Translations under genes and position numbers: made by a program
DNA from: Nitrospirota bacterium
Lineage (GTDB): Bacteria > Nitrospirota > Thermodesulfovibrionia > Thermodesulfovibrionales > Magnetobacteriaceae
Direction: 5' to 3'
DNA: 43,852 nt
Assembly: GCA_015233895.1 (NCBI GenBank)
Contig: JADFXG010000027.1
Span: 1 to 43,852, forward strand
Part shown: in pieces, positions 1-43,852 of the stretch
How positions within the stretch are numbered: the first letter of the stretch is position 1
How the letters are laid out: each line of letters opens with the position of its first letter
The notes under the pieces: model-generated
The model's database searches: none
What the model was told of the DNA's origin: nothing
Seen by the model: only the letters and a program-made list of their open reading frames with translations

Positions 1-145
1 ACTCAAATATAGTTTTGCCGGACTTGAACTGATGAATATAGTTAGGGCTATAAATACTATCGATAAATTAGAGGATTTTAAAAACCTTATCAAAAAAGCT
101 GATTCAATAGATGAACTGAAGGAGTTTTTAGGGAGGATTGTCTAA
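1..145 (+). CDS. C-terminal fragment of an unknown protein
   Basis: An open frame enters from the left edge (reading from base 2) and stops with TAA at 143-145, giving 47 residues that end in DELKEFLGRIV. The fragment is rich in Lys, Asp, Glu and Ile and looks helical and soluble. No family can be recognised from so short a tail. It points in the same direction as the histidine kinase downstream but is separated from it by about 105 bases that hold a candidate promoter, so the two are probably separate transcription units. Codon use resembles the neighbouring genes. Confidence 0.55.
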   Translation, partial: LKYSFAGLELMNIVRAINTIDKLEDFKNLIKKADSIDELKEFLGRIV

Positions 146-185
146 ATATTTCTACTTTATATCGGAATACGAGCTGCTTGTCTTT

Positions 186-214
186 TTGTTAAAAAAATGC
201 TACTTTAGTACAAT
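186..214 (+). promoter_or_regulatory. Candidate sigma-70 promoter of the histidine kinase
   Basis: TTGTTA (186-191) and TACAAT (209-214) are separated by exactly 17 bases. They match the -35 consensus at 4 of 6 and the -10 consensus at 5 of 6 positions. Transcription would start near 221, about 30 bases before the ATG at 251. This is a sequence match only. Confidence 0.45.
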
Positions 215-250
215 GTCTGTGATACTTGTAATGGATTATTTGAGTAGGAC

Positions 251-2752
251 ATGCCGATGTTAGAAGTACAGAATAGCTGTGAACTGCTTGAGGCACTTGC
301 AGATAACGCTAATGCTGTCATTTACATTAAAGACACACTCGGCAAATATATTATGGTTAACCGCCGCTTTGTGGAAATATTCAAAAAATCAAAAGAAACA
401 GTTTCAGGAAAAACGGACAGAGAGGTTTTTGGCTCCTCATACGGAGAGCCGTTTCACATTAGTGACTTAAGGGTTATCGAAAAAGGAGGTCCGGAGGAAA
501 CCGAGGAAACCATACATCACCCTCATGGTTCAGCCACATATCTTACCACAAGGTTCCCGCTATTTAATAAATCACAGGCCATATATGCAGTGTGTGGAAT
601 TTCCATTGATATAACTAAAAGAAAACAGGCGGAGGAGGAACGAATCAGGTCAGGGATTTCATCAGAAGGCACATGCAGGGTAAAAAACGCATTCTTAGCC
701 AATATGAGTCATGAAATCCGTACCCCCTTAAACGGGATAATTGGAATGACCGAGCTTGTACTGGATACCAACCTGGATCCGGACCAAAGAGAGTATATGA
801 TGATGGTAAAAAACTCCTCCGGTTATTTACTTGGCATTTTAAACAGCATTCTTGATTTTTCCAGAATAGAAGCCGGCAGAATTGAAATTGACGAGGTTGA
901 TTTTGATCTTGTATCAATGATAAGCGATATTGTTGAGCCGTTTTTAGTTCAAGCTATGAAAAAGGGGATAAGGCTAAGTACCGTGATTTCAAAAGACGTA
1001 CCTGTGTTACTTAAGGGAGATGTCGGACGGTTAAAACAGGTGTTTGTCAATCTGCTGGGGAATGCACTGAAGTTTACAGAAAGCGGCAACATAGAGTTAA
1101 AAGTCGGTGTTGCCCCTGCAACTTTAAACAAGAGAGTTTTTCCTACGGTATCAGACAAAGAGACTCGTCTGCTGTTTTCTGTATCCGATACAGGGATAGG
1201 AATACCAAAGGAAAATTATGAATTGATATTTGACAGTTTTACGCAGGGCGAGGTTTTTATGACCAAAAAGTACGAGGGAACGGGACTTGGACTTGCGATA
1301 GTGAAAAAGGTTTTGTATATGTTAGGCGGTGATATATGGGTAGAAAGCGAGCCCGGCAAAGGCAGCTCGTTTTATTTTACAGCACGATTTTCACTGCAAA
1401 GGGCAGTAGCCGTAACACTGCCACATATTGAAAAGACAGAGGTCAAAAGCAAACGCATTCTGGTTGTGGACAGTAATCCGCTCTCGATGCCGGGGCTTGC
1501 AGAAATGATAAAAAGCGATGGATTTGTTGTTAATACTGCACCAAACGGCCAAAGCGCTATCAGCATACTTAGTAAACCGGAGGCAAGGTTTGATGGAGTT
1601 GTTTTAGATTTTCAACTGATCGACACAGACGGATTTGATTTGGCAAGGAAAATAAAATCAGAGCTTGGGCTTCACTCAGTTAAGATAATAATGCTTGTGT
1701 CTGCGGGATTAATAGGTGATGCGACCATGTGCCGGGAAATCGGGGTGTCAGGGTATTTGGTTAAGCCAATATACAAGTCCGATTTGGTGGCGGTGCTGAG
1801 TATTGCAATAGAGAGAGGGGATGATCCTGGCGCACCGCTTATTACACGCCACACTGTGCGTGAGTTAAGAGGGCCTCAAAATATTTTGGTTGCTGAGGAC
1901 AATTTAGTAAATCAAACACTTGCCGTCAGACTTCTGCAGAAACGGGGCTACACTCCTTCTATAGCTGAAAACGGGCGTGAGGTTTTGGACCTATTGTCAA
2001 AGCAAAGCTTCGATCTTATCCTAATGGACGTACAGATGCCTGAGATGGATGGTTTAGAGGCAACGCGTTCCATAAGAAACATAAAAGATGCTAAGATGAA
2101 TTCCAGAATCCCAATCATAGCCATGACCGCTCATGCACTCAAAGGGGACATGGAGCTCTGTCTGGCAGCCGGTATGAATGACTATATCTCAAAACCGCTC
2201 AGGGCTGATGATTTATATAAACTGATTGAAAAATATATCGCCTTTGGCCATAAAGAACCGGAGCCACAGGCAATACAAGACTCACCTGTCTTCAAAGCCT
2301 CCACAGTTTCGGAAAAACTTCCCTTATCCTTACAAACCCCCATGGCAACCCAGCAGCTATCAACAAGGACCTCTGCTAAGTCATTGTACATAAAGGAAAC
2401 TCTTGAGCGTCTTAAGTTTGACGAGGAGTCTCTCCGGGATATATGGACTACATTTGTAAGTGATGCGCCAAAACAGATGGCAATTCTGACAGAATTATAT
2501 GACACAGGAGACATATCCAGCCTTAAACCACAAGTGCGTTTGATTAAAAATATGTCTGTAAAAATAGGTGCCACAGCCCTTAAGAGTGAGTCTTTCAGGA
2601 TGGAGCTGGCTCTCAGAAAAATCAGTGAAGATTTCAGTTATGCAGAGAAAGCAACGGTTTTATATTTTATGGAAAGACTCAGGATTGAGCTCGATATAGT
2701 TCTAAGGGATATAAAAACAAACCTTGCAAAACCAGCAGGCACAATCGCTTAA
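251..2752 (+). CDS. Hybrid sensor histidine kinase: PAS, HisKA, HATPase, two receivers, degenerate Hpt
   Basis: An 833-residue predicted soluble hybrid kinase with no membrane segment. Residues 15-125 form a PAS domain (motif NANAVIYIKD). HisKA carries the phospho-acceptor H154 in NMSHEIRTPLNG. The HATPase domain (about 240-385) has DTGIGIP and GTGLGLAIVKK. A first receiver (about 400-518) keeps the phospho-Asp region (LDFQLIDTDG) and KP, but has VVDSNP where two acidic residues are usual. A second receiver is canonical, with E549/D550, D593 (LMDVQMPEMDG) and KP. The last 110 residues look like an Hpt domain, but the expected His is Arg (VRLIKNMSVKIGA). No partner regulator is adjacent, and its signal is unknown. 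ATG at 251 is preceded by a weak GAGTAGG-like ribosome site. Confidence 0.88.
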   Translation: MPMLEVQNSCELLEALADNANAVIYIKDTLGKYIMVNRRFVEIFKKSKETVSGKTDREVFGSSYGEPFHISDLRVIEKGGPEETEETIHHPHGSATYLTTRFPLFNKSQAIYAVCGISIDITKRKQAEEERIRSGISSEGTCRVKNAFLANMSHEIRTPLNGIIGMTELVLDTNLDPDQREYMMMVKNSSGYLLGILNSILDFSRIEAGRIEIDEVDFDLVSMISDIVEPFLVQAMKKGIRLSTVISKDVPVLLKGDVGRLKQVFVNLLGNALKFTESGNIELKVGVAPATLNKRVFPTVSDKETRLLFSVSDTGIGIPKENYELIFDSFTQGEVFMTKKYEGTGLGLAIVKKVLYMLGGDIWVESEPGKGSSFYFTARFSLQRAVAVTLPHIEKTEVKSKRILVVDSNPLSMPGLAEMIKSDGFVVNTAPNGQSAISILSKPEARFDGVVLDFQLIDTDGFDLARKIKSELGLHSVKIIMLVSAGLIGDATMCREIGVSGYLVKPIYKSDLVAVLSIAIERGDDPGAPLITRHTVRELRGPQNILVAEDNLVNQTLAVRLLQKRGYTPSIAENGREVLDLLSKQSFDLILMDVQMPEMDGLEATRSIRNIKDAKMNSRIPIIAMTAHALKGDMELCLAAGMNDYISKPLRADDLYKLIEKYIAFGHKEPEPQAIQDSPVFKASTVSEKLPLSLQTPMATQQLSTRTSAKSLYIKETLERLKFDEESLRDIWTTFVSDAPKQMAILTELYDTGDISSLKPQVRLIKNMSVKIGATALKSESFRMELALRKISEDFSYAEKATVLYFMERLRIELDIVLRDIKTNLAKPAGTIA

Positions 2753-2787
2753 ACAGTATCAGGAGCTTGACACAAGTTATATAGTGG

Positions 2788-3483
2788 CTATCCCCTGGGG
2801 TTTTTTGCAATCACTGCATCAACAGCCTCGTAAACTTTGTCATTGACAACATCATAGCCAGAGAGTTTACCATAGAACACTGCTCCGGTATCTATTACTA
2901 TAGCATGCTTGTACTTATGCACCTTTTTATGAGGAGTATGGCCTACTATGGCACTTTTACCGTGATAGATGGCGTAGTTTCTTTCCCAAAGCAATGATTT
3001 AGGAGTTGCCGTTGTAACCGTATCCCCGATAGGAATGCCGCCATGGACAAAGATAAAATCCTCAGTTTCATAATAAAACTCAAGAGTTTCAACAAAAGGA
3101 ACGAGTGCACTCTGGGCGGCTTCATAGCTGCCGTAACTTTGAATAGTGCTGATTCCCCCGTTTATAAACCACAACTGTACGTGATTTGTAGTTCTGAGTT
3201 TAAAGGCTTCAAGGGCGAGGTACTCGTGATTGCCGGCAAGTAATACAATCTGCTGCGGGTATTTGTTTTTCAACGCTGAGACGTAGCTGACCACCTTCTT
3301 GCTATCCGGGCCACGGTCTATATAGTCTCCTATGAATATCAACTGATCAGAGCCAGGGTCAAAACATACCACCTTTTCCACAAGCTCCACTGTAACATCA
3401 TAGCAGCCGTGAATGTCCCCGATAGCTATTTGTCTTTTAAAACCCACCACATATGTTATAACAAATAACGAATTATTTTGCAA
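2788..3483 (-). CDS. PPP-family metallophosphoesterase (Ser/Thr protein phosphatase or ApaH-like)
   Basis: A 231-residue protein with the full metallophosphoesterase signature: GDIHG, GDYIDRG, GNHE, FVHGG and GHTPH, which bind the dinuclear metal centre. Family members dephosphorylate phosphoproteins or cleave diadenosine polyphosphates, and sequence alone does not separate these. The core begins only about 20 residues from the chosen start, so a shorter form starting at an internal GTG just before KRQIAIGDIHG is plausible. No good ribosome site decides this. It is convergent with the histidine kinase, and the membrane protein gene lies 9 bases upstream on the same strand, so the two could be co-transcribed. 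Cytoplasmic. Confidence 0.8.
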   Translation of the reverse strand: MQNNSLFVITYVVGFKRQIAIGDIHGCYDVTVELVEKVVCFDPGSDQLIFIGDYIDRGPDSKKVVSYVSALKNKYPQQIVLLAGNHEYLALEAFKLRTTNHVQLWFINGGISTIQSYGSYEAAQSALVPFVETLEFYYETEDFIFVHGGIPIGDTVTTATPKSLLWERNYAIYHGKSAIVGHTPHKKVHKYKHAIVIDTGAVFYGKLSGYDVVNDKVYEAVDAVIAKNPRG

Positions 3484-3492
3484 TCTGGAATC

Positions 3493-5184
3493 TTACCGCC
3501 TGGGATAGTATATGGCAAATTCAAAAGATTGCCTTGTGTGCTGTAAAAATAAGTGAGTATCAAATAAAACCTCATAATTCAGTTCAAGAGTTTCTCTGTT
3601 TCTTATGTTTGGGTTTAGATTATCAATTCTGTTTATGTTTTCCTGTTTTTTTAAAATTATTACATCAAATCTTTTCTCCAATATTTGATTTTCAATATAA
3701 TCAAGAAATTTTTCATTTAAGCTGTGAAAATCTTTAGGGAATAATTTTTTAATTATTGGATTATTTGGCATCACACTGTCACGGTAACAAGTGAACCCTG
3801 AATCATATACTGTTTTTCCGTTGTTAATTGCGCTAACACTAAAAGGCGCTGCTAAAAGAACATTTTCATTTTGCTGTATAAGGCTATTGTATCGTTGCCA
3901 TTGGTCATCCAGAGCCTTTACCCTGAACACTTCAGATGGGTCATAAGAAAAGATATACGCAAACGATGTAATATTCAAATACGTACTGTAGCAATAGCTG
4001 GTATAAATGGTTAGGAACATGAAAACGATTGTTTCAAATTTTAGATTACTATTGTTGATTGTTAACTTAAGCGTATATATCAGAAAAAAAGGCAAAAAAA
4101 GCTGGAAAAAATAGGTCATCCAGGCTCCGTCAGTGCCGCCCATTTTTAACACTAATGTACATAACGATGTGGATACACAATAAGTAAACAACGAAATTTC
4201 TTTTGAAAAAAACGGTTCTTTTATCTTTCTGATGTTAATTTTAACATCTTTATAATAACTCAGAATGTTACTTTTATAAATACCAAAATTTATGAGTAAT
4301 AAAAAAACCAGGTATAAAATCAGCCCCGACAGGTGCTTTGCAAACTGAAGGAGTTGAGAAAAAAGGTAGTCCATATGATAGTTGTTTATGTTTAACTGGA
4401 GAAACAGACAATCGTAAAAATAAGACTCGTAATACTTATTTACCCAAATTGCCGACAATAGAAAACTAATAAACAAAACTAATATACACTTAAGCCCTTT
4501 TTCTTTAGAAATATAGAAAAACACATACGATATCATTATAAGAATTCCTAAAACAAAATATGGTTTTGTATAAAAACTTAAAATTCCAATTAAAATGCTC
4601 CATACAAGCGTTTTCATTGAATAGCCAAAGCGCCATGGGATATAAATGCAAAGTAAAAACAAAAACAGCCCCGTACTGTCAGGTCTTGAAAGCGAGGTCA
4701 TTGAATAAATTAATGATGCGTACTGTATAATCAGTGCACCGTATATATAGATAAGCTTAATTTTCAGGCGAAGCATAATCAAAACAACAATCATACATGA
4801 AAGAAAAATGAAAACTCCGGATACACATCTGTGGGCAAGTAAGTATAACTTATCACGGTGAACACCTATGGCAGCAAACAACTTGTAAAATGGTATTACT
4901 ATATAATTATACATAATGCCATACACATTCATATACATTGGATGGTTAACAAAATCATAGGGATTTCCGCCCCTTAGAATAAAATCCGTGGAAAGCACCA
5001 TGCCTCCCTCTCTTAGTTCTAATTGGTGGGGATAGACGATAAGACTAATATGATACTTTAGCAACTTGTACAACAAGGTGGTAAGAATTATTGCTAAAAA
5101 GGTTATTACTGTATTGTGGAGTATAATTTTATCCTTAGCTGTAAAATGTTTGAACATACTCCACGTACCTATTTCATAATACAC
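3493..5184 (-). CDS. Polytopic membrane protein, GT-C glycosyltransferase-like
   Basis: A 563-residue protein with about ten or more hydrophobic helices. After the first helix it has an extracytoplasmic segment (HQLELREGGMVLSTDFILRG, then NPYDFVNHP) of the type seen in GT-C glycosyltransferases that use polyprenyl-phosphate sugars. The C-terminal 150 residues are soluble. I assign the fold class by pattern, not by a specific family. Base composition is clearly more AT-rich than the flanking rpoD and phosphatase genes, which suggests transfer. A start at the internal Met of MFKHF, ten residues in, is equally possible. A role in surface-glycan or protein glycosylation would fit the pseI-like and DUF2079-like genes nearby, but this is inference. 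Confidence 0.55.
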   Translation of the reverse strand: MYYEIGTWSMFKHFTAKDKIILHNTVITFLAIILTTLLYKLLKYHISLIVYPHQLELREGGMVLSTDFILRGGNPYDFVNHPMYMNVYGIMYNYIVIPFYKLFAAIGVHRDKLYLLAHRCVSGVFIFLSCMIVVLIMLRLKIKLIYIYGALIIQYASLIYSMTSLSRPDSTGLFLFLLCIYIPWRFGYSMKTLVWSILIGILSFYTKPYFVLGILIMISYVFFYISKEKGLKCILVLFISFLLSAIWVNKYYESYFYDCLFLQLNINNYHMDYLFSQLLQFAKHLSGLILYLVFLLLINFGIYKSNILSYYKDVKINIRKIKEPFFSKEISLFTYCVSTSLCTLVLKMGGTDGAWMTYFFQLFLPFFLIYTLKLTINNSNLKFETIVFMFLTIYTSYCYSTYLNITSFAYIFSYDPSEVFRVKALDDQWQRYNSLIQQNENVLLAAPFSVSAINNGKTVYDSGFTCYRDSVMPNNPIIKKLFPKDFHSLNEKFLDYIENQILEKRFDVIILKKQENINRIDNLNPNIRNRETLELNYEVLFDTHLFLQHTRQSFEFAIYYPRR

Positions 5185-5252
5185 ACAAAAGCTAAGCTAA
5201 AGCCCTGTGCCATTTTATCATAAAGACAGCCGATGAGCCAGACTGTGCATTA

Positions 5253-6656
5253 TCAGGATGTCAAAATCTTAAGCGCTCTCAGCCTGCTTGGGTGTTTTAA
5301 CTTTCTCAGTGCTTTAGCCTCAATCTGTCTGACCCGCTCCCTTGTTATAGAAAGATGCCGTCCAACCTCTTCTAACGTGTGGTCTCTGTCAACGCCAATA
5401 CCAAAGCGCATCCTTATAACTTTCTCCTCTTTTGCCGAAAGAGTTCTCAACACCTTTTGAACATATTCAGATGCCTCACTTTTTTCGGCATCTGTAAACG
5501 GAGACGGACTGTTTTTGTCCCCTATAAAATCCTCAAGCTCGGTGTCCTCGTCCCCGACCGGAGTTTGAAGCGCAATGGGGTCTTGTATGGCTCTGAAAAC
5601 CTCCTCCACTTTTTTAAGGGGCACATCGAGTTTTTGTGCTATTTCCTCATTTGTCGGTTCCCGCCCCAATAACTGGGTTATCTCCCTTGATACCTTAGTT
5701 ACCCGGTTGTAAAATTCCATCATGTGAACAGGCACCCGGATTGTTTTTGTCTGATCAATCAGTGCCCTTGTTATAGCCTGTCTTATCCACCACGTAGCAT
5801 AAGTGCTAAATTTAAAACCTTTTTCGTATTTAAACTTATCCACAGCTTTCATAAGCCCGATGTTACCCTCCTGAATTAAATCAAGAAGAGGCAGTCCTCT
5901 GCCCACGTAGTTTTTTGCAATGTTTACAACAAGCCGCAGATTTCTTGTAATAAGCTCATTCTTAGCTTTGCTTACCAACTCATGGGCGCGTGATAGCCGT
6001 TCCCAGTGTTTTTTAAACAGGTCTATCTTAATACCCATCTCATTTTCCATTCGTTTACACTCACCGATTATTTCCTTAAGTGTCTGTTCATGCTCCTGTC
6101 CCTCAAACTGCTTTGCGGCGACAAGCCGTTTTATTTCCTTTAGTGAGCCATGTGTACTAATTGTGTTTTCAAGAATCCGGACTGCCTCGGAAATTTCCTC
6201 AAGACGTTCAAGTGTCATCTTAAGGGCCTCCTCGGCTCGTTCATCTTCAAGGAGAGTATCGTCACTGAGGTCAAGGCCATCCTCAAATTTCTTAAAAAGA
6301 GGAAGCGATACCACGATTTCTTTGATAATTTCACGCCCCTCCTCAAGGCTCTTTGCTAGTTCGGTCTCTTCATCTTTGCTCAGTATTGAGATATCACCCA
6401 TTGAATGAAAATAAGCCTGTACGAGGTCCTCCGTCTTTTCATATCCTTCAACCTCCTCCTCGGCCTCTATCATGGCAGCAGCTCTTTCCTGATCTACGAC
6501 CTTCACTCCCATGTCCTGCAGAAGGTCCATCAGATCCTCTATCTCATCCGGTGAAAAGTACTCCGAGGGCAACGCATCATTTATCTCGTCAAAAGTCAAC
6601 GTACCACGTTTCTTACCTATGCTTATTATCTCTTCAAATATGTCCTTTTCCTTCAT
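5253..6656 (-). CDS. rpoD: Primary RNA polymerase sigma factor RpoD (sigma-70)
   Basis: A 467-residue sigma-70. Region 1.1 covers about residues 1-60 and region 1.2 about 74-107. An acidic spacer of about 120 residues follows, much shorter than in Escherichia coli RpoD. Region 2 starts near residue 234 ([19 protein letters not shown], then [12 protein letters not shown] and [15 protein letters not shown]). Region 3 follows, and region 4 ends with the helix-turn-helix [26 protein letters not shown]. It directs RNA polymerase to housekeeping promoters. The ATG has a GGAGAG ribosome site about 8 bases upstream. The usual upstream partner dnaG is absent; the NeuB-type gene lies upstream instead, 281 bases away. 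Confidence 0.97.
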
Positions 6657-6803
6657 TGTTATTGCTCTCCAAAATAAAAAAAAATTTTCAGGATGATTTT
6701 ATTTAGGGACGCTGCCCAGGCCTTCTCTTTGTATCCTCATCAACAGTCTATATGTCTTAAATGCCTCCTGTAAAAACAATCTATATATCAAACACAAACT
6801 CCT

Positions 6804-6812
6804 ATTATAGCA
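6804..6812 (-). promoter_or_regulatory. Candidate extended -10 promoter of rpoD
   Basis: On the minus strand the sequence reads TGCTATAAT, an extended -10 element with a perfect TATAAT hexamer. The upstream -35 match is poor (TTCAGA with 19 bases spacing). Transcription would start near 6797, leaving a leader of about 140 bases before the rpoD ATG. The rest of 6657-6937 holds no recognisable gene. Confidence 0.4.
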
Positions 6813-6937
6813 TAATGTTAAAAAAATTTCTGAAACATTTTTATTTATCGGTAATTTTATGCAAACAGTTAATCAAATATTGCGATGAGTTGCTAAAGGC
6901 TAAGCCATAGAAGTAGGAGAATGACTGCTGCCTGGTA

Positions 6938-7990
6938 TCAATCCTCAACAATATCCCAGCATAGTGGTGTACCTTTTTTAATATCCACTTTAGCCCGTTT
7001 AGTGAGTATTTCAGCCAGATGTTTGGGCGCAAGCCCATAGGCTGGCCTTATGGATTTTACATTTTCAGTTGTGAATGCCCCATGAGCTGTGATATCTTCT
7101 ATAACAAACAGGGAACGCGCATGTTCACGGCTTTTTTTAACGGCTGATGAAAGGTCATACGTAACTGTGCCAATGGCTGCCTCTGTTTCCCTTATGCCGT
7201 TAACCATACGGCGAAATGCTGCTGGTTCAAGAGAAAAGGCCGAATCAGGCCCTCCCAACATCTTATCCAATATGAAATGTTTCTCTATTATGTGTGCTCC
7301 TAAGGCTGCCGCCGCTATAGGCGCACTTATGCCCGGTGTGTGGTCAGAAAGCCCGGCCACTGTGTTTAGCGTTTCTCTTATATGTTGGATGGTTTTTAAA
7401 TTTATCTCGCTATACGGTGTTGGATAAACACTTGAACACTTAAGGAAAGCTACTTTGTCATTTCCCGCCTCTTTGCAAGTCTCCAGTGCCTCCGCTATCT
7501 CATCAAATATTGCAACACCGGTTGAGATTATTACTGGCTTTCCCTTACTGGCAACGTACTTAATCAGAGGCAAGTCTGTTATCTCAAAAGATGCAATCTT
7601 GTAGGCGGGCACGTTCAGGTTTTCAAGAAAATCCACCGATGTCTTGTCAAACGGTGAAGAGAACCATATAAGCCCCACATCAAGCGCCTTTTCCACTAAT
7701 GCCGGAAACCACTCCCACGGGGTAAATGCCTCCGAGTAAAGTTCATGCAGGGTTTTACCGTCCCAAATCGTTCCCTGCTTAATTTTGAAATAGTCGTTGT
7801 GACAGTCTATGGTAATCGTGTCGGATTTATACGTTTGAAATTTGACCGCATCAGCACCGGAGTCTTTCATCGCCTCTATGGTTTTAAGTGCAATGCCAAG
7901 GTCTTGTCTGTGGTTAGCAGATAGCTCAGCCACAATAAAGACAGGGTCGCCTGCCCCCACACTTCTGCCGCTTATGGTTATATTGTGCAT
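6938..7990 (-). CDS. pseI: Pseudaminic acid synthase-like (NeuB/SAF family)
   Basis: A 350-residue NeuB-family enzyme that condenses phosphoenolpyruvate with a hexosamine-derived sugar to form a nonulosonic acid. The TIM-barrel part has FIVAELSANH near the N-terminus, DAVKFQTYKSDTIT, KIASFEITD, STGVA, LKCSSVYPTP, GLSDHTPG and EKHFILD. A C-terminal SAF antifreeze-like domain begins near residue 290 (RSLFVIEDI). GGPDSAFSLEP after the barrel is more typical of PseI than of sialic acid synthases. The HAD gene lies 6 bases upstream, suggesting an operon. The other pse genes are not in the window, so the product is inferred by homology. It could instead make legionaminic or another nonulosonate. 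Confidence 0.78.
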   Translation of the reverse strand: MHNITISGRSVGAGDPVFIVAELSANHRQDLGIALKTIEAMKDSGADAVKFQTYKSDTITIDCHNDYFKIKQGTIWDGKTLHELYSEAFTPWEWFPALVEKALDVGLIWFSSPFDKTSVDFLENLNVPAYKIASFEITDLPLIKYVASKGKPVIISTGVAIFDEIAEALETCKEAGNDKVAFLKCSSVYPTPYSEINLKTIQHIRETLNTVAGLSDHTPGISAPIAAAALGAHIIEKHFILDKMLGGPDSAFSLEPAAFRRMVNGIRETEAAIGTVTYDLSSAVKKSREHARSLFVIEDITAHGAFTTENVKSIRPAYGLAPKHLAEILTKRAKVDIKKGTPLCWDIVED

Positions 7991-7996
7991 ATCAGT

Positions 7997-8665
7997 TTAA
8001 CGAAAATACTCAGCAAGACTACTTATGATAACACGCTGCCCTCCGGAATTTACAGGTGCAATTGCGGTCTTTTCATCTCTTAGTATCTGAATCCCCTGAA
8101 TGCCAAGCGCCTCAGCACCGATGAAATCCTTTGCCGGATTATCCCCAACATACACACACTCTGAGGATGTACTTAAACTAAGAAGATTAAGCGCAACCTG
8201 AAAAGGCATATACGACGGTTTCCAATACTTTGAGCCAAGTGTGTCCGTGTAAATAATTACATCAAACAGGGATTGAAGCCCAAGAGCGTTAACCTTATTT
8301 TGCTGGACTGAGGCCATTCCATCTGTAATAATGGCAGTTTTTACGTCGGAATCCCTGAGTTTTTTTATAACCGGCACCACATCAGCGTAGAGATGAATGT
8401 CCGGCTTATGGTTTCTGTATAGATATATGAGTGTTAGCAAGTTTTCACTGCTGAATTTACCTATTTCATAAAGAATGCCGTCAAACACTTTGCCGCGCCC
8501 GTCAGATTTGATAATTTCAAGCATTTGGTTGAATAAAAAATCGTTATCATGTGAAAATTCCCTGCTAAGGTACTCTGAGACAACTCTAAAGCCGCTCTTT
8601 ACGAAATCCATCTCTGGATAAAGTGTGTCGTCAAGATCAAAAAGTGCTGCTTTCACTGGGGTCAA
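7997..8665 (-). CDS. HAD-superfamily hydrolase (predicted phosphatase)
   Basis: A 222-residue HAD phosphatase. Motif I is FDLDDTLYPE (nucleophile Asp), motif II is AIITDG, the motif III Lys is in SKYWKPS, and motif IV is VYVGDNPAKDF. Between motifs I and II lies a helical cap. It sits directly upstream of the NeuB-type synthase in the same direction, so it may dephosphorylate a nonulosonate precursor or product. That role is inference, since HAD substrates cannot be read from sequence. The start is uncertain: the longest form begins at TTG (8665), and a GTG four codons later (VKAALFD) would also fit the family. No strong ribosome site is visible for either. Confidence 0.72.
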   Translation of the reverse strand: MTPVKAALFDLDDTLYPEMDFVKSGFRVVSEYLSREFSHDNDFLFNQMLEIIKSDGRGKVFDGILYEIGKFSSENLLTLIYLYRNHKPDIHLYADVVPVIKKLRDSDVKTAIITDGMASVQQNKVNALGLQSLFDVIIYTDTLGSKYWKPSYMPFQVALNLLSLSTSSECVYVGDNPAKDFIGAEALGIQGIQILRDEKTAIAPVNSGGQRVIISSLAEYFR

Positions 8666-9031
8666 GATAAGCCGTTTATTTGTCTTACGGTTAAGTCCAT
8701 ACGCCTGAGAATTTTAATTTGTTTTTTTAGTATATGTCAAGATTTTTAAAGAATCCGAAATCCGAGATAGGAAATGTAGTTCCCCGATAAAAGGGTTTTG
8801 GGGGGAAATTTCAGGTTACAGCAGACCTATCCCTTGTTTTTAGTCCTAAAACTTCATCATATCCTCGATAACACTTAAATCATTATGTATTTTCTCCGTT
8901 ATAGTCATTTTTAAACAAACCCCTCTCATTGTTTCCATATTTTATTGTTTTACCCTTTTTTTCACACCTCTATAGCGGATTTAGGCATACGTCATAGTTT
9001 GCTGTTTTTAAACACATATACTTTATCTACT
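8666..9031. other. 366-base intergenic region without a recognised gene
   Basis: AT-rich spacer between the HAD gene and the DUF2079-like gene. The only open frame I could find is a 31-codon minus-strand frame at 8846-8938 (starts METMRG), without a ribosome site or recognised family. No tRNA, repeat or convincing terminator is visible. Confidence 0.5.
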
Positions 9032-10213
9032 TCATAAAGTGAGCTGAAAATTTTTCGATTGTCTGAGTTTTTCAAATTCAATCATAAACCCTGCAGGGTT
9101 TATATTGTCTTCAAGAAAAAGAGGTTTTTTCAAATCCAAAATAATGTAGTAGGAATCTTGCCATTTTCTCGGAAACACATCACTGAACTCCCTGTTTGCA
9201 ATTTCTCCTCCGTATGTGTTGTTTTGGCAGACAACTTTTACAGCCGTGTCTTTTGGGATTAAATCGAGAGCCTTACGCAAAGCCTCTTCGTGCTTTCCAA
9301 TTATGTAAGTTTTCCTGTGCCATGTGTCTGACCACCCCTCCTTGAGAAAGTTCAATGAAACAAGAGACGGACTGTGTGCAATATTAACAGTAACCACCAT
9401 GATTAATATAAACAGCAAAATTGAACCGGTAAAGTTTTTTCCATATCTGTCGTTTAGTCCTTTCAGAGCAACCGTGAGAGAGACCAGAATTGGTGCGATA
9501 TAGGCAGCACTGTATTGGCAGTCCAAAGCTGAGTGCAGCGGTCTTATGGACAAAATTGATATAGCAAAAAACGGAATCGTTGGAATCAGCTCCTTTAAAC
9601 GCAAAAAAGGAATAAACAGAAACGGCAAAAACTGAAAAATGATAAAAAAGCTCTTTCTGTCAATGTACAAGAAAATGCTGTGAAATAAAACAGATGGTTT
9701 ATGCAGAGCATCTTTCAGATATAAGAAATTGTCAATATATTCTGATTGAACTATTAACCCGGCAGCCTTATGCGATGGGGTGGTAAGAGCGGTATGATAA
9801 AACATAAAGGCATGAAATAATGCCATCGAGGCAAGCGCTAAAAAAAACACCGCAAATATAATTGCAGGTCGTCTCCCTCTTTTTCCAAAAGCTGCGTACA
9901 GACAGAAAAAGAACGCTCCGGCTATATAAGGCTCCTTGGCTAATGCTCCAATAGTTATGGCAATCAGCGCAATTATTTTTTTGTAATGAACAGATAAAAA
10001 CTCTTTGACACTATCAGGCATATTTAGCTTATTTTTAAGAGCCAGCATAAAGAAAACAAACCCTGTTAAAAGACCCAACAAGGGTATAATTACATATCTG
10101 TAAGCTACTATGTTTTTATTGAAAGCGGTAATTGGAAGGTAATCTCCCCCTTTAGAAGCGTACAGAGAGACAGGCAAAACAATAATCACTAATATTGTTA
10201 GTACTTTTTTCAT
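9032..10213 (-). CDS. DUF2079-like polytopic membrane protein, possibly N-terminally short
   Basis: A 393-residue integral membrane protein. It has a signal-like N-terminal helix (residues 4-20), several further hydrophobic helices and a soluble C-terminal domain of about 100 residues. LAKEPYIAGAFFFCLYAAF followed by a Gly/Arg-rich loop, and a later segment with HSALDCQYSAAYIAPILV, resemble the second half of DUF2079 membrane proteins, a GT-C-like family of unknown function. The N-terminal extracytoplasmic part typical of that family is not evident, so the gene may be a shortened or divergent member. It is monocistronic, with AT-rich spacers on both sides. The assignment rests on memory of family patterns. 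Confidence 0.5.
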   Translation of the reverse strand: MKKVLTILVIIVLPVSLYASKGGDYLPITAFNKNIVAYRYVIIPLLGLLTGFVFFMLALKNKLNMPDSVKEFLSVHYKKIIALIAITIGALAKEPYIAGAFFFCLYAAFGKRGRRPAIIFAVFFLALASMALFHAFMFYHTALTTPSHKAAGLIVQSEYIDNFLYLKDALHKPSVLFHSIFLYIDRKSFFIIFQFLPFLFIPFLRLKELIPTIPFFAISILSIRPLHSALDCQYSAAYIAPILVSLTVALKGLNDRYGKNFTGSILLFILIMVVTVNIAHSPSLVSLNFLKEGWSDTWHRKTYIIGKHEEALRKALDLIPKDTAVKVVCQNNTYGGEIANREFSDVFPRKWQDSYYIILDLKKPLFLEDNINPAGFMIEFEKLRQSKNFQLTL

Positions 10214-10428
10214 CTTAAAAAAACAAAAGAATTAAAATGCCCTTAAAAGTATAATTCATTTACCTTTTTAATGCAATCTCTGGCATTTATATCAACTTAA
10301 TTGTAAATAACAAAAAATTTATCTCTATATAAATAAAATTTATAAGTTCATAACAATATTTAATTAAAATAAGCAAAAATCTTGTGGAAATAATATGTCA
10401 AAAGATAGTATTTTTACAGTCTGTGGTC

Positions 10429-10458
10429 TTTACGGTTGTGTTTAACTTATGTTAAGAT
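10429..10458 (+). promoter_or_regulatory. Weak candidate promoter of the acs operon
   Basis: TTTACG (10429-10434) and TAAGAT (10453-10458) lie 18 bases apart, each matching consensus at 4 of 6 positions, about 35 bases before the acsE start. The 280-base upstream spacer is very AT-rich and long enough for regulators, but I see no clear operator. Confidence 0.25.
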
Positions 10459-10480
10459 TAAAGCAAAATTTTATTTTATA

Positions 10481-10485
10481 AGGAG
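10481..10485 (+). promoter_or_regulatory. Ribosome binding site that sets the acsE start
   Basis: AGGAG at 10481-10485 lies only 2 bases from the ATG at 10488 but 8 bases from the ATG at 10494. The second ATG gives MLIIGEK, the usual beginning of AcsE proteins, so 10494 is preferred. Confidence 0.7.
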
Positions 10486-10493
10486 AGATGTGC

Positions 10494-11273
10494 ATGCTGA
10501 TAATAGGTGAAAAGTTAAGCATAATAGCAAAGAGGGTCCGTGAGGCCATGAACAAAAGAGATAAGGGTCCGATTCAGGAGATAGCAAAGGCACAGTTTGC
10601 AGCCGGAGCCGGGATGATTGACGCTAACATTGGGCCAGCCGAGGGTATGGAGGATCTAATGGAATGGATGGTCACAACCATTCAGGAGGTGGTGCCAGCC
10701 CCGATATGTCTTGATACGACTAACTATGACGCTCTCGAAAAGGGACTTAAAGTGCACAATAGCGAGTGGGGAAAGCCACTCATAAATTCTACATCAAACG
10801 ACCCTGAGCGTTTTCCAATCCTTGAGCTTGCCGCAAAGTATAACTGTGACATTATAGCACTCACCGTGGGTAAGGGAGGGCTGCCTGCCGATGCCGAGGA
10901 ACGCTCCGCTATCGCCGCTGAGATGATGGCAAGAGCTATGGAGTATGGGCTGCCGGTAGAAAACATGTACCTTGACCCGCTTGTCCTTCAGATTGCCACC
11001 ACCCAGGACCAGGCCCTCAAAGTGGTACAAACCATTAAAATGTTTCAGGAGTTAAACGACCCGCCTATGAAAACCGTTGTCGGTCTCAGCAATATCTCTA
11101 ACGGCTGTCCAAAGCACGTAAGGCCTATTCTCAACAACCACTTTCTCGCCCTTTTGATGTACGAGGGACTGACGGCAGCCATCGCAGACGCCCACGAAAT
11201 TATCACTACCGTTAAGACTATAGATGCTCTGACAAATAACACCTTGTATGCTCATTCTTATCTTGAAATGTAG
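10494..11273 (+). CDS. acsE: Methyltetrahydrofolate:corrinoid iron-sulfur protein methyltransferase
   Basis: A 259-residue pterin-binding TIM barrel, the expected length for AcsE. It transfers the methyl group of 5-methyl-tetrahydrofolate to the Co(I) corrinoid of AcsCD, linking the methyl branch of the Wood-Ljungdahl pathway to acetyl-CoA synthesis. Visible family segments are MLIIGEKL, DANIGPAEG, LDTTNYDALE, LINSTSNDPER, MYLDPLVLQIATTQD and VVGLSNISNGCP. It is the first gene of the acs run, with acsD 76 bases downstream. Cytoplasmic. Relatives include other methyl-THF methyltransferases such as the MetH pterin domain, but the context with acsDCBA makes AcsE secure. Confidence 0.95.
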   Translation: MLIIGEKLSIIAKRVREAMNKRDKGPIQEIAKAQFAAGAGMIDANIGPAEGMEDLMEWMVTTIQEVVPAPICLDTTNYDALEKGLKVHNSEWGKPLINSTSNDPERFPILELAAKYNCDIIALTVGKGGLPADAEERSAIAAEMMARAMEYGLPVENMYLDPLVLQIATTQDQALKVVQTIKMFQELNDPPMKTVVGLSNISNGCPKHVRPILNNHFLALLMYEGLTAAIADAHEIITTVKTIDALTNNTLYAHSYLEM

Positions 11274-11349
11274 TATTATATTAGTATAGAGAGAATACGA
11301 AAGTTTAAGCAGTTTATAGATAAAATTAAAAAAATCAGAGGAGGGGTAA

Positions 11350-12291
11350 ATGGCATTCACACTACCCAAAGAGACATACACCGGTAAGGTATATCCGGTA
11401 ACTATAGGCAGCGGTGACAAAGCAGTCACCTTTGGCGGAGAAAACGTGCTTCCCTTTCATTCATTTGAAGGGACAACTCCCAACAGGCCGTTGATTGCGT
11501 ACGAAATAATGGATGTGCCTCCGACAGAGTGGCCGGAAAAAGTTAAAGAGCCCTATGCTGCGGTTTCTGATAATCCTGTAAAGTGGGCTAAGTACTGTGA
11601 AGAGGTGTTGAAGGCAAAAGCCATTGCGCTAAGGCTCTACGGCACTCATCCCGATAACGGCAACAAGTCTGCCGATGAAGCCGTTTCAGTTGTAAGGGAC
11701 GTTCTTGCCGCTATAAATGTGCCTCTTATAATTATAGGCAGTAACCACGCCGAAAAAGACACCGATGTGCTTGTAAAAGTCTCTGAGGCAGCCAAAGGCC
11801 ACACTTGCATTATCGGTAAGGCACAGGAGGCTAACTACAAAACAGTTGCAGCCTCTGCTATGGCAAACGGGCACATGCTTATTGCCATGTCGGAGCTTGA
11901 CATAAATCTCTCCAAGCAGCTTAACATCATGATAACTCAACTTGGATTTACCAAAGAAAAAGTCATCATAGACCCTATGTGTTCAGCGCTTGGCTATGGA
12001 CTTGAATACACTTACACGGTTATGGAAAGAATCCGTCTTGCCGCTTTAACCCAAAACGATACCACAATGCAGCAGCCGATGCTTGGCGATGTCGGCATGT
12101 ATGTGTGGAAAATCAAGGAGGTTACCGCCTCAGAGGAAACGTTGCCTGAGTGGGGCGCTCTTACACAACGGGGTATTGCATGGGAGGCACAAACTGCAGC
12201 CTCGCTTATGCTCTCAGGAGCAGGGCTTCTTATCATGAGGCACCCTGAGGCCGTAAAGGCTGTTGAGGCTTTCATTGACGAGTTGATGTAA
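11350..12291 (+). CDS. acsD: Corrinoid iron-sulfur protein small subunit (CODH/ACS delta)
   Basis: A 313-residue TIM-barrel subunit that pairs with AcsC to form the corrinoid iron-sulfur protein, the carrier of the methyl group between AcsE and AcsB. Recognisable segments are the N-terminal FGGENVLPFHSFEG, LRLYGTHPD, IIGSNHAEKD, IIGKAQEANYKT and IIDPMCSALGYGLEYTYTVMERIR. Length is normal for the bacterial subunit. A GAGGAGGGG ribosome site precedes the ATG. acsC follows after 38 bases. Cytoplasmic. Confidence 0.95.
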   Translation: MAFTLPKETYTGKVYPVTIGSGDKAVTFGGENVLPFHSFEGTTPNRPLIAYEIMDVPPTEWPEKVKEPYAAVSDNPVKWAKYCEEVLKAKAIALRLYGTHPDNGNKSADEAVSVVRDVLAAINVPLIIIGSNHAEKDTDVLVKVSEAAKGHTCIIGKAQEANYKTVAASAMANGHMLIAMSELDINLSKQLNIMITQLGFTKEKVIIDPMCSALGYGLEYTYTVMERIRLAALTQNDTTMQQPMLGDVGMYVWKIKEVTASEETLPEWGALTQRGIAWEAQTAASLMLSGAGLLIMRHPEAVKAVEAFIDELM

Positions 12292-12329
12292 AGAAAATGA
12301 AAATATACATTGTGGAGGTCTAAGAAGAA

Positions 12330-13673
12330 ATGGCATTAACCGGAGTTGAGATATTTAAACTATTACCAAAGACGAATTGTAAAAAATGCGGGTTTCCGAC
12401 ATGTTTGGCTTTTGCCATGCAGTTGGCCAGCCGCAAGGCATCCTTAGATGCCTGCCCTGATGTCTCAGACGCTGCTAAGGCAACCCTTGGCGAAGCCTCG
12501 GCCCCGCCCATAAGGCCAATCACGCTGGGAGTTGGTGCAAAGGCCGTTAAACTTGGCGAGGAAACAGTGCTTTTCCGCCATGAAAAGAAATTTGTAAATC
12601 CCTGCGCTTTTGCTATCGGTATTAAAGACACCGATGATGCGGCTGTTCAAGACAAAAAAATCTCCGAGTGTCTTTCCTCGGAAATTGAAAGAGTCGGCCA
12701 AAAGCTAAAAGTTGATGCTATTGCCATAATAAACGAATCCGGTGACAAGGCGAAATTTGAAGCCCTTGCCAAAAAGGTTGCTGAAAAAGCTGCTGATGTT
12801 CCAGCTATAGTTTGTGCTGGTAACACGGATGCTGCCTCGGCTGCCCTTGCACTGTTTAAAGGCAAAAAGGCGCTTCTTTATGGGGCAACAATGGCAAATG
12901 TCGCTGAGATGGCAGCGCTTGCGAAGGCTAACGGTGCAGCACTTGGCGTTACTGCCTCAAACCTCGATGAGCTTACTGATTTAACCGAAAAGGCAAAAGC
13001 TGCCGGTATTGAAGACATCGTTATGGACTCAGGGGCTAAGAAGGCTAAGGAGATTCTTGAGAATAACACGGTGCTAAGACGGGCTGCTATCAAAAAAGGC
13101 AATAAATCTGTCGGGTTTCCCATTATTAACTTTATGATGAGAGACGACAACCTGTTGGAGACTCTGATGGTAGGGCTTGGTATAGCTAAGTACTCATCAA
13201 TTGTGGTGCTAAGCAGTGCTGAAAAGTGGAAAAATCTTGTCACATTCACACTAAGACAGAACATTTACACAGATCCTCAGGTGCCTATGCAGGTGCAGCA
13301 AAAGATTTACGAAATTGGAACTCCTGCGCCAGATTCCCCGCTGATTGTAACCACAAATTTTTCGCTTACCTACTTTATAGTTGCCGGAGAGGTGGAAAAC
13401 AGCAAAGTTTCCACGTGGCTTGCCGTCATGGACTGCGAGGGGCTGTCGGTGCTTACGGCATGGGCGGCAGGGAAATTTACAGCGGGTAAGATTGCCGCTT
13501 TTATTAAAGAAAGCGGTATTGAAGATAAGATATCAAACAAGGAGCTGATAATTCCGGGCTATGTAGCCATACTTAGCGGCGCTCTTGAGGAAAAACTTGA
13601 GGGCTGGAAAATCACAGTTGGCCCGCGTGAGGCTAACGCTATCCCTACGTACTTAAAGTCAAGGAGCGCTTAG
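12330..13673 (+). CDS. acsC: Corrinoid iron-sulfur protein large subunit (CODH/ACS gamma)
   Basis: A 447-residue subunit of the methyl carrier. The N-terminal [4Fe-4S] domain has ligands C17, C20, C25 and C42 (TNCKKCGFPTC, then DACP), the spacing known for CFeSP; this cluster reductively reactivates the cobalt. The central TIM-barrel part contains VNPCAFAIGIKD. The C-terminal corrinoid-binding domain includes TTNFSLTYFIVAGEVE and ends with VGPREANAIPTYLK. A GGAGG ribosome site lies about 12 bases before the ATG. Downstream, 134 bases containing a hairpin repeat separate it from acsB, an unusually long spacer inside this operon. Confidence 0.95.
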   Translation: MALTGVEIFKLLPKTNCKKCGFPTCLAFAMQLASRKASLDACPDVSDAAKATLGEASAPPIRPITLGVGAKAVKLGEETVLFRHEKKFVNPCAFAIGIKDTDDAAVQDKKISECLSSEIERVGQKLKVDAIAIINESGDKAKFEALAKKVAEKAADVPAIVCAGNTDAASAALALFKGKKALLYGATMANVAEMAALAKANGAALGVTASNLDELTDLTEKAKAAGIEDIVMDSGAKKAKEILENNTVLRRAAIKKGNKSVGFPIINFMMRDDNLLETLMVGLGIAKYSSIVVLSSAEKWKNLVTFTLRQNIYTDPQVPMQVQQKIYEIGTPAPDSPLIVTTNFSLTYFIVAGEVENSKVSTWLAVMDCEGLSVLTAWAAGKFTAGKIAAFIKESGIEDKISNKELIIPGYVAILSGALEEKLEGWKITVGPREANAIPTYLKSRSA

Positions 13674-13687
13674 AGAAAGGATTTAAT

Positions 13688-13739
13688 CCGCAGATGAACG
13701 CAGATAGAAAAAATCTGTTAACATCTGCGCAATCTACGG
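13688..13739. repeat. Dispersed CCGCAGATG-type inverted repeat, copy 1
   Basis: CCGCAGATGAACGCAGAT and, after a 17-base loop, ATCTGCGCAATCTACGG form an imperfect hairpin with ATCTGCG iterated in both arms. The same iterated motif recurs at 26661-26740. It lies between acsC and acsB and could act on mRNA stability or expression balance there. That effect is inference. Confidence 0.7.
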
Positions 13740-13807
13740 ATAAAAAGATTTTTAGAACAAATTGTTAAGGATAAATTTAGTCCTAAATAGATGTTAAGGA
13801 GGTCAAG

Positions 13808-16006
13808 ATGTCTAAAATTATAGCCTCGGCTGCTATAAGAGGTGCCCAAACTGTGTTTAAAAATGCCGAAGCTCTGCTATCAAAGCATATAGCGGAAAAG
13901 GGTGGAGACTTTGTCTTTGAGTTTCCTGATACGGCATATCACCTTCCCATGATATACGCTATGACGGGCTTTGCCGTTCGGACACTTAAAGATATGAAAG
14001 ATGCCCTTGAAATGACAAGGGGATATCTTCACCCGGAACCGGTAGCAAAGGAGTGGACGCCCTACTTAGGCGAGGCTCTTGACTCCGGTATGGCAACACT
14101 GTTTGCGGAGGAAATATGGCTTGCGATGAGATACCTGGAGGGGCTTGAGCCTGAAAAAGATCCCGAAACCGGATATGTCTATAACGGATTTATTACGGAT
14201 ACAATCCAGAGAAATCTCGGAATTCAGCTGGTTGACGGCAGAATGCCCGGGTTTGCAGCAATAATTGGGGCTGCCCCGGATGACGACACCGCAGTCAGGA
14301 TAGTAAGAGAGATACAGGAAAAAAACATTCTGGTCTTTCTCTCCGGCACCTCAGGCGGTGAGACGATAACCCGGCAGTTACTGAGAAAAAAGGTGGAGCT
14401 TGGCTGGGATACGTATCTGGTTCCCCTTGGCACAAAAACTGAACACACACTGTATGCGCTTGATTGGGCAATAAGGGCCTCAATGATCTACGGAGGAATA
14501 AAACCCGGAGATTTCGCAGGTAACCTCAAATATACCAAAGACCGTGTGTTTGCCTTCGCTCTGCCACTTGGTCCCCTTGATGACATAAAATGGGCTACGG
14601 GAGCCGGAGCCATTAACATGGGATTCCCTGCAGTTTGTGACACCGATGTTCCTGTCATTCATCCTACTGGTGTTTGTACCTATGAGGAGGTTGACAAGGA
14701 GTTTGACCACACAAAGATAGTCTCAAAGGCCATTGAGGTGAGAGGCCTTAAGATTGTATCCCACAAACCGCCGATTCCCATTGCTTACGGGCCGGCTTTT
14801 GAGGGCGAGAGAATCAGAAAAGAGGACACTTTTATAGAGTTTGGCGGTAACAGGACTCCTGGTTTTGAGTTTTTGAAAAACAGGGAGCTTGATGAAATAG
14901 AAGACGGTAAGATAATCATAAAGGGTGAAAACTGGCAGGCTCGGTACGAGGCCGGAGGCGCTATGCCAATCGGTATTTTGGTAGAGGTGGCAGGCAGAGA
15001 GATGCAGCCCGACTATGAGCCTATAATGGAAAGAAAACTCCATCATAATATAAACGAGGGCCAGGGTATATGGCACATGGGACAGCGTGACATTAACTGG
15101 ATACGAATCAGCAAGGCTGCTAAGGCTGAGGGATTCTCTCTTGAAGACATTGCAAAGATTCATCACACTATGACCCACAGCAGGTTTAAGGCCATTGTGG
15201 ATAAGGTGCAGGTTACGCTGTTTATGGATGAGGCCGATGTACTGGCTCATCGTGATGAAGCCAGACGAGTCTGGAAAGAAAGAGATGACAGACTGGGCTC
15301 CATGACAGATGAAAACGTGGACACTTTTTACTCCTGTCTGCTGTGCCAGTCTTTTGCCCCGACACACACGTGCGTTATAACCCCTGAGAGACTGGGGCTG
15401 TGCGGCGCTTACAACTGGCTTGACTGTAAAGCGGCTTTTGGTATTGATCCGACCGGAGGTAATCAGCCGATTCCCAAAGGTGAAACGCTTGACCCTAAGT
15501 ATGGCAGATGGACTGGTGTGGATGAGTACATTGTAGCTTCAACCGGCGGCGCCGTGGAGTCATTTAATGCATACACGATTATGGAAAACCCTATGACCTC
15601 GTGCGGCTGCTTTGAGTGCATACTGGCAGTGGTGCCGGAGGCTAATGGAGTTATGATAGTGCAAAGAGGACACACAGGGATGACTCCAATAGGTATGAAG
15701 TTTTCATCGCTTGCCGGAACTGTAGGCGGTGGTGTGCAGAGTCCCGGATTTATGGGAATAGGGGTAAACTTTGTAACAAGCCGGAAATTTCTCTTTGCCG
15801 ATGGCGGGTTAAAGAGGGTTGTGTGGATGACTAAGGCTTTAAAGGAAAGGATAAAGGATTCCTTTGACATAAGAGCAGCTGAGGAGGGAGTGCCAAACCT
15901 GCTTGATATGATAGCGGATGAAACCATTGCCGAGGACTCTGAAAAGCTGCTTGAGTTTCTTACAAGTGTTGGGCATCCGGCTCTTACCATGGAGTCCATG
16001 TTTTAA
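13808..16006 (+). CDS. acsB: CO-methylating acetyl-CoA synthase (CODH/ACS alpha)
   Basis: A 732-residue bacterial-type acetyl-CoA synthase that joins the methyl group from AcsCD, CO from AcsA and CoA. All A-cluster ligands are present: C510, C513, C522 and C532 hold the [4Fe-4S] cluster (SCLLCQSFAPTHTC, then GLCGAYNWLDC), and C513 would also bridge to nickel. C599-G600-C601 (TSCGCFEC) provides the distal-Ni binding Cys-Gly-Cys. These positions are offset by +4 from the well-studied Moorella enzyme. The N-terminal CODH-contacting domain is present, so it is not the truncated archaeal form. AAGGAGG precedes the ATG. acsA starts 79 bases downstream. Confidence 0.97.
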   Translation: MSKIIASAAIRGAQTVFKNAEALLSKHIAEKGGDFVFEFPDTAYHLPMIYAMTGFAVRTLKDMKDALEMTRGYLHPEPVAKEWTPYLGEALDSGMATLFAEEIWLAMRYLEGLEPEKDPETGYVYNGFITDTIQRNLGIQLVDGRMPGFAAIIGAAPDDDTAVRIVREIQEKNILVFLSGTSGGETITRQLLRKKVELGWDTYLVPLGTKTEHTLYALDWAIRASMIYGGIKPGDFAGNLKYTKDRVFAFALPLGPLDDIKWATGAGAINMGFPAVCDTDVPVIHPTGVCTYEEVDKEFDHTKIVSKAIEVRGLKIVSHKPPIPIAYGPAFEGERIRKEDTFIEFGGNRTPGFEFLKNRELDEIEDGKIIIKGENWQARYEAGGAMPIGILVEVAGREMQPDYEPIMERKLHHNINEGQGIWHMGQRDINWIRISKAAKAEGFSLEDIAKIHHTMTHSRFKAIVDKVQVTLFMDEADVLAHRDEARRVWKERDDRLGSMTDENVDTFYSCLLCQSFAPTHTCVITPERLGLCGAYNWLDCKAAFGIDPTGGNQPIPKGETLDPKYGRWTGVDEYIVASTGGAVESFNAYTIMENPMTSCGCFECILAVVPEANGVMIVQRGHTGMTPIGMKFSSLAGTVGGGVQSPGFMGIGVNFVTSRKFLFADGGLKRVVWMTKALKERIKDSFDIRAAEEGVPNLLDMIADETIAEDSEKLLEFLTSVGHPALTMESMF

Positions 16007-16038
16007 GCACTTAATGGAAACTCTGTTGTCAAATAACT

Positions 16039-16052
16039 CAGGTTTTAACCTG
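16039..16052. other. Short intercistronic palindrome between acsB and acsA
   Basis: CAGGTTTTAACCTG is a self-complementary 14-mer (6-bp stem), followed by AGCT/AGCT arms before the acsA ribosome site. It has no T-run, so it is not an intrinsic terminator. It may be an mRNA-stabilising hairpin. Confidence 0.25.
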
Positions 16053-16085
16053 TGTGAGCTTTAATGAGCTAAGGGAGACACAATT

Positions 16086-18074
16086 ATGATAGAAGAGACG
16101 CAAGGAAACAATGCTCAGACCGCTGATAAGGTCGCAAAAGAGATACTGGACTGGGGTCATGCTCATGATATGAGCACGGCCTTTGACAGGGCACAGCACT
16201 TAAAACCGTGTCCGATAGGCCATTCCGGCGCTTGCTGTAAGATATGTTTCATGGGACCGTGCCGGCTGGTGGGTCCCGATGCCGAGGAAAAGGCTGCTGG
16301 TGTGTGCGGAGCCACTTTGCCGGTTGTATCGGCAAGGAATTTTCTCAGAATGTGTGCCGCCGGAACCTCAGCACACAGCGACCATGCACGGGATATGGCA
16401 TTTACACTGCTTGAGGCAGCAACAGGAGAGGCTCCGGATATAAAGATAAAGGATGAAAAGAAATTAAGGAAAGTAGCCGGTATTTTAGATATACCCACAG
16501 AGGGTAAAACTAAAAACGAATTGGGTAAAGAGGTGGCCTTAAAGATAATCACCAACTTCGGGCAACAAAAAGGAGAGCTCTCCTACATAAAGAGAGCGCC
16601 AAAGAAGCGGCAGGAAATCTGGCGAAAGTGGGGTATTGTCCCTCGCGGCATAGACAGAGAGATAGCCGAGGCTATGCACAGAACCAATATGGGAGTTGAC
16701 CAGGACCCGGAAAACCTGATGATGGCCGCCATGAAAGTCTCTCTGGCTGATGGCTGGGGCGGTTGCATGTTAAGCACTGATATAACAGATATTCTCTTTG
16801 GCACTCCGTCTCCTGTGCATTCAACGGCAAGCCTTGGCGTTATGAAAACCGATGAGGTCAATATTGTTGTGCACGGCCATGAGCCCACACTTGCCGAGAT
16901 GATGGTGGATGTAAGCTCGGAAAAAGAGTTGCTCGATTATGCTAAGAGTAAAGGAGCGAAGGGAATAAATCTGGTTGGCATGTGCTGTACGGCTAACGAA
17001 ATTTTGACCAGACACGGCATACCGTCCGCAGGCGGATTTCTAAACCAGGAGCTGGCCCTCATGACCGGCATGGCTGAGGCCATTGTGGTTGACGTGCAGT
17101 GTATAATGCCGGCTATCGGGCAGGTTCAGAAAAAATTCCATACTAAGGTTATAACTACATCCTATAAGGGTAAAATGATAGATGCCATGCACATTCAGTA
17201 CGATGAGCATAGGGCAAAAGATATAGCGCGGGAAATCATAAGGCTTGGCTGTGATAATTACAAAAACAGAACCGGGTTTGGACAAATGGCCTCTGCTGCC
17301 TCACCGGTTATTGCCGGGTTTTCTCACGAATACATTAACTATATGCAGGGGGGAGCTTTCAGAGGCTCATTCAGACCGCTAAATGACGCCATAATGGCAG
17401 GACGGATACGTGGAGTTGCAGCCCTTGTCGGATGTAATAATCCACGGACGGCTCAGGACAGTTTCTTTGACTATCTGGCTACAGAGTTTATAAAGCATGA
17501 CGTATTAGTGGTGTCAACCGGTTGTGGTGCGGCAGCGTTTGCAAAGGCCGGGTATATGACTCCTGAAACGGCGCTTGAGCAGGCAGGCCCTGGGCTTAGG
17601 GAGGTCTGCGAGGCCATAGGGGTTCCTCCTATGCTTCATCTGGGCTCGTGTGTGGATAACTCAAGGATTCTGACCATTATGACCCAGATGACAGAAGAGG
17701 GCGGACTTGGGGATGACATATCCGATCTGCCAGCCATAGGGATAGCTCCCGAGTGGATGAGTGAAAAGGCTCTAGCCATCGGAGTTTATTTTGTTGCCTC
17801 CGGTGCTCATGTAATATTTGGCTCGGAAAGTCCGGTTGAGGCAAGTTCCGTTGTTAAGGCTATAAAACATGAGCTGTGGCAAAAGAGAATGGGTGCAAAA
17901 CTTGAGTTTATTTCCGATGCAAAGGAAATTTTTGTCACCTCGCTTGCCGCAATAGATGCTAAACGTGACGCTCTTAAGCTAAAGAAGTACGAGCCCGGAA
18001 AGTTTGGAGCGGAAAGAGTGCTGATGACTATGGAAGACAGACGTAAGCTCGAAAAAGAGACGGCTAAAAAATAG
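16086..18074 (+). CDS. acsA: Carbon monoxide dehydrogenase catalytic subunit (CODH/ACS beta)
   Basis: A 662-residue Ni-Fe-S CODH (CooS/AcsA family) that interconverts CO2 and CO and passes CO through a tunnel to AcsB. The N-terminal Cys-rich motif CPIGHSGACCKICFMGPCR supplies the B- and D-cluster ligands. C-cluster surroundings include VHGHEPTLAEMM, LVGMCCTANEIL, VDVQCIMPA, VGCNNPRTAQD, STGCGAAAFAKAGYM and LHLGSCVDNSRI. Length matches acetyl-CoA-synthase-associated enzymes. It ends 15 bases before the NuoE-like gene, implying direct co-expression with the NADH module. No accessory acsF/cooC Ni-insertion ATPase is present in the window. Confidence 0.96.
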   Translation: MIEETQGNNAQTADKVAKEILDWGHAHDMSTAFDRAQHLKPCPIGHSGACCKICFMGPCRLVGPDAEEKAAGVCGATLPVVSARNFLRMCAAGTSAHSDHARDMAFTLLEAATGEAPDIKIKDEKKLRKVAGILDIPTEGKTKNELGKEVALKIITNFGQQKGELSYIKRAPKKRQEIWRKWGIVPRGIDREIAEAMHRTNMGVDQDPENLMMAAMKVSLADGWGGCMLSTDITDILFGTPSPVHSTASLGVMKTDEVNIVVHGHEPTLAEMMVDVSSEKELLDYAKSKGAKGINLVGMCCTANEILTRHGIPSAGGFLNQELALMTGMAEAIVVDVQCIMPAIGQVQKKFHTKVITTSYKGKMIDAMHIQYDEHRAKDIAREIIRLGCDNYKNRTGFGQMASAASPVIAGFSHEYINYMQGGAFRGSFRPLNDAIMAGRIRGVAALVGCNNPRTAQDSFFDYLATEFIKHDVLVVSTGCGAAAFAKAGYMTPETALEQAGPGLREVCEAIGVPPMLHLGSCVDNSRILTIMTQMTEEGGLGDDISDLPAIGIAPEWMSEKALAIGVYFVASGAHVIFGSESPVEASSVVKAIKHELWQKRMGAKLEFISDAKEIFVTSLAAIDAKRDALKLKKYEPGKFGAERVLMTMEDRRKLEKETAKK

Positions 18075-18089
18075 CCCTTAGGAGGGAAA

Positions 18090-18593
18090 ATGGATATAGA
18101 AAATATAAATATTAAATCATCAATAGGTGTGATAGGAGGCATTATCACATCCAGTGAGAGCAGGCGTGGGATACTGATTCCCACTCTGCATAAGATGCAG
18201 TTGGAAAACGGCTATCTGCCTGAGGATTTACTAAGACTGCTCTCTAAAAAGTTGAGCATTCCGCTTGCCGAAATCTACAGTGTGGCGAGTTTTTACAAGC
18301 AATTTCATTTTACCCCCCGAGGAAAAAATATAGTCAGAGTGTGTACTGGTACGGCTTGCCACGTAAGGGGGTCTGCCAAGGTGGTGGACGCCCTGCAGAA
18401 CAGGTTTAACGTAAAAGCCGGTGAGACCACAGAGGATTTAAAATTAACTCTGGAAACTGTAGGCTGTGTGGGATGTTGTGGACTTGCTCCTGTGGTTACA
18501 GTCAATGAAGGGGTAGTCGGCGCTGTCGGGCCTAAAAAACTTAAAGGACTAATCCACGACATAGAAGAGGGTGACGATAATGGAAAAAGTTAA
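18090..18593 (+). CDS. NuoE-like [2Fe-2S] thioredoxin-fold subunit
   Basis: A 167-residue homologue of NuoE/HydA-type subunits. A helical N-terminal part (HKMQLENGYLPEDLLRLLS, then IYSVASFYKQF) is followed by a thioredoxin-like [2Fe-2S] domain with ligands C85, C90, C126 and C130 (CTGTAC and VGCVGCC). It would relay electrons with the NuoF-like flavoprotein. AGGAGGG lies just before the ATG. The stop overlaps the next gene. Similar subunits serve complex I, NAD-linked formate dehydrogenases and bifurcating hydrogenases. Here the neighbours are CODH/ACS genes and no hydrogenase or catalytic formate dehydrogenase is present. Confidence 0.9.
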   Translation: MDIENINIKSSIGVIGGIITSSESRRGILIPTLHKMQLENGYLPEDLLRLLSKKLSIPLAEIYSVASFYKQFHFTPRGKNIVRVCTGTACHVRGSAKVVDALQNRFNVKAGETTEDLKLTLETVGCVGCCGLAPVVTVNEGVVGAVGPKKLKGLIHDIEEGDDNGKS

Positions 18594-20460
18594 TAGCCTT
18601 GAGGCTTTTAAGAACCTTCAACTGCTCCTTAAAGAGGAAACCTTTAAGGAGGGCGTTCCCCGTCTTCGCACCTGCACTGGCACTGCTTGTATGGCTACCG
18701 GGGCGCAAAGCGTCATCAATAAAGTGGAGGAGGAGGCCGCTCACAGTGGCAAGCACATTGACATAGTGAAGACCGGATGTCAGGGATTTTGCCAGCAAGG
18801 GCCTGTTATGAAAGCAGAACCCTACGGTTATTATTATAAGCAAGTCAGGGCGGCAGATGCTCACGACATCGTTGGCACTACGTTTTCAGCAGGTTTTCCT
18901 GTAAGAAATCTGCTCTACAGGGACAACATCCTGAGTGAGCCAAAAGAAATCATGGAGACTCTGCCGTTTTATAAAAAACAGATGAGAGTTGCACTGCACA
19001 ATAACGGGCTAATTGACCCTCGAAACATAAACCACTACATTGCGGTGGGTGGCTATACGGCTTTAGTTAAGGCTCTTGAGACGATGACCCCTGAGCAGGT
19101 GTTGGATGAGGTGGATAAAGCCAATCTCAGAGGGCGCGGCGGAGCAGGATTCCCTGCCGGCGAGAAATGGAAACACACTAAAAAAGCTAAAAGTAAAATA
19201 AAACTGGTAATAGCTAATGGTGATGAGGGAGACCCTGGGGCCTTTATGGATCGCTCTATAATGGAGGGAGACCCACACGGCCTGATAGAAGGAATGCTGC
19301 TCTGTGCTTATGCAATAGACGCTCAGTACGGATTTGTCTATGTGCGCCATGAGTATCCGCTTGCAGTTGTCCATCTTAAACTTGCTATAAAACAAGCCGA
19401 GGAGATGGGGCTGCTTGGCAACAACATACTGGGAACCGGCTTCAGCTTTACACTTGATGTAAGAGAGGGCGCCGGGGCTTTTGTCTGTGGTGAGTCAACC
19501 GCGCTTATCGCCTCTATGGAGGGCGAAAGAGGGTTCCCGCGTCCACGTCCTCCGAGGCTATCGGATATCGGGGGTGGCGCATGGGGCTATCCCAGTAATT
19601 TAAACAACATTGAGACTTTTGCCTGTGTACCGCATATAATTTCAAGAGGAGCGGATTGGTTTAAAAGCATAGGGACAGAGAATTCGCCGGGTACAAAGGT
19701 GTTTGCTCTGACCGGTAAGGTCAAAAACACCGGACTGGTTGAAGTCCCTATGGGAATAACGCTGAGAGAGATAATTTTTGAAATAGGCGGCGGAATATTA
19801 GATGGGAAAAAATTTAAGGCTGTGCAGACGGGAGGCCCATCAGGCGGATGTCTGCCGGAGGAGTATCTGGACCTGTCGGTGGATTTTGACTCTCTTCGTA
19901 AGGTTGGTTCCATGATGGGTTCCGGCGGTATGGTTGTAATGGATGAGGAGACGTGTGTGGTTGATGTGGCAAAGTTCTTCTTGTCATTTACCAAAGAGGA
20001 GTCGTGCGGAAAGTGTCCTCCTTGCAGAATAGGCACGTACCAGATGCTTGAGATATTGAAAAAGATAACATCGGGGCATGGTGAACCCTCGGACTTAGAT
20101 AATCTTGAACAGATATGCCGTAAGGTGCAAAAGGGTTCTCTCTGTGGTCTTGGGCAGAGTGCTCCAAACCCTATTCTTTCCACACTAAAATACTTCAGAG
20201 AGGAGTACGAGGAGCATGTCCATGATAAGTACTGCCGTGCAAAGGTGTGCAGCGGCCTTGGCACTTACTCGATAGACCACAGCGAGTGTTTCCTGTGTGG
20301 ACTTTGTAAACAGGCCTGCGCATTTGGCGCCGTTAAGGAGACAAGAAGATCGTTTTTCATAGACCAGGATATGTGCACAAAGTGTAAGTCCTGTTATATG
20401 GCCTGCCCGATAGGAGCGGTAAAAGTGGGAAAGGGCACGGCAAAAGCCGCCCGCAAATAA
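18580..20460 (+). CDS. NuoF-like NADH-binding flavoprotein with added Fe-S domains
   Basis: About 626 residues. Domains in order are: an N-terminal thioredoxin-like [2Fe-2S] domain (CTGTAC, then TGCQGFC); a FMN/NADH domain (GRGGAGFPAGEKW, GDEGDPGAFMDR, GAFVCGESTAL); an SLBB domain; the [4Fe-4S] domain of NuoF (SCGKCPPCRIGTYQ with a later Cys in GSLCGLG); and a C-terminal two-cluster ferredoxin domain (CFLCGLCKQAC and CTKCKSCYMACP). This is the architecture of HydB/HylB-type subunits of soluble bifurcating complexes. It is the likely NAD(H) entry or exit site. ATG 18580 is preferred over GTG 18571 because GAGG at 18567-18570 is 9 bases from the ATG. It overlaps the NuoE-like stop by 14 bases. 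Confidence 0.9.
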   Translation: MEKVNSLEAFKNLQLLLKEETFKEGVPRLRTCTGTACMATGAQSVINKVEEEAAHSGKHIDIVKTGCQGFCQQGPVMKAEPYGYYYKQVRAADAHDIVGTTFSAGFPVRNLLYRDNILSEPKEIMETLPFYKKQMRVALHNNGLIDPRNINHYIAVGGYTALVKALETMTPEQVLDEVDKANLRGRGGAGFPAGEKWKHTKKAKSKIKLVIANGDEGDPGAFMDRSIMEGDPHGLIEGMLLCAYAIDAQYGFVYVRHEYPLAVVHLKLAIKQAEEMGLLGNNILGTGFSFTLDVREGAGAFVCGESTALIASMEGERGFPRPRPPRLSDIGGGAWGYPSNLNNIETFACVPHIISRGADWFKSIGTENSPGTKVFALTGKVKNTGLVEVPMGITLREIIFEIGGGILDGKKFKAVQTGGPSGGCLPEEYLDLSVDFDSLRKVGSMMGSGGMVVMDEETCVVDVAKFFLSFTKEESCGKCPPCRIGTYQMLEILKKITSGHGEPSDLDNLEQICRKVQKGSLCGLGQSAPNPILSTLKYFREEYEEHVHDKYCRAKVCSGLGTYSIDHSECFLCGLCKQACAFGAVKETRRSFFIDQDMCTKCKSCYMACPIGAVKVGKGTAKAARK

Positions 20461-20473
20461 GGAGAACGTTGAA

Positions 20474-21061
20474 ATGGCTGACGAGAAAGACATTAAGACA
20501 ATAACCGAGGATACCAGTAAATACCGGTGTCCGATACAAAAAGCTATACTGTTTCTGGATGAGTTCATAGAGGGCCCAATGTGTGCCAAATGCCTGCCCT
20601 GTCCTATGGGATCATATGAAATGAGAGTGCGCTGTAAACGGCTTGCTGAGGGGCAGGGAACCTTAGCAGATGTGGAGGCCATAAAAAACATAGCTCCGAT
20701 TATGTTTGAAGCGTCCATGTGTAAAAAGGGCAAAGACACGGCTAAGTTTATTATTGACACTTTAGAAAACCTGCCGGGAGTATATGAGGCACACACTGAT
20801 GGCAACTGCCCCGACAAAGAATGTGCAAAGCTGACAGCCTACAGGGTTATCGGTGATAAGTGCACGGCGTGTGATGAGTGCAAGGTTGCCTGTAAGGACT
20901 TTGCCATACTGGGAGAGAAGAGAAAACCATATCTTTCCGGCTACTATTCTTATGAGGTAGTGGATGTCAGGTGTACACGTTGTGGAAAGTGCGCAGAGGT
21001 TTGTAAGTACGGGGCAATAGAAGTCGTCAACATAAAAGACACCTTAGCGGTTAAGGCTTGA
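20474..21061 (+). CDS. Iron-sulfur protein repeating the NuoF C-terminal Fe-S region
   Basis: A 195-residue protein predicted to hold three [4Fe-4S] clusters. Residues 35-100 match the NuoF [4Fe-4S] domain: C37, C40, C43 (MCAKCLPC) and C83. Residues 111-180 are a two-cluster ferredoxin domain with C130, C133, C136, C140 and C167, C170, C173, C177. The same domain order, and similar spacing through the linker (C..K.C then a Tyr), occur at the end of the preceding NuoF-like protein. I therefore read it as a diverged duplicate of that region without flavin or NADH domains. It lies between nuoF-like (13 bases) and nuoG-like (28 bases), so it is probably an extra electron-wire subunit of the same complex. 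Confidence 0.75.
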   Translation: MADEKDIKTITEDTSKYRCPIQKAILFLDEFIEGPMCAKCLPCPMGSYEMRVRCKRLAEGQGTLADVEAIKNIAPIMFEASMCKKGKDTAKFIIDTLENLPGVYEAHTDGNCPDKECAKLTAYRVIGDKCTACDECKVACKDFAILGEKRKPYLSGYYSYEVVDVRCTRCGKCAEVCKYGAIEVVNIKDTLAVKA

Positions 21062-21089
21062 AATAAAAAAGAGATGGAGGGATTTTTTA

Positions 21090-23084
21090 ATGGCTAATCT
21101 GATAACAATAAAGATAAACGGTACAGAACACAAAGTACCGGAGGGAGTTAATCTCATAGATGCCGCTCAGAGTGTTGGGGTGCATATTCCTAATTTCTGT
21201 TATCTTAAAGGCATGAAGGGGATTGGAGCCTGCCGGATGTGTCTTGTTGAGGTTAATGGCCGTGCTATGACCGCCTGTATCATGAAAACCAAAGACGGTA
21301 TGGATGTGGTAACAGATAGTGAGAAACTAAAGGAGTCGCGTAAGTTTGTCGTTGACCTCATTCTTTCTATGCACCCCCTTGATTGTATGACCTGTACGAA
21401 GGCTGGAGTGTGCGAGTTACAAAGCTATGCTTATGAGTTTGAGATTAAGGAATCATCCTTTAGCAGAAAGAAGTTTGGCTTCCCGATAGACGATAAAAAT
21501 CCGTTTATTAAGAGAGACCCTGATTACTGTATACTTTGCGGCAGATGCGTAAGGGTATGTAAGGAGCAGGGGACATCCGTACTGGAATTCTACGGCAGAG
21601 GGGTCGGCTCAAGAGTGACCACTGCCGCCGATAAACCACTTCAGGATTCGGGTTGTACGTTTTGCGGCTCCTGTTTGGACGTTTGTCCGGTAAATGCCAT
21701 AGTAGAGGCTGACAGATGGCGAAAGGGACGTGAATGGCAGTACGAAAAAACCGAATCGGTTTGTCTTTATTGCGCAGGCGCTTGTGATATAAAAGTCAGC
21801 ACGCATAAGGGTGATGTGGCAAAGGTGTGTGCCGGTGGCGATGACGCTATGGCTGAGCACTTTATCTGCGCCCTTGGCAGATACGGTTTTGACTCTCTTA
21901 ACGCAGAAACCAGAGTGTTGAATCCTCTTAAAAAAGTTGACGGCACGCTTCAGGAAACAACATGGGCTGACGCTGCAAAAATAGTCTCTGAAAAAATAAA
22001 AGGTGCCGGCTCCGGAATTCTAACGGTATCCTCGATTACTAATGAGGATGCTTTGGCTATTAAGGGCTATTATGAAGCAGCAGGGGTTGAGAACTTAGTT
22101 GCCTCAGTGTCTTCTTATAGCGATAAGGCTTCTCTCATTGGAGATGCGGTAGATGTGGAAAACGCTGATTTAATGATAGTAGCAGGACTTAACCCTAACC
22201 AATGGACACGGTTCCTTCCATCCATAGATGCGCTTATCAGAACAAAAGCTGACAGAAAAGCAAAGCTTGTGGTGATTAACTCAGAGGACGCAAAAATCGC
22301 CGAGATTGCCGATGTAGTACTTAGTGGCGATGAGGCTTCTTTGTTAAAGTCACTGGCAAAGGCCATTGCAGATGCCGGGCTTGCCCTGCCTGCTGGTTTA
22401 GATGTATTGGGAGCAAGTGTATCTGAGGATATAACAAAAGCTGCCGAATTATTTAAAAACGCTCAGTCACCGGTTGTTATAACAACCCCTCAACTGTATC
22501 AGGCTGCGGCAAATCTTGCGCTTTTTAAAGGCGGTGCGGTTTCTGTCGGCTATGAGGCCAACTCCAAAGGGGTAACACTGATGGGGCTTCAGAGTAAAGG
22601 TTTGAAGTGTACAGATATGGTTGAAGGAAAAGTTTCGTCACTACTCACTGTCGGACATGGGCCCTTACCCGGAAGACCTAAAGTGGACTTTTGGGCAGCC
22701 ATAGTTACAAACATGACAGATGTGGTTAAGGAGGCTGACATTGTGCTTCCAATGGCGGCATACCTTGAGACTGACGGCACAATCGTTGACTATCAGGGAC
22801 GGCTTAAAAAGCTCTCAAAAACTGTCGAACCCCTCGGCCAGGCAAAACCGGTTGCAGCAATATTCACTGAAATTGCCAAAGCCGCAGGAAAAGATATATC
22901 AATAAGTGCCTCCGAGATAGAATCGCTGGCAAAAGAAACTGTAAAGGTAAAAGCCGCACCATTTGAAAAACGAACAGATTTACACGCTGTTTCTCTTGAA
23001 ATAGAGGAGCTTATACAAGCTCACATTGTTAACGGCTCAAGGCTTTTCTGGCTTAAAGAAGTACAAAAAGTAGCAGTTAGTTGA
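21090..23084 (+). CDS. NuoG-like multi-cluster Fe-S subunit with a non-catalytic molybdopterin-type domain
   Basis: A 664-residue protein. The N-terminal [2Fe-2S] domain has C37, C48, C51 and C63. Next come the His/Cys3 [4Fe-4S] motif HPLDCMTCTKAGVC, two [4Fe-4S] clusters (CILCGRCVRVC and CTFCGSCLDVCP) and a further CLYCAGACDIKV..CALG cluster that opens a molybdopterin oxidoreductase-like domain of about 400 residues. I see no catalytic Cys or Sec after that cluster as in formate dehydrogenases, and the domain is short, so it is NuoG-like rather than an active oxidoreductase. It is the last gene of the run and has a GGAGGG ribosome site. A covarying double-hairpin repeat starts 9 bases after its stop codon. 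Confidence 0.87.
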   Translation: MANLITIKINGTEHKVPEGVNLIDAAQSVGVHIPNFCYLKGMKGIGACRMCLVEVNGRAMTACIMKTKDGMDVVTDSEKLKESRKFVVDLILSMHPLDCMTCTKAGVCELQSYAYEFEIKESSFSRKKFGFPIDDKNPFIKRDPDYCILCGRCVRVCKEQGTSVLEFYGRGVGSRVTTAADKPLQDSGCTFCGSCLDVCPVNAIVEADRWRKGREWQYEKTESVCLYCAGACDIKVSTHKGDVAKVCAGGDDAMAEHFICALGRYGFDSLNAETRVLNPLKKVDGTLQETTWADAAKIVSEKIKGAGSGILTVSSITNEDALAIKGYYEAAGVENLVASVSSYSDKASLIGDAVDVENADLMIVAGLNPNQWTRFLPSIDALIRTKADRKAKLVVINSEDAKIAEIADVVLSGDEASLLKSLAKAIADAGLALPAGLDVLGASVSEDITKAAELFKNAQSPVVITTPQLYQAAANLALFKGGAVSVGYEANSKGVTLMGLQSKGLKCTDMVEGKVSSLLTVGHGPLPGRPKVDFWAAIVTNMTDVVKEADIVLPMAAYLETDGTIVDYQGRLKKLSKTVEPLGQAKPVAAIFTEIAKAAGKDISISASEIESLAKETVKVKAAPFEKRTDLHAVSLEIEELIQAHIVNGSRLFWLKEVQKVAVS

Positions 23085-23093
23085 GATAAGATT

Positions 23094-23181
23094 CTTAAGG
23101 GAGAGGGCGTTGCCCTCTCCCTTAGACCCTCTCCCACAAGGGGTTTTAAACCCCTTGACCCCCGGTTTTGGTGTTAGCGAT
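23094..23181 (+). repeat. Double-hairpin 3' repeat, copy 1 (truncated)
   Basis: First hairpin: AAGGGAGAGGGC gtt GCCCTCTCCCTT, a perfect 12-bp stem. A linker AGACCCTCTCCCA follows. Second hairpin: CAAGGGGTTT / TAAACCCCTTG. A conserved tail GACCCCCGGTTTT ends near GCGAT, where a different repeat begins. It follows the nuoG-like stop in the same orientation and may serve as a transcript 3' end, although no long T-run follows. Confidence 0.8.
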
Positions 23182-23191
23182 CATTCCAAGC

Positions 23192-23226
23192 CGTCATTGC
23201 GAGGAGCAAAGCGCCCTTGCAATCCC
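23192..23226. repeat. CGTCATTGCGAGG-type dispersed repeat
   Basis: CGTCATTGCGAGGAGCAAAG followed by CGCCCTTGCAATCCC forms a hairpin with ATTGCGAGG-like and CCTTGCAAT arms. Repeats of this type are widespread between genes in many bacterial genomes (recalled, not searched). It abuts and appears to cut short the double-hairpin repeat upstream. Confidence 0.65.
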
Positions 23227-23247
23227 CTCCACACATTAAGTTATAAT
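23217..23247 (+). promoter_or_regulatory. Candidate promoter of the CHAT-STAND gene
   Basis: A perfect TATAAT lies at 23242-23247 with TTGCAA at 23217-23222, 19 bases apart. The -35 part lies within the dispersed repeat. Transcription would begin near 23254, about 32 bases before the ATG at 23286. Confidence 0.35.
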
Positions 23248-23285
23248 TTGGATAGTAAATTCTTGGGATAACGAGGACGAGAGCT

Positions 23286-25373
23286 ATGCAATGGAAAGAC
23301 GTTACGCTTAATATTTCTGACAAACAACGAACGCGCTTAAAACAACTCGGTGCACAATTTACCGATGCGATGGAAAATAAGGGGCTAATCAAATGTGATG
23401 TCCCTGTGTCTCTTACAGAAGAGCTTACAGAGATTATCAATGCCAACACTGAAGTCAGAGCAAATCTTAAAGACGCTTATGAAAACAATAACCATTATGT
23501 GTTGCGGCTGATTGACAAAGATAATGAAATCCTAAATCTCCCGTGGCCGCTTGTAAGGGAAACAAATCACTTTAAACAGCTTGTTGACATCAAAAGTCTG
23601 CATATAGTAAAAACACCAACTCCGATATTTGATAAAAATTATTCTGATTTTACACCACAAGTAGCAGCGCCATTAAAAATCCTGATTATGATTTCCTCGC
23701 CAACTGATTTAAAACTGGAACAGCGTCTCTCATATGAAGATGAGGAGTACAGTATTTTAAAAGCATTTGAACCGCTGCTTAAAACCGGCCATGTGCAAAT
23801 TGACTATACTGATGACGGTTCCCTTGAGGCATTAGAGTCAAAACTTAAAAACAAAGATAACAAATACCACATTCTGCATTTTTCCGGACACGGTTCATTT
23901 AAGGGTTCACAGGGGACATTGTGTCTTGAAGATCATAATACTTTACAAGAGACGCGTGTACCTGTAACAGATTTAGATTTTGCAAAGGCGGTTAATGCAA
24001 AACCCGATTATAAAATCCCACTTGTTGTGTTGTCATCGTGTAAGACCGCTCAGGGCAATTCAGAAAAGATATTAAGCGGTGTAACTAACAAGCTTATAAA
24101 TATTGAAACACCGTCTGTTATCTCAATGGGAATGTCTGTGTCAGATAGACATGCAATACGTTTCACAGCAGAGCTTTACACAGAACTCGCAAACGGGCTG
24201 TCTATCCCTGAGGCTTTCTCAACCGCTATGAAACGCCTGAAAATTCATGAGCAACAACAAGCTGCCAATGGCGGCTATGTAACACAACAATGGATGATTC
24301 CAAATCTCTACGTCTCACGTAAAATTGAAAAACTCGTGGACTGGGATAGCGCTCCTGTTCCCTTGAAATTGACAAACTATCAATATGTGACCGAGGGCAA
24401 ACAAATATCGTTAGCTCACAAGGCGGGTTTTATGTTTGTCGGGCGCAGGGCTGAGAAAGCAAAAGTATTTGAACCGTTTTTTGATCGGAAACCTATAATG
24501 CTGAAGGGTCAGGGAGGAGTCGGTAAAAGCACAATGGCCGAATATATGGTTCAACGGGCTATAACAAAGGATCCTGCTAAGACCGTTCCGGTTATTATCA
24601 CTCATGAGGTGCGCTCGATTGACGATGTTTTAAAAGTTATAGAAGCTGCAATGTTAAAAACCGGCTCTGAAAAAATGGTGAATATTACAATAACATCAAA
24701 ATCTATTCCAGAGGCGATACTTCGGCTTGATACAATATTGAGAGTTTTTGCAACAGACTATGACCCCGTTTTAGTGTTTGACAACCTTGAAACATTTCAG
24801 GATGTTTCAACAGGTTTGTTTAAAGCAGAATATAATGACATTTACGAGGTTATAAAGCATCTGTGTAGTGAGAAAATCTTACAGTTGGTTTTAACCGGCA
24901 GATACTCAATTCCCGGACTTGCAAATGTAATTGAGGTCAACTTAAACAACATCGGGTTTAACGATTATTGGAAAAAGTGCCAATATCTGGAGTTGTTTGA
25001 AATTCATAATGAGCTAAACAAGAAATTCTATTTAGATACGATTTTTGATAAGCAAGAGGCCGAATTTGTCGATCTGGTTAAATTTCTGTATGAAAGCTTA
25101 GGCGGGAATTTCCGGGCGCTTGAATTCTTTAACGAGATTTATAAGAATAAGCGAACAGAAATCACAGAATCTCTTAAAACGATAAAAAGTATGAAAGCGG
25201 TTTTAGCTGCAGCTGTTACTGACATAAAATCTGAGATGGCGCTGAATCTTGTTTTTAGAGAATTACTAAAGCTGGTTAACGCTGGTCAAAAGCGGGTTTT
25301 GTATCTGCTTTCCAATTTCAGGATTCCGGTTCAACTTAAGGCGTCCAAGTGCAGCCTGAGGGACAAGTGCTAA
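23286..25373 (+). CDS. CHAT-domain protease fused to a STAND-type NTPase (N-terminal part of a split gene)
   Basis: A 695-residue protein. After an N-terminal region, a CHAT caspase-like peptidase domain (about 130-345) has the catalytic pair H202 (HFSGHG) and C252 (LSSCKTA). A STAND/NACHT-like ATPase follows, with Walker A G408-S415 (GQGGVGKS) and Walker B ending at D499 (LVFDN). The frame then enters a winged-helix-like segment (VLYLLSNFRIPVQLKA) and stops at 25373 in the middle of it. The remainder of the winged helix and the TPR domain continue in another frame from 25349. Family members are sensor-activated proteases of bacterial conflict or cell-death systems, where TPRs sense the trigger and CHAT cleaves a target. 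The ATG has GAGGA about 8 bases upstream. Confidence 0.8.
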   Translation: MQWKDVTLNISDKQRTRLKQLGAQFTDAMENKGLIKCDVPVSLTEELTEIINANTEVRANLKDAYENNNHYVLRLIDKDNEILNLPWPLVRETNHFKQLVDIKSLHIVKTPTPIFDKNYSDFTPQVAAPLKILIMISSPTDLKLEQRLSYEDEEYSILKAFEPLLKTGHVQIDYTDDGSLEALESKLKNKDNKYHILHFSGHGSFKGSQGTLCLEDHNTLQETRVPVTDLDFAKAVNAKPDYKIPLVVLSSCKTAQGNSEKILSGVTNKLINIETPSVISMGMSVSDRHAIRFTAELYTELANGLSIPEAFSTAMKRLKIHEQQQAANGGYVTQQWMIPNLYVSRKIEKLVDWDSAPVPLKLTNYQYVTEGKQISLAHKAGFMFVGRRAEKAKVFEPFFDRKPIMLKGQGGVGKSTMAEYMVQRAITKDPAKTVPVIITHEVRSIDDVLKVIEAAMLKTGSEKMVNITITSKSIPEAILRLDTILRVFATDYDPVLVFDNLETFQDVSTGLFKAEYNDIYEVIKHLCSEKILQLVLTGRYSIPGLANVIEVNLNNIGFNDYWKKCQYLELFEIHNELNKKFYLDTIFDKQEAEFVDLVKFLYESLGGNFRALEFFNEIYKNKRTEITESLKTIKSMKAVLAAAVTDIKSEMALNLVFRELLKLVNAGQKRVLYLLSNFRIPVQLKASKCSLRDKC

Positions 25374-26635
25374 CAGACTTAGATAGCGCTCTTTCATATC
25401 TGGGCAATCTGACTCTTATTGAGATTTCAACGGTTAAGACAGACGATACAGAGACAGTTAAATACTATTTCGTAACGCCGATAATCGCCGATTTATTGAA
25501 AGAACATGACGGCTTAATGTCAAATGAGGATACACTGAAAAAGACTGGATTCCCGCTCTGCATGGGGTCGCTGAGCCCCGGGAATGACAAAGAGGGGATC
25601 ACTTCCTTTTCTGTCATTCCTGCGGAAGCAGGAATCCATTCCCTTAAAGTCAACTTTTCCGATAAACTCGCTGGTGATTATTACGATGATGTTGTTAATA
25701 ATTTTGATGGCGGTTTAACGGAACATGAGGAGGCATTCTATCACTACCACAAAGCCAGAGTAAAAGAAAAGATTAATGAAATCGGCTCAAGACTGTCTCG
25801 CTATTATTATGACAGCTCATTGTATTCAGCAGCCTTCCATTATTGTAAAGCCGTTTATGAATTACTCGGGTTGGAGTCAGATTTACATGTTTTAAATTAT
25901 CTGGGGTTAATTCTTCAATTATATTGCGACCTTGACGGAGCACTAAAGATATTTTTAGAGGTCGAAAAAATTACAAAGGCTAAGGGCGATAAACAACAAG
26001 AAGGGGCTATCTTAAGTAATATTGGTCAGATATATCATGTCAAAGGCGATTATGACAGCGCTCTTAAGTATCTGCTTGATAGCTTAAAACTCAGTAAGCA
26101 GATTAATAATAAAAAGGGGGATGGGGTTACTTTAAATAATATCGGTGAGATTTATAGAGTAAAAGGCGATTATTACTCAGCGCTTAAGTATATGCGTGAT
26201 AGTTTAAAAAACAGTAAGGAGATTGGCGATAAACAACAGGAAGGGATCACTTTAAATAATATTAGCCTGATATATGATGCCAAGCGCGATTATGACGAAG
26301 CACTTAAATATCTGCTTGAGAGTTTAAAAATAGCGAGAGAGATAGGCGACAAGCAACAGGAAGGGGCTGCTTTAAATAATATCAGCCAGATATATGACGC
26401 CAAAGGCGATTATGACAGAGCGCTTCAGTATCTCCTTGAGAGTTTAAAAATCAGTAAGGAGATTGGCGATACGTTTGGTGTTGCGAACGCTCTTTTTAAC
26501 CTTGCGGCGTTATACGAAGCGACTGGCAAACCTGCGGAATCGGCACAGTGCCTAAAAGATGTAACAGAAATCAATAAGACGTTAAAGAGTTATGAAGTGT
26601 CACAGGCATTAAAGCGCGCAGGGATAGAGGGGTAG
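25349..26635 (+). CDS. TPR-repeat sensor part of the split CHAT-STAND-TPR gene
   Basis: A 428-residue frame opening at GTG 25349, overlapping the previous frame by 25 bases in a different phase. Its first 50 residues (DLDSALSYLGNLTLIE, then YYFVTPIIADLL) complete the winged helix begun upstream. A one-base deletion, or an assembly error, between 25340 and 25373 therefore best explains the split. The stretch at residues 67-97 is encoded by an inserted palindromic repeat. From residue 213 on there are TPR units of exactly 40 residues (NNI..IY..KGDYD.ALKYLL.SLK), then a short cap ending QALKRAGIEG. If translated alone it would lack ATPase and protease. I found no ribosome site for the GTG. Confidence 0.7.
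   Translation: MQPEGQVLTDLDSALSYLGNLTLIEISTVKTDDTETVKYYFVTPIIADLLKEHDGLMSNEDTLKKTGFPLCMGSLSPGNDKEGITSFSVIPAEAGIHSLKVNFSDKLAGDYYDDVVNNFDGGLTEHEEAFYHYHKARVKEKINEIGSRLSRYYYDSSLYSAAFHYCKAVYELLGLESDLHVLNYLGLILQLYCDLDGALKIFLEVEKITKAKGDKQQEGAILSNIGQIYHVKGDYDSALKYLLDSLKLSKQINNKKGDGVTLNNIGEIYRVKGDYYSALKYMRDSLKNSKEIGDKQQEGITLNNISLIYDAKRDYDEALKYLLESLKIAREIGDKQQEGAALNNISQIYDAKGDYDRALQYLLESLKISKEIGDTFGVANALFNLAALYEATGKPAESAQCLKDVTEINKTLKSYEVSQALKRAGIEG
25546..25638. repeat. GGATTCC/GGAATGAC palindromic repeat inserted in frame in the TPR gene
   Basis: A 93-base element bounded by TGGATTCCCGC and GCAGGAATCCA. It contains GGGAATGACAAAG and TTCTGTCATTCC as inner arms, so it folds into a large hairpin. It is 31 codons long, keeps the frame open and encodes the peptide SVIPAEAGIH. 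This peptide is a familiar translation product of the intergenic repeat of this type (recalled). Confidence 0.75.
25985..26464 (+). repeat. Four tandem 120-base units coding for TPRs
   Basis: Units begin at 25985, 26105, 26225 and 26345, each near GGCGATAAACAACAGGAAGG (the second reads AATAATAAAAAGGGGGATGG), with a partial fifth at 26465. The period is exactly 120 bases (40 codons) and the DNA is highly similar between units, which points to recent expansion or homogenisation of the sensor array. Confidence 0.85.
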
Positions 26636-26660
26636 GGGCGAATAATTATTCGCCCTTCAT

Positions 26661-26740
26661 ATCTGCGAAAATCTGCGCAATCTGCGGATAGAGATCTTTT
26701 AAAAGCTTTTTTTCCGCAGATGACGCAGATGAACGCAGAT
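26661..26740. repeat. Dispersed CCGCAGATG-type inverted repeat, copy 2
   Basis: The left arm ATCTGCGAAAATCTGCGCAA + TCTGCGG carries three ATCTGCG iterations. The right arm CCGCAGATGACGCAGATGAA + CGCAGAT carries three of the complement. The central loop contains AAAAGCTTTTTTT. It lies between the convergent TPR and DUF2283 genes, where it could end transcription from both sides. Confidence 0.75.
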
Positions 26741-26747
26741 AAAATTC

Positions 26748-26990
26748 CTAAAAGATAGCGAACTCCGACTCCTCTCCTGTTGCCTCATTAACGACCAGAA
26801 GTTTCCCTTTGTCAGCTTTATTAAGCTGTGCATTGGCATTCAATAGTTCTATGCCATAGATTGTACCGTCAGGTGCCATATCAATGTTAATCTCTTCACT
26901 CATCTTTATTGTCTCCACACCGGCAGGCTCCACACCTTCATGCAAACGTAAATATGCAATGTTGTATCTTGGATCGTAGCTTATTTTCAT
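26748..26990 (-). CDS. DUF2283 family small protein
   Basis: An 80-residue protein opening MKISYDPRYNIAYLRL, with a later stretch INIDMAPDGTIYGIELLNA. This is the characteristic pattern of the DUF2283 family: short beta-rich proteins of unknown function, often next to defence or toxin-antitoxin-like genes. It is convergent with the TPR gene, with the iterated ATCTGCG repeat between them. The ATG lacks a strong nearby ribosome site; GAGGAG lies about 17 bases upstream. No partner toxin is visible beside it, so I give no functional role. Confidence 0.72.
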   Translation of the reverse strand: MKISYDPRYNIAYLRLHEGVEPAGVETIKMSEEINIDMAPDGTIYGIELLNANAQLNKADKGKLLVVNEATGEESEFAIF

Positions 26991-27102
26991 AAAACCGTTC
27001 AGTAGCTCCTCGTTCTGTTAACCGCTCCTTCGCATGAGGGTGAAATATTATCATTAACCGCCCCAAATATTGCCATCACAAACCATTATGTTATCTTAAC
27101 TC

Positions 27103-27159
27103 AAATGTAAATACTCAGTAAAGTCACAGATGTCAAAGAGCGCAGGGATAGAGGGGTAG
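27103..27159 (+). pseudogene. Relic of the 3' end of a second TPR gene
   Basis: Bases 27125-27160 nearly repeat 26601-26636, the end of the TPR gene, including an exact 21-base match. In frame the relic reads VKSQMSKSAGIEG then stop, against YEVSQALKRAGIEG then stop in the intact gene. The frame is closed upstream by TAA at 27097. It appears to be what is left of a duplicated or recombined TPR gene. The rest of the 309-base spacer 26991-27299 shows no gene, only AT-rich sequence before ligA. Confidence 0.55.
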
Positions 27160-27299
27160 GTCTAATCCTAAATCAGAATTACTAAACGCTTACAACTGTC
27201 AATTAAACAACTGTAATTTGTGTTAATTTATATTTATCTGTGGTTTATTCCTTTTATTAATTTACCTTTTTGAAAACGAATTGGTATTATGAGTCACAT

Positions 27300-29351
27300 A
27301 TGGCAGATGCAAAAGCTGAAATAGAGGCGCTCGTAAAGGAGCTTAATTACCATTCTTACAAGTACTATGTGCTGGATGCCCCTGAGATTACCGATGAGCA
27401 ATATGACCTCATGTACGGAAGACTCAAGGAACTTCAGACAAAATACGGTTATGTACCAAATGACTCTCCAACAGAACGAGTAGGCGGCAAACCTCTGGAT
27501 AAATTTGAAAAAGCCCATCACAGAATCCCTATGCTCTCCCTTGACGATACGTTTTCATTTGAAGAGGCCATTGAGTTTGACCGGCGCGTGAAGAGACTGC
27601 TGGATACACCTTCTGACATCTGCTACAGTGTGGAGGTAAAGTACGACGGACTTGCCGTGGAATTAAGTTATGAACGGGGAACACTTGTAAGGGGCTCAAC
27701 CAGAGGAGATGGCTTAACAGGTGAGGATGTAACACAAAACATAAAAACCATAAAGGCGATTCCTCTTAAAATTCCCGGCGGCAATGTGCCGGAGGAAATA
27801 GAAATCCGGGGTGAAATCTTTATGAAACGCGATGATTTTATCAAAGTAAACGAACTCAGGATAGCTCAAGGAGACCAGCCATTTGCTAACCCTCGTAACG
27901 CAGCAGCAGGCGCCATAAGACAACTGGATCCCAACATCACGGCACAAAGAAAGGTTCAAATAGCGTGCTACGGGCTTGGGTTTGCCTCTGCAATACCATT
28001 CAGCACACAGGATGGGCTTGTCGGTTGGCTCAGAGATAACAAGTTTCCAACACCGCATATTTTTGAAGTAGTGCCAAACATCGAAAAAGCTCTGGATGTG
28101 GTTAAACACATTGGTAAAATCCGAGAATCGTTGCCCTTTGACATTGACGGGGCTGTGATAAAGGTAAATGATTTTAAACTTAGAGAAACTCTTGGAGCAC
28201 GGACAAAAGAACCGCGCTGGGCAATTGCCTTTAAGTATCAGGCACACCGAGGGGTAACAAAAATACGGGAAATCACAGTTAGCGTTGGACGCACCGGAAC
28301 GCTGACCCCTGTTGCCATCCTTAGTCCTGTTTCAATCGGAGGAGTTACCGTATCTCGTTCAACTCTGCACAACTGGGATGAGATAAGACGAAAGGACATC
28401 CGCCCGGGAGACACGGTCATCGTGGAGCGTGCAGGGGATGTGATACCACACGTTGTTGAGGTTTTATATCGTGACAGCGCCGAACGAGAAACTGAATTTC
28501 CACCACCTTCTGCCTGTCCTGTGTGCGGCTCTGATGTGGTCAAAGAGGCGGCATCTGATGAAACCACAGAGGCTGCGGCATACAGGTGTATAGGGTTAAA
28601 TTGCAGCGCTCAGGCCATCGGTCGCCTTAAGCACTATGTGTCACGGGCTGCTATGAATATTGAAGGACTTGGGAGGAAAACAATAGAGATGTTTTATGAA
28701 AAGGGGTTGATTAAGTCCATCACGGATATTTATAAATTAGAGGCTTTTAAAATATACGGACTTCCCGGATTTGCCGAAAAATCGGTGGATAATTTATTTA
28801 TATCCATAGAAAACAGTAAAAAAGCGACCCTTGCACGGTTTCTCTACGCTCTTGGGTTAAGACATGCCGGGGAGTTTGTTTCAAAGGTTCTCGCTGTCCG
28901 TTACAAAAGCATAGATAAATTGTATCACATAAAACATGAAGAACTTGTTGAGACAGAAGGACTTGGCGAAATCATAGCTGAGAGCATTGCAGAATTTTTT
29001 AATGACGAAAAAAACATACAAGCAATAAAAGAGATTTTAAATAAAGGCGTTCAGCTAAGCAATCCCGACTATAAATCAAACGTCTCAAGCGAGGACGTAC
29101 AGCCCGGGCTTTTTGGCGCTAAATTGCCACTGGATGGTTTAAAGGTTGTAATCACCGGAACTCTGCCGGTTGAGCGTAAACGGCTTGAGGCATTAATCTC
29201 AGAAAACGGAGGCAAAGTGGCCTCTGCTGTATCCAAAGAGACATCGTACGTGATAGCCGGTGACAAACCCGGTAGCAAATTTGACAAAGCAAAAATACTT
29301 AACATTAAAATCATAACCTATGAGGAATTTCTCAAACTGATGGATAAGTAG
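27300..29351 (+). CDS. ligA: NAD-dependent DNA ligase LigA
   Basis: A 683-residue NAD+-dependent ligase that seals nicks in replication and repair. The N-terminal Ia domain has YHSYKYYVLDAPEITDEQYD for NMN binding. The adenylation domain has K114 in the KYDG motif, with RGDGLTGEDVT and PFANPRNAAAGAIRQL. The OB domain follows, then a Zn finger (CPVCGSD and CIGLNCSA), helix-hairpin-helix repeats and a C-terminal BRCT domain (LDGLKVVITGTLPVERKRLE). A longer frame opens at TTG 27270, but ATG 27300 (MADAKAEIEAL) gives the usual N-terminus. Its stop codon is immediately followed by a 219-base hairpin repeat. Monocistronic. Confidence 0.96.
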   Translation: MADAKAEIEALVKELNYHSYKYYVLDAPEITDEQYDLMYGRLKELQTKYGYVPNDSPTERVGGKPLDKFEKAHHRIPMLSLDDTFSFEEAIEFDRRVKRLLDTPSDICYSVEVKYDGLAVELSYERGTLVRGSTRGDGLTGEDVTQNIKTIKAIPLKIPGGNVPEEIEIRGEIFMKRDDFIKVNELRIAQGDQPFANPRNAAAGAIRQLDPNITAQRKVQIACYGLGFASAIPFSTQDGLVGWLRDNKFPTPHIFEVVPNIEKALDVVKHIGKIRESLPFDIDGAVIKVNDFKLRETLGARTKEPRWAIAFKYQAHRGVTKIREITVSVGRTGTLTPVAILSPVSIGGVTVSRSTLHNWDEIRRKDIRPGDTVIVERAGDVIPHVVEVLYRDSAERETEFPPPSACPVCGSDVVKEAASDETTEAAAYRCIGLNCSAQAIGRLKHYVSRAAMNIEGLGRKTIEMFYEKGLIKSITDIYKLEAFKIYGLPGFAEKSVDNLFISIENSKKATLARFLYALGLRHAGEFVSKVLAVRYKSIDKLYHIKHEELVETEGLGEIIAESIAEFFNDEKNIQAIKEILNKGVQLSNPDYKSNVSSEDVQPGLFGAKLPLDGLKVVITGTLPVERKRLEALISENGGKVASAVSKETSYVIAGDKPGSKFDKAKILNIKIITYEEFLKLMDK

Positions 29352-29570
29352 TATTAAGGGAAAGGGCTTTGCCCTCTCCCTTAAAAACCCTCTCCCACAA
29401 GGGAGCCAGCTCCCTTGACCCTAAGTTTTTTTGCTGCGATTGGGTGGTTTAATCTAATGTTGAGTTGGTTTGCTTGTTAGTAAAGAATTTTTTAACCGGC
29501 GTTCCGCCGCTTAAAAAGTTTTAATGCGAGCTCTGCCCGCACAACAGACGAGCAGATTAAAAGATTTATA
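29352..29570 (+). repeat. Multi-hairpin 3' repeat, copy 2 (full, 219 bases)
   Basis: It begins at the ligA stop. Hairpins in order are: AAGGGAAAGGGC/GCCCTCTCCCTT (one mismatch); CAAGGGAGC CA GCTCCCTTG; CGGCG TTC CGCCG (29498-29510); and TGCG..CGCA (29525-29542). It aligns end to end with the reverse complement of 30560-30778, with compensated stem differences. The remaining bases 29571-29713 show no gene. Confidence 0.85.
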
Positions 29571-29713
29571 CGTATTACCGTTCTATATATACCAGTGCAA
29601 TCAGACATAACAGTACAAATCTTATTGTTTAGGCATGGATGCCCGATTCCATTTCGTTACTTACTCGGTCTGACAAAAGCGTCTATTTTTATATAAATAT
29701 CACTGAGTAATTA

Positions 29714-29741
29714 TTGACAATCCTTATGGTTTTAAAATAAT
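29714..29741 (+). promoter_or_regulatory. Candidate promoter of the orphan gene at 29799
   Basis: A perfect TTGACA (29714-29719) with AATAAT (29736-29741) after a 16-base spacer. Transcription would start near 29748, which favours translation from ATG 29799 over ATG 29763. Confidence 0.55.
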
Positions 29742-29798
29742 ATACAAGATGGTTTTACCTATATGAAAAAAATTCATTGGTTTATAAAAGGAACATGT

Positions 29799-30473
29799 AT
29801 GACAGACAATCAGCTTGACCCTACAACTGAAGAAATGAAGCGTTTTATAAGTGAACGGCTTGATAGAATTTTTAAATTAGATGATCTCCCCTTTGAAATT
29901 GATAAAGGACCTAAGGTCGTTTTACATATATTGCCCATTGCTTCTTTTGCTTCTCAATCAATCCCTAAAATTTTTGATTCTCCTCAATTATATGACCTGA
30001 GCTTGATGAGAATAAAACCGTTAACTCATGATTCCAACAACGATGCCTTTCTAGCTCACTCCAGTATTGATACCTCAAGCTATTGCCAGCTATTCAGAAC
30101 CGGGTGTATAGAATCAGTTGAATCTGACATAATCTATAAAGAAAAAGAAGAAATATTTATACCTTATAGTGCTTTTAAAAACATAATTATTGATGCTGTT
30201 TTGAAGTACGTAACTTTTCTCAAAAAAATAAATATGCAATGTCCTATGATTGTTGTAATCACATTGTTGGATGTAAAAGGTGTTCTTTTAAAAATTGACA
30301 ATAATTATACAGAGACACCGAAACCTATAGACAAAGACATGCTTATGTTTCAAGACATTTTAATTGATGACTATTCGACGGTTTTAGAAAAAACTGAATT
30401 GGAAAAACTTTTGACGCCAACTTTTGACACACTATGGAATGCCTGTGGATTACCTCGTCGCGATCACTTATGA
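29799..30473 (+). CDS. Orphan protein resembling the C-terminal part of AlbA_2/Schlafen-type ATP-binding proteins
   Basis: A 224-residue AT-rich protein. The stretches FISERLDRIF, GPKVVLHILPIASF, SSYCQLFRTGCIESVESD and VVITLLDVKGVLL follow the pattern found after the AlbA_2/Schlafen-like domain in many bacterial helix-turn-helix/ATP-binding proteins. The AlbA_2 domain itself is missing. I recall this pattern rather than having searched it, so treat the assignment as tentative. The start at 29799 is chosen because AAGGA lies 6 bases upstream; an in-frame ATG at 29763 is possible. The gene is alone between two inverted copies of the hairpin repeat and differs in composition from its neighbours, which suggests acquisition. 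Confidence 0.5.
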   Translation: MTDNQLDPTTEEMKRFISERLDRIFKLDDLPFEIDKGPKVVLHILPIASFASQSIPKIFDSPQLYDLSLMRIKPLTHDSNNDAFLAHSSIDTSSYCQLFRTGCIESVESDIIYKEKEEIFIPYSAFKNIIIDAVLKYVTFLKKINMQCPMIVVITLLDVKGVLLKIDNNYTETPKPIDKDMLMFQDILIDDYSTVLEKTELEKLLTPTFDTLWNACGLPRRDHL

Positions 30474-30559
30474 TAAAGATGGTAATTTAAGAGGCCACTT
30501 GCAAGATAACCATTAAGGCTACAGAATTCTAAAGATTAGCTAACACTGAGAGATTATAC

Positions 30560-30778
30560 TATTAAATCTTTTCATCTGTTCATCTGTTTTGAGGGCGGAG
30601 CTCTCATTGAAACTTTTTAAGCGGCGGAACGCCGGTTGAAAAATTCTCTACCCACAAGCACACCAACAAAACATGAAACTAAACTACACAATCGCAATCA
30701 AAGAACCGGGGGTCACGGGGAATCATTCCCCGTGCAGGATAGGGTCTAAGGGAAAGGACAGAGTCCTTTCCCTTAATA
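30560..30778 (-). repeat. Multi-hairpin 3' repeat, copy 3 (full, inverted)
   Basis: On the minus strand it starts 14 bases after the pilD stop. Hairpins are: AAGGGAAAGGAC tct GTCCTTTCCCTT; CACGGGGAAT G ATTCCCCGTG; CGGCG TTC CGCCG; and TGAG..CTCA. Linker and tail (TTAGACCCTATCC, GACCCCCGGTT) match copy 1. It fills most of the gap 30474-30792; the remaining bases up to 30559 hold nothing recognisable. Confidence 0.85.
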
Positions 30779-30792
30779 CTTGCATCTCCTCC

Positions 30793-31584
30793 CTACCGCC
30801 TTCCTGCGTGTAAATATAAAAACAGCAATTCCCGTCCAAAATACAGGCTAAGAAGCGTACCGATTGCTAAAAAGGGGCCAAAGGGAATCCTTGACTGCCA
30901 ATTCCTGCCCTTTACAATCATCACCGAGATGCCATAGATTGAGCCGATAAAGCTACCGGCAAACATTGCCATAAGTACGGCTTTCCAGCCTAAGACAGCG
31001 CCGGTCATCGCCATCATCTTGATGTCACCGCCGCCCATAGCCTCTTTTTTCAAGATTTTTTCACCCAAAAAAGCTATCGTATAAAAAACCCCAAATCCAA
31101 CAGCCAATCCAATTATTGAGTTTACAATACCGAGTTTCTGGCTTGTGTTAAATACATCGGGCAGTATGAAAGCGCTGGCGATGAGACCTGCTATGGCGCC
31201 AGGGATTGTTATAACATCTGGGATAATCATGTGGTCAAAATCAATAAAGATTATCACAATCATAGACGATACAAATACCATATAAAATATTGAATACGGG
31301 GTCAGGTGGAATTTATAAAACGTAAGCACATACAAAAGCCCGTTCAGTAGTTCAACTAATGGGTATCGTATTGAGATTTTTTCCTTGCAATGTCTGCATT
31401 TGCCAAGCAGTATCAAATAACTTAACACTGGGATGTTATCCCACGGTAAAATACGGGTGTGACAGTGCGGGCACGATGAGGGCGGACTCACAATAGATTT
31501 TTCCAGCGGCAGTCTGTAAATACAGACATTTAGGAATGAGCCAACAACAAGCCCAAAGGTCAAAACCACTATATAAGGAAACAC
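30793..31584 (-). CDS. pilD: Type IV prepilin peptidase / N-methyltransferase PilD
   Basis: A 263-residue polytopic membrane aspartyl protease that cleaves and methylates type IV prepilins at the inner membrane. The N-terminal helix is followed by a cytoplasmic methyltransferase-type domain with the zinc-binding pairs C38/C41 (CPHC) and C63/C66 (CRHC). The catalytic aspartates lie in IDFDHMIIPD (residues 114-123) and GGGDIKM. Seven or eight membrane helices are visible. It is last in the rimP-nusA-coiled-coil-pilD run, one base after the small upstream gene. pilC-pilS-pilR are encoded divergently about 2.7 kb away, so pilus genes flank the nusA operon. Confidence 0.93.
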   Translation of the reverse strand: MFPYIVVLTFGLVVGSFLNVCIYRLPLEKSIVSPPSSCPHCHTRILPWDNIPVLSYLILLGKCRHCKEKISIRYPLVELLNGLLYVLTFYKFHLTPYSIFYMVFVSSMIVIIFIDFDHMIIPDVITIPGAIAGLIASAFILPDVFNTSQKLGIVNSIIGLAVGFGVFYTIAFLGEKILKKEAMGGGDIKMMAMTGAVLGWKAVLMAMFAGSFIGSIYGISVMIVKGRNWQSRIPFGPFLAIGTLLSLYFGRELLFLYLHAGRR

Positions 31585-31585
31585 C

Positions 31586-31903
31586 CTACCCCTCTGGTGT
31601 GCTGACTGCTGAAGCCTGTTTCTTTAATTCTTCAATCTTGTTGTCAAGCTCTGTAACATCCCGCAGATTCCTTGAAATCTCCGGATGGGTATAAACGTTA
31701 GACGGATTTTCGGCAGAGCTTAATTCATATACCTTCTCACCTATCTCAGCATACAGTGAAGTCTTTGACCTTTCAAGCTCTGTTATTTTTTCAAGGAGTT
31801 TAAATAATGCGATATCTGTTTTCAATCTGTCGGAAACAAACACGGAGACCCATTTAATTTTTTCTATCCCACGCGCCAAATCTTCTTTAAGGTCACTCCA
31901 CAA
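31586..31903 (-). CDS. Small charged coiled-coil protein of unknown function
   Basis: A 105-residue protein rich in Lys, Glu and Leu. Heptad-like spacing at about residues 30-60 (LLEKITELERSKTSLYAEIG) and 78-97 (LRDVTELDNKIEELKKQ) predicts two helices able to form a coiled coil. It has no signal peptide and no membrane segment. It lies 24 bases after nusA and one base before pilD on the same strand, so it is expressed with both. I do not recognise the family. A structural or pilus-related role is only suggested by position. Confidence 0.65.
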   Translation of the reverse strand: MWSDLKEDLARGIEKIKWVSVFVSDRLKTDIALFKLLEKITELERSKTSLYAEIGEKVYELSSAENPSNVYTHPEISRNLRDVTELDNKIEELKKQASAVSTPEG

Positions 31904-31927
31904 TTCACACCCCCCCTACCCTCAACT

Positions 31928-33028
31928 TTAGCTGCCTTGCCTCTGTTCCAGTATAATATCGTCAAAGTCCTTATCTGTGCCATCCAGACGCATCTTTGAG
32001 TATCGAGTCTCACTTATAATATCTATATCCCAACCGGTAAGTTTCATGGCAAGCTTTACGTTTTGCCCTTTTTTACCGATAGCCAGAGAGAGCTGTGTGT
32101 CATCAACAACGACCATAGCTGTTTTATCCTCTTCATTGATACCGATTTTATCCACCTCGGCAGGCGTCAGCGCCTTGGCTATATAGACCCTTATATCAGT
32201 GGTCCAGTGGATAATGTCTATACGTTCTCCACGTAATTCTCTCACTATAGCCTGCACACGGGTTCCTTTCATCCCAACACATGCTCCCACGGGGTCTATC
32301 GAATGATCACTGGAAAACACGGCTAATTTTGTTCTCTCCCCTGGCTCTCTGACCAGGTCTTTTATTGTAACTATCCCGTCATTAATCTCCGGAACCTCCA
32401 TCTTAAAAAGCTCCGATACGAATTCCGCAGAAGCCCTCGACAATACTATCTGAGGCCCCTTTGAAGAGGGATTAACAGCCGCAATATACGCCCTTATCGT
32501 ATCCCCCGACTTAAGATACTCTCTGGGCAACGTATCCCTTATCGGCAGCACAGCCTCCACTTTCCCGATGTTTATAAAGTACATCCCTTTTTCTTTTCTT
32601 TGCACCACACCTGAGGCAATTGTATGCACCTTACCGATGAATTTATCATAAATTACGTCCCTTTCAGCCTCCCGCACTTTTTGCATTATCACCTGTTTGG
32701 CTGTTTGAGCTGCAATACGTCCAAAGTCCTTTATATCAATAGGGTCTTGTATCTCATCGCCTATTTTTGCATTTTTATTAAGCAGAAGAGCATCCGGAAG
32801 TGTTATTTCAATATGTGGGTCAACAACATTATTTACTACTGTTTTTGTCTTAAATACTCTGAGTTCATAGCTTTCAGGACTTATAGTCAGCCCTATGTTT
32901 TCATTCCTTACGAATTTCCTCTTCACTGCCGTCAACATCGCCGACTCTATTGTGGCTCTCAGGTGGTCCCTCGATATCCCCTTTTCATTGCTTATCTGCT
33001 CTATTACGTACCGGATTTCTTTGCTCAT
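31928..33028 (-). CDS. nusA: Transcription termination/antitermination factor NusA
   Basis: A 366-residue NusA that binds RNA polymerase and nascent RNA and modulates pausing, termination and antitermination. Residues 1-125 are the polymerase-binding N-terminal domain. The S1 domain begins near residue 133 (GKVHTIASGVVQRKEKGMYF). Two KH domains follow, with DPVGACVGMKGTRVQAIVREL and LAIGKKGQNVKLAMKLTGW. There are no C-terminal acidic repeats, which is usual outside Proteobacteria. The ATG overlaps the rimP stop as ATGA. infB, the usual next gene, is replaced by a coiled-coil gene and pilD. Confidence 0.96.
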   Translation of the reverse strand: MSKEIRYVIEQISNEKGISRDHLRATIESAMLTAVKRKFVRNENIGLTISPESYELRVFKTKTVVNNVVDPHIEITLPDALLLNKNAKIGDEIQDPIDIKDFGRIAAQTAKQVIMQKVREAERDVIYDKFIGKVHTIASGVVQRKEKGMYFINIGKVEAVLPIRDTLPREYLKSGDTIRAYIAAVNPSSKGPQIVLSRASAEFVSELFKMEVPEINDGIVTIKDLVREPGERTKLAVFSSDHSIDPVGACVGMKGTRVQAIVRELRGERIDIIHWTTDIRVYIAKALTPAEVDKIGINEEDKTAMVVVDDTQLSLAIGKKGQNVKLAMKLTGWDIDIISETRYSKMRLDGTDKDFDDIILEQRQGS

Positions 33029-33483
33029 CTTATCTCTATCTCCACTTTAGCTCTTGATACGTTGTCAATGGGGATTGCCACAATTCTCTTATCAACCGTA
33101 AGGGTTATCGAATCCTCCTCGACGCTTTGGAGGCGTCCCCTGAAAAAATTCTCATTACTTATCTTTTCTGCTGTTACCACATTGAGAAGTTTCCCGATAT
33201 TCTTTAAGAAATCTGTCCTGCCCTTAAGCGGCCTGTCTATGCCGGGAGAGGTCACCTCAAGTGTATATGACTCAGGAAACATGTCCTCTACGTCAAGCAT
33301 CACACCTACTTCACGGCTAACCCTCTCACAGTCACTTAGAGTAACTCCGCTCTCCTTATCCAACGTCAATCTCAAAAGTGTACGGCTGCCGCGGCCCTTT
33401 ACCTCAACCCCGACTATATCCACACCGTTTCTCAGTGCTACCTCCTCTACGAGGTTTCTTAATTTCTTCTGCATTTCCATCAT
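33025..33483 (-). CDS. rimP: Ribosome maturation factor RimP
   Basis: A 152-residue RimP needed for 30S subunit maturation. Visible features are LVEEVALRNGVDIVGVEV, RTLLRLTLDKESGVTLSDCE, the signature LEVTSPGIDRPLKGRTDF, and the C-terminal SH3-like part ending SRAKVEIEIR. It overlaps nusA by 4 bases (ATGA), showing translational coupling. ATG codons at 33483, 33480 and 33474 are all possible starts, and none has a clear ribosome site. A longer TTG start at 33492 would run into the terminator-like hairpin and is rejected. Confidence 0.94.
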   Translation of the reverse strand: MMEMQKKLRNLVEEVALRNGVDIVGVEVKGRGSRTLLRLTLDKESGVTLSDCERVSREVGVMLDVEDMFPESYTLEVTSPGIDRPLKGRTDFLKNIGKLLNVVTAEKISNENFFRGRLQSVEEDSITLTVDKRIVAIPIDNVSRAKVEIEIR

Positions 33484-33490
33484 AAAAAAC

Positions 33491-33512
33491 AAAAAAGTGG
33501 GTTAAGCCCACT
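33491..33512 (-). terminator. Terminator-like hairpin in the rimP leader (attenuator candidate)
   Basis: On the minus strand AGTGGG CTTAA CCCACT forms a 6-bp stem directly followed by TTTTTT, ending 7 bases before the first rimP ATG. No minus-strand gene lies upstream that it could terminate, and a strong promoter lies about 50 bases before it. An earlier AGTGG in the leader could pair with CCACT as an alternative fold. Confidence 0.6.
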
Positions 33513-33561
33513 CGTTAAATTAAATAAAGAGCACATAACATCACTCTTACCACTAAATAGC

Positions 33562-33590
33562 ATTATAGCATTTTTAATTGTAAATGTCAA
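33562..33590 (-). promoter_or_regulatory. Consensus sigma-70 promoter of the rimP-nusA operon
   Basis: The minus strand has a perfect TTGACA (33585-33590), a 17-base spacer and a perfect TATAAT (33562-33567), preceded by TGC (extended -10). Transcription should begin near 33555, giving a leader of about 72 bases. Confidence 0.8.
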
Positions 33591-33650
33591 ATAAAGGCGG
33601 TTCAAACCCTGTGGTTATTTTTATTTTGGTTAAACAAAACAAAAAAAATC

Positions 33651-33680
33651 TTGATTTTTTAATTTTAATTAAGATACTAT
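33651..33680 (+). promoter_or_regulatory. Candidate promoter of the merR-type gene
   Basis: TTGATT (33651-33656) and TACTAT (33675-33680) are 18 bases apart, 64 bases before the ATG and divergent from the rimP promoter. No clear dyad operator is visible between them. Confidence 0.3.
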
Positions 33681-33743
33681 TAGTACTGATGTTGATAGCG
33701 GCAATTACTAAATACATTACTACAGGCGCATGAAGGGAAAGGT

Positions 33744-34175
33744 ATGAAAACACCAGATATGAAAAAGGGGTTGGTTGTGCACAGAAACGACATGCCGCTT
33801 TATGCAATCGGAGTGGCAGCCGAGTTGGTAGGTATAACTGACCAAACACTGCGATTATATGAAAAACACGGACTAATCAAGCCGACACGGAGAAATAAAA
33901 ACAGATACTACTCGGAAAACGATGTAAAGTGGCTCCAGTGTATAAGAGATTTGATTCACAACAGAAAGATAAGTATTGAGGGATTAAAACTCCTCCTTGA
34001 CTACGCTCCATGCTGGGAAATAACTAACTGTCCGGAAAAAAAGAAAAGCATGTGTTCAGCCTATGTCAACAAATCCATGTCCTGTTGGGAGTTGAGTAAA
34101 AAGAGGTGCATTAAGGAAAACGGCGACAACTGTGATGACTGTATAGTCTATTTAAAAGCTTTCAAAAAACCTTAA
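33744..34175 (+). CDS. MerR-family transcriptional regulator with a Cys-rich C-terminal domain
   Basis: A 143-residue regulator. The winged helix-turn-helix (about residues 19-86) has YAIGVAAELVGITDQTLRLY and the typical KHGLIKPTRRNKNRYYSENDV wing, like HspR-type members. In place of the usual long coiled coil there is a Cys-rich tail with C90, C96, C104, C114, C122, C130 and C133. It includes two Cys-Trp pairs (PCWEITNC and SCWELSKKRC) that resemble the two-CW motif of some bacterial signalling proteins. The tail may bind metal or sense redox state; this is inference. It sits upstream of pilC in the same direction, so it might control the pilus genes, or the divergent rimP operon. Confidence 0.82.
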   Translation: MKTPDMKKGLVVHRNDMPLYAIGVAAELVGITDQTLRLYEKHGLIKPTRRNKNRYYSENDVKWLQCIRDLIHNRKISIEGLKLLLDYAPCWEITNCPEKKKSMCSAYVNKSMSCWELSKKRCIKENGDNCDDCIVYLKAFKKP

Positions 34176-34220
34176 ATAACATAAAATAAAACATGTACAA
34201 GAAAATTTCTTTAGTTTTAG

Positions 34221-34226
34221 TATAAT
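34221..34226 (+). promoter_or_regulatory. Candidate -10 element of pilCSR
   Basis: A perfect TATAAT lies 38 bases before the pilC ATG. The best -35 candidate (TGTACA at 34194) is spaced 21 bases away, so the promoter is weak or regulator-dependent. Confidence 0.3.
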
Positions 34227-34264
34227 ATACAATAGTGCTCTTATTTGTTTAAGGAGGGAGATGT

Positions 34265-35359
34265 ATGGCAGGGCAAAAGACGACTGGGCAGCTAAAGAAA
34301 AAAAGTTTATCATTCGGTGGTTCTGTATCAGATAAAGACCTGGTGGTGTTTACACGCCAGTTTTCAACAATGATTGATGCCGGTCTCCCACTTGTCCAGT
34401 CACTTGACATACTGTCTGAGCAATCGGAAAACCCCACATTTAAGAACATCATATATGAAATGAAATTAGAGGTCGAGGGCGGCTCTACGTTTTCCGATGC
34501 ACTGAAAAAATATCCGAAAGTGTTTAACGAACTCTACGCCAATATGGTTCAGGCAGGAGAGGCCGGCGGTATTTTGGATACGGTGCTTCAGAGGCTTGCC
34601 GACTACATTGAGAAGTCCATGAGACTTAAAAAGAAAGTAAAAGGGGCCATGACTTATCCTATAGTTATCATTTCAATAGCGGTCATATGTATAGGCGTTA
34701 TAATGGTATTTGTGGTACCGACGTTTGCTAAGATGTTTGCCTCATTGGGCGGCACGCTGCCGGCTCCCACAAGGGTAATCATAGCACTCAGCGGCTTTAT
34801 AGCCGGCTGGGGCGGTCTTATGATTGTTGTGGTTTTTGTAGCAACTGTGTTTGTCTATAAGCAAATTCGAAGTACAGACAACGGTAAGTACATAACCGAT
34901 AAGATATTCCTAAAAATGCCCATATTTGGTATTCTTATAAGAAAGGTGGCTGTTGCTAAATTTACGAGGACCCTTGGCACACTTATCTCAAGTGGAGTGC
35001 CTATTCTTGAGGGACTTGAAAACACCGCAAGAACCTCTGGCAATAAAGTTGTGGAAAGAACAATTTATTCGGTAAGAAGCGCAGTAACAGAGGGGTTGCC
35101 GTTATCAGATCCTCTTAGCAAGGCAGGGGTTTTTCCGCCCATGGTCACCAGCATGATTGCAATAGGAGAGTCAACCGGAGCGCTGGATGCTATGTTAAAT
35201 AAAATAGCTGACTTTTACGACGAAGAGGTTGACAACACCGTTTCAAATCTGACAGCCCTCATGGAACCTCTCATGATAGTTTTTCTGGGCGGAACTGTTG
35301 GATTTACTGTAGTTGCAATGTACTTGCCCATCTTTAAGATGGTCACTCTTATTAAGTAA
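34265..35359 (+). CDS. pilC: Type IV pilus inner-membrane platform protein PilC (T2SF family)
   Basis: A 364-residue platform protein of the type IV pilus or a type II secretion system. Two repeated GspF domains (about residues 23-145 and 225-350) each begin FTRQFSTMIDAGLPL- or FTRTLGTLISSGVPI-like. Each is followed by membrane helices, with three helices in total near 128-155, 170-200 and 335-360. The N-terminus lacks the extra region of long PilC proteins. AAGGAGG is 7 bases before ATG 34265. pilS follows after 2 bases. No pilB, pilT or pilin gene is in the window. Confidence 0.92.
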   Translation: MAGQKTTGQLKKKSLSFGGSVSDKDLVVFTRQFSTMIDAGLPLVQSLDILSEQSENPTFKNIIYEMKLEVEGGSTFSDALKKYPKVFNELYANMVQAGEAGGILDTVLQRLADYIEKSMRLKKKVKGAMTYPIVIISIAVICIGVIMVFVVPTFAKMFASLGGTLPAPTRVIIALSGFIAGWGGLMIVVVFVATVFVYKQIRSTDNGKYITDKIFLKMPIFGILIRKVAVAKFTRTLGTLISSGVPILEGLENTARTSGNKVVERTIYSVRSAVTEGLPLSDPLSKAGVFPPMVTSMIAIGESTGALDAMLNKIADFYDEEVDNTVSNLTALMEPLMIVFLGGTVGFTVVAMYLPIFKMVTLIK

Positions 35360-35361
35360 AC

Positions 35362-36999
35362 TTGTTTGTTGAAATAAGAAAAATCCGTGCTCTGATTCTT
35401 CTCAGAGTCGGCATCACATATCTTTTACTTGCATCGTTTTTTCTCTATGGCGGAAAGTTTGCCGTTTTTCCATACCCTGATTTGCTTTCCAATCTGGCTG
35501 TGTTTATATTCATCCTTACGATTCTTTACCTGCTAGTACTTAAAAGACTGCAGAAAACCCCAGATTCTAAAACCACCGGCAGGTTTCATTTATTTACTTA
35601 TTTTCAGATTGTTTTTGATTCCTTTATTATTTTTTTTCTGATTATTATAACAGGGGGAATAGACAGCTGGTTTTCCTTTCTGCTGCTTGTAAATGTTATT
35701 TCTGCCGGGGTCACACTTGGCCGGGCCCCAATTATGATAATGGCATCATTAAATTCAATCGGTTACGGTACAGTCATCGTGCTGCAATTTTACCAGATAC
35801 TGAAAGTTCCATATTCTGCGACTCTGATTGGCCAGGACTTCTTTTACAACATATTTGCAAACATGACGGCTCTTTTTCTAACCGCTTATTTAAGCCGCCA
35901 TCTCCTTATCAGGCTTGAGAAAACCTCAAGCACACTTAAACAAGCTGAAAGTAATTTTCAAGACCTCTATTCATTTCATCAGGAGGTGATAGAAAACATA
36001 CCGGCTGGCTTGATTTACACAGATAAGGACGGTAAAATTATGCTCTTTAACCGGCCAGCTGAAAAGATAACAGGCATTTCAAGAGAAACAGCAACCGATA
36101 AGACACTGTATGACATCTTTAAATTTGTACCTGTTCAAATGGATACCGGAATTTTTAAAGGCACTATTACGGATTATACAGATGATAGTGAAAAGATTAT
36201 AGAAATGAAAATCTCAACCCATACAAATAACTCAGGTCAACTGCTGGGATTTGTTACAGCCTTTGAGGACCAGACCAGAATAACTGAGCTACAGAGGGAT
36301 ATGAAGGAAAAGGAGAAATTAGCAGCCATAGGAGAGCTTTCCGCAAACATAGCCCATGAGATAAGAAATCCTCTTGCTGCGCTCAGGACTTCAATAGAGA
36401 TGCTTCGGGAGGACAGTCTTTCAGGCACACTAAAACCAGAGCGTACAACCCGCATCATGGACATTGCAATTAAGGAAATGGACAGACTCAACAAAATTAT
36501 AACTGATTTTCTCATATACTCAAGCCCAAAACCTCCCAATCTTACCTCGGTTTATTTAAACAAGGTGCTGCGAGAGAGTGTGGACATGCTCCGCACCTCT
36601 GTGATAACCTATGCTGAGGGCAGCAGGCATATAAGCATTAACTATGACGAACCGGAGAGTTCGCTAAATGTTCATTGTGATGAGGATAAAATTAAGCAGG
36701 TGTTTTTGAATCTTGGTATAAATGCCTTGCAATCGTTGACAGCGGGCGGAACTCTCAGTATTTCTGTTAAACGTCTCGGTGATTTTGTTAAAATAACATT
36801 CAGCGATACCGGTACGGGTATTGATAGTGATGTTTTAAAGAAGATATTTTATCCCTTTTATACCACCAAAAGAGGGGGCTCCGGTTTAGGGCTTGCCATA
36901 GTCTACAGGATAATAGAGGAGCATTCGGGGAAAATAAAGGTGGTTAGTTTTCCCCAAAAAGGAACTACGTTTGACATCTTTTTACCCGGAGGCGGATAG
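35362..36999 (+). CDS. pilS: PilS-like membrane sensor histidine kinase
   Basis: A 545-residue kinase with about six N-terminal membrane helices (residues 8-190), as in PilS. A PAS domain follows at about 205-310 (NIPAGLIYTDKDG). HisKA carries H332 in NIAHEIRNPLAALRTS. The HATPase domain has LNLGINALQSL, FSDTGTGI and GGSGLGLAIVYRI. With PilR it should control pilin or pilus gene transcription through sigma-54. The start is a TTG 2 bases after the pilC stop; no other start keeps the first helix, so translation is probably coupled. pilR begins 2 bases after its stop. Confidence 0.88.
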   Translation: MFVEIRKIRALILLRVGITYLLLASFFLYGGKFAVFPYPDLLSNLAVFIFILTILYLLVLKRLQKTPDSKTTGRFHLFTYFQIVFDSFIIFFLIIITGGIDSWFSFLLLVNVISAGVTLGRAPIMIMASLNSIGYGTVIVLQFYQILKVPYSATLIGQDFFYNIFANMTALFLTAYLSRHLLIRLEKTSSTLKQAESNFQDLYSFHQEVIENIPAGLIYTDKDGKIMLFNRPAEKITGISRETATDKTLYDIFKFVPVQMDTGIFKGTITDYTDDSEKIIEMKISTHTNNSGQLLGFVTAFEDQTRITELQRDMKEKEKLAAIGELSANIAHEIRNPLAALRTSIEMLREDSLSGTLKPERTTRIMDIAIKEMDRLNKIITDFLIYSSPKPPNLTSVYLNKVLRESVDMLRTSVITYAEGSRHISINYDEPESSLNVHCDEDKIKQVFLNLGINALQSLTAGGTLSISVKRLGDFVKITFSDTGTGIDSDVLKKIFYPFYTTKRGGSGLGLAIVYRIIEEHSGKIKVVSFPQKGTTFDIFLPGGG

Positions 37000-37001
37000 A
37001 A

Positions 37002-38348
37002 ATGGAGTATGGAAAAATCCTTATAGTGGAAGACGAAAAGAGTATGAACGAAATTCTAAGGATGCTTTTAGAGGGAGAGGGGTATGAGGTTGTTTCAGCA
37101 TATGACGGCAGGGAGGGGCTTGAGGCTGTAAAGAAAGACATCTTTGACATAGTGCTTACAGATATTAAGATGCCTGTGCAAACCGGCTTTGAGGTTCTAA
37201 GGGAGGTGAAAGAACAAAGTCCTGAGACAATCGTGATAATGATAACAGCCTTTGGAACCACAGAGGACGCTATTGAGGCAATGAAGGCCGGGGCTTACGA
37301 CTACGTAAATAAACCATTTAAAATAGATGAAATACGGTTAATCATAAAAAAAGCGCTTGAAAAACGGCATCTTAGCAGAGAAGTTAAAAATCTGAAAGAC
37401 CAATTGGACGGCACCTACCGCTTTGAAAATATAATAGGCAAAAGTAAATGTATGAGAGATCTTCTTATGGCAGTGCCAAGGGTGGCAGAGAGCAATTCAA
37501 ACGTGTTGTTGACCGGTGAAACCGGTTGTGGCAAGGAGCTGCTTGCCCATGCCATACATAAGCTAAGCAAACGGGCAGATAAAGACTTTGTTGCTATAAA
37601 CTGTGCAGCCCTTCCGGAGGGGCTTTTAGAGAGTGAGCTGTTTGGGCATATGAAGGGCTCTTTTACAGGGGCATCCTCAAACAAAGAGGGCCTTTTTGAA
37701 GTGGCAGACAGCGGCACCATGTTTTTGGATGAGATAGGTGATATGCCCCTTGCGCTGCAAGCAAAACTGCTCAGAGTGCTTGAGGATGGTACGTACAGAA
37801 GAATTGGCGGCACTAAAGACCTAAAGACCGATGTAAGGGTAATATCGGCTACAAATAAAATCCTCAAAGATGAATCCGCTACAGGGCGATTCAGAACAGA
37901 TCTGTACTACAGGTTAAACGTTATTCCAATTCACATTCCACCTTTAAGAAACAGAAGAGACGACATCCCGATTCTATTAGACTACTTTTTGGAGAAGAAC
38001 AATATAACCAACAGAAGGTTTTCAAATGACGCCATTGACGCCCTGATGAAATACTCATGGCCAGGAAACGTAAGAGAACTTGAGAACATGATTGACCGGG
38101 TACTTACATTTTCCGAGGAAGAGATAATAACTGCAGAGGAGCTCCCACTGGAACTCCGAGAGCAGCTCATATCGGTAGAGTTTCCACCTGACGGGGTGTT
38201 TCTTGATGACATATTGATGGAAACAGAAAAACTGTATCTTAAAAAAGCACTTGAAACAGCCGCCGGAAATAAAACAGAGGCGGCAAAAGTGCTAAACATA
38301 TCGTTTCGCCAATTCAGACACAGACTTAAAAAGTATGGTATTGATTAA
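37002..38348 (+). CDS. pilR: PilR-like sigma-54-dependent response regulator
   Basis: A 448-residue NtrC-family activator. The receiver domain (1-120) has D54 in LTDIKMP and K104 in NKPF. The AAA+ domain has Walker A at 172-179 (GETGCGKE), the sigma-54-contacting loop as GSFTGA (219-224, Ser in place of the common Ala), FLDEIGDMPLALQAKLLRVL and the R-finger region. A Fis-type helix-turn-helix lies at about 415-448 (KTEAAKVLNISFRQFRHRL). It pairs with the kinase immediately upstream. This implies a sigma-54 gene and -24/-12 promoters elsewhere; I saw no convincing -24/-12 site in the window. Confidence 0.92.
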   Translation: MEYGKILIVEDEKSMNEILRMLLEGEGYEVVSAYDGREGLEAVKKDIFDIVLTDIKMPVQTGFEVLREVKEQSPETIVIMITAFGTTEDAIEAMKAGAYDYVNKPFKIDEIRLIIKKALEKRHLSREVKNLKDQLDGTYRFENIIGKSKCMRDLLMAVPRVAESNSNVLLTGETGCGKELLAHAIHKLSKRADKDFVAINCAALPEGLLESELFGHMKGSFTGASSNKEGLFEVADSGTMFLDEIGDMPLALQAKLLRVLEDGTYRRIGGTKDLKTDVRVISATNKILKDESATGRFRTDLYYRLNVIPIHIPPLRNRRDDIPILLDYFLEKNNITNRRFSNDAIDALMKYSWPGNVRELENMIDRVLTFSEEEIITAEELPLELREQLISVEFPPDGVFLDDILMETEKLYLKKALETAAGNKTEAAKVLNISFRQFRHRLKKYGID

Positions 38349-38355
38349 CAACGGA

Positions 38356-38385
38356 TTGCATTTTTGTTGTACCAGCTTGTATAAT
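38356..38385 (+). promoter_or_regulatory. Candidate promoter of the exporter operon
   Basis: A perfect TATAAT at 38380-38385, with TTGCAT at 38356-38361 (18-base spacer, only TTG conserved). It would give a leader of about 70 bases before the exporter ATG at 38465. Confidence 0.35.
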
Positions 38386-38464
38386 CAAAAGTGTTAAAAT
38401 GCCTGAGTGCCAATCAGACGTTTGTAAACACCAGATTTTCAGATACCGGAGTAAATACTGACAC

Positions 38465-40105
38465 ATGAGACTTTTAGATTTCTTAACTGCTGAGACTGAC
38501 CTCAGAAGCACCAGGGTCATTGTGATGTCCACCCTGGCAGGTTCTGCCAATGCAATGGTAGTAGTAATCATAAACAACGTCGCTCAGGATTTTTCAGAGC
38601 TTAATTTCAGATCCCTTCTAATGTTTTCTCTGTGCATCTTACTGTATGTAGTTACAAAAAAATATTCACTCTATGAAACTGCCACAACAGTGCGCACGGC
38701 CATGTATCGAGCCAATATGCGGATTTCTGATAAAATCAGGCGCACATCTCTCATGTCTCTGGAGACAATCGGTAAAACACAAATATATACCACTATGGCT
38801 GAAAACACGGAAATTGTCTATGAGGCGTCAAGAAAAATGGTCAACGGAATCTCCCAGATAGTAATGCTGGTTTTCTGCTTTATTTATATAGCCATACTTT
38901 CTATGACAGCCTTCTGGTTTTCTATAGCCATGATAGGCAGCGCAGTTTTAATCTATATTCTAAACCAAAAAAAAATAAGCGAAGGACTTCGCGCAGCGGC
39001 CAATAAAGAGGGCGAATATTTTGACACTATGAATCATATCCTTGAGGGTTTTAAGGAAATCAAGATGAATGTGAAAAAAAGCGAGGATCTGCTACGAAAT
39101 TATCTTGAAAAAATATCTCGTTCCACTAAAGAGCTACAGATAGGCACAGAGAACAGAGTGATAGCAAACTACATATTTATTCAGATATTTTTCTACATAC
39201 TACTTGGTTCTATAGTGTTTGTGCTGCCTCAGACCTCGTCAGTAACGGTGAAGGTGGTAGGACAGATAACCGCTGTGATACTTTTTATAATAGGCCCCCT
39301 GGGAAACGTGGTAGAAGCCATACCGCTTATACTAAAGGCAAACATGTCGCTTGAGCGCTTTGACAATCTTGAGAAACTTCTGGAGGACTCCGACGATATG
39401 AAACACACAGCCCCTGATGCAATCCTAAGAAGTAAAGAAACATTTGACGCAATAACTCTCAAAAGAGTAATATTTACGTACCCTGAAACACCAGCAAAGC
39501 AATCTTTCACCGTAGGGCCCATAGACCTGACTATCAAACGGGGTGAAGTCGTCTTTTTAGTTGGCGGAAACGGTTCCGGCAAAACCACCCTGCTTAAAAT
39601 ACTGACAGGCCTCTATTATCCTCAGTCGGGAACTATTATGGTTGATGATATAGCGGTTAATATGACAAATTACGCATATTACAGAGACCTGATTGCTGTT
39701 ATCTTCACTGAGTCCCATGTCTTTGACAGGCTTTATGGGATAGATGATGTTGACGAGATAAAACTAAACGAGCTTATCAATATGATGGAACTGGTTGATA
39801 AAACCTCATACGTTGAGGGTAAATTTACTGATATAAAACTCTCCACCGGACAGCGCAAAAGACTGGCCCTGATTGAATCCTTAATGGAGAACAGAGCGGT
39901 TTATGTGCTGGATGAGGTGGCGGCAGACCAGGACCCGCATTTCAGAAAGTACTTTTACGACAATATATTAAGGAAAATGCAAAGCGAGGGTAAAACGATT
40001 ATTGCAGCCACTCATGATGACAAGTATTTTTATGTTGCTGACCGGGTGCTTAAAATGGATTACGGGAAAATAACTGAGGACAGACATCATGGGCAGCACA
40101 AGTAA
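38465..40105 (+). CDS. Cyclic-peptide-type ABC exporter (fused membrane and ATPase domains)
   Basis: A 546-residue half-transporter. Six membrane helices lie in the first 300 residues. The ATPase domain has Walker A G367-T374 (GGNGSGKT), signature LSTGQRKRLAL (from residue 459), Walker B VYVLDEVAADQDP (Glu present) and an H-loop AATHDD. Length and motifs fit the SyrD/PvdE group that exports cyclic or non-ribosomal peptides or siderophore precursors. The following gene overlaps by 17 bases, and a thioesterase and a phosphopantetheinyl transferase are downstream, which supports that role. The substrate is not known from the window. Confidence 0.83.
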   Translation: MRLLDFLTAETDLRSTRVIVMSTLAGSANAMVVVIINNVAQDFSELNFRSLLMFSLCILLYVVTKKYSLYETATTVRTAMYRANMRISDKIRRTSLMSLETIGKTQIYTTMAENTEIVYEASRKMVNGISQIVMLVFCFIYIAILSMTAFWFSIAMIGSAVLIYILNQKKISEGLRAAANKEGEYFDTMNHILEGFKEIKMNVKKSEDLLRNYLEKISRSTKELQIGTENRVIANYIFIQIFFYILLGSIVFVLPQTSSVTVKVVGQITAVILFIIGPLGNVVEAIPLILKANMSLERFDNLEKLLEDSDDMKHTAPDAILRSKETFDAITLKRVIFTYPETPAKQSFTVGPIDLTIKRGEVVFLVGGNGSGKTTLLKILTGLYYPQSGTIMVDDIAVNMTNYAYYRDLIAVIFTESHVFDRLYGIDDVDEIKLNELINMMELVDKTSYVEGKFTDIKLSTGQRKRLALIESLMENRAVYVLDEVAADQDPHFRKYFYDNILRKMQSEGKTIIAATHDDKYFYVADRVLKMDYGKITEDRHHGQHK

Positions 40106-40955
40106 ACTTAAAAACCGCATAGCCTGCTTCAGAGACAACCTTAGCGAACACATCCCGCAGATGCTGGTAACTCTGATACTGGTAGCACTATTATTAGCGT
40201 TTCTTTGGCAGCGGATTGTTATTTCTGTAAACTCCGGAGAGGCAGGAGTGCTGTATAAGAGGTTTTACGGCGGTACGGTAGTAGATAAGGTTTACGGAGA
40301 GGGAATACACTTGATATTTCCATGGGATTCCATGACTGTGTACAACGTCAGATATCAGACTTTGCAGCACAACGTGGATGCAATAACCAAACAAGGATTA
40401 ACAATACATCTGGATGTTGTTATCAGATACCGTCCGGAATATCAGGTGTTAGGAGTGCTGCATCAGGCAGTCGGAACTGATTATGCTAACACAATAGTAA
40501 AACCTGAGGTGGAGGCTGCCTTGCGTGCCGTAGTAGGTAATTATGACGCTGATGATGTATATTCCAACAAAAATGCAGCGATTCAGACAATAGTAAACCA
40601 GAGTCTCAGACAGGTATCTCGCAGATTCGTTCAGATAGACAGCGTTATGATAACAAAGGTCACACTGCCGGAGAAGATACAAAAAGCCATCTTGCAAAAA
40701 ATGGAACAAGAGCAGATGGATCTCGCATATGATTACAAGGTAGATATAGAGAAAAAAGAAGCCTTTAGAAAGAAGATAGAGGCCGAGGGTATAAAAGTCT
40801 ATAACGAAACTATAAACGCTACTTTAAATGAAAACATACTAAGATATGTGGGTATAGCTGCTACCAAAGATTTGTCAACATCCCCAAATTCAAAGATTAT
40901 AGTCATAGGGGGCGGCAAGACCGGCTTACCTGTTCTTTTGGATACAGGGAAATAG
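40089..40955 (+). CDS. SPFH/band 7 (prohibitin-like) membrane protein
   Basis: A 288-residue protein with one N-terminal membrane helix (about 24-46, MLVTLILVALLLAFLW). An SPFH domain follows (VNSGEAGVLYKRFYGGTVVD, GEGIHLIFPWDS, YNVRYQTLQHN, IRYRP), then a helical coiled-coil segment (about 200-250, EKIQKAILQKMEQEQMDLA). It should form membrane-anchored oligomeric rings as HflK/HflC or prohibitin do. Its ATG lies inside the end of the exporter gene (17-base overlap) with GAGGA upstream, so expression is coupled to the exporter. An SPFH protein in such a cluster is unusual. It could be a scaffold for the exporter or simply a co-regulated stress protein. Confidence 0.85.
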   Translation: MGSTSKLKNRIACFRDNLSEHIPQMLVTLILVALLLAFLWQRIVISVNSGEAGVLYKRFYGGTVVDKVYGEGIHLIFPWDSMTVYNVRYQTLQHNVDAITKQGLTIHLDVVIRYRPEYQVLGVLHQAVGTDYANTIVKPEVEAALRAVVGNYDADDVYSNKNAAIQTIVNQSLRQVSRRFVQIDSVMITKVTLPEKIQKAILQKMEQEQMDLAYDYKVDIEKKEAFRKKIEAEGIKVYNETINATLNENILRYVGIAATKDLSTSPNSKIIVIGGGKTGLPVLLDTGK

Positions 40956-40967
40956 AGGTTGTCGGGT

Positions 40968-42194
40968 TTGAAGAGAACATTTGTTTTAATTACAGTTTTA
41001 ATTTTTATATCATTGCTTAATTCATGCAAGACGTATTTTGAAAAAACAGAGAAAAGGGGCGTAAAAGCTGAAAAACTAAGCGGGAATATAGTTATTGGGG
41101 TTGTGAGATCATCCACACAAACCGATGACATGGTAGATGGCATTATGCTGGCCGTAGAAGAGTTCAATGCAAAGGGCGGCTTTAAGGGTAGAAAAATGAG
41201 GTACATAGAAAGAGAAGACAATGGTAAACCGGACAACGCTATAGAAATAGCGCGTGAATTTGCAAATAATGAAGATGTAATAGCTGTTATTGGCCATCTG
41301 AACACAGACGTTGCGATTGCCGCATCAGTTGTGTATGAATATAATGGTGTTGTTTTTATAACACCAAGGGCGACAAATCCACTCCTTACCAGACATGGCT
41401 TTGGGTACGTGTTCAGAAATAGAACCTCGGATGGATATAGCGCTTTGTGGCTGGCTAAATATATGTACGACATGGGGTATAAAGACGTCGTAGTAGTTGA
41501 CGACAACTCGGCCTACGGCACAGGGTTGGCAATCTCTTTTCAGACGTATGCCACAGATTTCGGGCTTAATGTGGAAAAAGGGTTTGCTTATTATAAGGGA
41601 TACACTGATTACAGGTATATTATCGAAAATATAAAAGGACAGGGCAAATTCGATGCAGTATTCATTGCAGGAACAGCTCCTGATGCGGCTGTATTTATAC
41701 AGCAAGCAAGGGAGATGGGATTAACAGCACCTTTTGTAGGAGGAAACGGCATTCACTCACCTCTGCTTTGGACAATTGCAGGAAAAGCCGCAGAGGGTGT
41801 CGTGACTTCAACCGAATTTAATCATGAAGACAACAATACAATAACAAGAGAGTTTATAAGACACTTTGAGGCAAAATATAAAAGGCAGCCGCATGAAATG
41901 GCAGCTCTCGGATATGACGATGTAGAGCTTATAATTTATGCTTTTACTAAAGGCGGCACGACAACACCTGAGGTAATCGCATCAAACATCAGATTTATTG
42001 AGGGCTGGGAAAGTGTTTTAGGTTACTATGATATGAAAGAAAATGGTGATATAGGTGATAAAAGGATTTACTTTGAGAAATTGCGCAATGGTGAGTTTAC
42101 TTTGCTTAATTACGATAAAGATGAAACATATGAAGGCATAAAAAAGTTTTTTGATGAACACTTAAAAGATATTCACAAGGAGGTTCAAAAATGA
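40968..42194 (+). CDS. Lipoprotein substrate-binding protein, branched-chain amino acid receptor type
   Basis: About 408 residues of the periplasmic binding protein type 1 family (LivK-like). A hydrophobic signal (residues 3-17) ends at LLNSC, with C20 as the probable lipidated Cys, although Asn at -2 is atypical. The mature part has IVIGVVRSS, GIMLAVEEFNAKGG, VIGHLNTDVAIAAS, DDNSAYGTGLA and FNHEDNNTITREFI. A TTG at 40968 is preferred because GAGG lies 9 bases upstream; a TTG at 40959 is also in frame. No permease or ATPase of the Liv type accompanies it, so it may be a sensor or a receptor for the exporter system. It ends in ATGA overlap with the next small gene. Confidence 0.8.
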   Translation: MKRTFVLITVLIFISLLNSCKTYFEKTEKRGVKAEKLSGNIVIGVVRSSTQTDDMVDGIMLAVEEFNAKGGFKGRKMRYIEREDNGKPDNAIEIAREFANNEDVIAVIGHLNTDVAIAASVVYEYNGVVFITPRATNPLLTRHGFGYVFRNRTSDGYSALWLAKYMYDMGYKDVVVVDDNSAYGTGLAISFQTYATDFGLNVEKGFAYYKGYTDYRYIIENIKGQGKFDAVFIAGTAPDAAVFIQQAREMGLTAPFVGGNGIHSPLLWTIAGKAAEGVVTSTEFNHEDNNTITREFIRHFEAKYKRQPHEMAALGYDDVELIIYAFTKGGTTTPEVIASNIRFIEGWESVLGYYDMKENGDIGDKRIYFEKLRNGEFTLLNYDKDETYEGIKKFFDEHLKDIHKEVQK

Positions 42195-42364
42195 TTGAGT
42201 ATATAATCTTATACGTATTGGGAAGTCTGATTATAGCTATGTTTGGAGCTAACAGAAAGCTTGGATTTTGGGGATATTTTTTTGCTTCTCTTCTTTTTTC
42301 ACCATTTATTGGAATAATCCTGTTTTTTGCCTCCGATAAACGGAAAAAACCAGGTTGCTGCTGA
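42191..42364 (+). CDS. 57-residue two-helix membrane protein
   Basis: A small frame starting with ATG overlapping the previous stop as ATGA, with AAGGAGG about 11 bases upstream (42177-42183). It encodes MIEYIILYVLGSLIIAMFGA as a first membrane helix, a short loop ANRKLGFWGY, a second helix FASLLFSPFIGIILFFA and a basic tail ending KPGCC. The ANRKLGFWG-FF-SPFIGI pattern resembles small hydrophobic proteins seen in phage and bacterial immunity or secretion loci, but I cannot name a family. Its strict translational coupling to the lipoprotein suggests a partner function at the membrane. Confidence 0.7.
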   Translation: MIEYIILYVLGSLIIAMFGANRKLGFWGYFFASLLFSPFIGIILFFASDKRKKPGCC

Positions 42365-42381
42365 TTACAGGCACCGCAAAT

Positions 42382-43080
42382 ATGTTTACCCTGTTTTGTT
42401 TACCATTTGCGGGCGGCAGTTCATACTCTTACAGAGATTTCCAGTCTCATATTGGTGATTTTATAGAAATATCTCCGCTTGAACTCCAGGGACGCGGACG
42501 AAAATACGGCACTCCGTTACAGACAAACATTTACGACATGGCAGAGGGGCTGTACCTCCAGATGAAGGACAAAATAAACGGCAGGTACGCCTTCTGGGGA
42601 CACAGCATGGGGGGATGGTTAGCCTATCTGCTGGTAAAGAAGCTGACTCAGGAAAATAAACCGCTTCCGGAACACTTATTTATAAGTGGATGTGAGGCGC
42701 CGTCTATAGAAAACCGCAGACGTGACCGCCACAAACTCTCAAAGAGCGAATTTATCGCACTTCTTAGAAAATATGACGGATGCCCGGATGAGGTGCTTCA
42801 AAACGATGAACTTATGGAGCTGTTTGAGCCAATAATACGGGCTGATTTTAAAGCTGTAGAGACCTATGACTATGAACCATCGGCGCCCCTCAATCTGCCC
42901 ATGACAGTAATGAGAGGTCTTAATGAAGAGATAAGTTACAGAGACGTCCTAAGGTGGCAGGATGAGACAGTTCACAAGATAAAATTATTACAATTTCCCG
43001 GTTCCCATTTTTTTATCTATGACCATTTACCGGAAATAGGGAGAATAATTACCGATACGCTTGGAAATATTCAGTGTTAA
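42382..43080 (+). CDS. Type II thioesterase (GrsT/TycF-like)
   Basis: A 232-residue alpha/beta hydrolase. The N-terminal LFCLPFAGGSSYSYRDFQ, the nucleophile S75 in FWGHSMGGWLAY and the late His in FPGSHFFIYD are the type II thioesterase signature. SGCEAPSIENRRRD and LYLQMKDKINGRYAFWGH are also typical. It removes wrong or stalled acyl groups from carrier proteins of non-ribosomal peptide or polyketide synthetases. ATG 42382 is chosen because it opens right at the conserved core; a TTG at 42355 overlapping the small membrane gene would add nine residues. It is followed by the phosphopantetheinyl transferase gene. Confidence 0.9.
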   Translation: MFTLFCLPFAGGSSYSYRDFQSHIGDFIEISPLELQGRGRKYGTPLQTNIYDMAEGLYLQMKDKINGRYAFWGHSMGGWLAYLLVKKLTQENKPLPEHLFISGCEAPSIENRRRDRHKLSKSEFIALLRKYDGCPDEVLQNDELMELFEPIIRADFKAVETYDYEPSAPLNLPMTVMRGLNEEISYRDVLRWQDETVHKIKLLQFPGSHFFIYDHLPEIGRIITDTLGNIQC

Positions 43081-43106
43081 TTCAAATCTGATAATAAAAT
43101 TGTCAT

Positions 43107-43790
43107 ATGATCTTTATACAATATATCCGTTTCAACAAACAACTTCCAGAAGCGCTTTTTGACTCATATATGAATTTGTTACCTGAAAAGGACCGGCAAA
43201 ATATTCGCAGATTCCTGAGGTGGCAAGACAGAGAGGCGGCTCTCTATGGCAGATTGCTGCTAGCTTCAGGTATTGATAAATTCTTTAAAGACTTCAAGTT
43301 GACACTACATGACATATTGATAAATGAATGGGGACGGCCGTTTTTCAAAGACTCAGGAATCGATTTTAATATATCTCACACTGATGGCTGTGTCGTCTGT
43401 ATCATAACCGATGATGGACGAGTAGGAATAGATATAGAATTTATAAAGCCCATTGATACAGACGGATTTCAAAAGTATATGGATACCTTGCAGTGGAAGG
43501 AGATAGCCACTGACAGCAGTTGCAAGAGTTTTTACAAGTACTGGACTATGAAAGAAAGTGTCATTAAAGCAGAGGGCAGAGGGCTTTCCATTCCGCTATC
43601 GGATGTAAAAACAGAAAAGCAGGGTGAAGCCATACTTTATGGCTACAAATGGTATCTCACAGAGGTTTTTATAGACAGCCGTTATATTTGTTATGCTGCC
43701 ACTGATTTTTCAATCGGAGATGGGATTCGGATATATTCAATAAACTGTGTCAAGTGTGAAATCACCTTAAACGGTAATATCCAATTTTAG
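43107..43790 (+). CDS. 4'-phosphopantetheinyl transferase (Sfp type)
   Basis: A 227-residue Sfp-type enzyme that moves the phosphopantetheine arm of CoA to carrier domains, activating peptide or polyketide synthetases. Motifs visible are NEWGRPFF, FNISHTDGCVVC, the Mg-binding VGIDIEFI, and FYKYWTMKESVIKAEGRGL with the catalytic Glu and Lys. The two-domain length, about twice that of AcpS, shows it is not the fatty-acid-type enzyme. It is 26 bases after the thioesterase gene in the same direction. No carrier-protein gene is present, so its substrate synthetase must lie beyond base 43852 or elsewhere. The last 62 bases of the window hold nothing recognisable. Confidence 0.93.
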   Translation: MIFIQYIRFNKQLPEALFDSYMNLLPEKDRQNIRRFLRWQDREAALYGRLLLASGIDKFFKDFKLTLHDILINEWGRPFFKDSGIDFNISHTDGCVVCIITDDGRVGIDIEFIKPIDTDGFQKYMDTLQWKEIATDSSCKSFYKYWTMKESVIKAEGRGLSIPLSDVKTEKQGEAILYGYKWYLTEVFIDSRYICYAATDFSIGDGIRIYSINCVKCEITLNGNIQF

Positions 43791-43852
43791 CCTACCCTCA
43801 AAAAATAAAGCAAGTTGAGAGACAGTCTGGCTCCAGTTTCTCAATGGCTGTC

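Follow-up and report, generated by a model that had tools for sequence, protein, structure and literature searches.

A "Candidatus Magnetomonas"-like CHAT-STAND-TPR gene is very probably a recent pseudogene of a duplicated, probably defensive family

Antiviral STAND proteins (Avs and bNACHT) and eukaryotic NLRs consist of an N-terminal effector, a central STAND switch, and a C-terminal repeat sensor (PMC10907252). In fungi, NLR-type and TPR-bearing CHAT proteases control gasdermins, with the CHAT domain tied to a repeat-bearing sensor (PMC12881547). The TPR-CHAT protein of type III-E CRISPR systems (Craspase) is likewise a CHAT protease with TPRs (PMC9729208). The gene described here is found in the window, i.e., the whole 43,852-nt stretch of Nitrospirota DNA that was analyzed (contig C27 of a 3.7-Mb genome). 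It combines a CHAT domain, a STAND-type ATPase and, after a change of frame, a TPR array (Table 1), and has very probably become a pseudogene recently; its family, the CHAT-STAND-TPR genes of "Candidatus Magnetomonas"-like Nitrospirota, is duplicated and probably serves in defense.

Table 1. Coordinates of the CHAT-STAND-TPR gene and its surroundings in the window
Feature	Position	Strand	Description
Lineage-specific insertion, junction of nuoG-like gene and ligA	23132-27241		Contains CHAT-STAND-TPR gene, DUF2283 gene, DUF4258 remnant
Putative promoter-like site	23217-23247	+	TTGCAA-19-TATAAT; upstream of 5 of 7 copies examined
ORF1	23286-25373	+	695 aa; N-terminal region, CHAT, STAND-type P-loop ATPase, first part of presumed winged helix, ~10 out-of-frame residues
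CHAT domain	23511-24251	+	PF12770, E=1e-23, residues 76-322
Catalytic H202	23889-23891	+	Within CHAT domain
Catalytic C252	24039-24041	+	Within CHAT domain
AAA_22/NACHT-like P-loop ATPase	24486-24911	+	PF13401, 27.2 bits (cut-off, 27)
Walker A	24507-24533	+	GQGGVGKST, residues 408-416; intact
Walker B	24768-24785	+	VLVFDN, residues 495-500; intact
Frame overlap with net one-base loss	25340-25373	+	Narrowed by alignment to ~25344-25352
ORF2	25349-26635	+	428 aa, GTG start; remaining presumed winged helix, linker, TPR sensor
Dispersed genomic repeat copy	25540-25662	+	In frame in linker, peptide SVIPAEAGIHS; 41 matches in genome
TPR array	25966-26464	+	Four copies of 120-bp units at exact 120-bp spacing, 71-78% identity
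DUF2283 gene	26748-26990	-	PF10049, E=3.6e-12; convergent with CHAT gene; also present in C20 and G001
DUF4258 remnant	26998-27066	-	~23 codons; ~200-bp internal deletion by alignment

The domain assignments of the first-pass annotation, namely CHAT with H202 and C252 intact, a STAND-type ATPase with intact Walker A and B motifs, and TPRs beyond the frame change, are borne out by profiles and motifs. PF12770 scores 84.6 bits on ORF1 (cut-off, 24), and the CHAT catalytic His/Cys pair is present in the window copy, with H202 in HFSGHG and C252 in LSSC. By profile and residues, the protein is a member of the CHAT peptidases, with predicted proteolytic activity. The STAND-specific models score below their cut-offs on ORF1 (NACHT, 19.4 of 26.7 bits; nSTAND3, 16.4 of 27.2 bits), and "STAND-type" is used here as a label for the motif and architecture, not as a proven class assignment. 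The next stretch matches no Pfam model; it is presumed to be a winged helix from its position and from a helix-hairpin-helix pattern, seen at low confidence in a poor structure model of an intact relative (four sequences; mean pLDDT, 46), in which the TPRs alone are trustworthy.

The TPR_12 profile matches ORF2 with an E value of 2e-44, and in the relatives these C-terminal superstructure-forming repeats share one ORF with the CHAT and ATPase domains. Copies differ in their number of 120-bp TPR units, a pattern that recombination within the sensor would be expected to produce. Inserts related to the linker repeat are found in the copies on contig C51 of the same genome and in genome G001 but are missing from C20 (also in the same genome), G002, and G003:C37 and G003:C101; in C51, the insert between the presumed winged helix and the TPRs has expanded into an S/T-rich array. 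The promoter-like site is present in the window, C20, C51, G001, and G003:C101 and missing in G002 and G003:C37. A PDB sequence search returned the CHAT-domain protein 8tl0 and unrelated TPR proteins and nothing else, and searches of phages and plasmids gave remote matches only.

ORF2 continues the gene of ORF1 in the -1 frame through the TPRs. An in-frame stop of the second frame at 25337 to 25339 confines the shift to the frame overlap, so that the ORF coordinates and the interval reported in the first-pass annotation hold. Six homologous copies are uninterrupted at the frame change, and alignment with them narrows the lesion to a net one-base loss with a few local substitutions. The openness of the ORF2 frame is beyond chance, because the other two frames of this stretch contain 32 and 55 stops, versus the terminal one alone in ORF2, and because the intact genes encode, in their second half, a homologue of the ORF2 product.

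Complete homologues in a single ORF are found in sister genomes of the same genus (998 aa in G001, 1125 aa in G002:C10, and 1112 aa in G003:C37, or L065). They show 70 to 74% identity over ORF1 and the same architecture without a frame change, whereas their TPR numbers and linkers differ from those in the window. In a fourth homologue, G003:C101, the reading frame is open up to the contig end. Among the homologues examined, the only split one besides the window gene comes from G008 and is interrupted elsewhere, in the TPR region. The single-ORF homologues rule out a two-gene organization as the family norm; homologues regularly encoded as two genes divided at this point, which the first-pass annotation had named as evidence against a frameshifted gene, were not seen in this comparison. 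The G003:C37 copy (L037 2087-5425) has an intact ORF with the catalytic cysteine replaced (LSSANTAQG) and is possibly an inactive or decoy member.

In sister genome G003, contig C27 is collinear with the window up to 23131 and from 27242 (90% and 95% identity, respectively), with ~110 unrelated bp in between; this nuoG-ligA locus of the G003 assembly (nDJH6bin1) itself differs from the window by about 5 to 10% and has no insert. Judged from these alignments, nearly all of the interval in between is a lineage-specific insertion. The segment from 23213 to 27160 is homologous to the sequence around the C20 copy, with its downstream DUF2283 gene. A phosphomannomutase-type gene adjoins both the C20 and G001 copies, and this common neighbor suggests that their position is the older site. 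In C20 and G001, the DUF4258 gene lies upstream of the DUF2283 gene and is full length (86 aa), the intact form matching PF14076. Since the DUF4258 gene in the window has also lost ~200 bp, the insert holds two decayed genes.

Another dispersed repeat, of the CCCTCTCCCTTAGACCCTCTCCC type, sits at the left end of the insertion (23096 to 23202); this genome and its sister genomes contain tens of copies of it. A short segment at 27120 to 27160, beyond the DUF4258 remnant, is similar to the 3' terminus of the CHAT-STAND-TPR gene (GCGCAGGGATAGAGGGGTAGG); it recurs near C20 and G001 and is perhaps a trace of an older tandem copy. The neighbors in the window are genes with housekeeping or regulatory functions; they code for a NuoG-like protein, LigA, NusA, a type II secretion F protein, a sensor kinase, and a sigma-54 regulator. 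The search for a neighboring CHAT substrate proposed in the first-pass annotation recognized no candidate among the window genes examined.

Each of the three close copies in this genome is broken at a different point (for the two besides the window gene, at L005 ~7242 and L004 ~1711-1757). In the C20 paralogue, codon 32 is an in-frame TAG; the C51 paralogue has one extra base in its CHAT region, and its sequence passes into a low-complexity array where the contig ends. G002 contains several fragments, some of which merely end at contig ends. Across the family, CHAT genes are patchily distributed, with 0 to 11 per genome.

For the window versus the other copies, a set that includes the C20 copy with its TAG, dN/dS is 0.15 to 0.25 upstream and 0.19 to 0.29 downstream of the break; for pairs without the window, the values are 0.14 to 0.23 and 0.12 to 0.28, respectively. 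Both halves have been under purifying selection in the past. In the first half, dS between the window gene and its paralogues is 0.7 to 1.2. Neither half contains an extra stop; with about 4% of random substitutions creating a stop, ~3 would be expected at a neutral divergence of 0.021 substitutions per site. Given the absence of extra stops, and the dN/dS values similar to those of the pairs without the window, the break is young or the halves have been kept under constraint, and these data alone fit either.

The same shift is present in a second assembly, nDJH6bin1 NODE_22415 (G003:C118, here L064), which has nine substitutions relative to the window in 3,698 bp. Eight of these lie within coding regions, four being silent and four changing the amino acid, and all nine are too few, and partly too gene-conversion-like, to measure current constraint. 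The differences cluster in short tracts; the tract at 24968 to 25008 matches the C51 paralogue, which suggests gene conversion or chimeric assembly. The nDJH6bin1 genome clusters with "Ca. Magnetomonas plexicatena" (PMC9376291); as G003 is classed in the same genus as the window, the window probably falls in or close to "Ca. Magnetomonas." Because the end of the L064 contig falls within sequence common to the filled and the empty site, and because its coverage is lower (4.5x versus 7.1x for G003:C37, per contig titles), L064 may derive from a co-occurring strain that belongs to the window's species and whose contig ended up in the nDJH6bin1 bin.

Recent inactivation, phase variation, and assembly error were the explanations offered in the first-pass annotation, and of these, recent inactivation is favored. 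That the gene is intact in the organism and the shift is an assembly or sequencing error is quite improbable: L064, a differing contig of another MAG whose read set is assumed to be independent, shares both the shift and the local substitutions, which makes an error in one assembly alone unlikely, and the break has no homopolymer and a local sequence unique among the copies. An error confined to the window contig was dropped as the main reading in view of this identical shift. Such an error would nevertheless be in keeping with the metagenomic origin of the relatives, with related copies in one genome that could yield chimeric contigs, and with the low coverage of L064, some of whose differences from the window lie in a tract like another copy. 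Least probable of all is a reversible switch, in which phase variation or programmed -1 frameshifting would give the full-length protein. Programmed frameshifting commonly goes in the -1 direction, and the two open frames share 34 nt, but the break site contains no homopolymer of 4 or more, no simple or tandem repeat, and no in-frame X XXY YYZ slippery heptamer, so that neither process has a visible substrate. Programmed frameshifting and slip-strand phase variation were rejected on these grounds, and the homologues do not use a frameshift.

A functional two-chain receptor, in which ORF1 (CHAT-ATPase) and ORF2 (the winged-helix remainder and TPRs) would reassemble after coupled translation, is unlikely as well. 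It would agree with the 25-nt overlap of the ORFs, with the GTG start of ORF2 at 25349 preceded by AAGG (25338 to 25341) at a 7-nt spacing, with two otherwise open and formerly constrained frames, and with a split common to two assemblies. However, none of the homologues examined is split at this point, the cut falls within a presumed compact domain, the insert holds a second decayed gene, and the sister copies are broken elsewhere. The more specific proposal of a naturally split NLR-like receptor, with CHAT-ATPase and sensor chains made through translational coupling, appears very doubtful; if true, the split would let the cell adjust or switch off an expensive death protease and yet keep it.

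The pseudogene reading starts from a disabling change relative to intact homologues, and recent inactivation is supported by the single-ORF relatives, the young break, the second lesion in the insert, and the broken sister copies. On the other side, with no more disabling changes in either half and with the promoter-like site retained, both halves could still be under selection, and the ORF2 start appears usable, with a modest ribosome-binding site. According to the pseudogene reading, a duplicated CHAT-STAND-TPR gene would have landed, together with its DUF4258 and DUF2283 neighbors, between nuoG and ligA, and this copy would then have been inactivated recently by the net loss of one base within the presumed winged helix. 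The broken copy would chiefly yield a fragment of CHAT and ATPase in which the switch is truncated and the sensor missing, most likely an inert or unstable product.

In the intact form, as judged from its architecture, the TPR region would detect a trigger, the STAND ATPase would then switch and oligomerize in an ATP-dependent manner, and the N-terminal CHAT protease would be activated and cleave its target; the outcome would probably be a defensive cell death or growth arrest. The trigger-activated role in defense or cell death suggested in the first-pass annotation is a prediction from architecture. The locus illustrates the gain and loss of copies of a CHAT-STAND-TPR receptor family in magnetotactic Nitrospirota. 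New insertion sites, variable TPR numbers, linker repeat insertions, and three differently broken close copies are signs of turnover; this pattern fits costly trigger-linked proteases with fast turnover and is unsurprising for defense-type genes.

As a whole, the window gene fits no PADLOC defense-system signature: the profiles give no Avs match, and the matches are limited to the CHAT part of SAVED_CHAT and to TPR-type models. The family shares its effector-switch-sensor order with Avs, bNACHT, and NLRs, the effector here being a CHAT protease with a predicted role in defense. The NLR-like scheme outlined above for the intact family is presumed by analogy with bacterial STAND proteins (PMC10907252) and fungal CHAT receptors (PMC12881547). 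Fungal gasdermin-controlling CHAT proteases likewise join CHAT to a repeat sensor, whereas no gasdermin was recognized among the neighbors examined here. In type III-E TPR-CHAT, the CHAT domain is C-terminal to the TPRs; in the window gene, it is N-terminal, with the ATPase in between, and no gRAMP gene is found among the neighbors examined (the nuoG-like gene and ligA adjoin). The same order of CHAT, AAA/STAND-type ATPase, and TPR array is found in a remote homologue encoded on plasmid pREC3 of Acaryochloris marina (WP_261892248.1; 1177 aa), which is annotated merely as a TPR protein. It shows 24% identity over residues 36 to 684 of the G001 homologue and combines all three parts in one uninterrupted protein.
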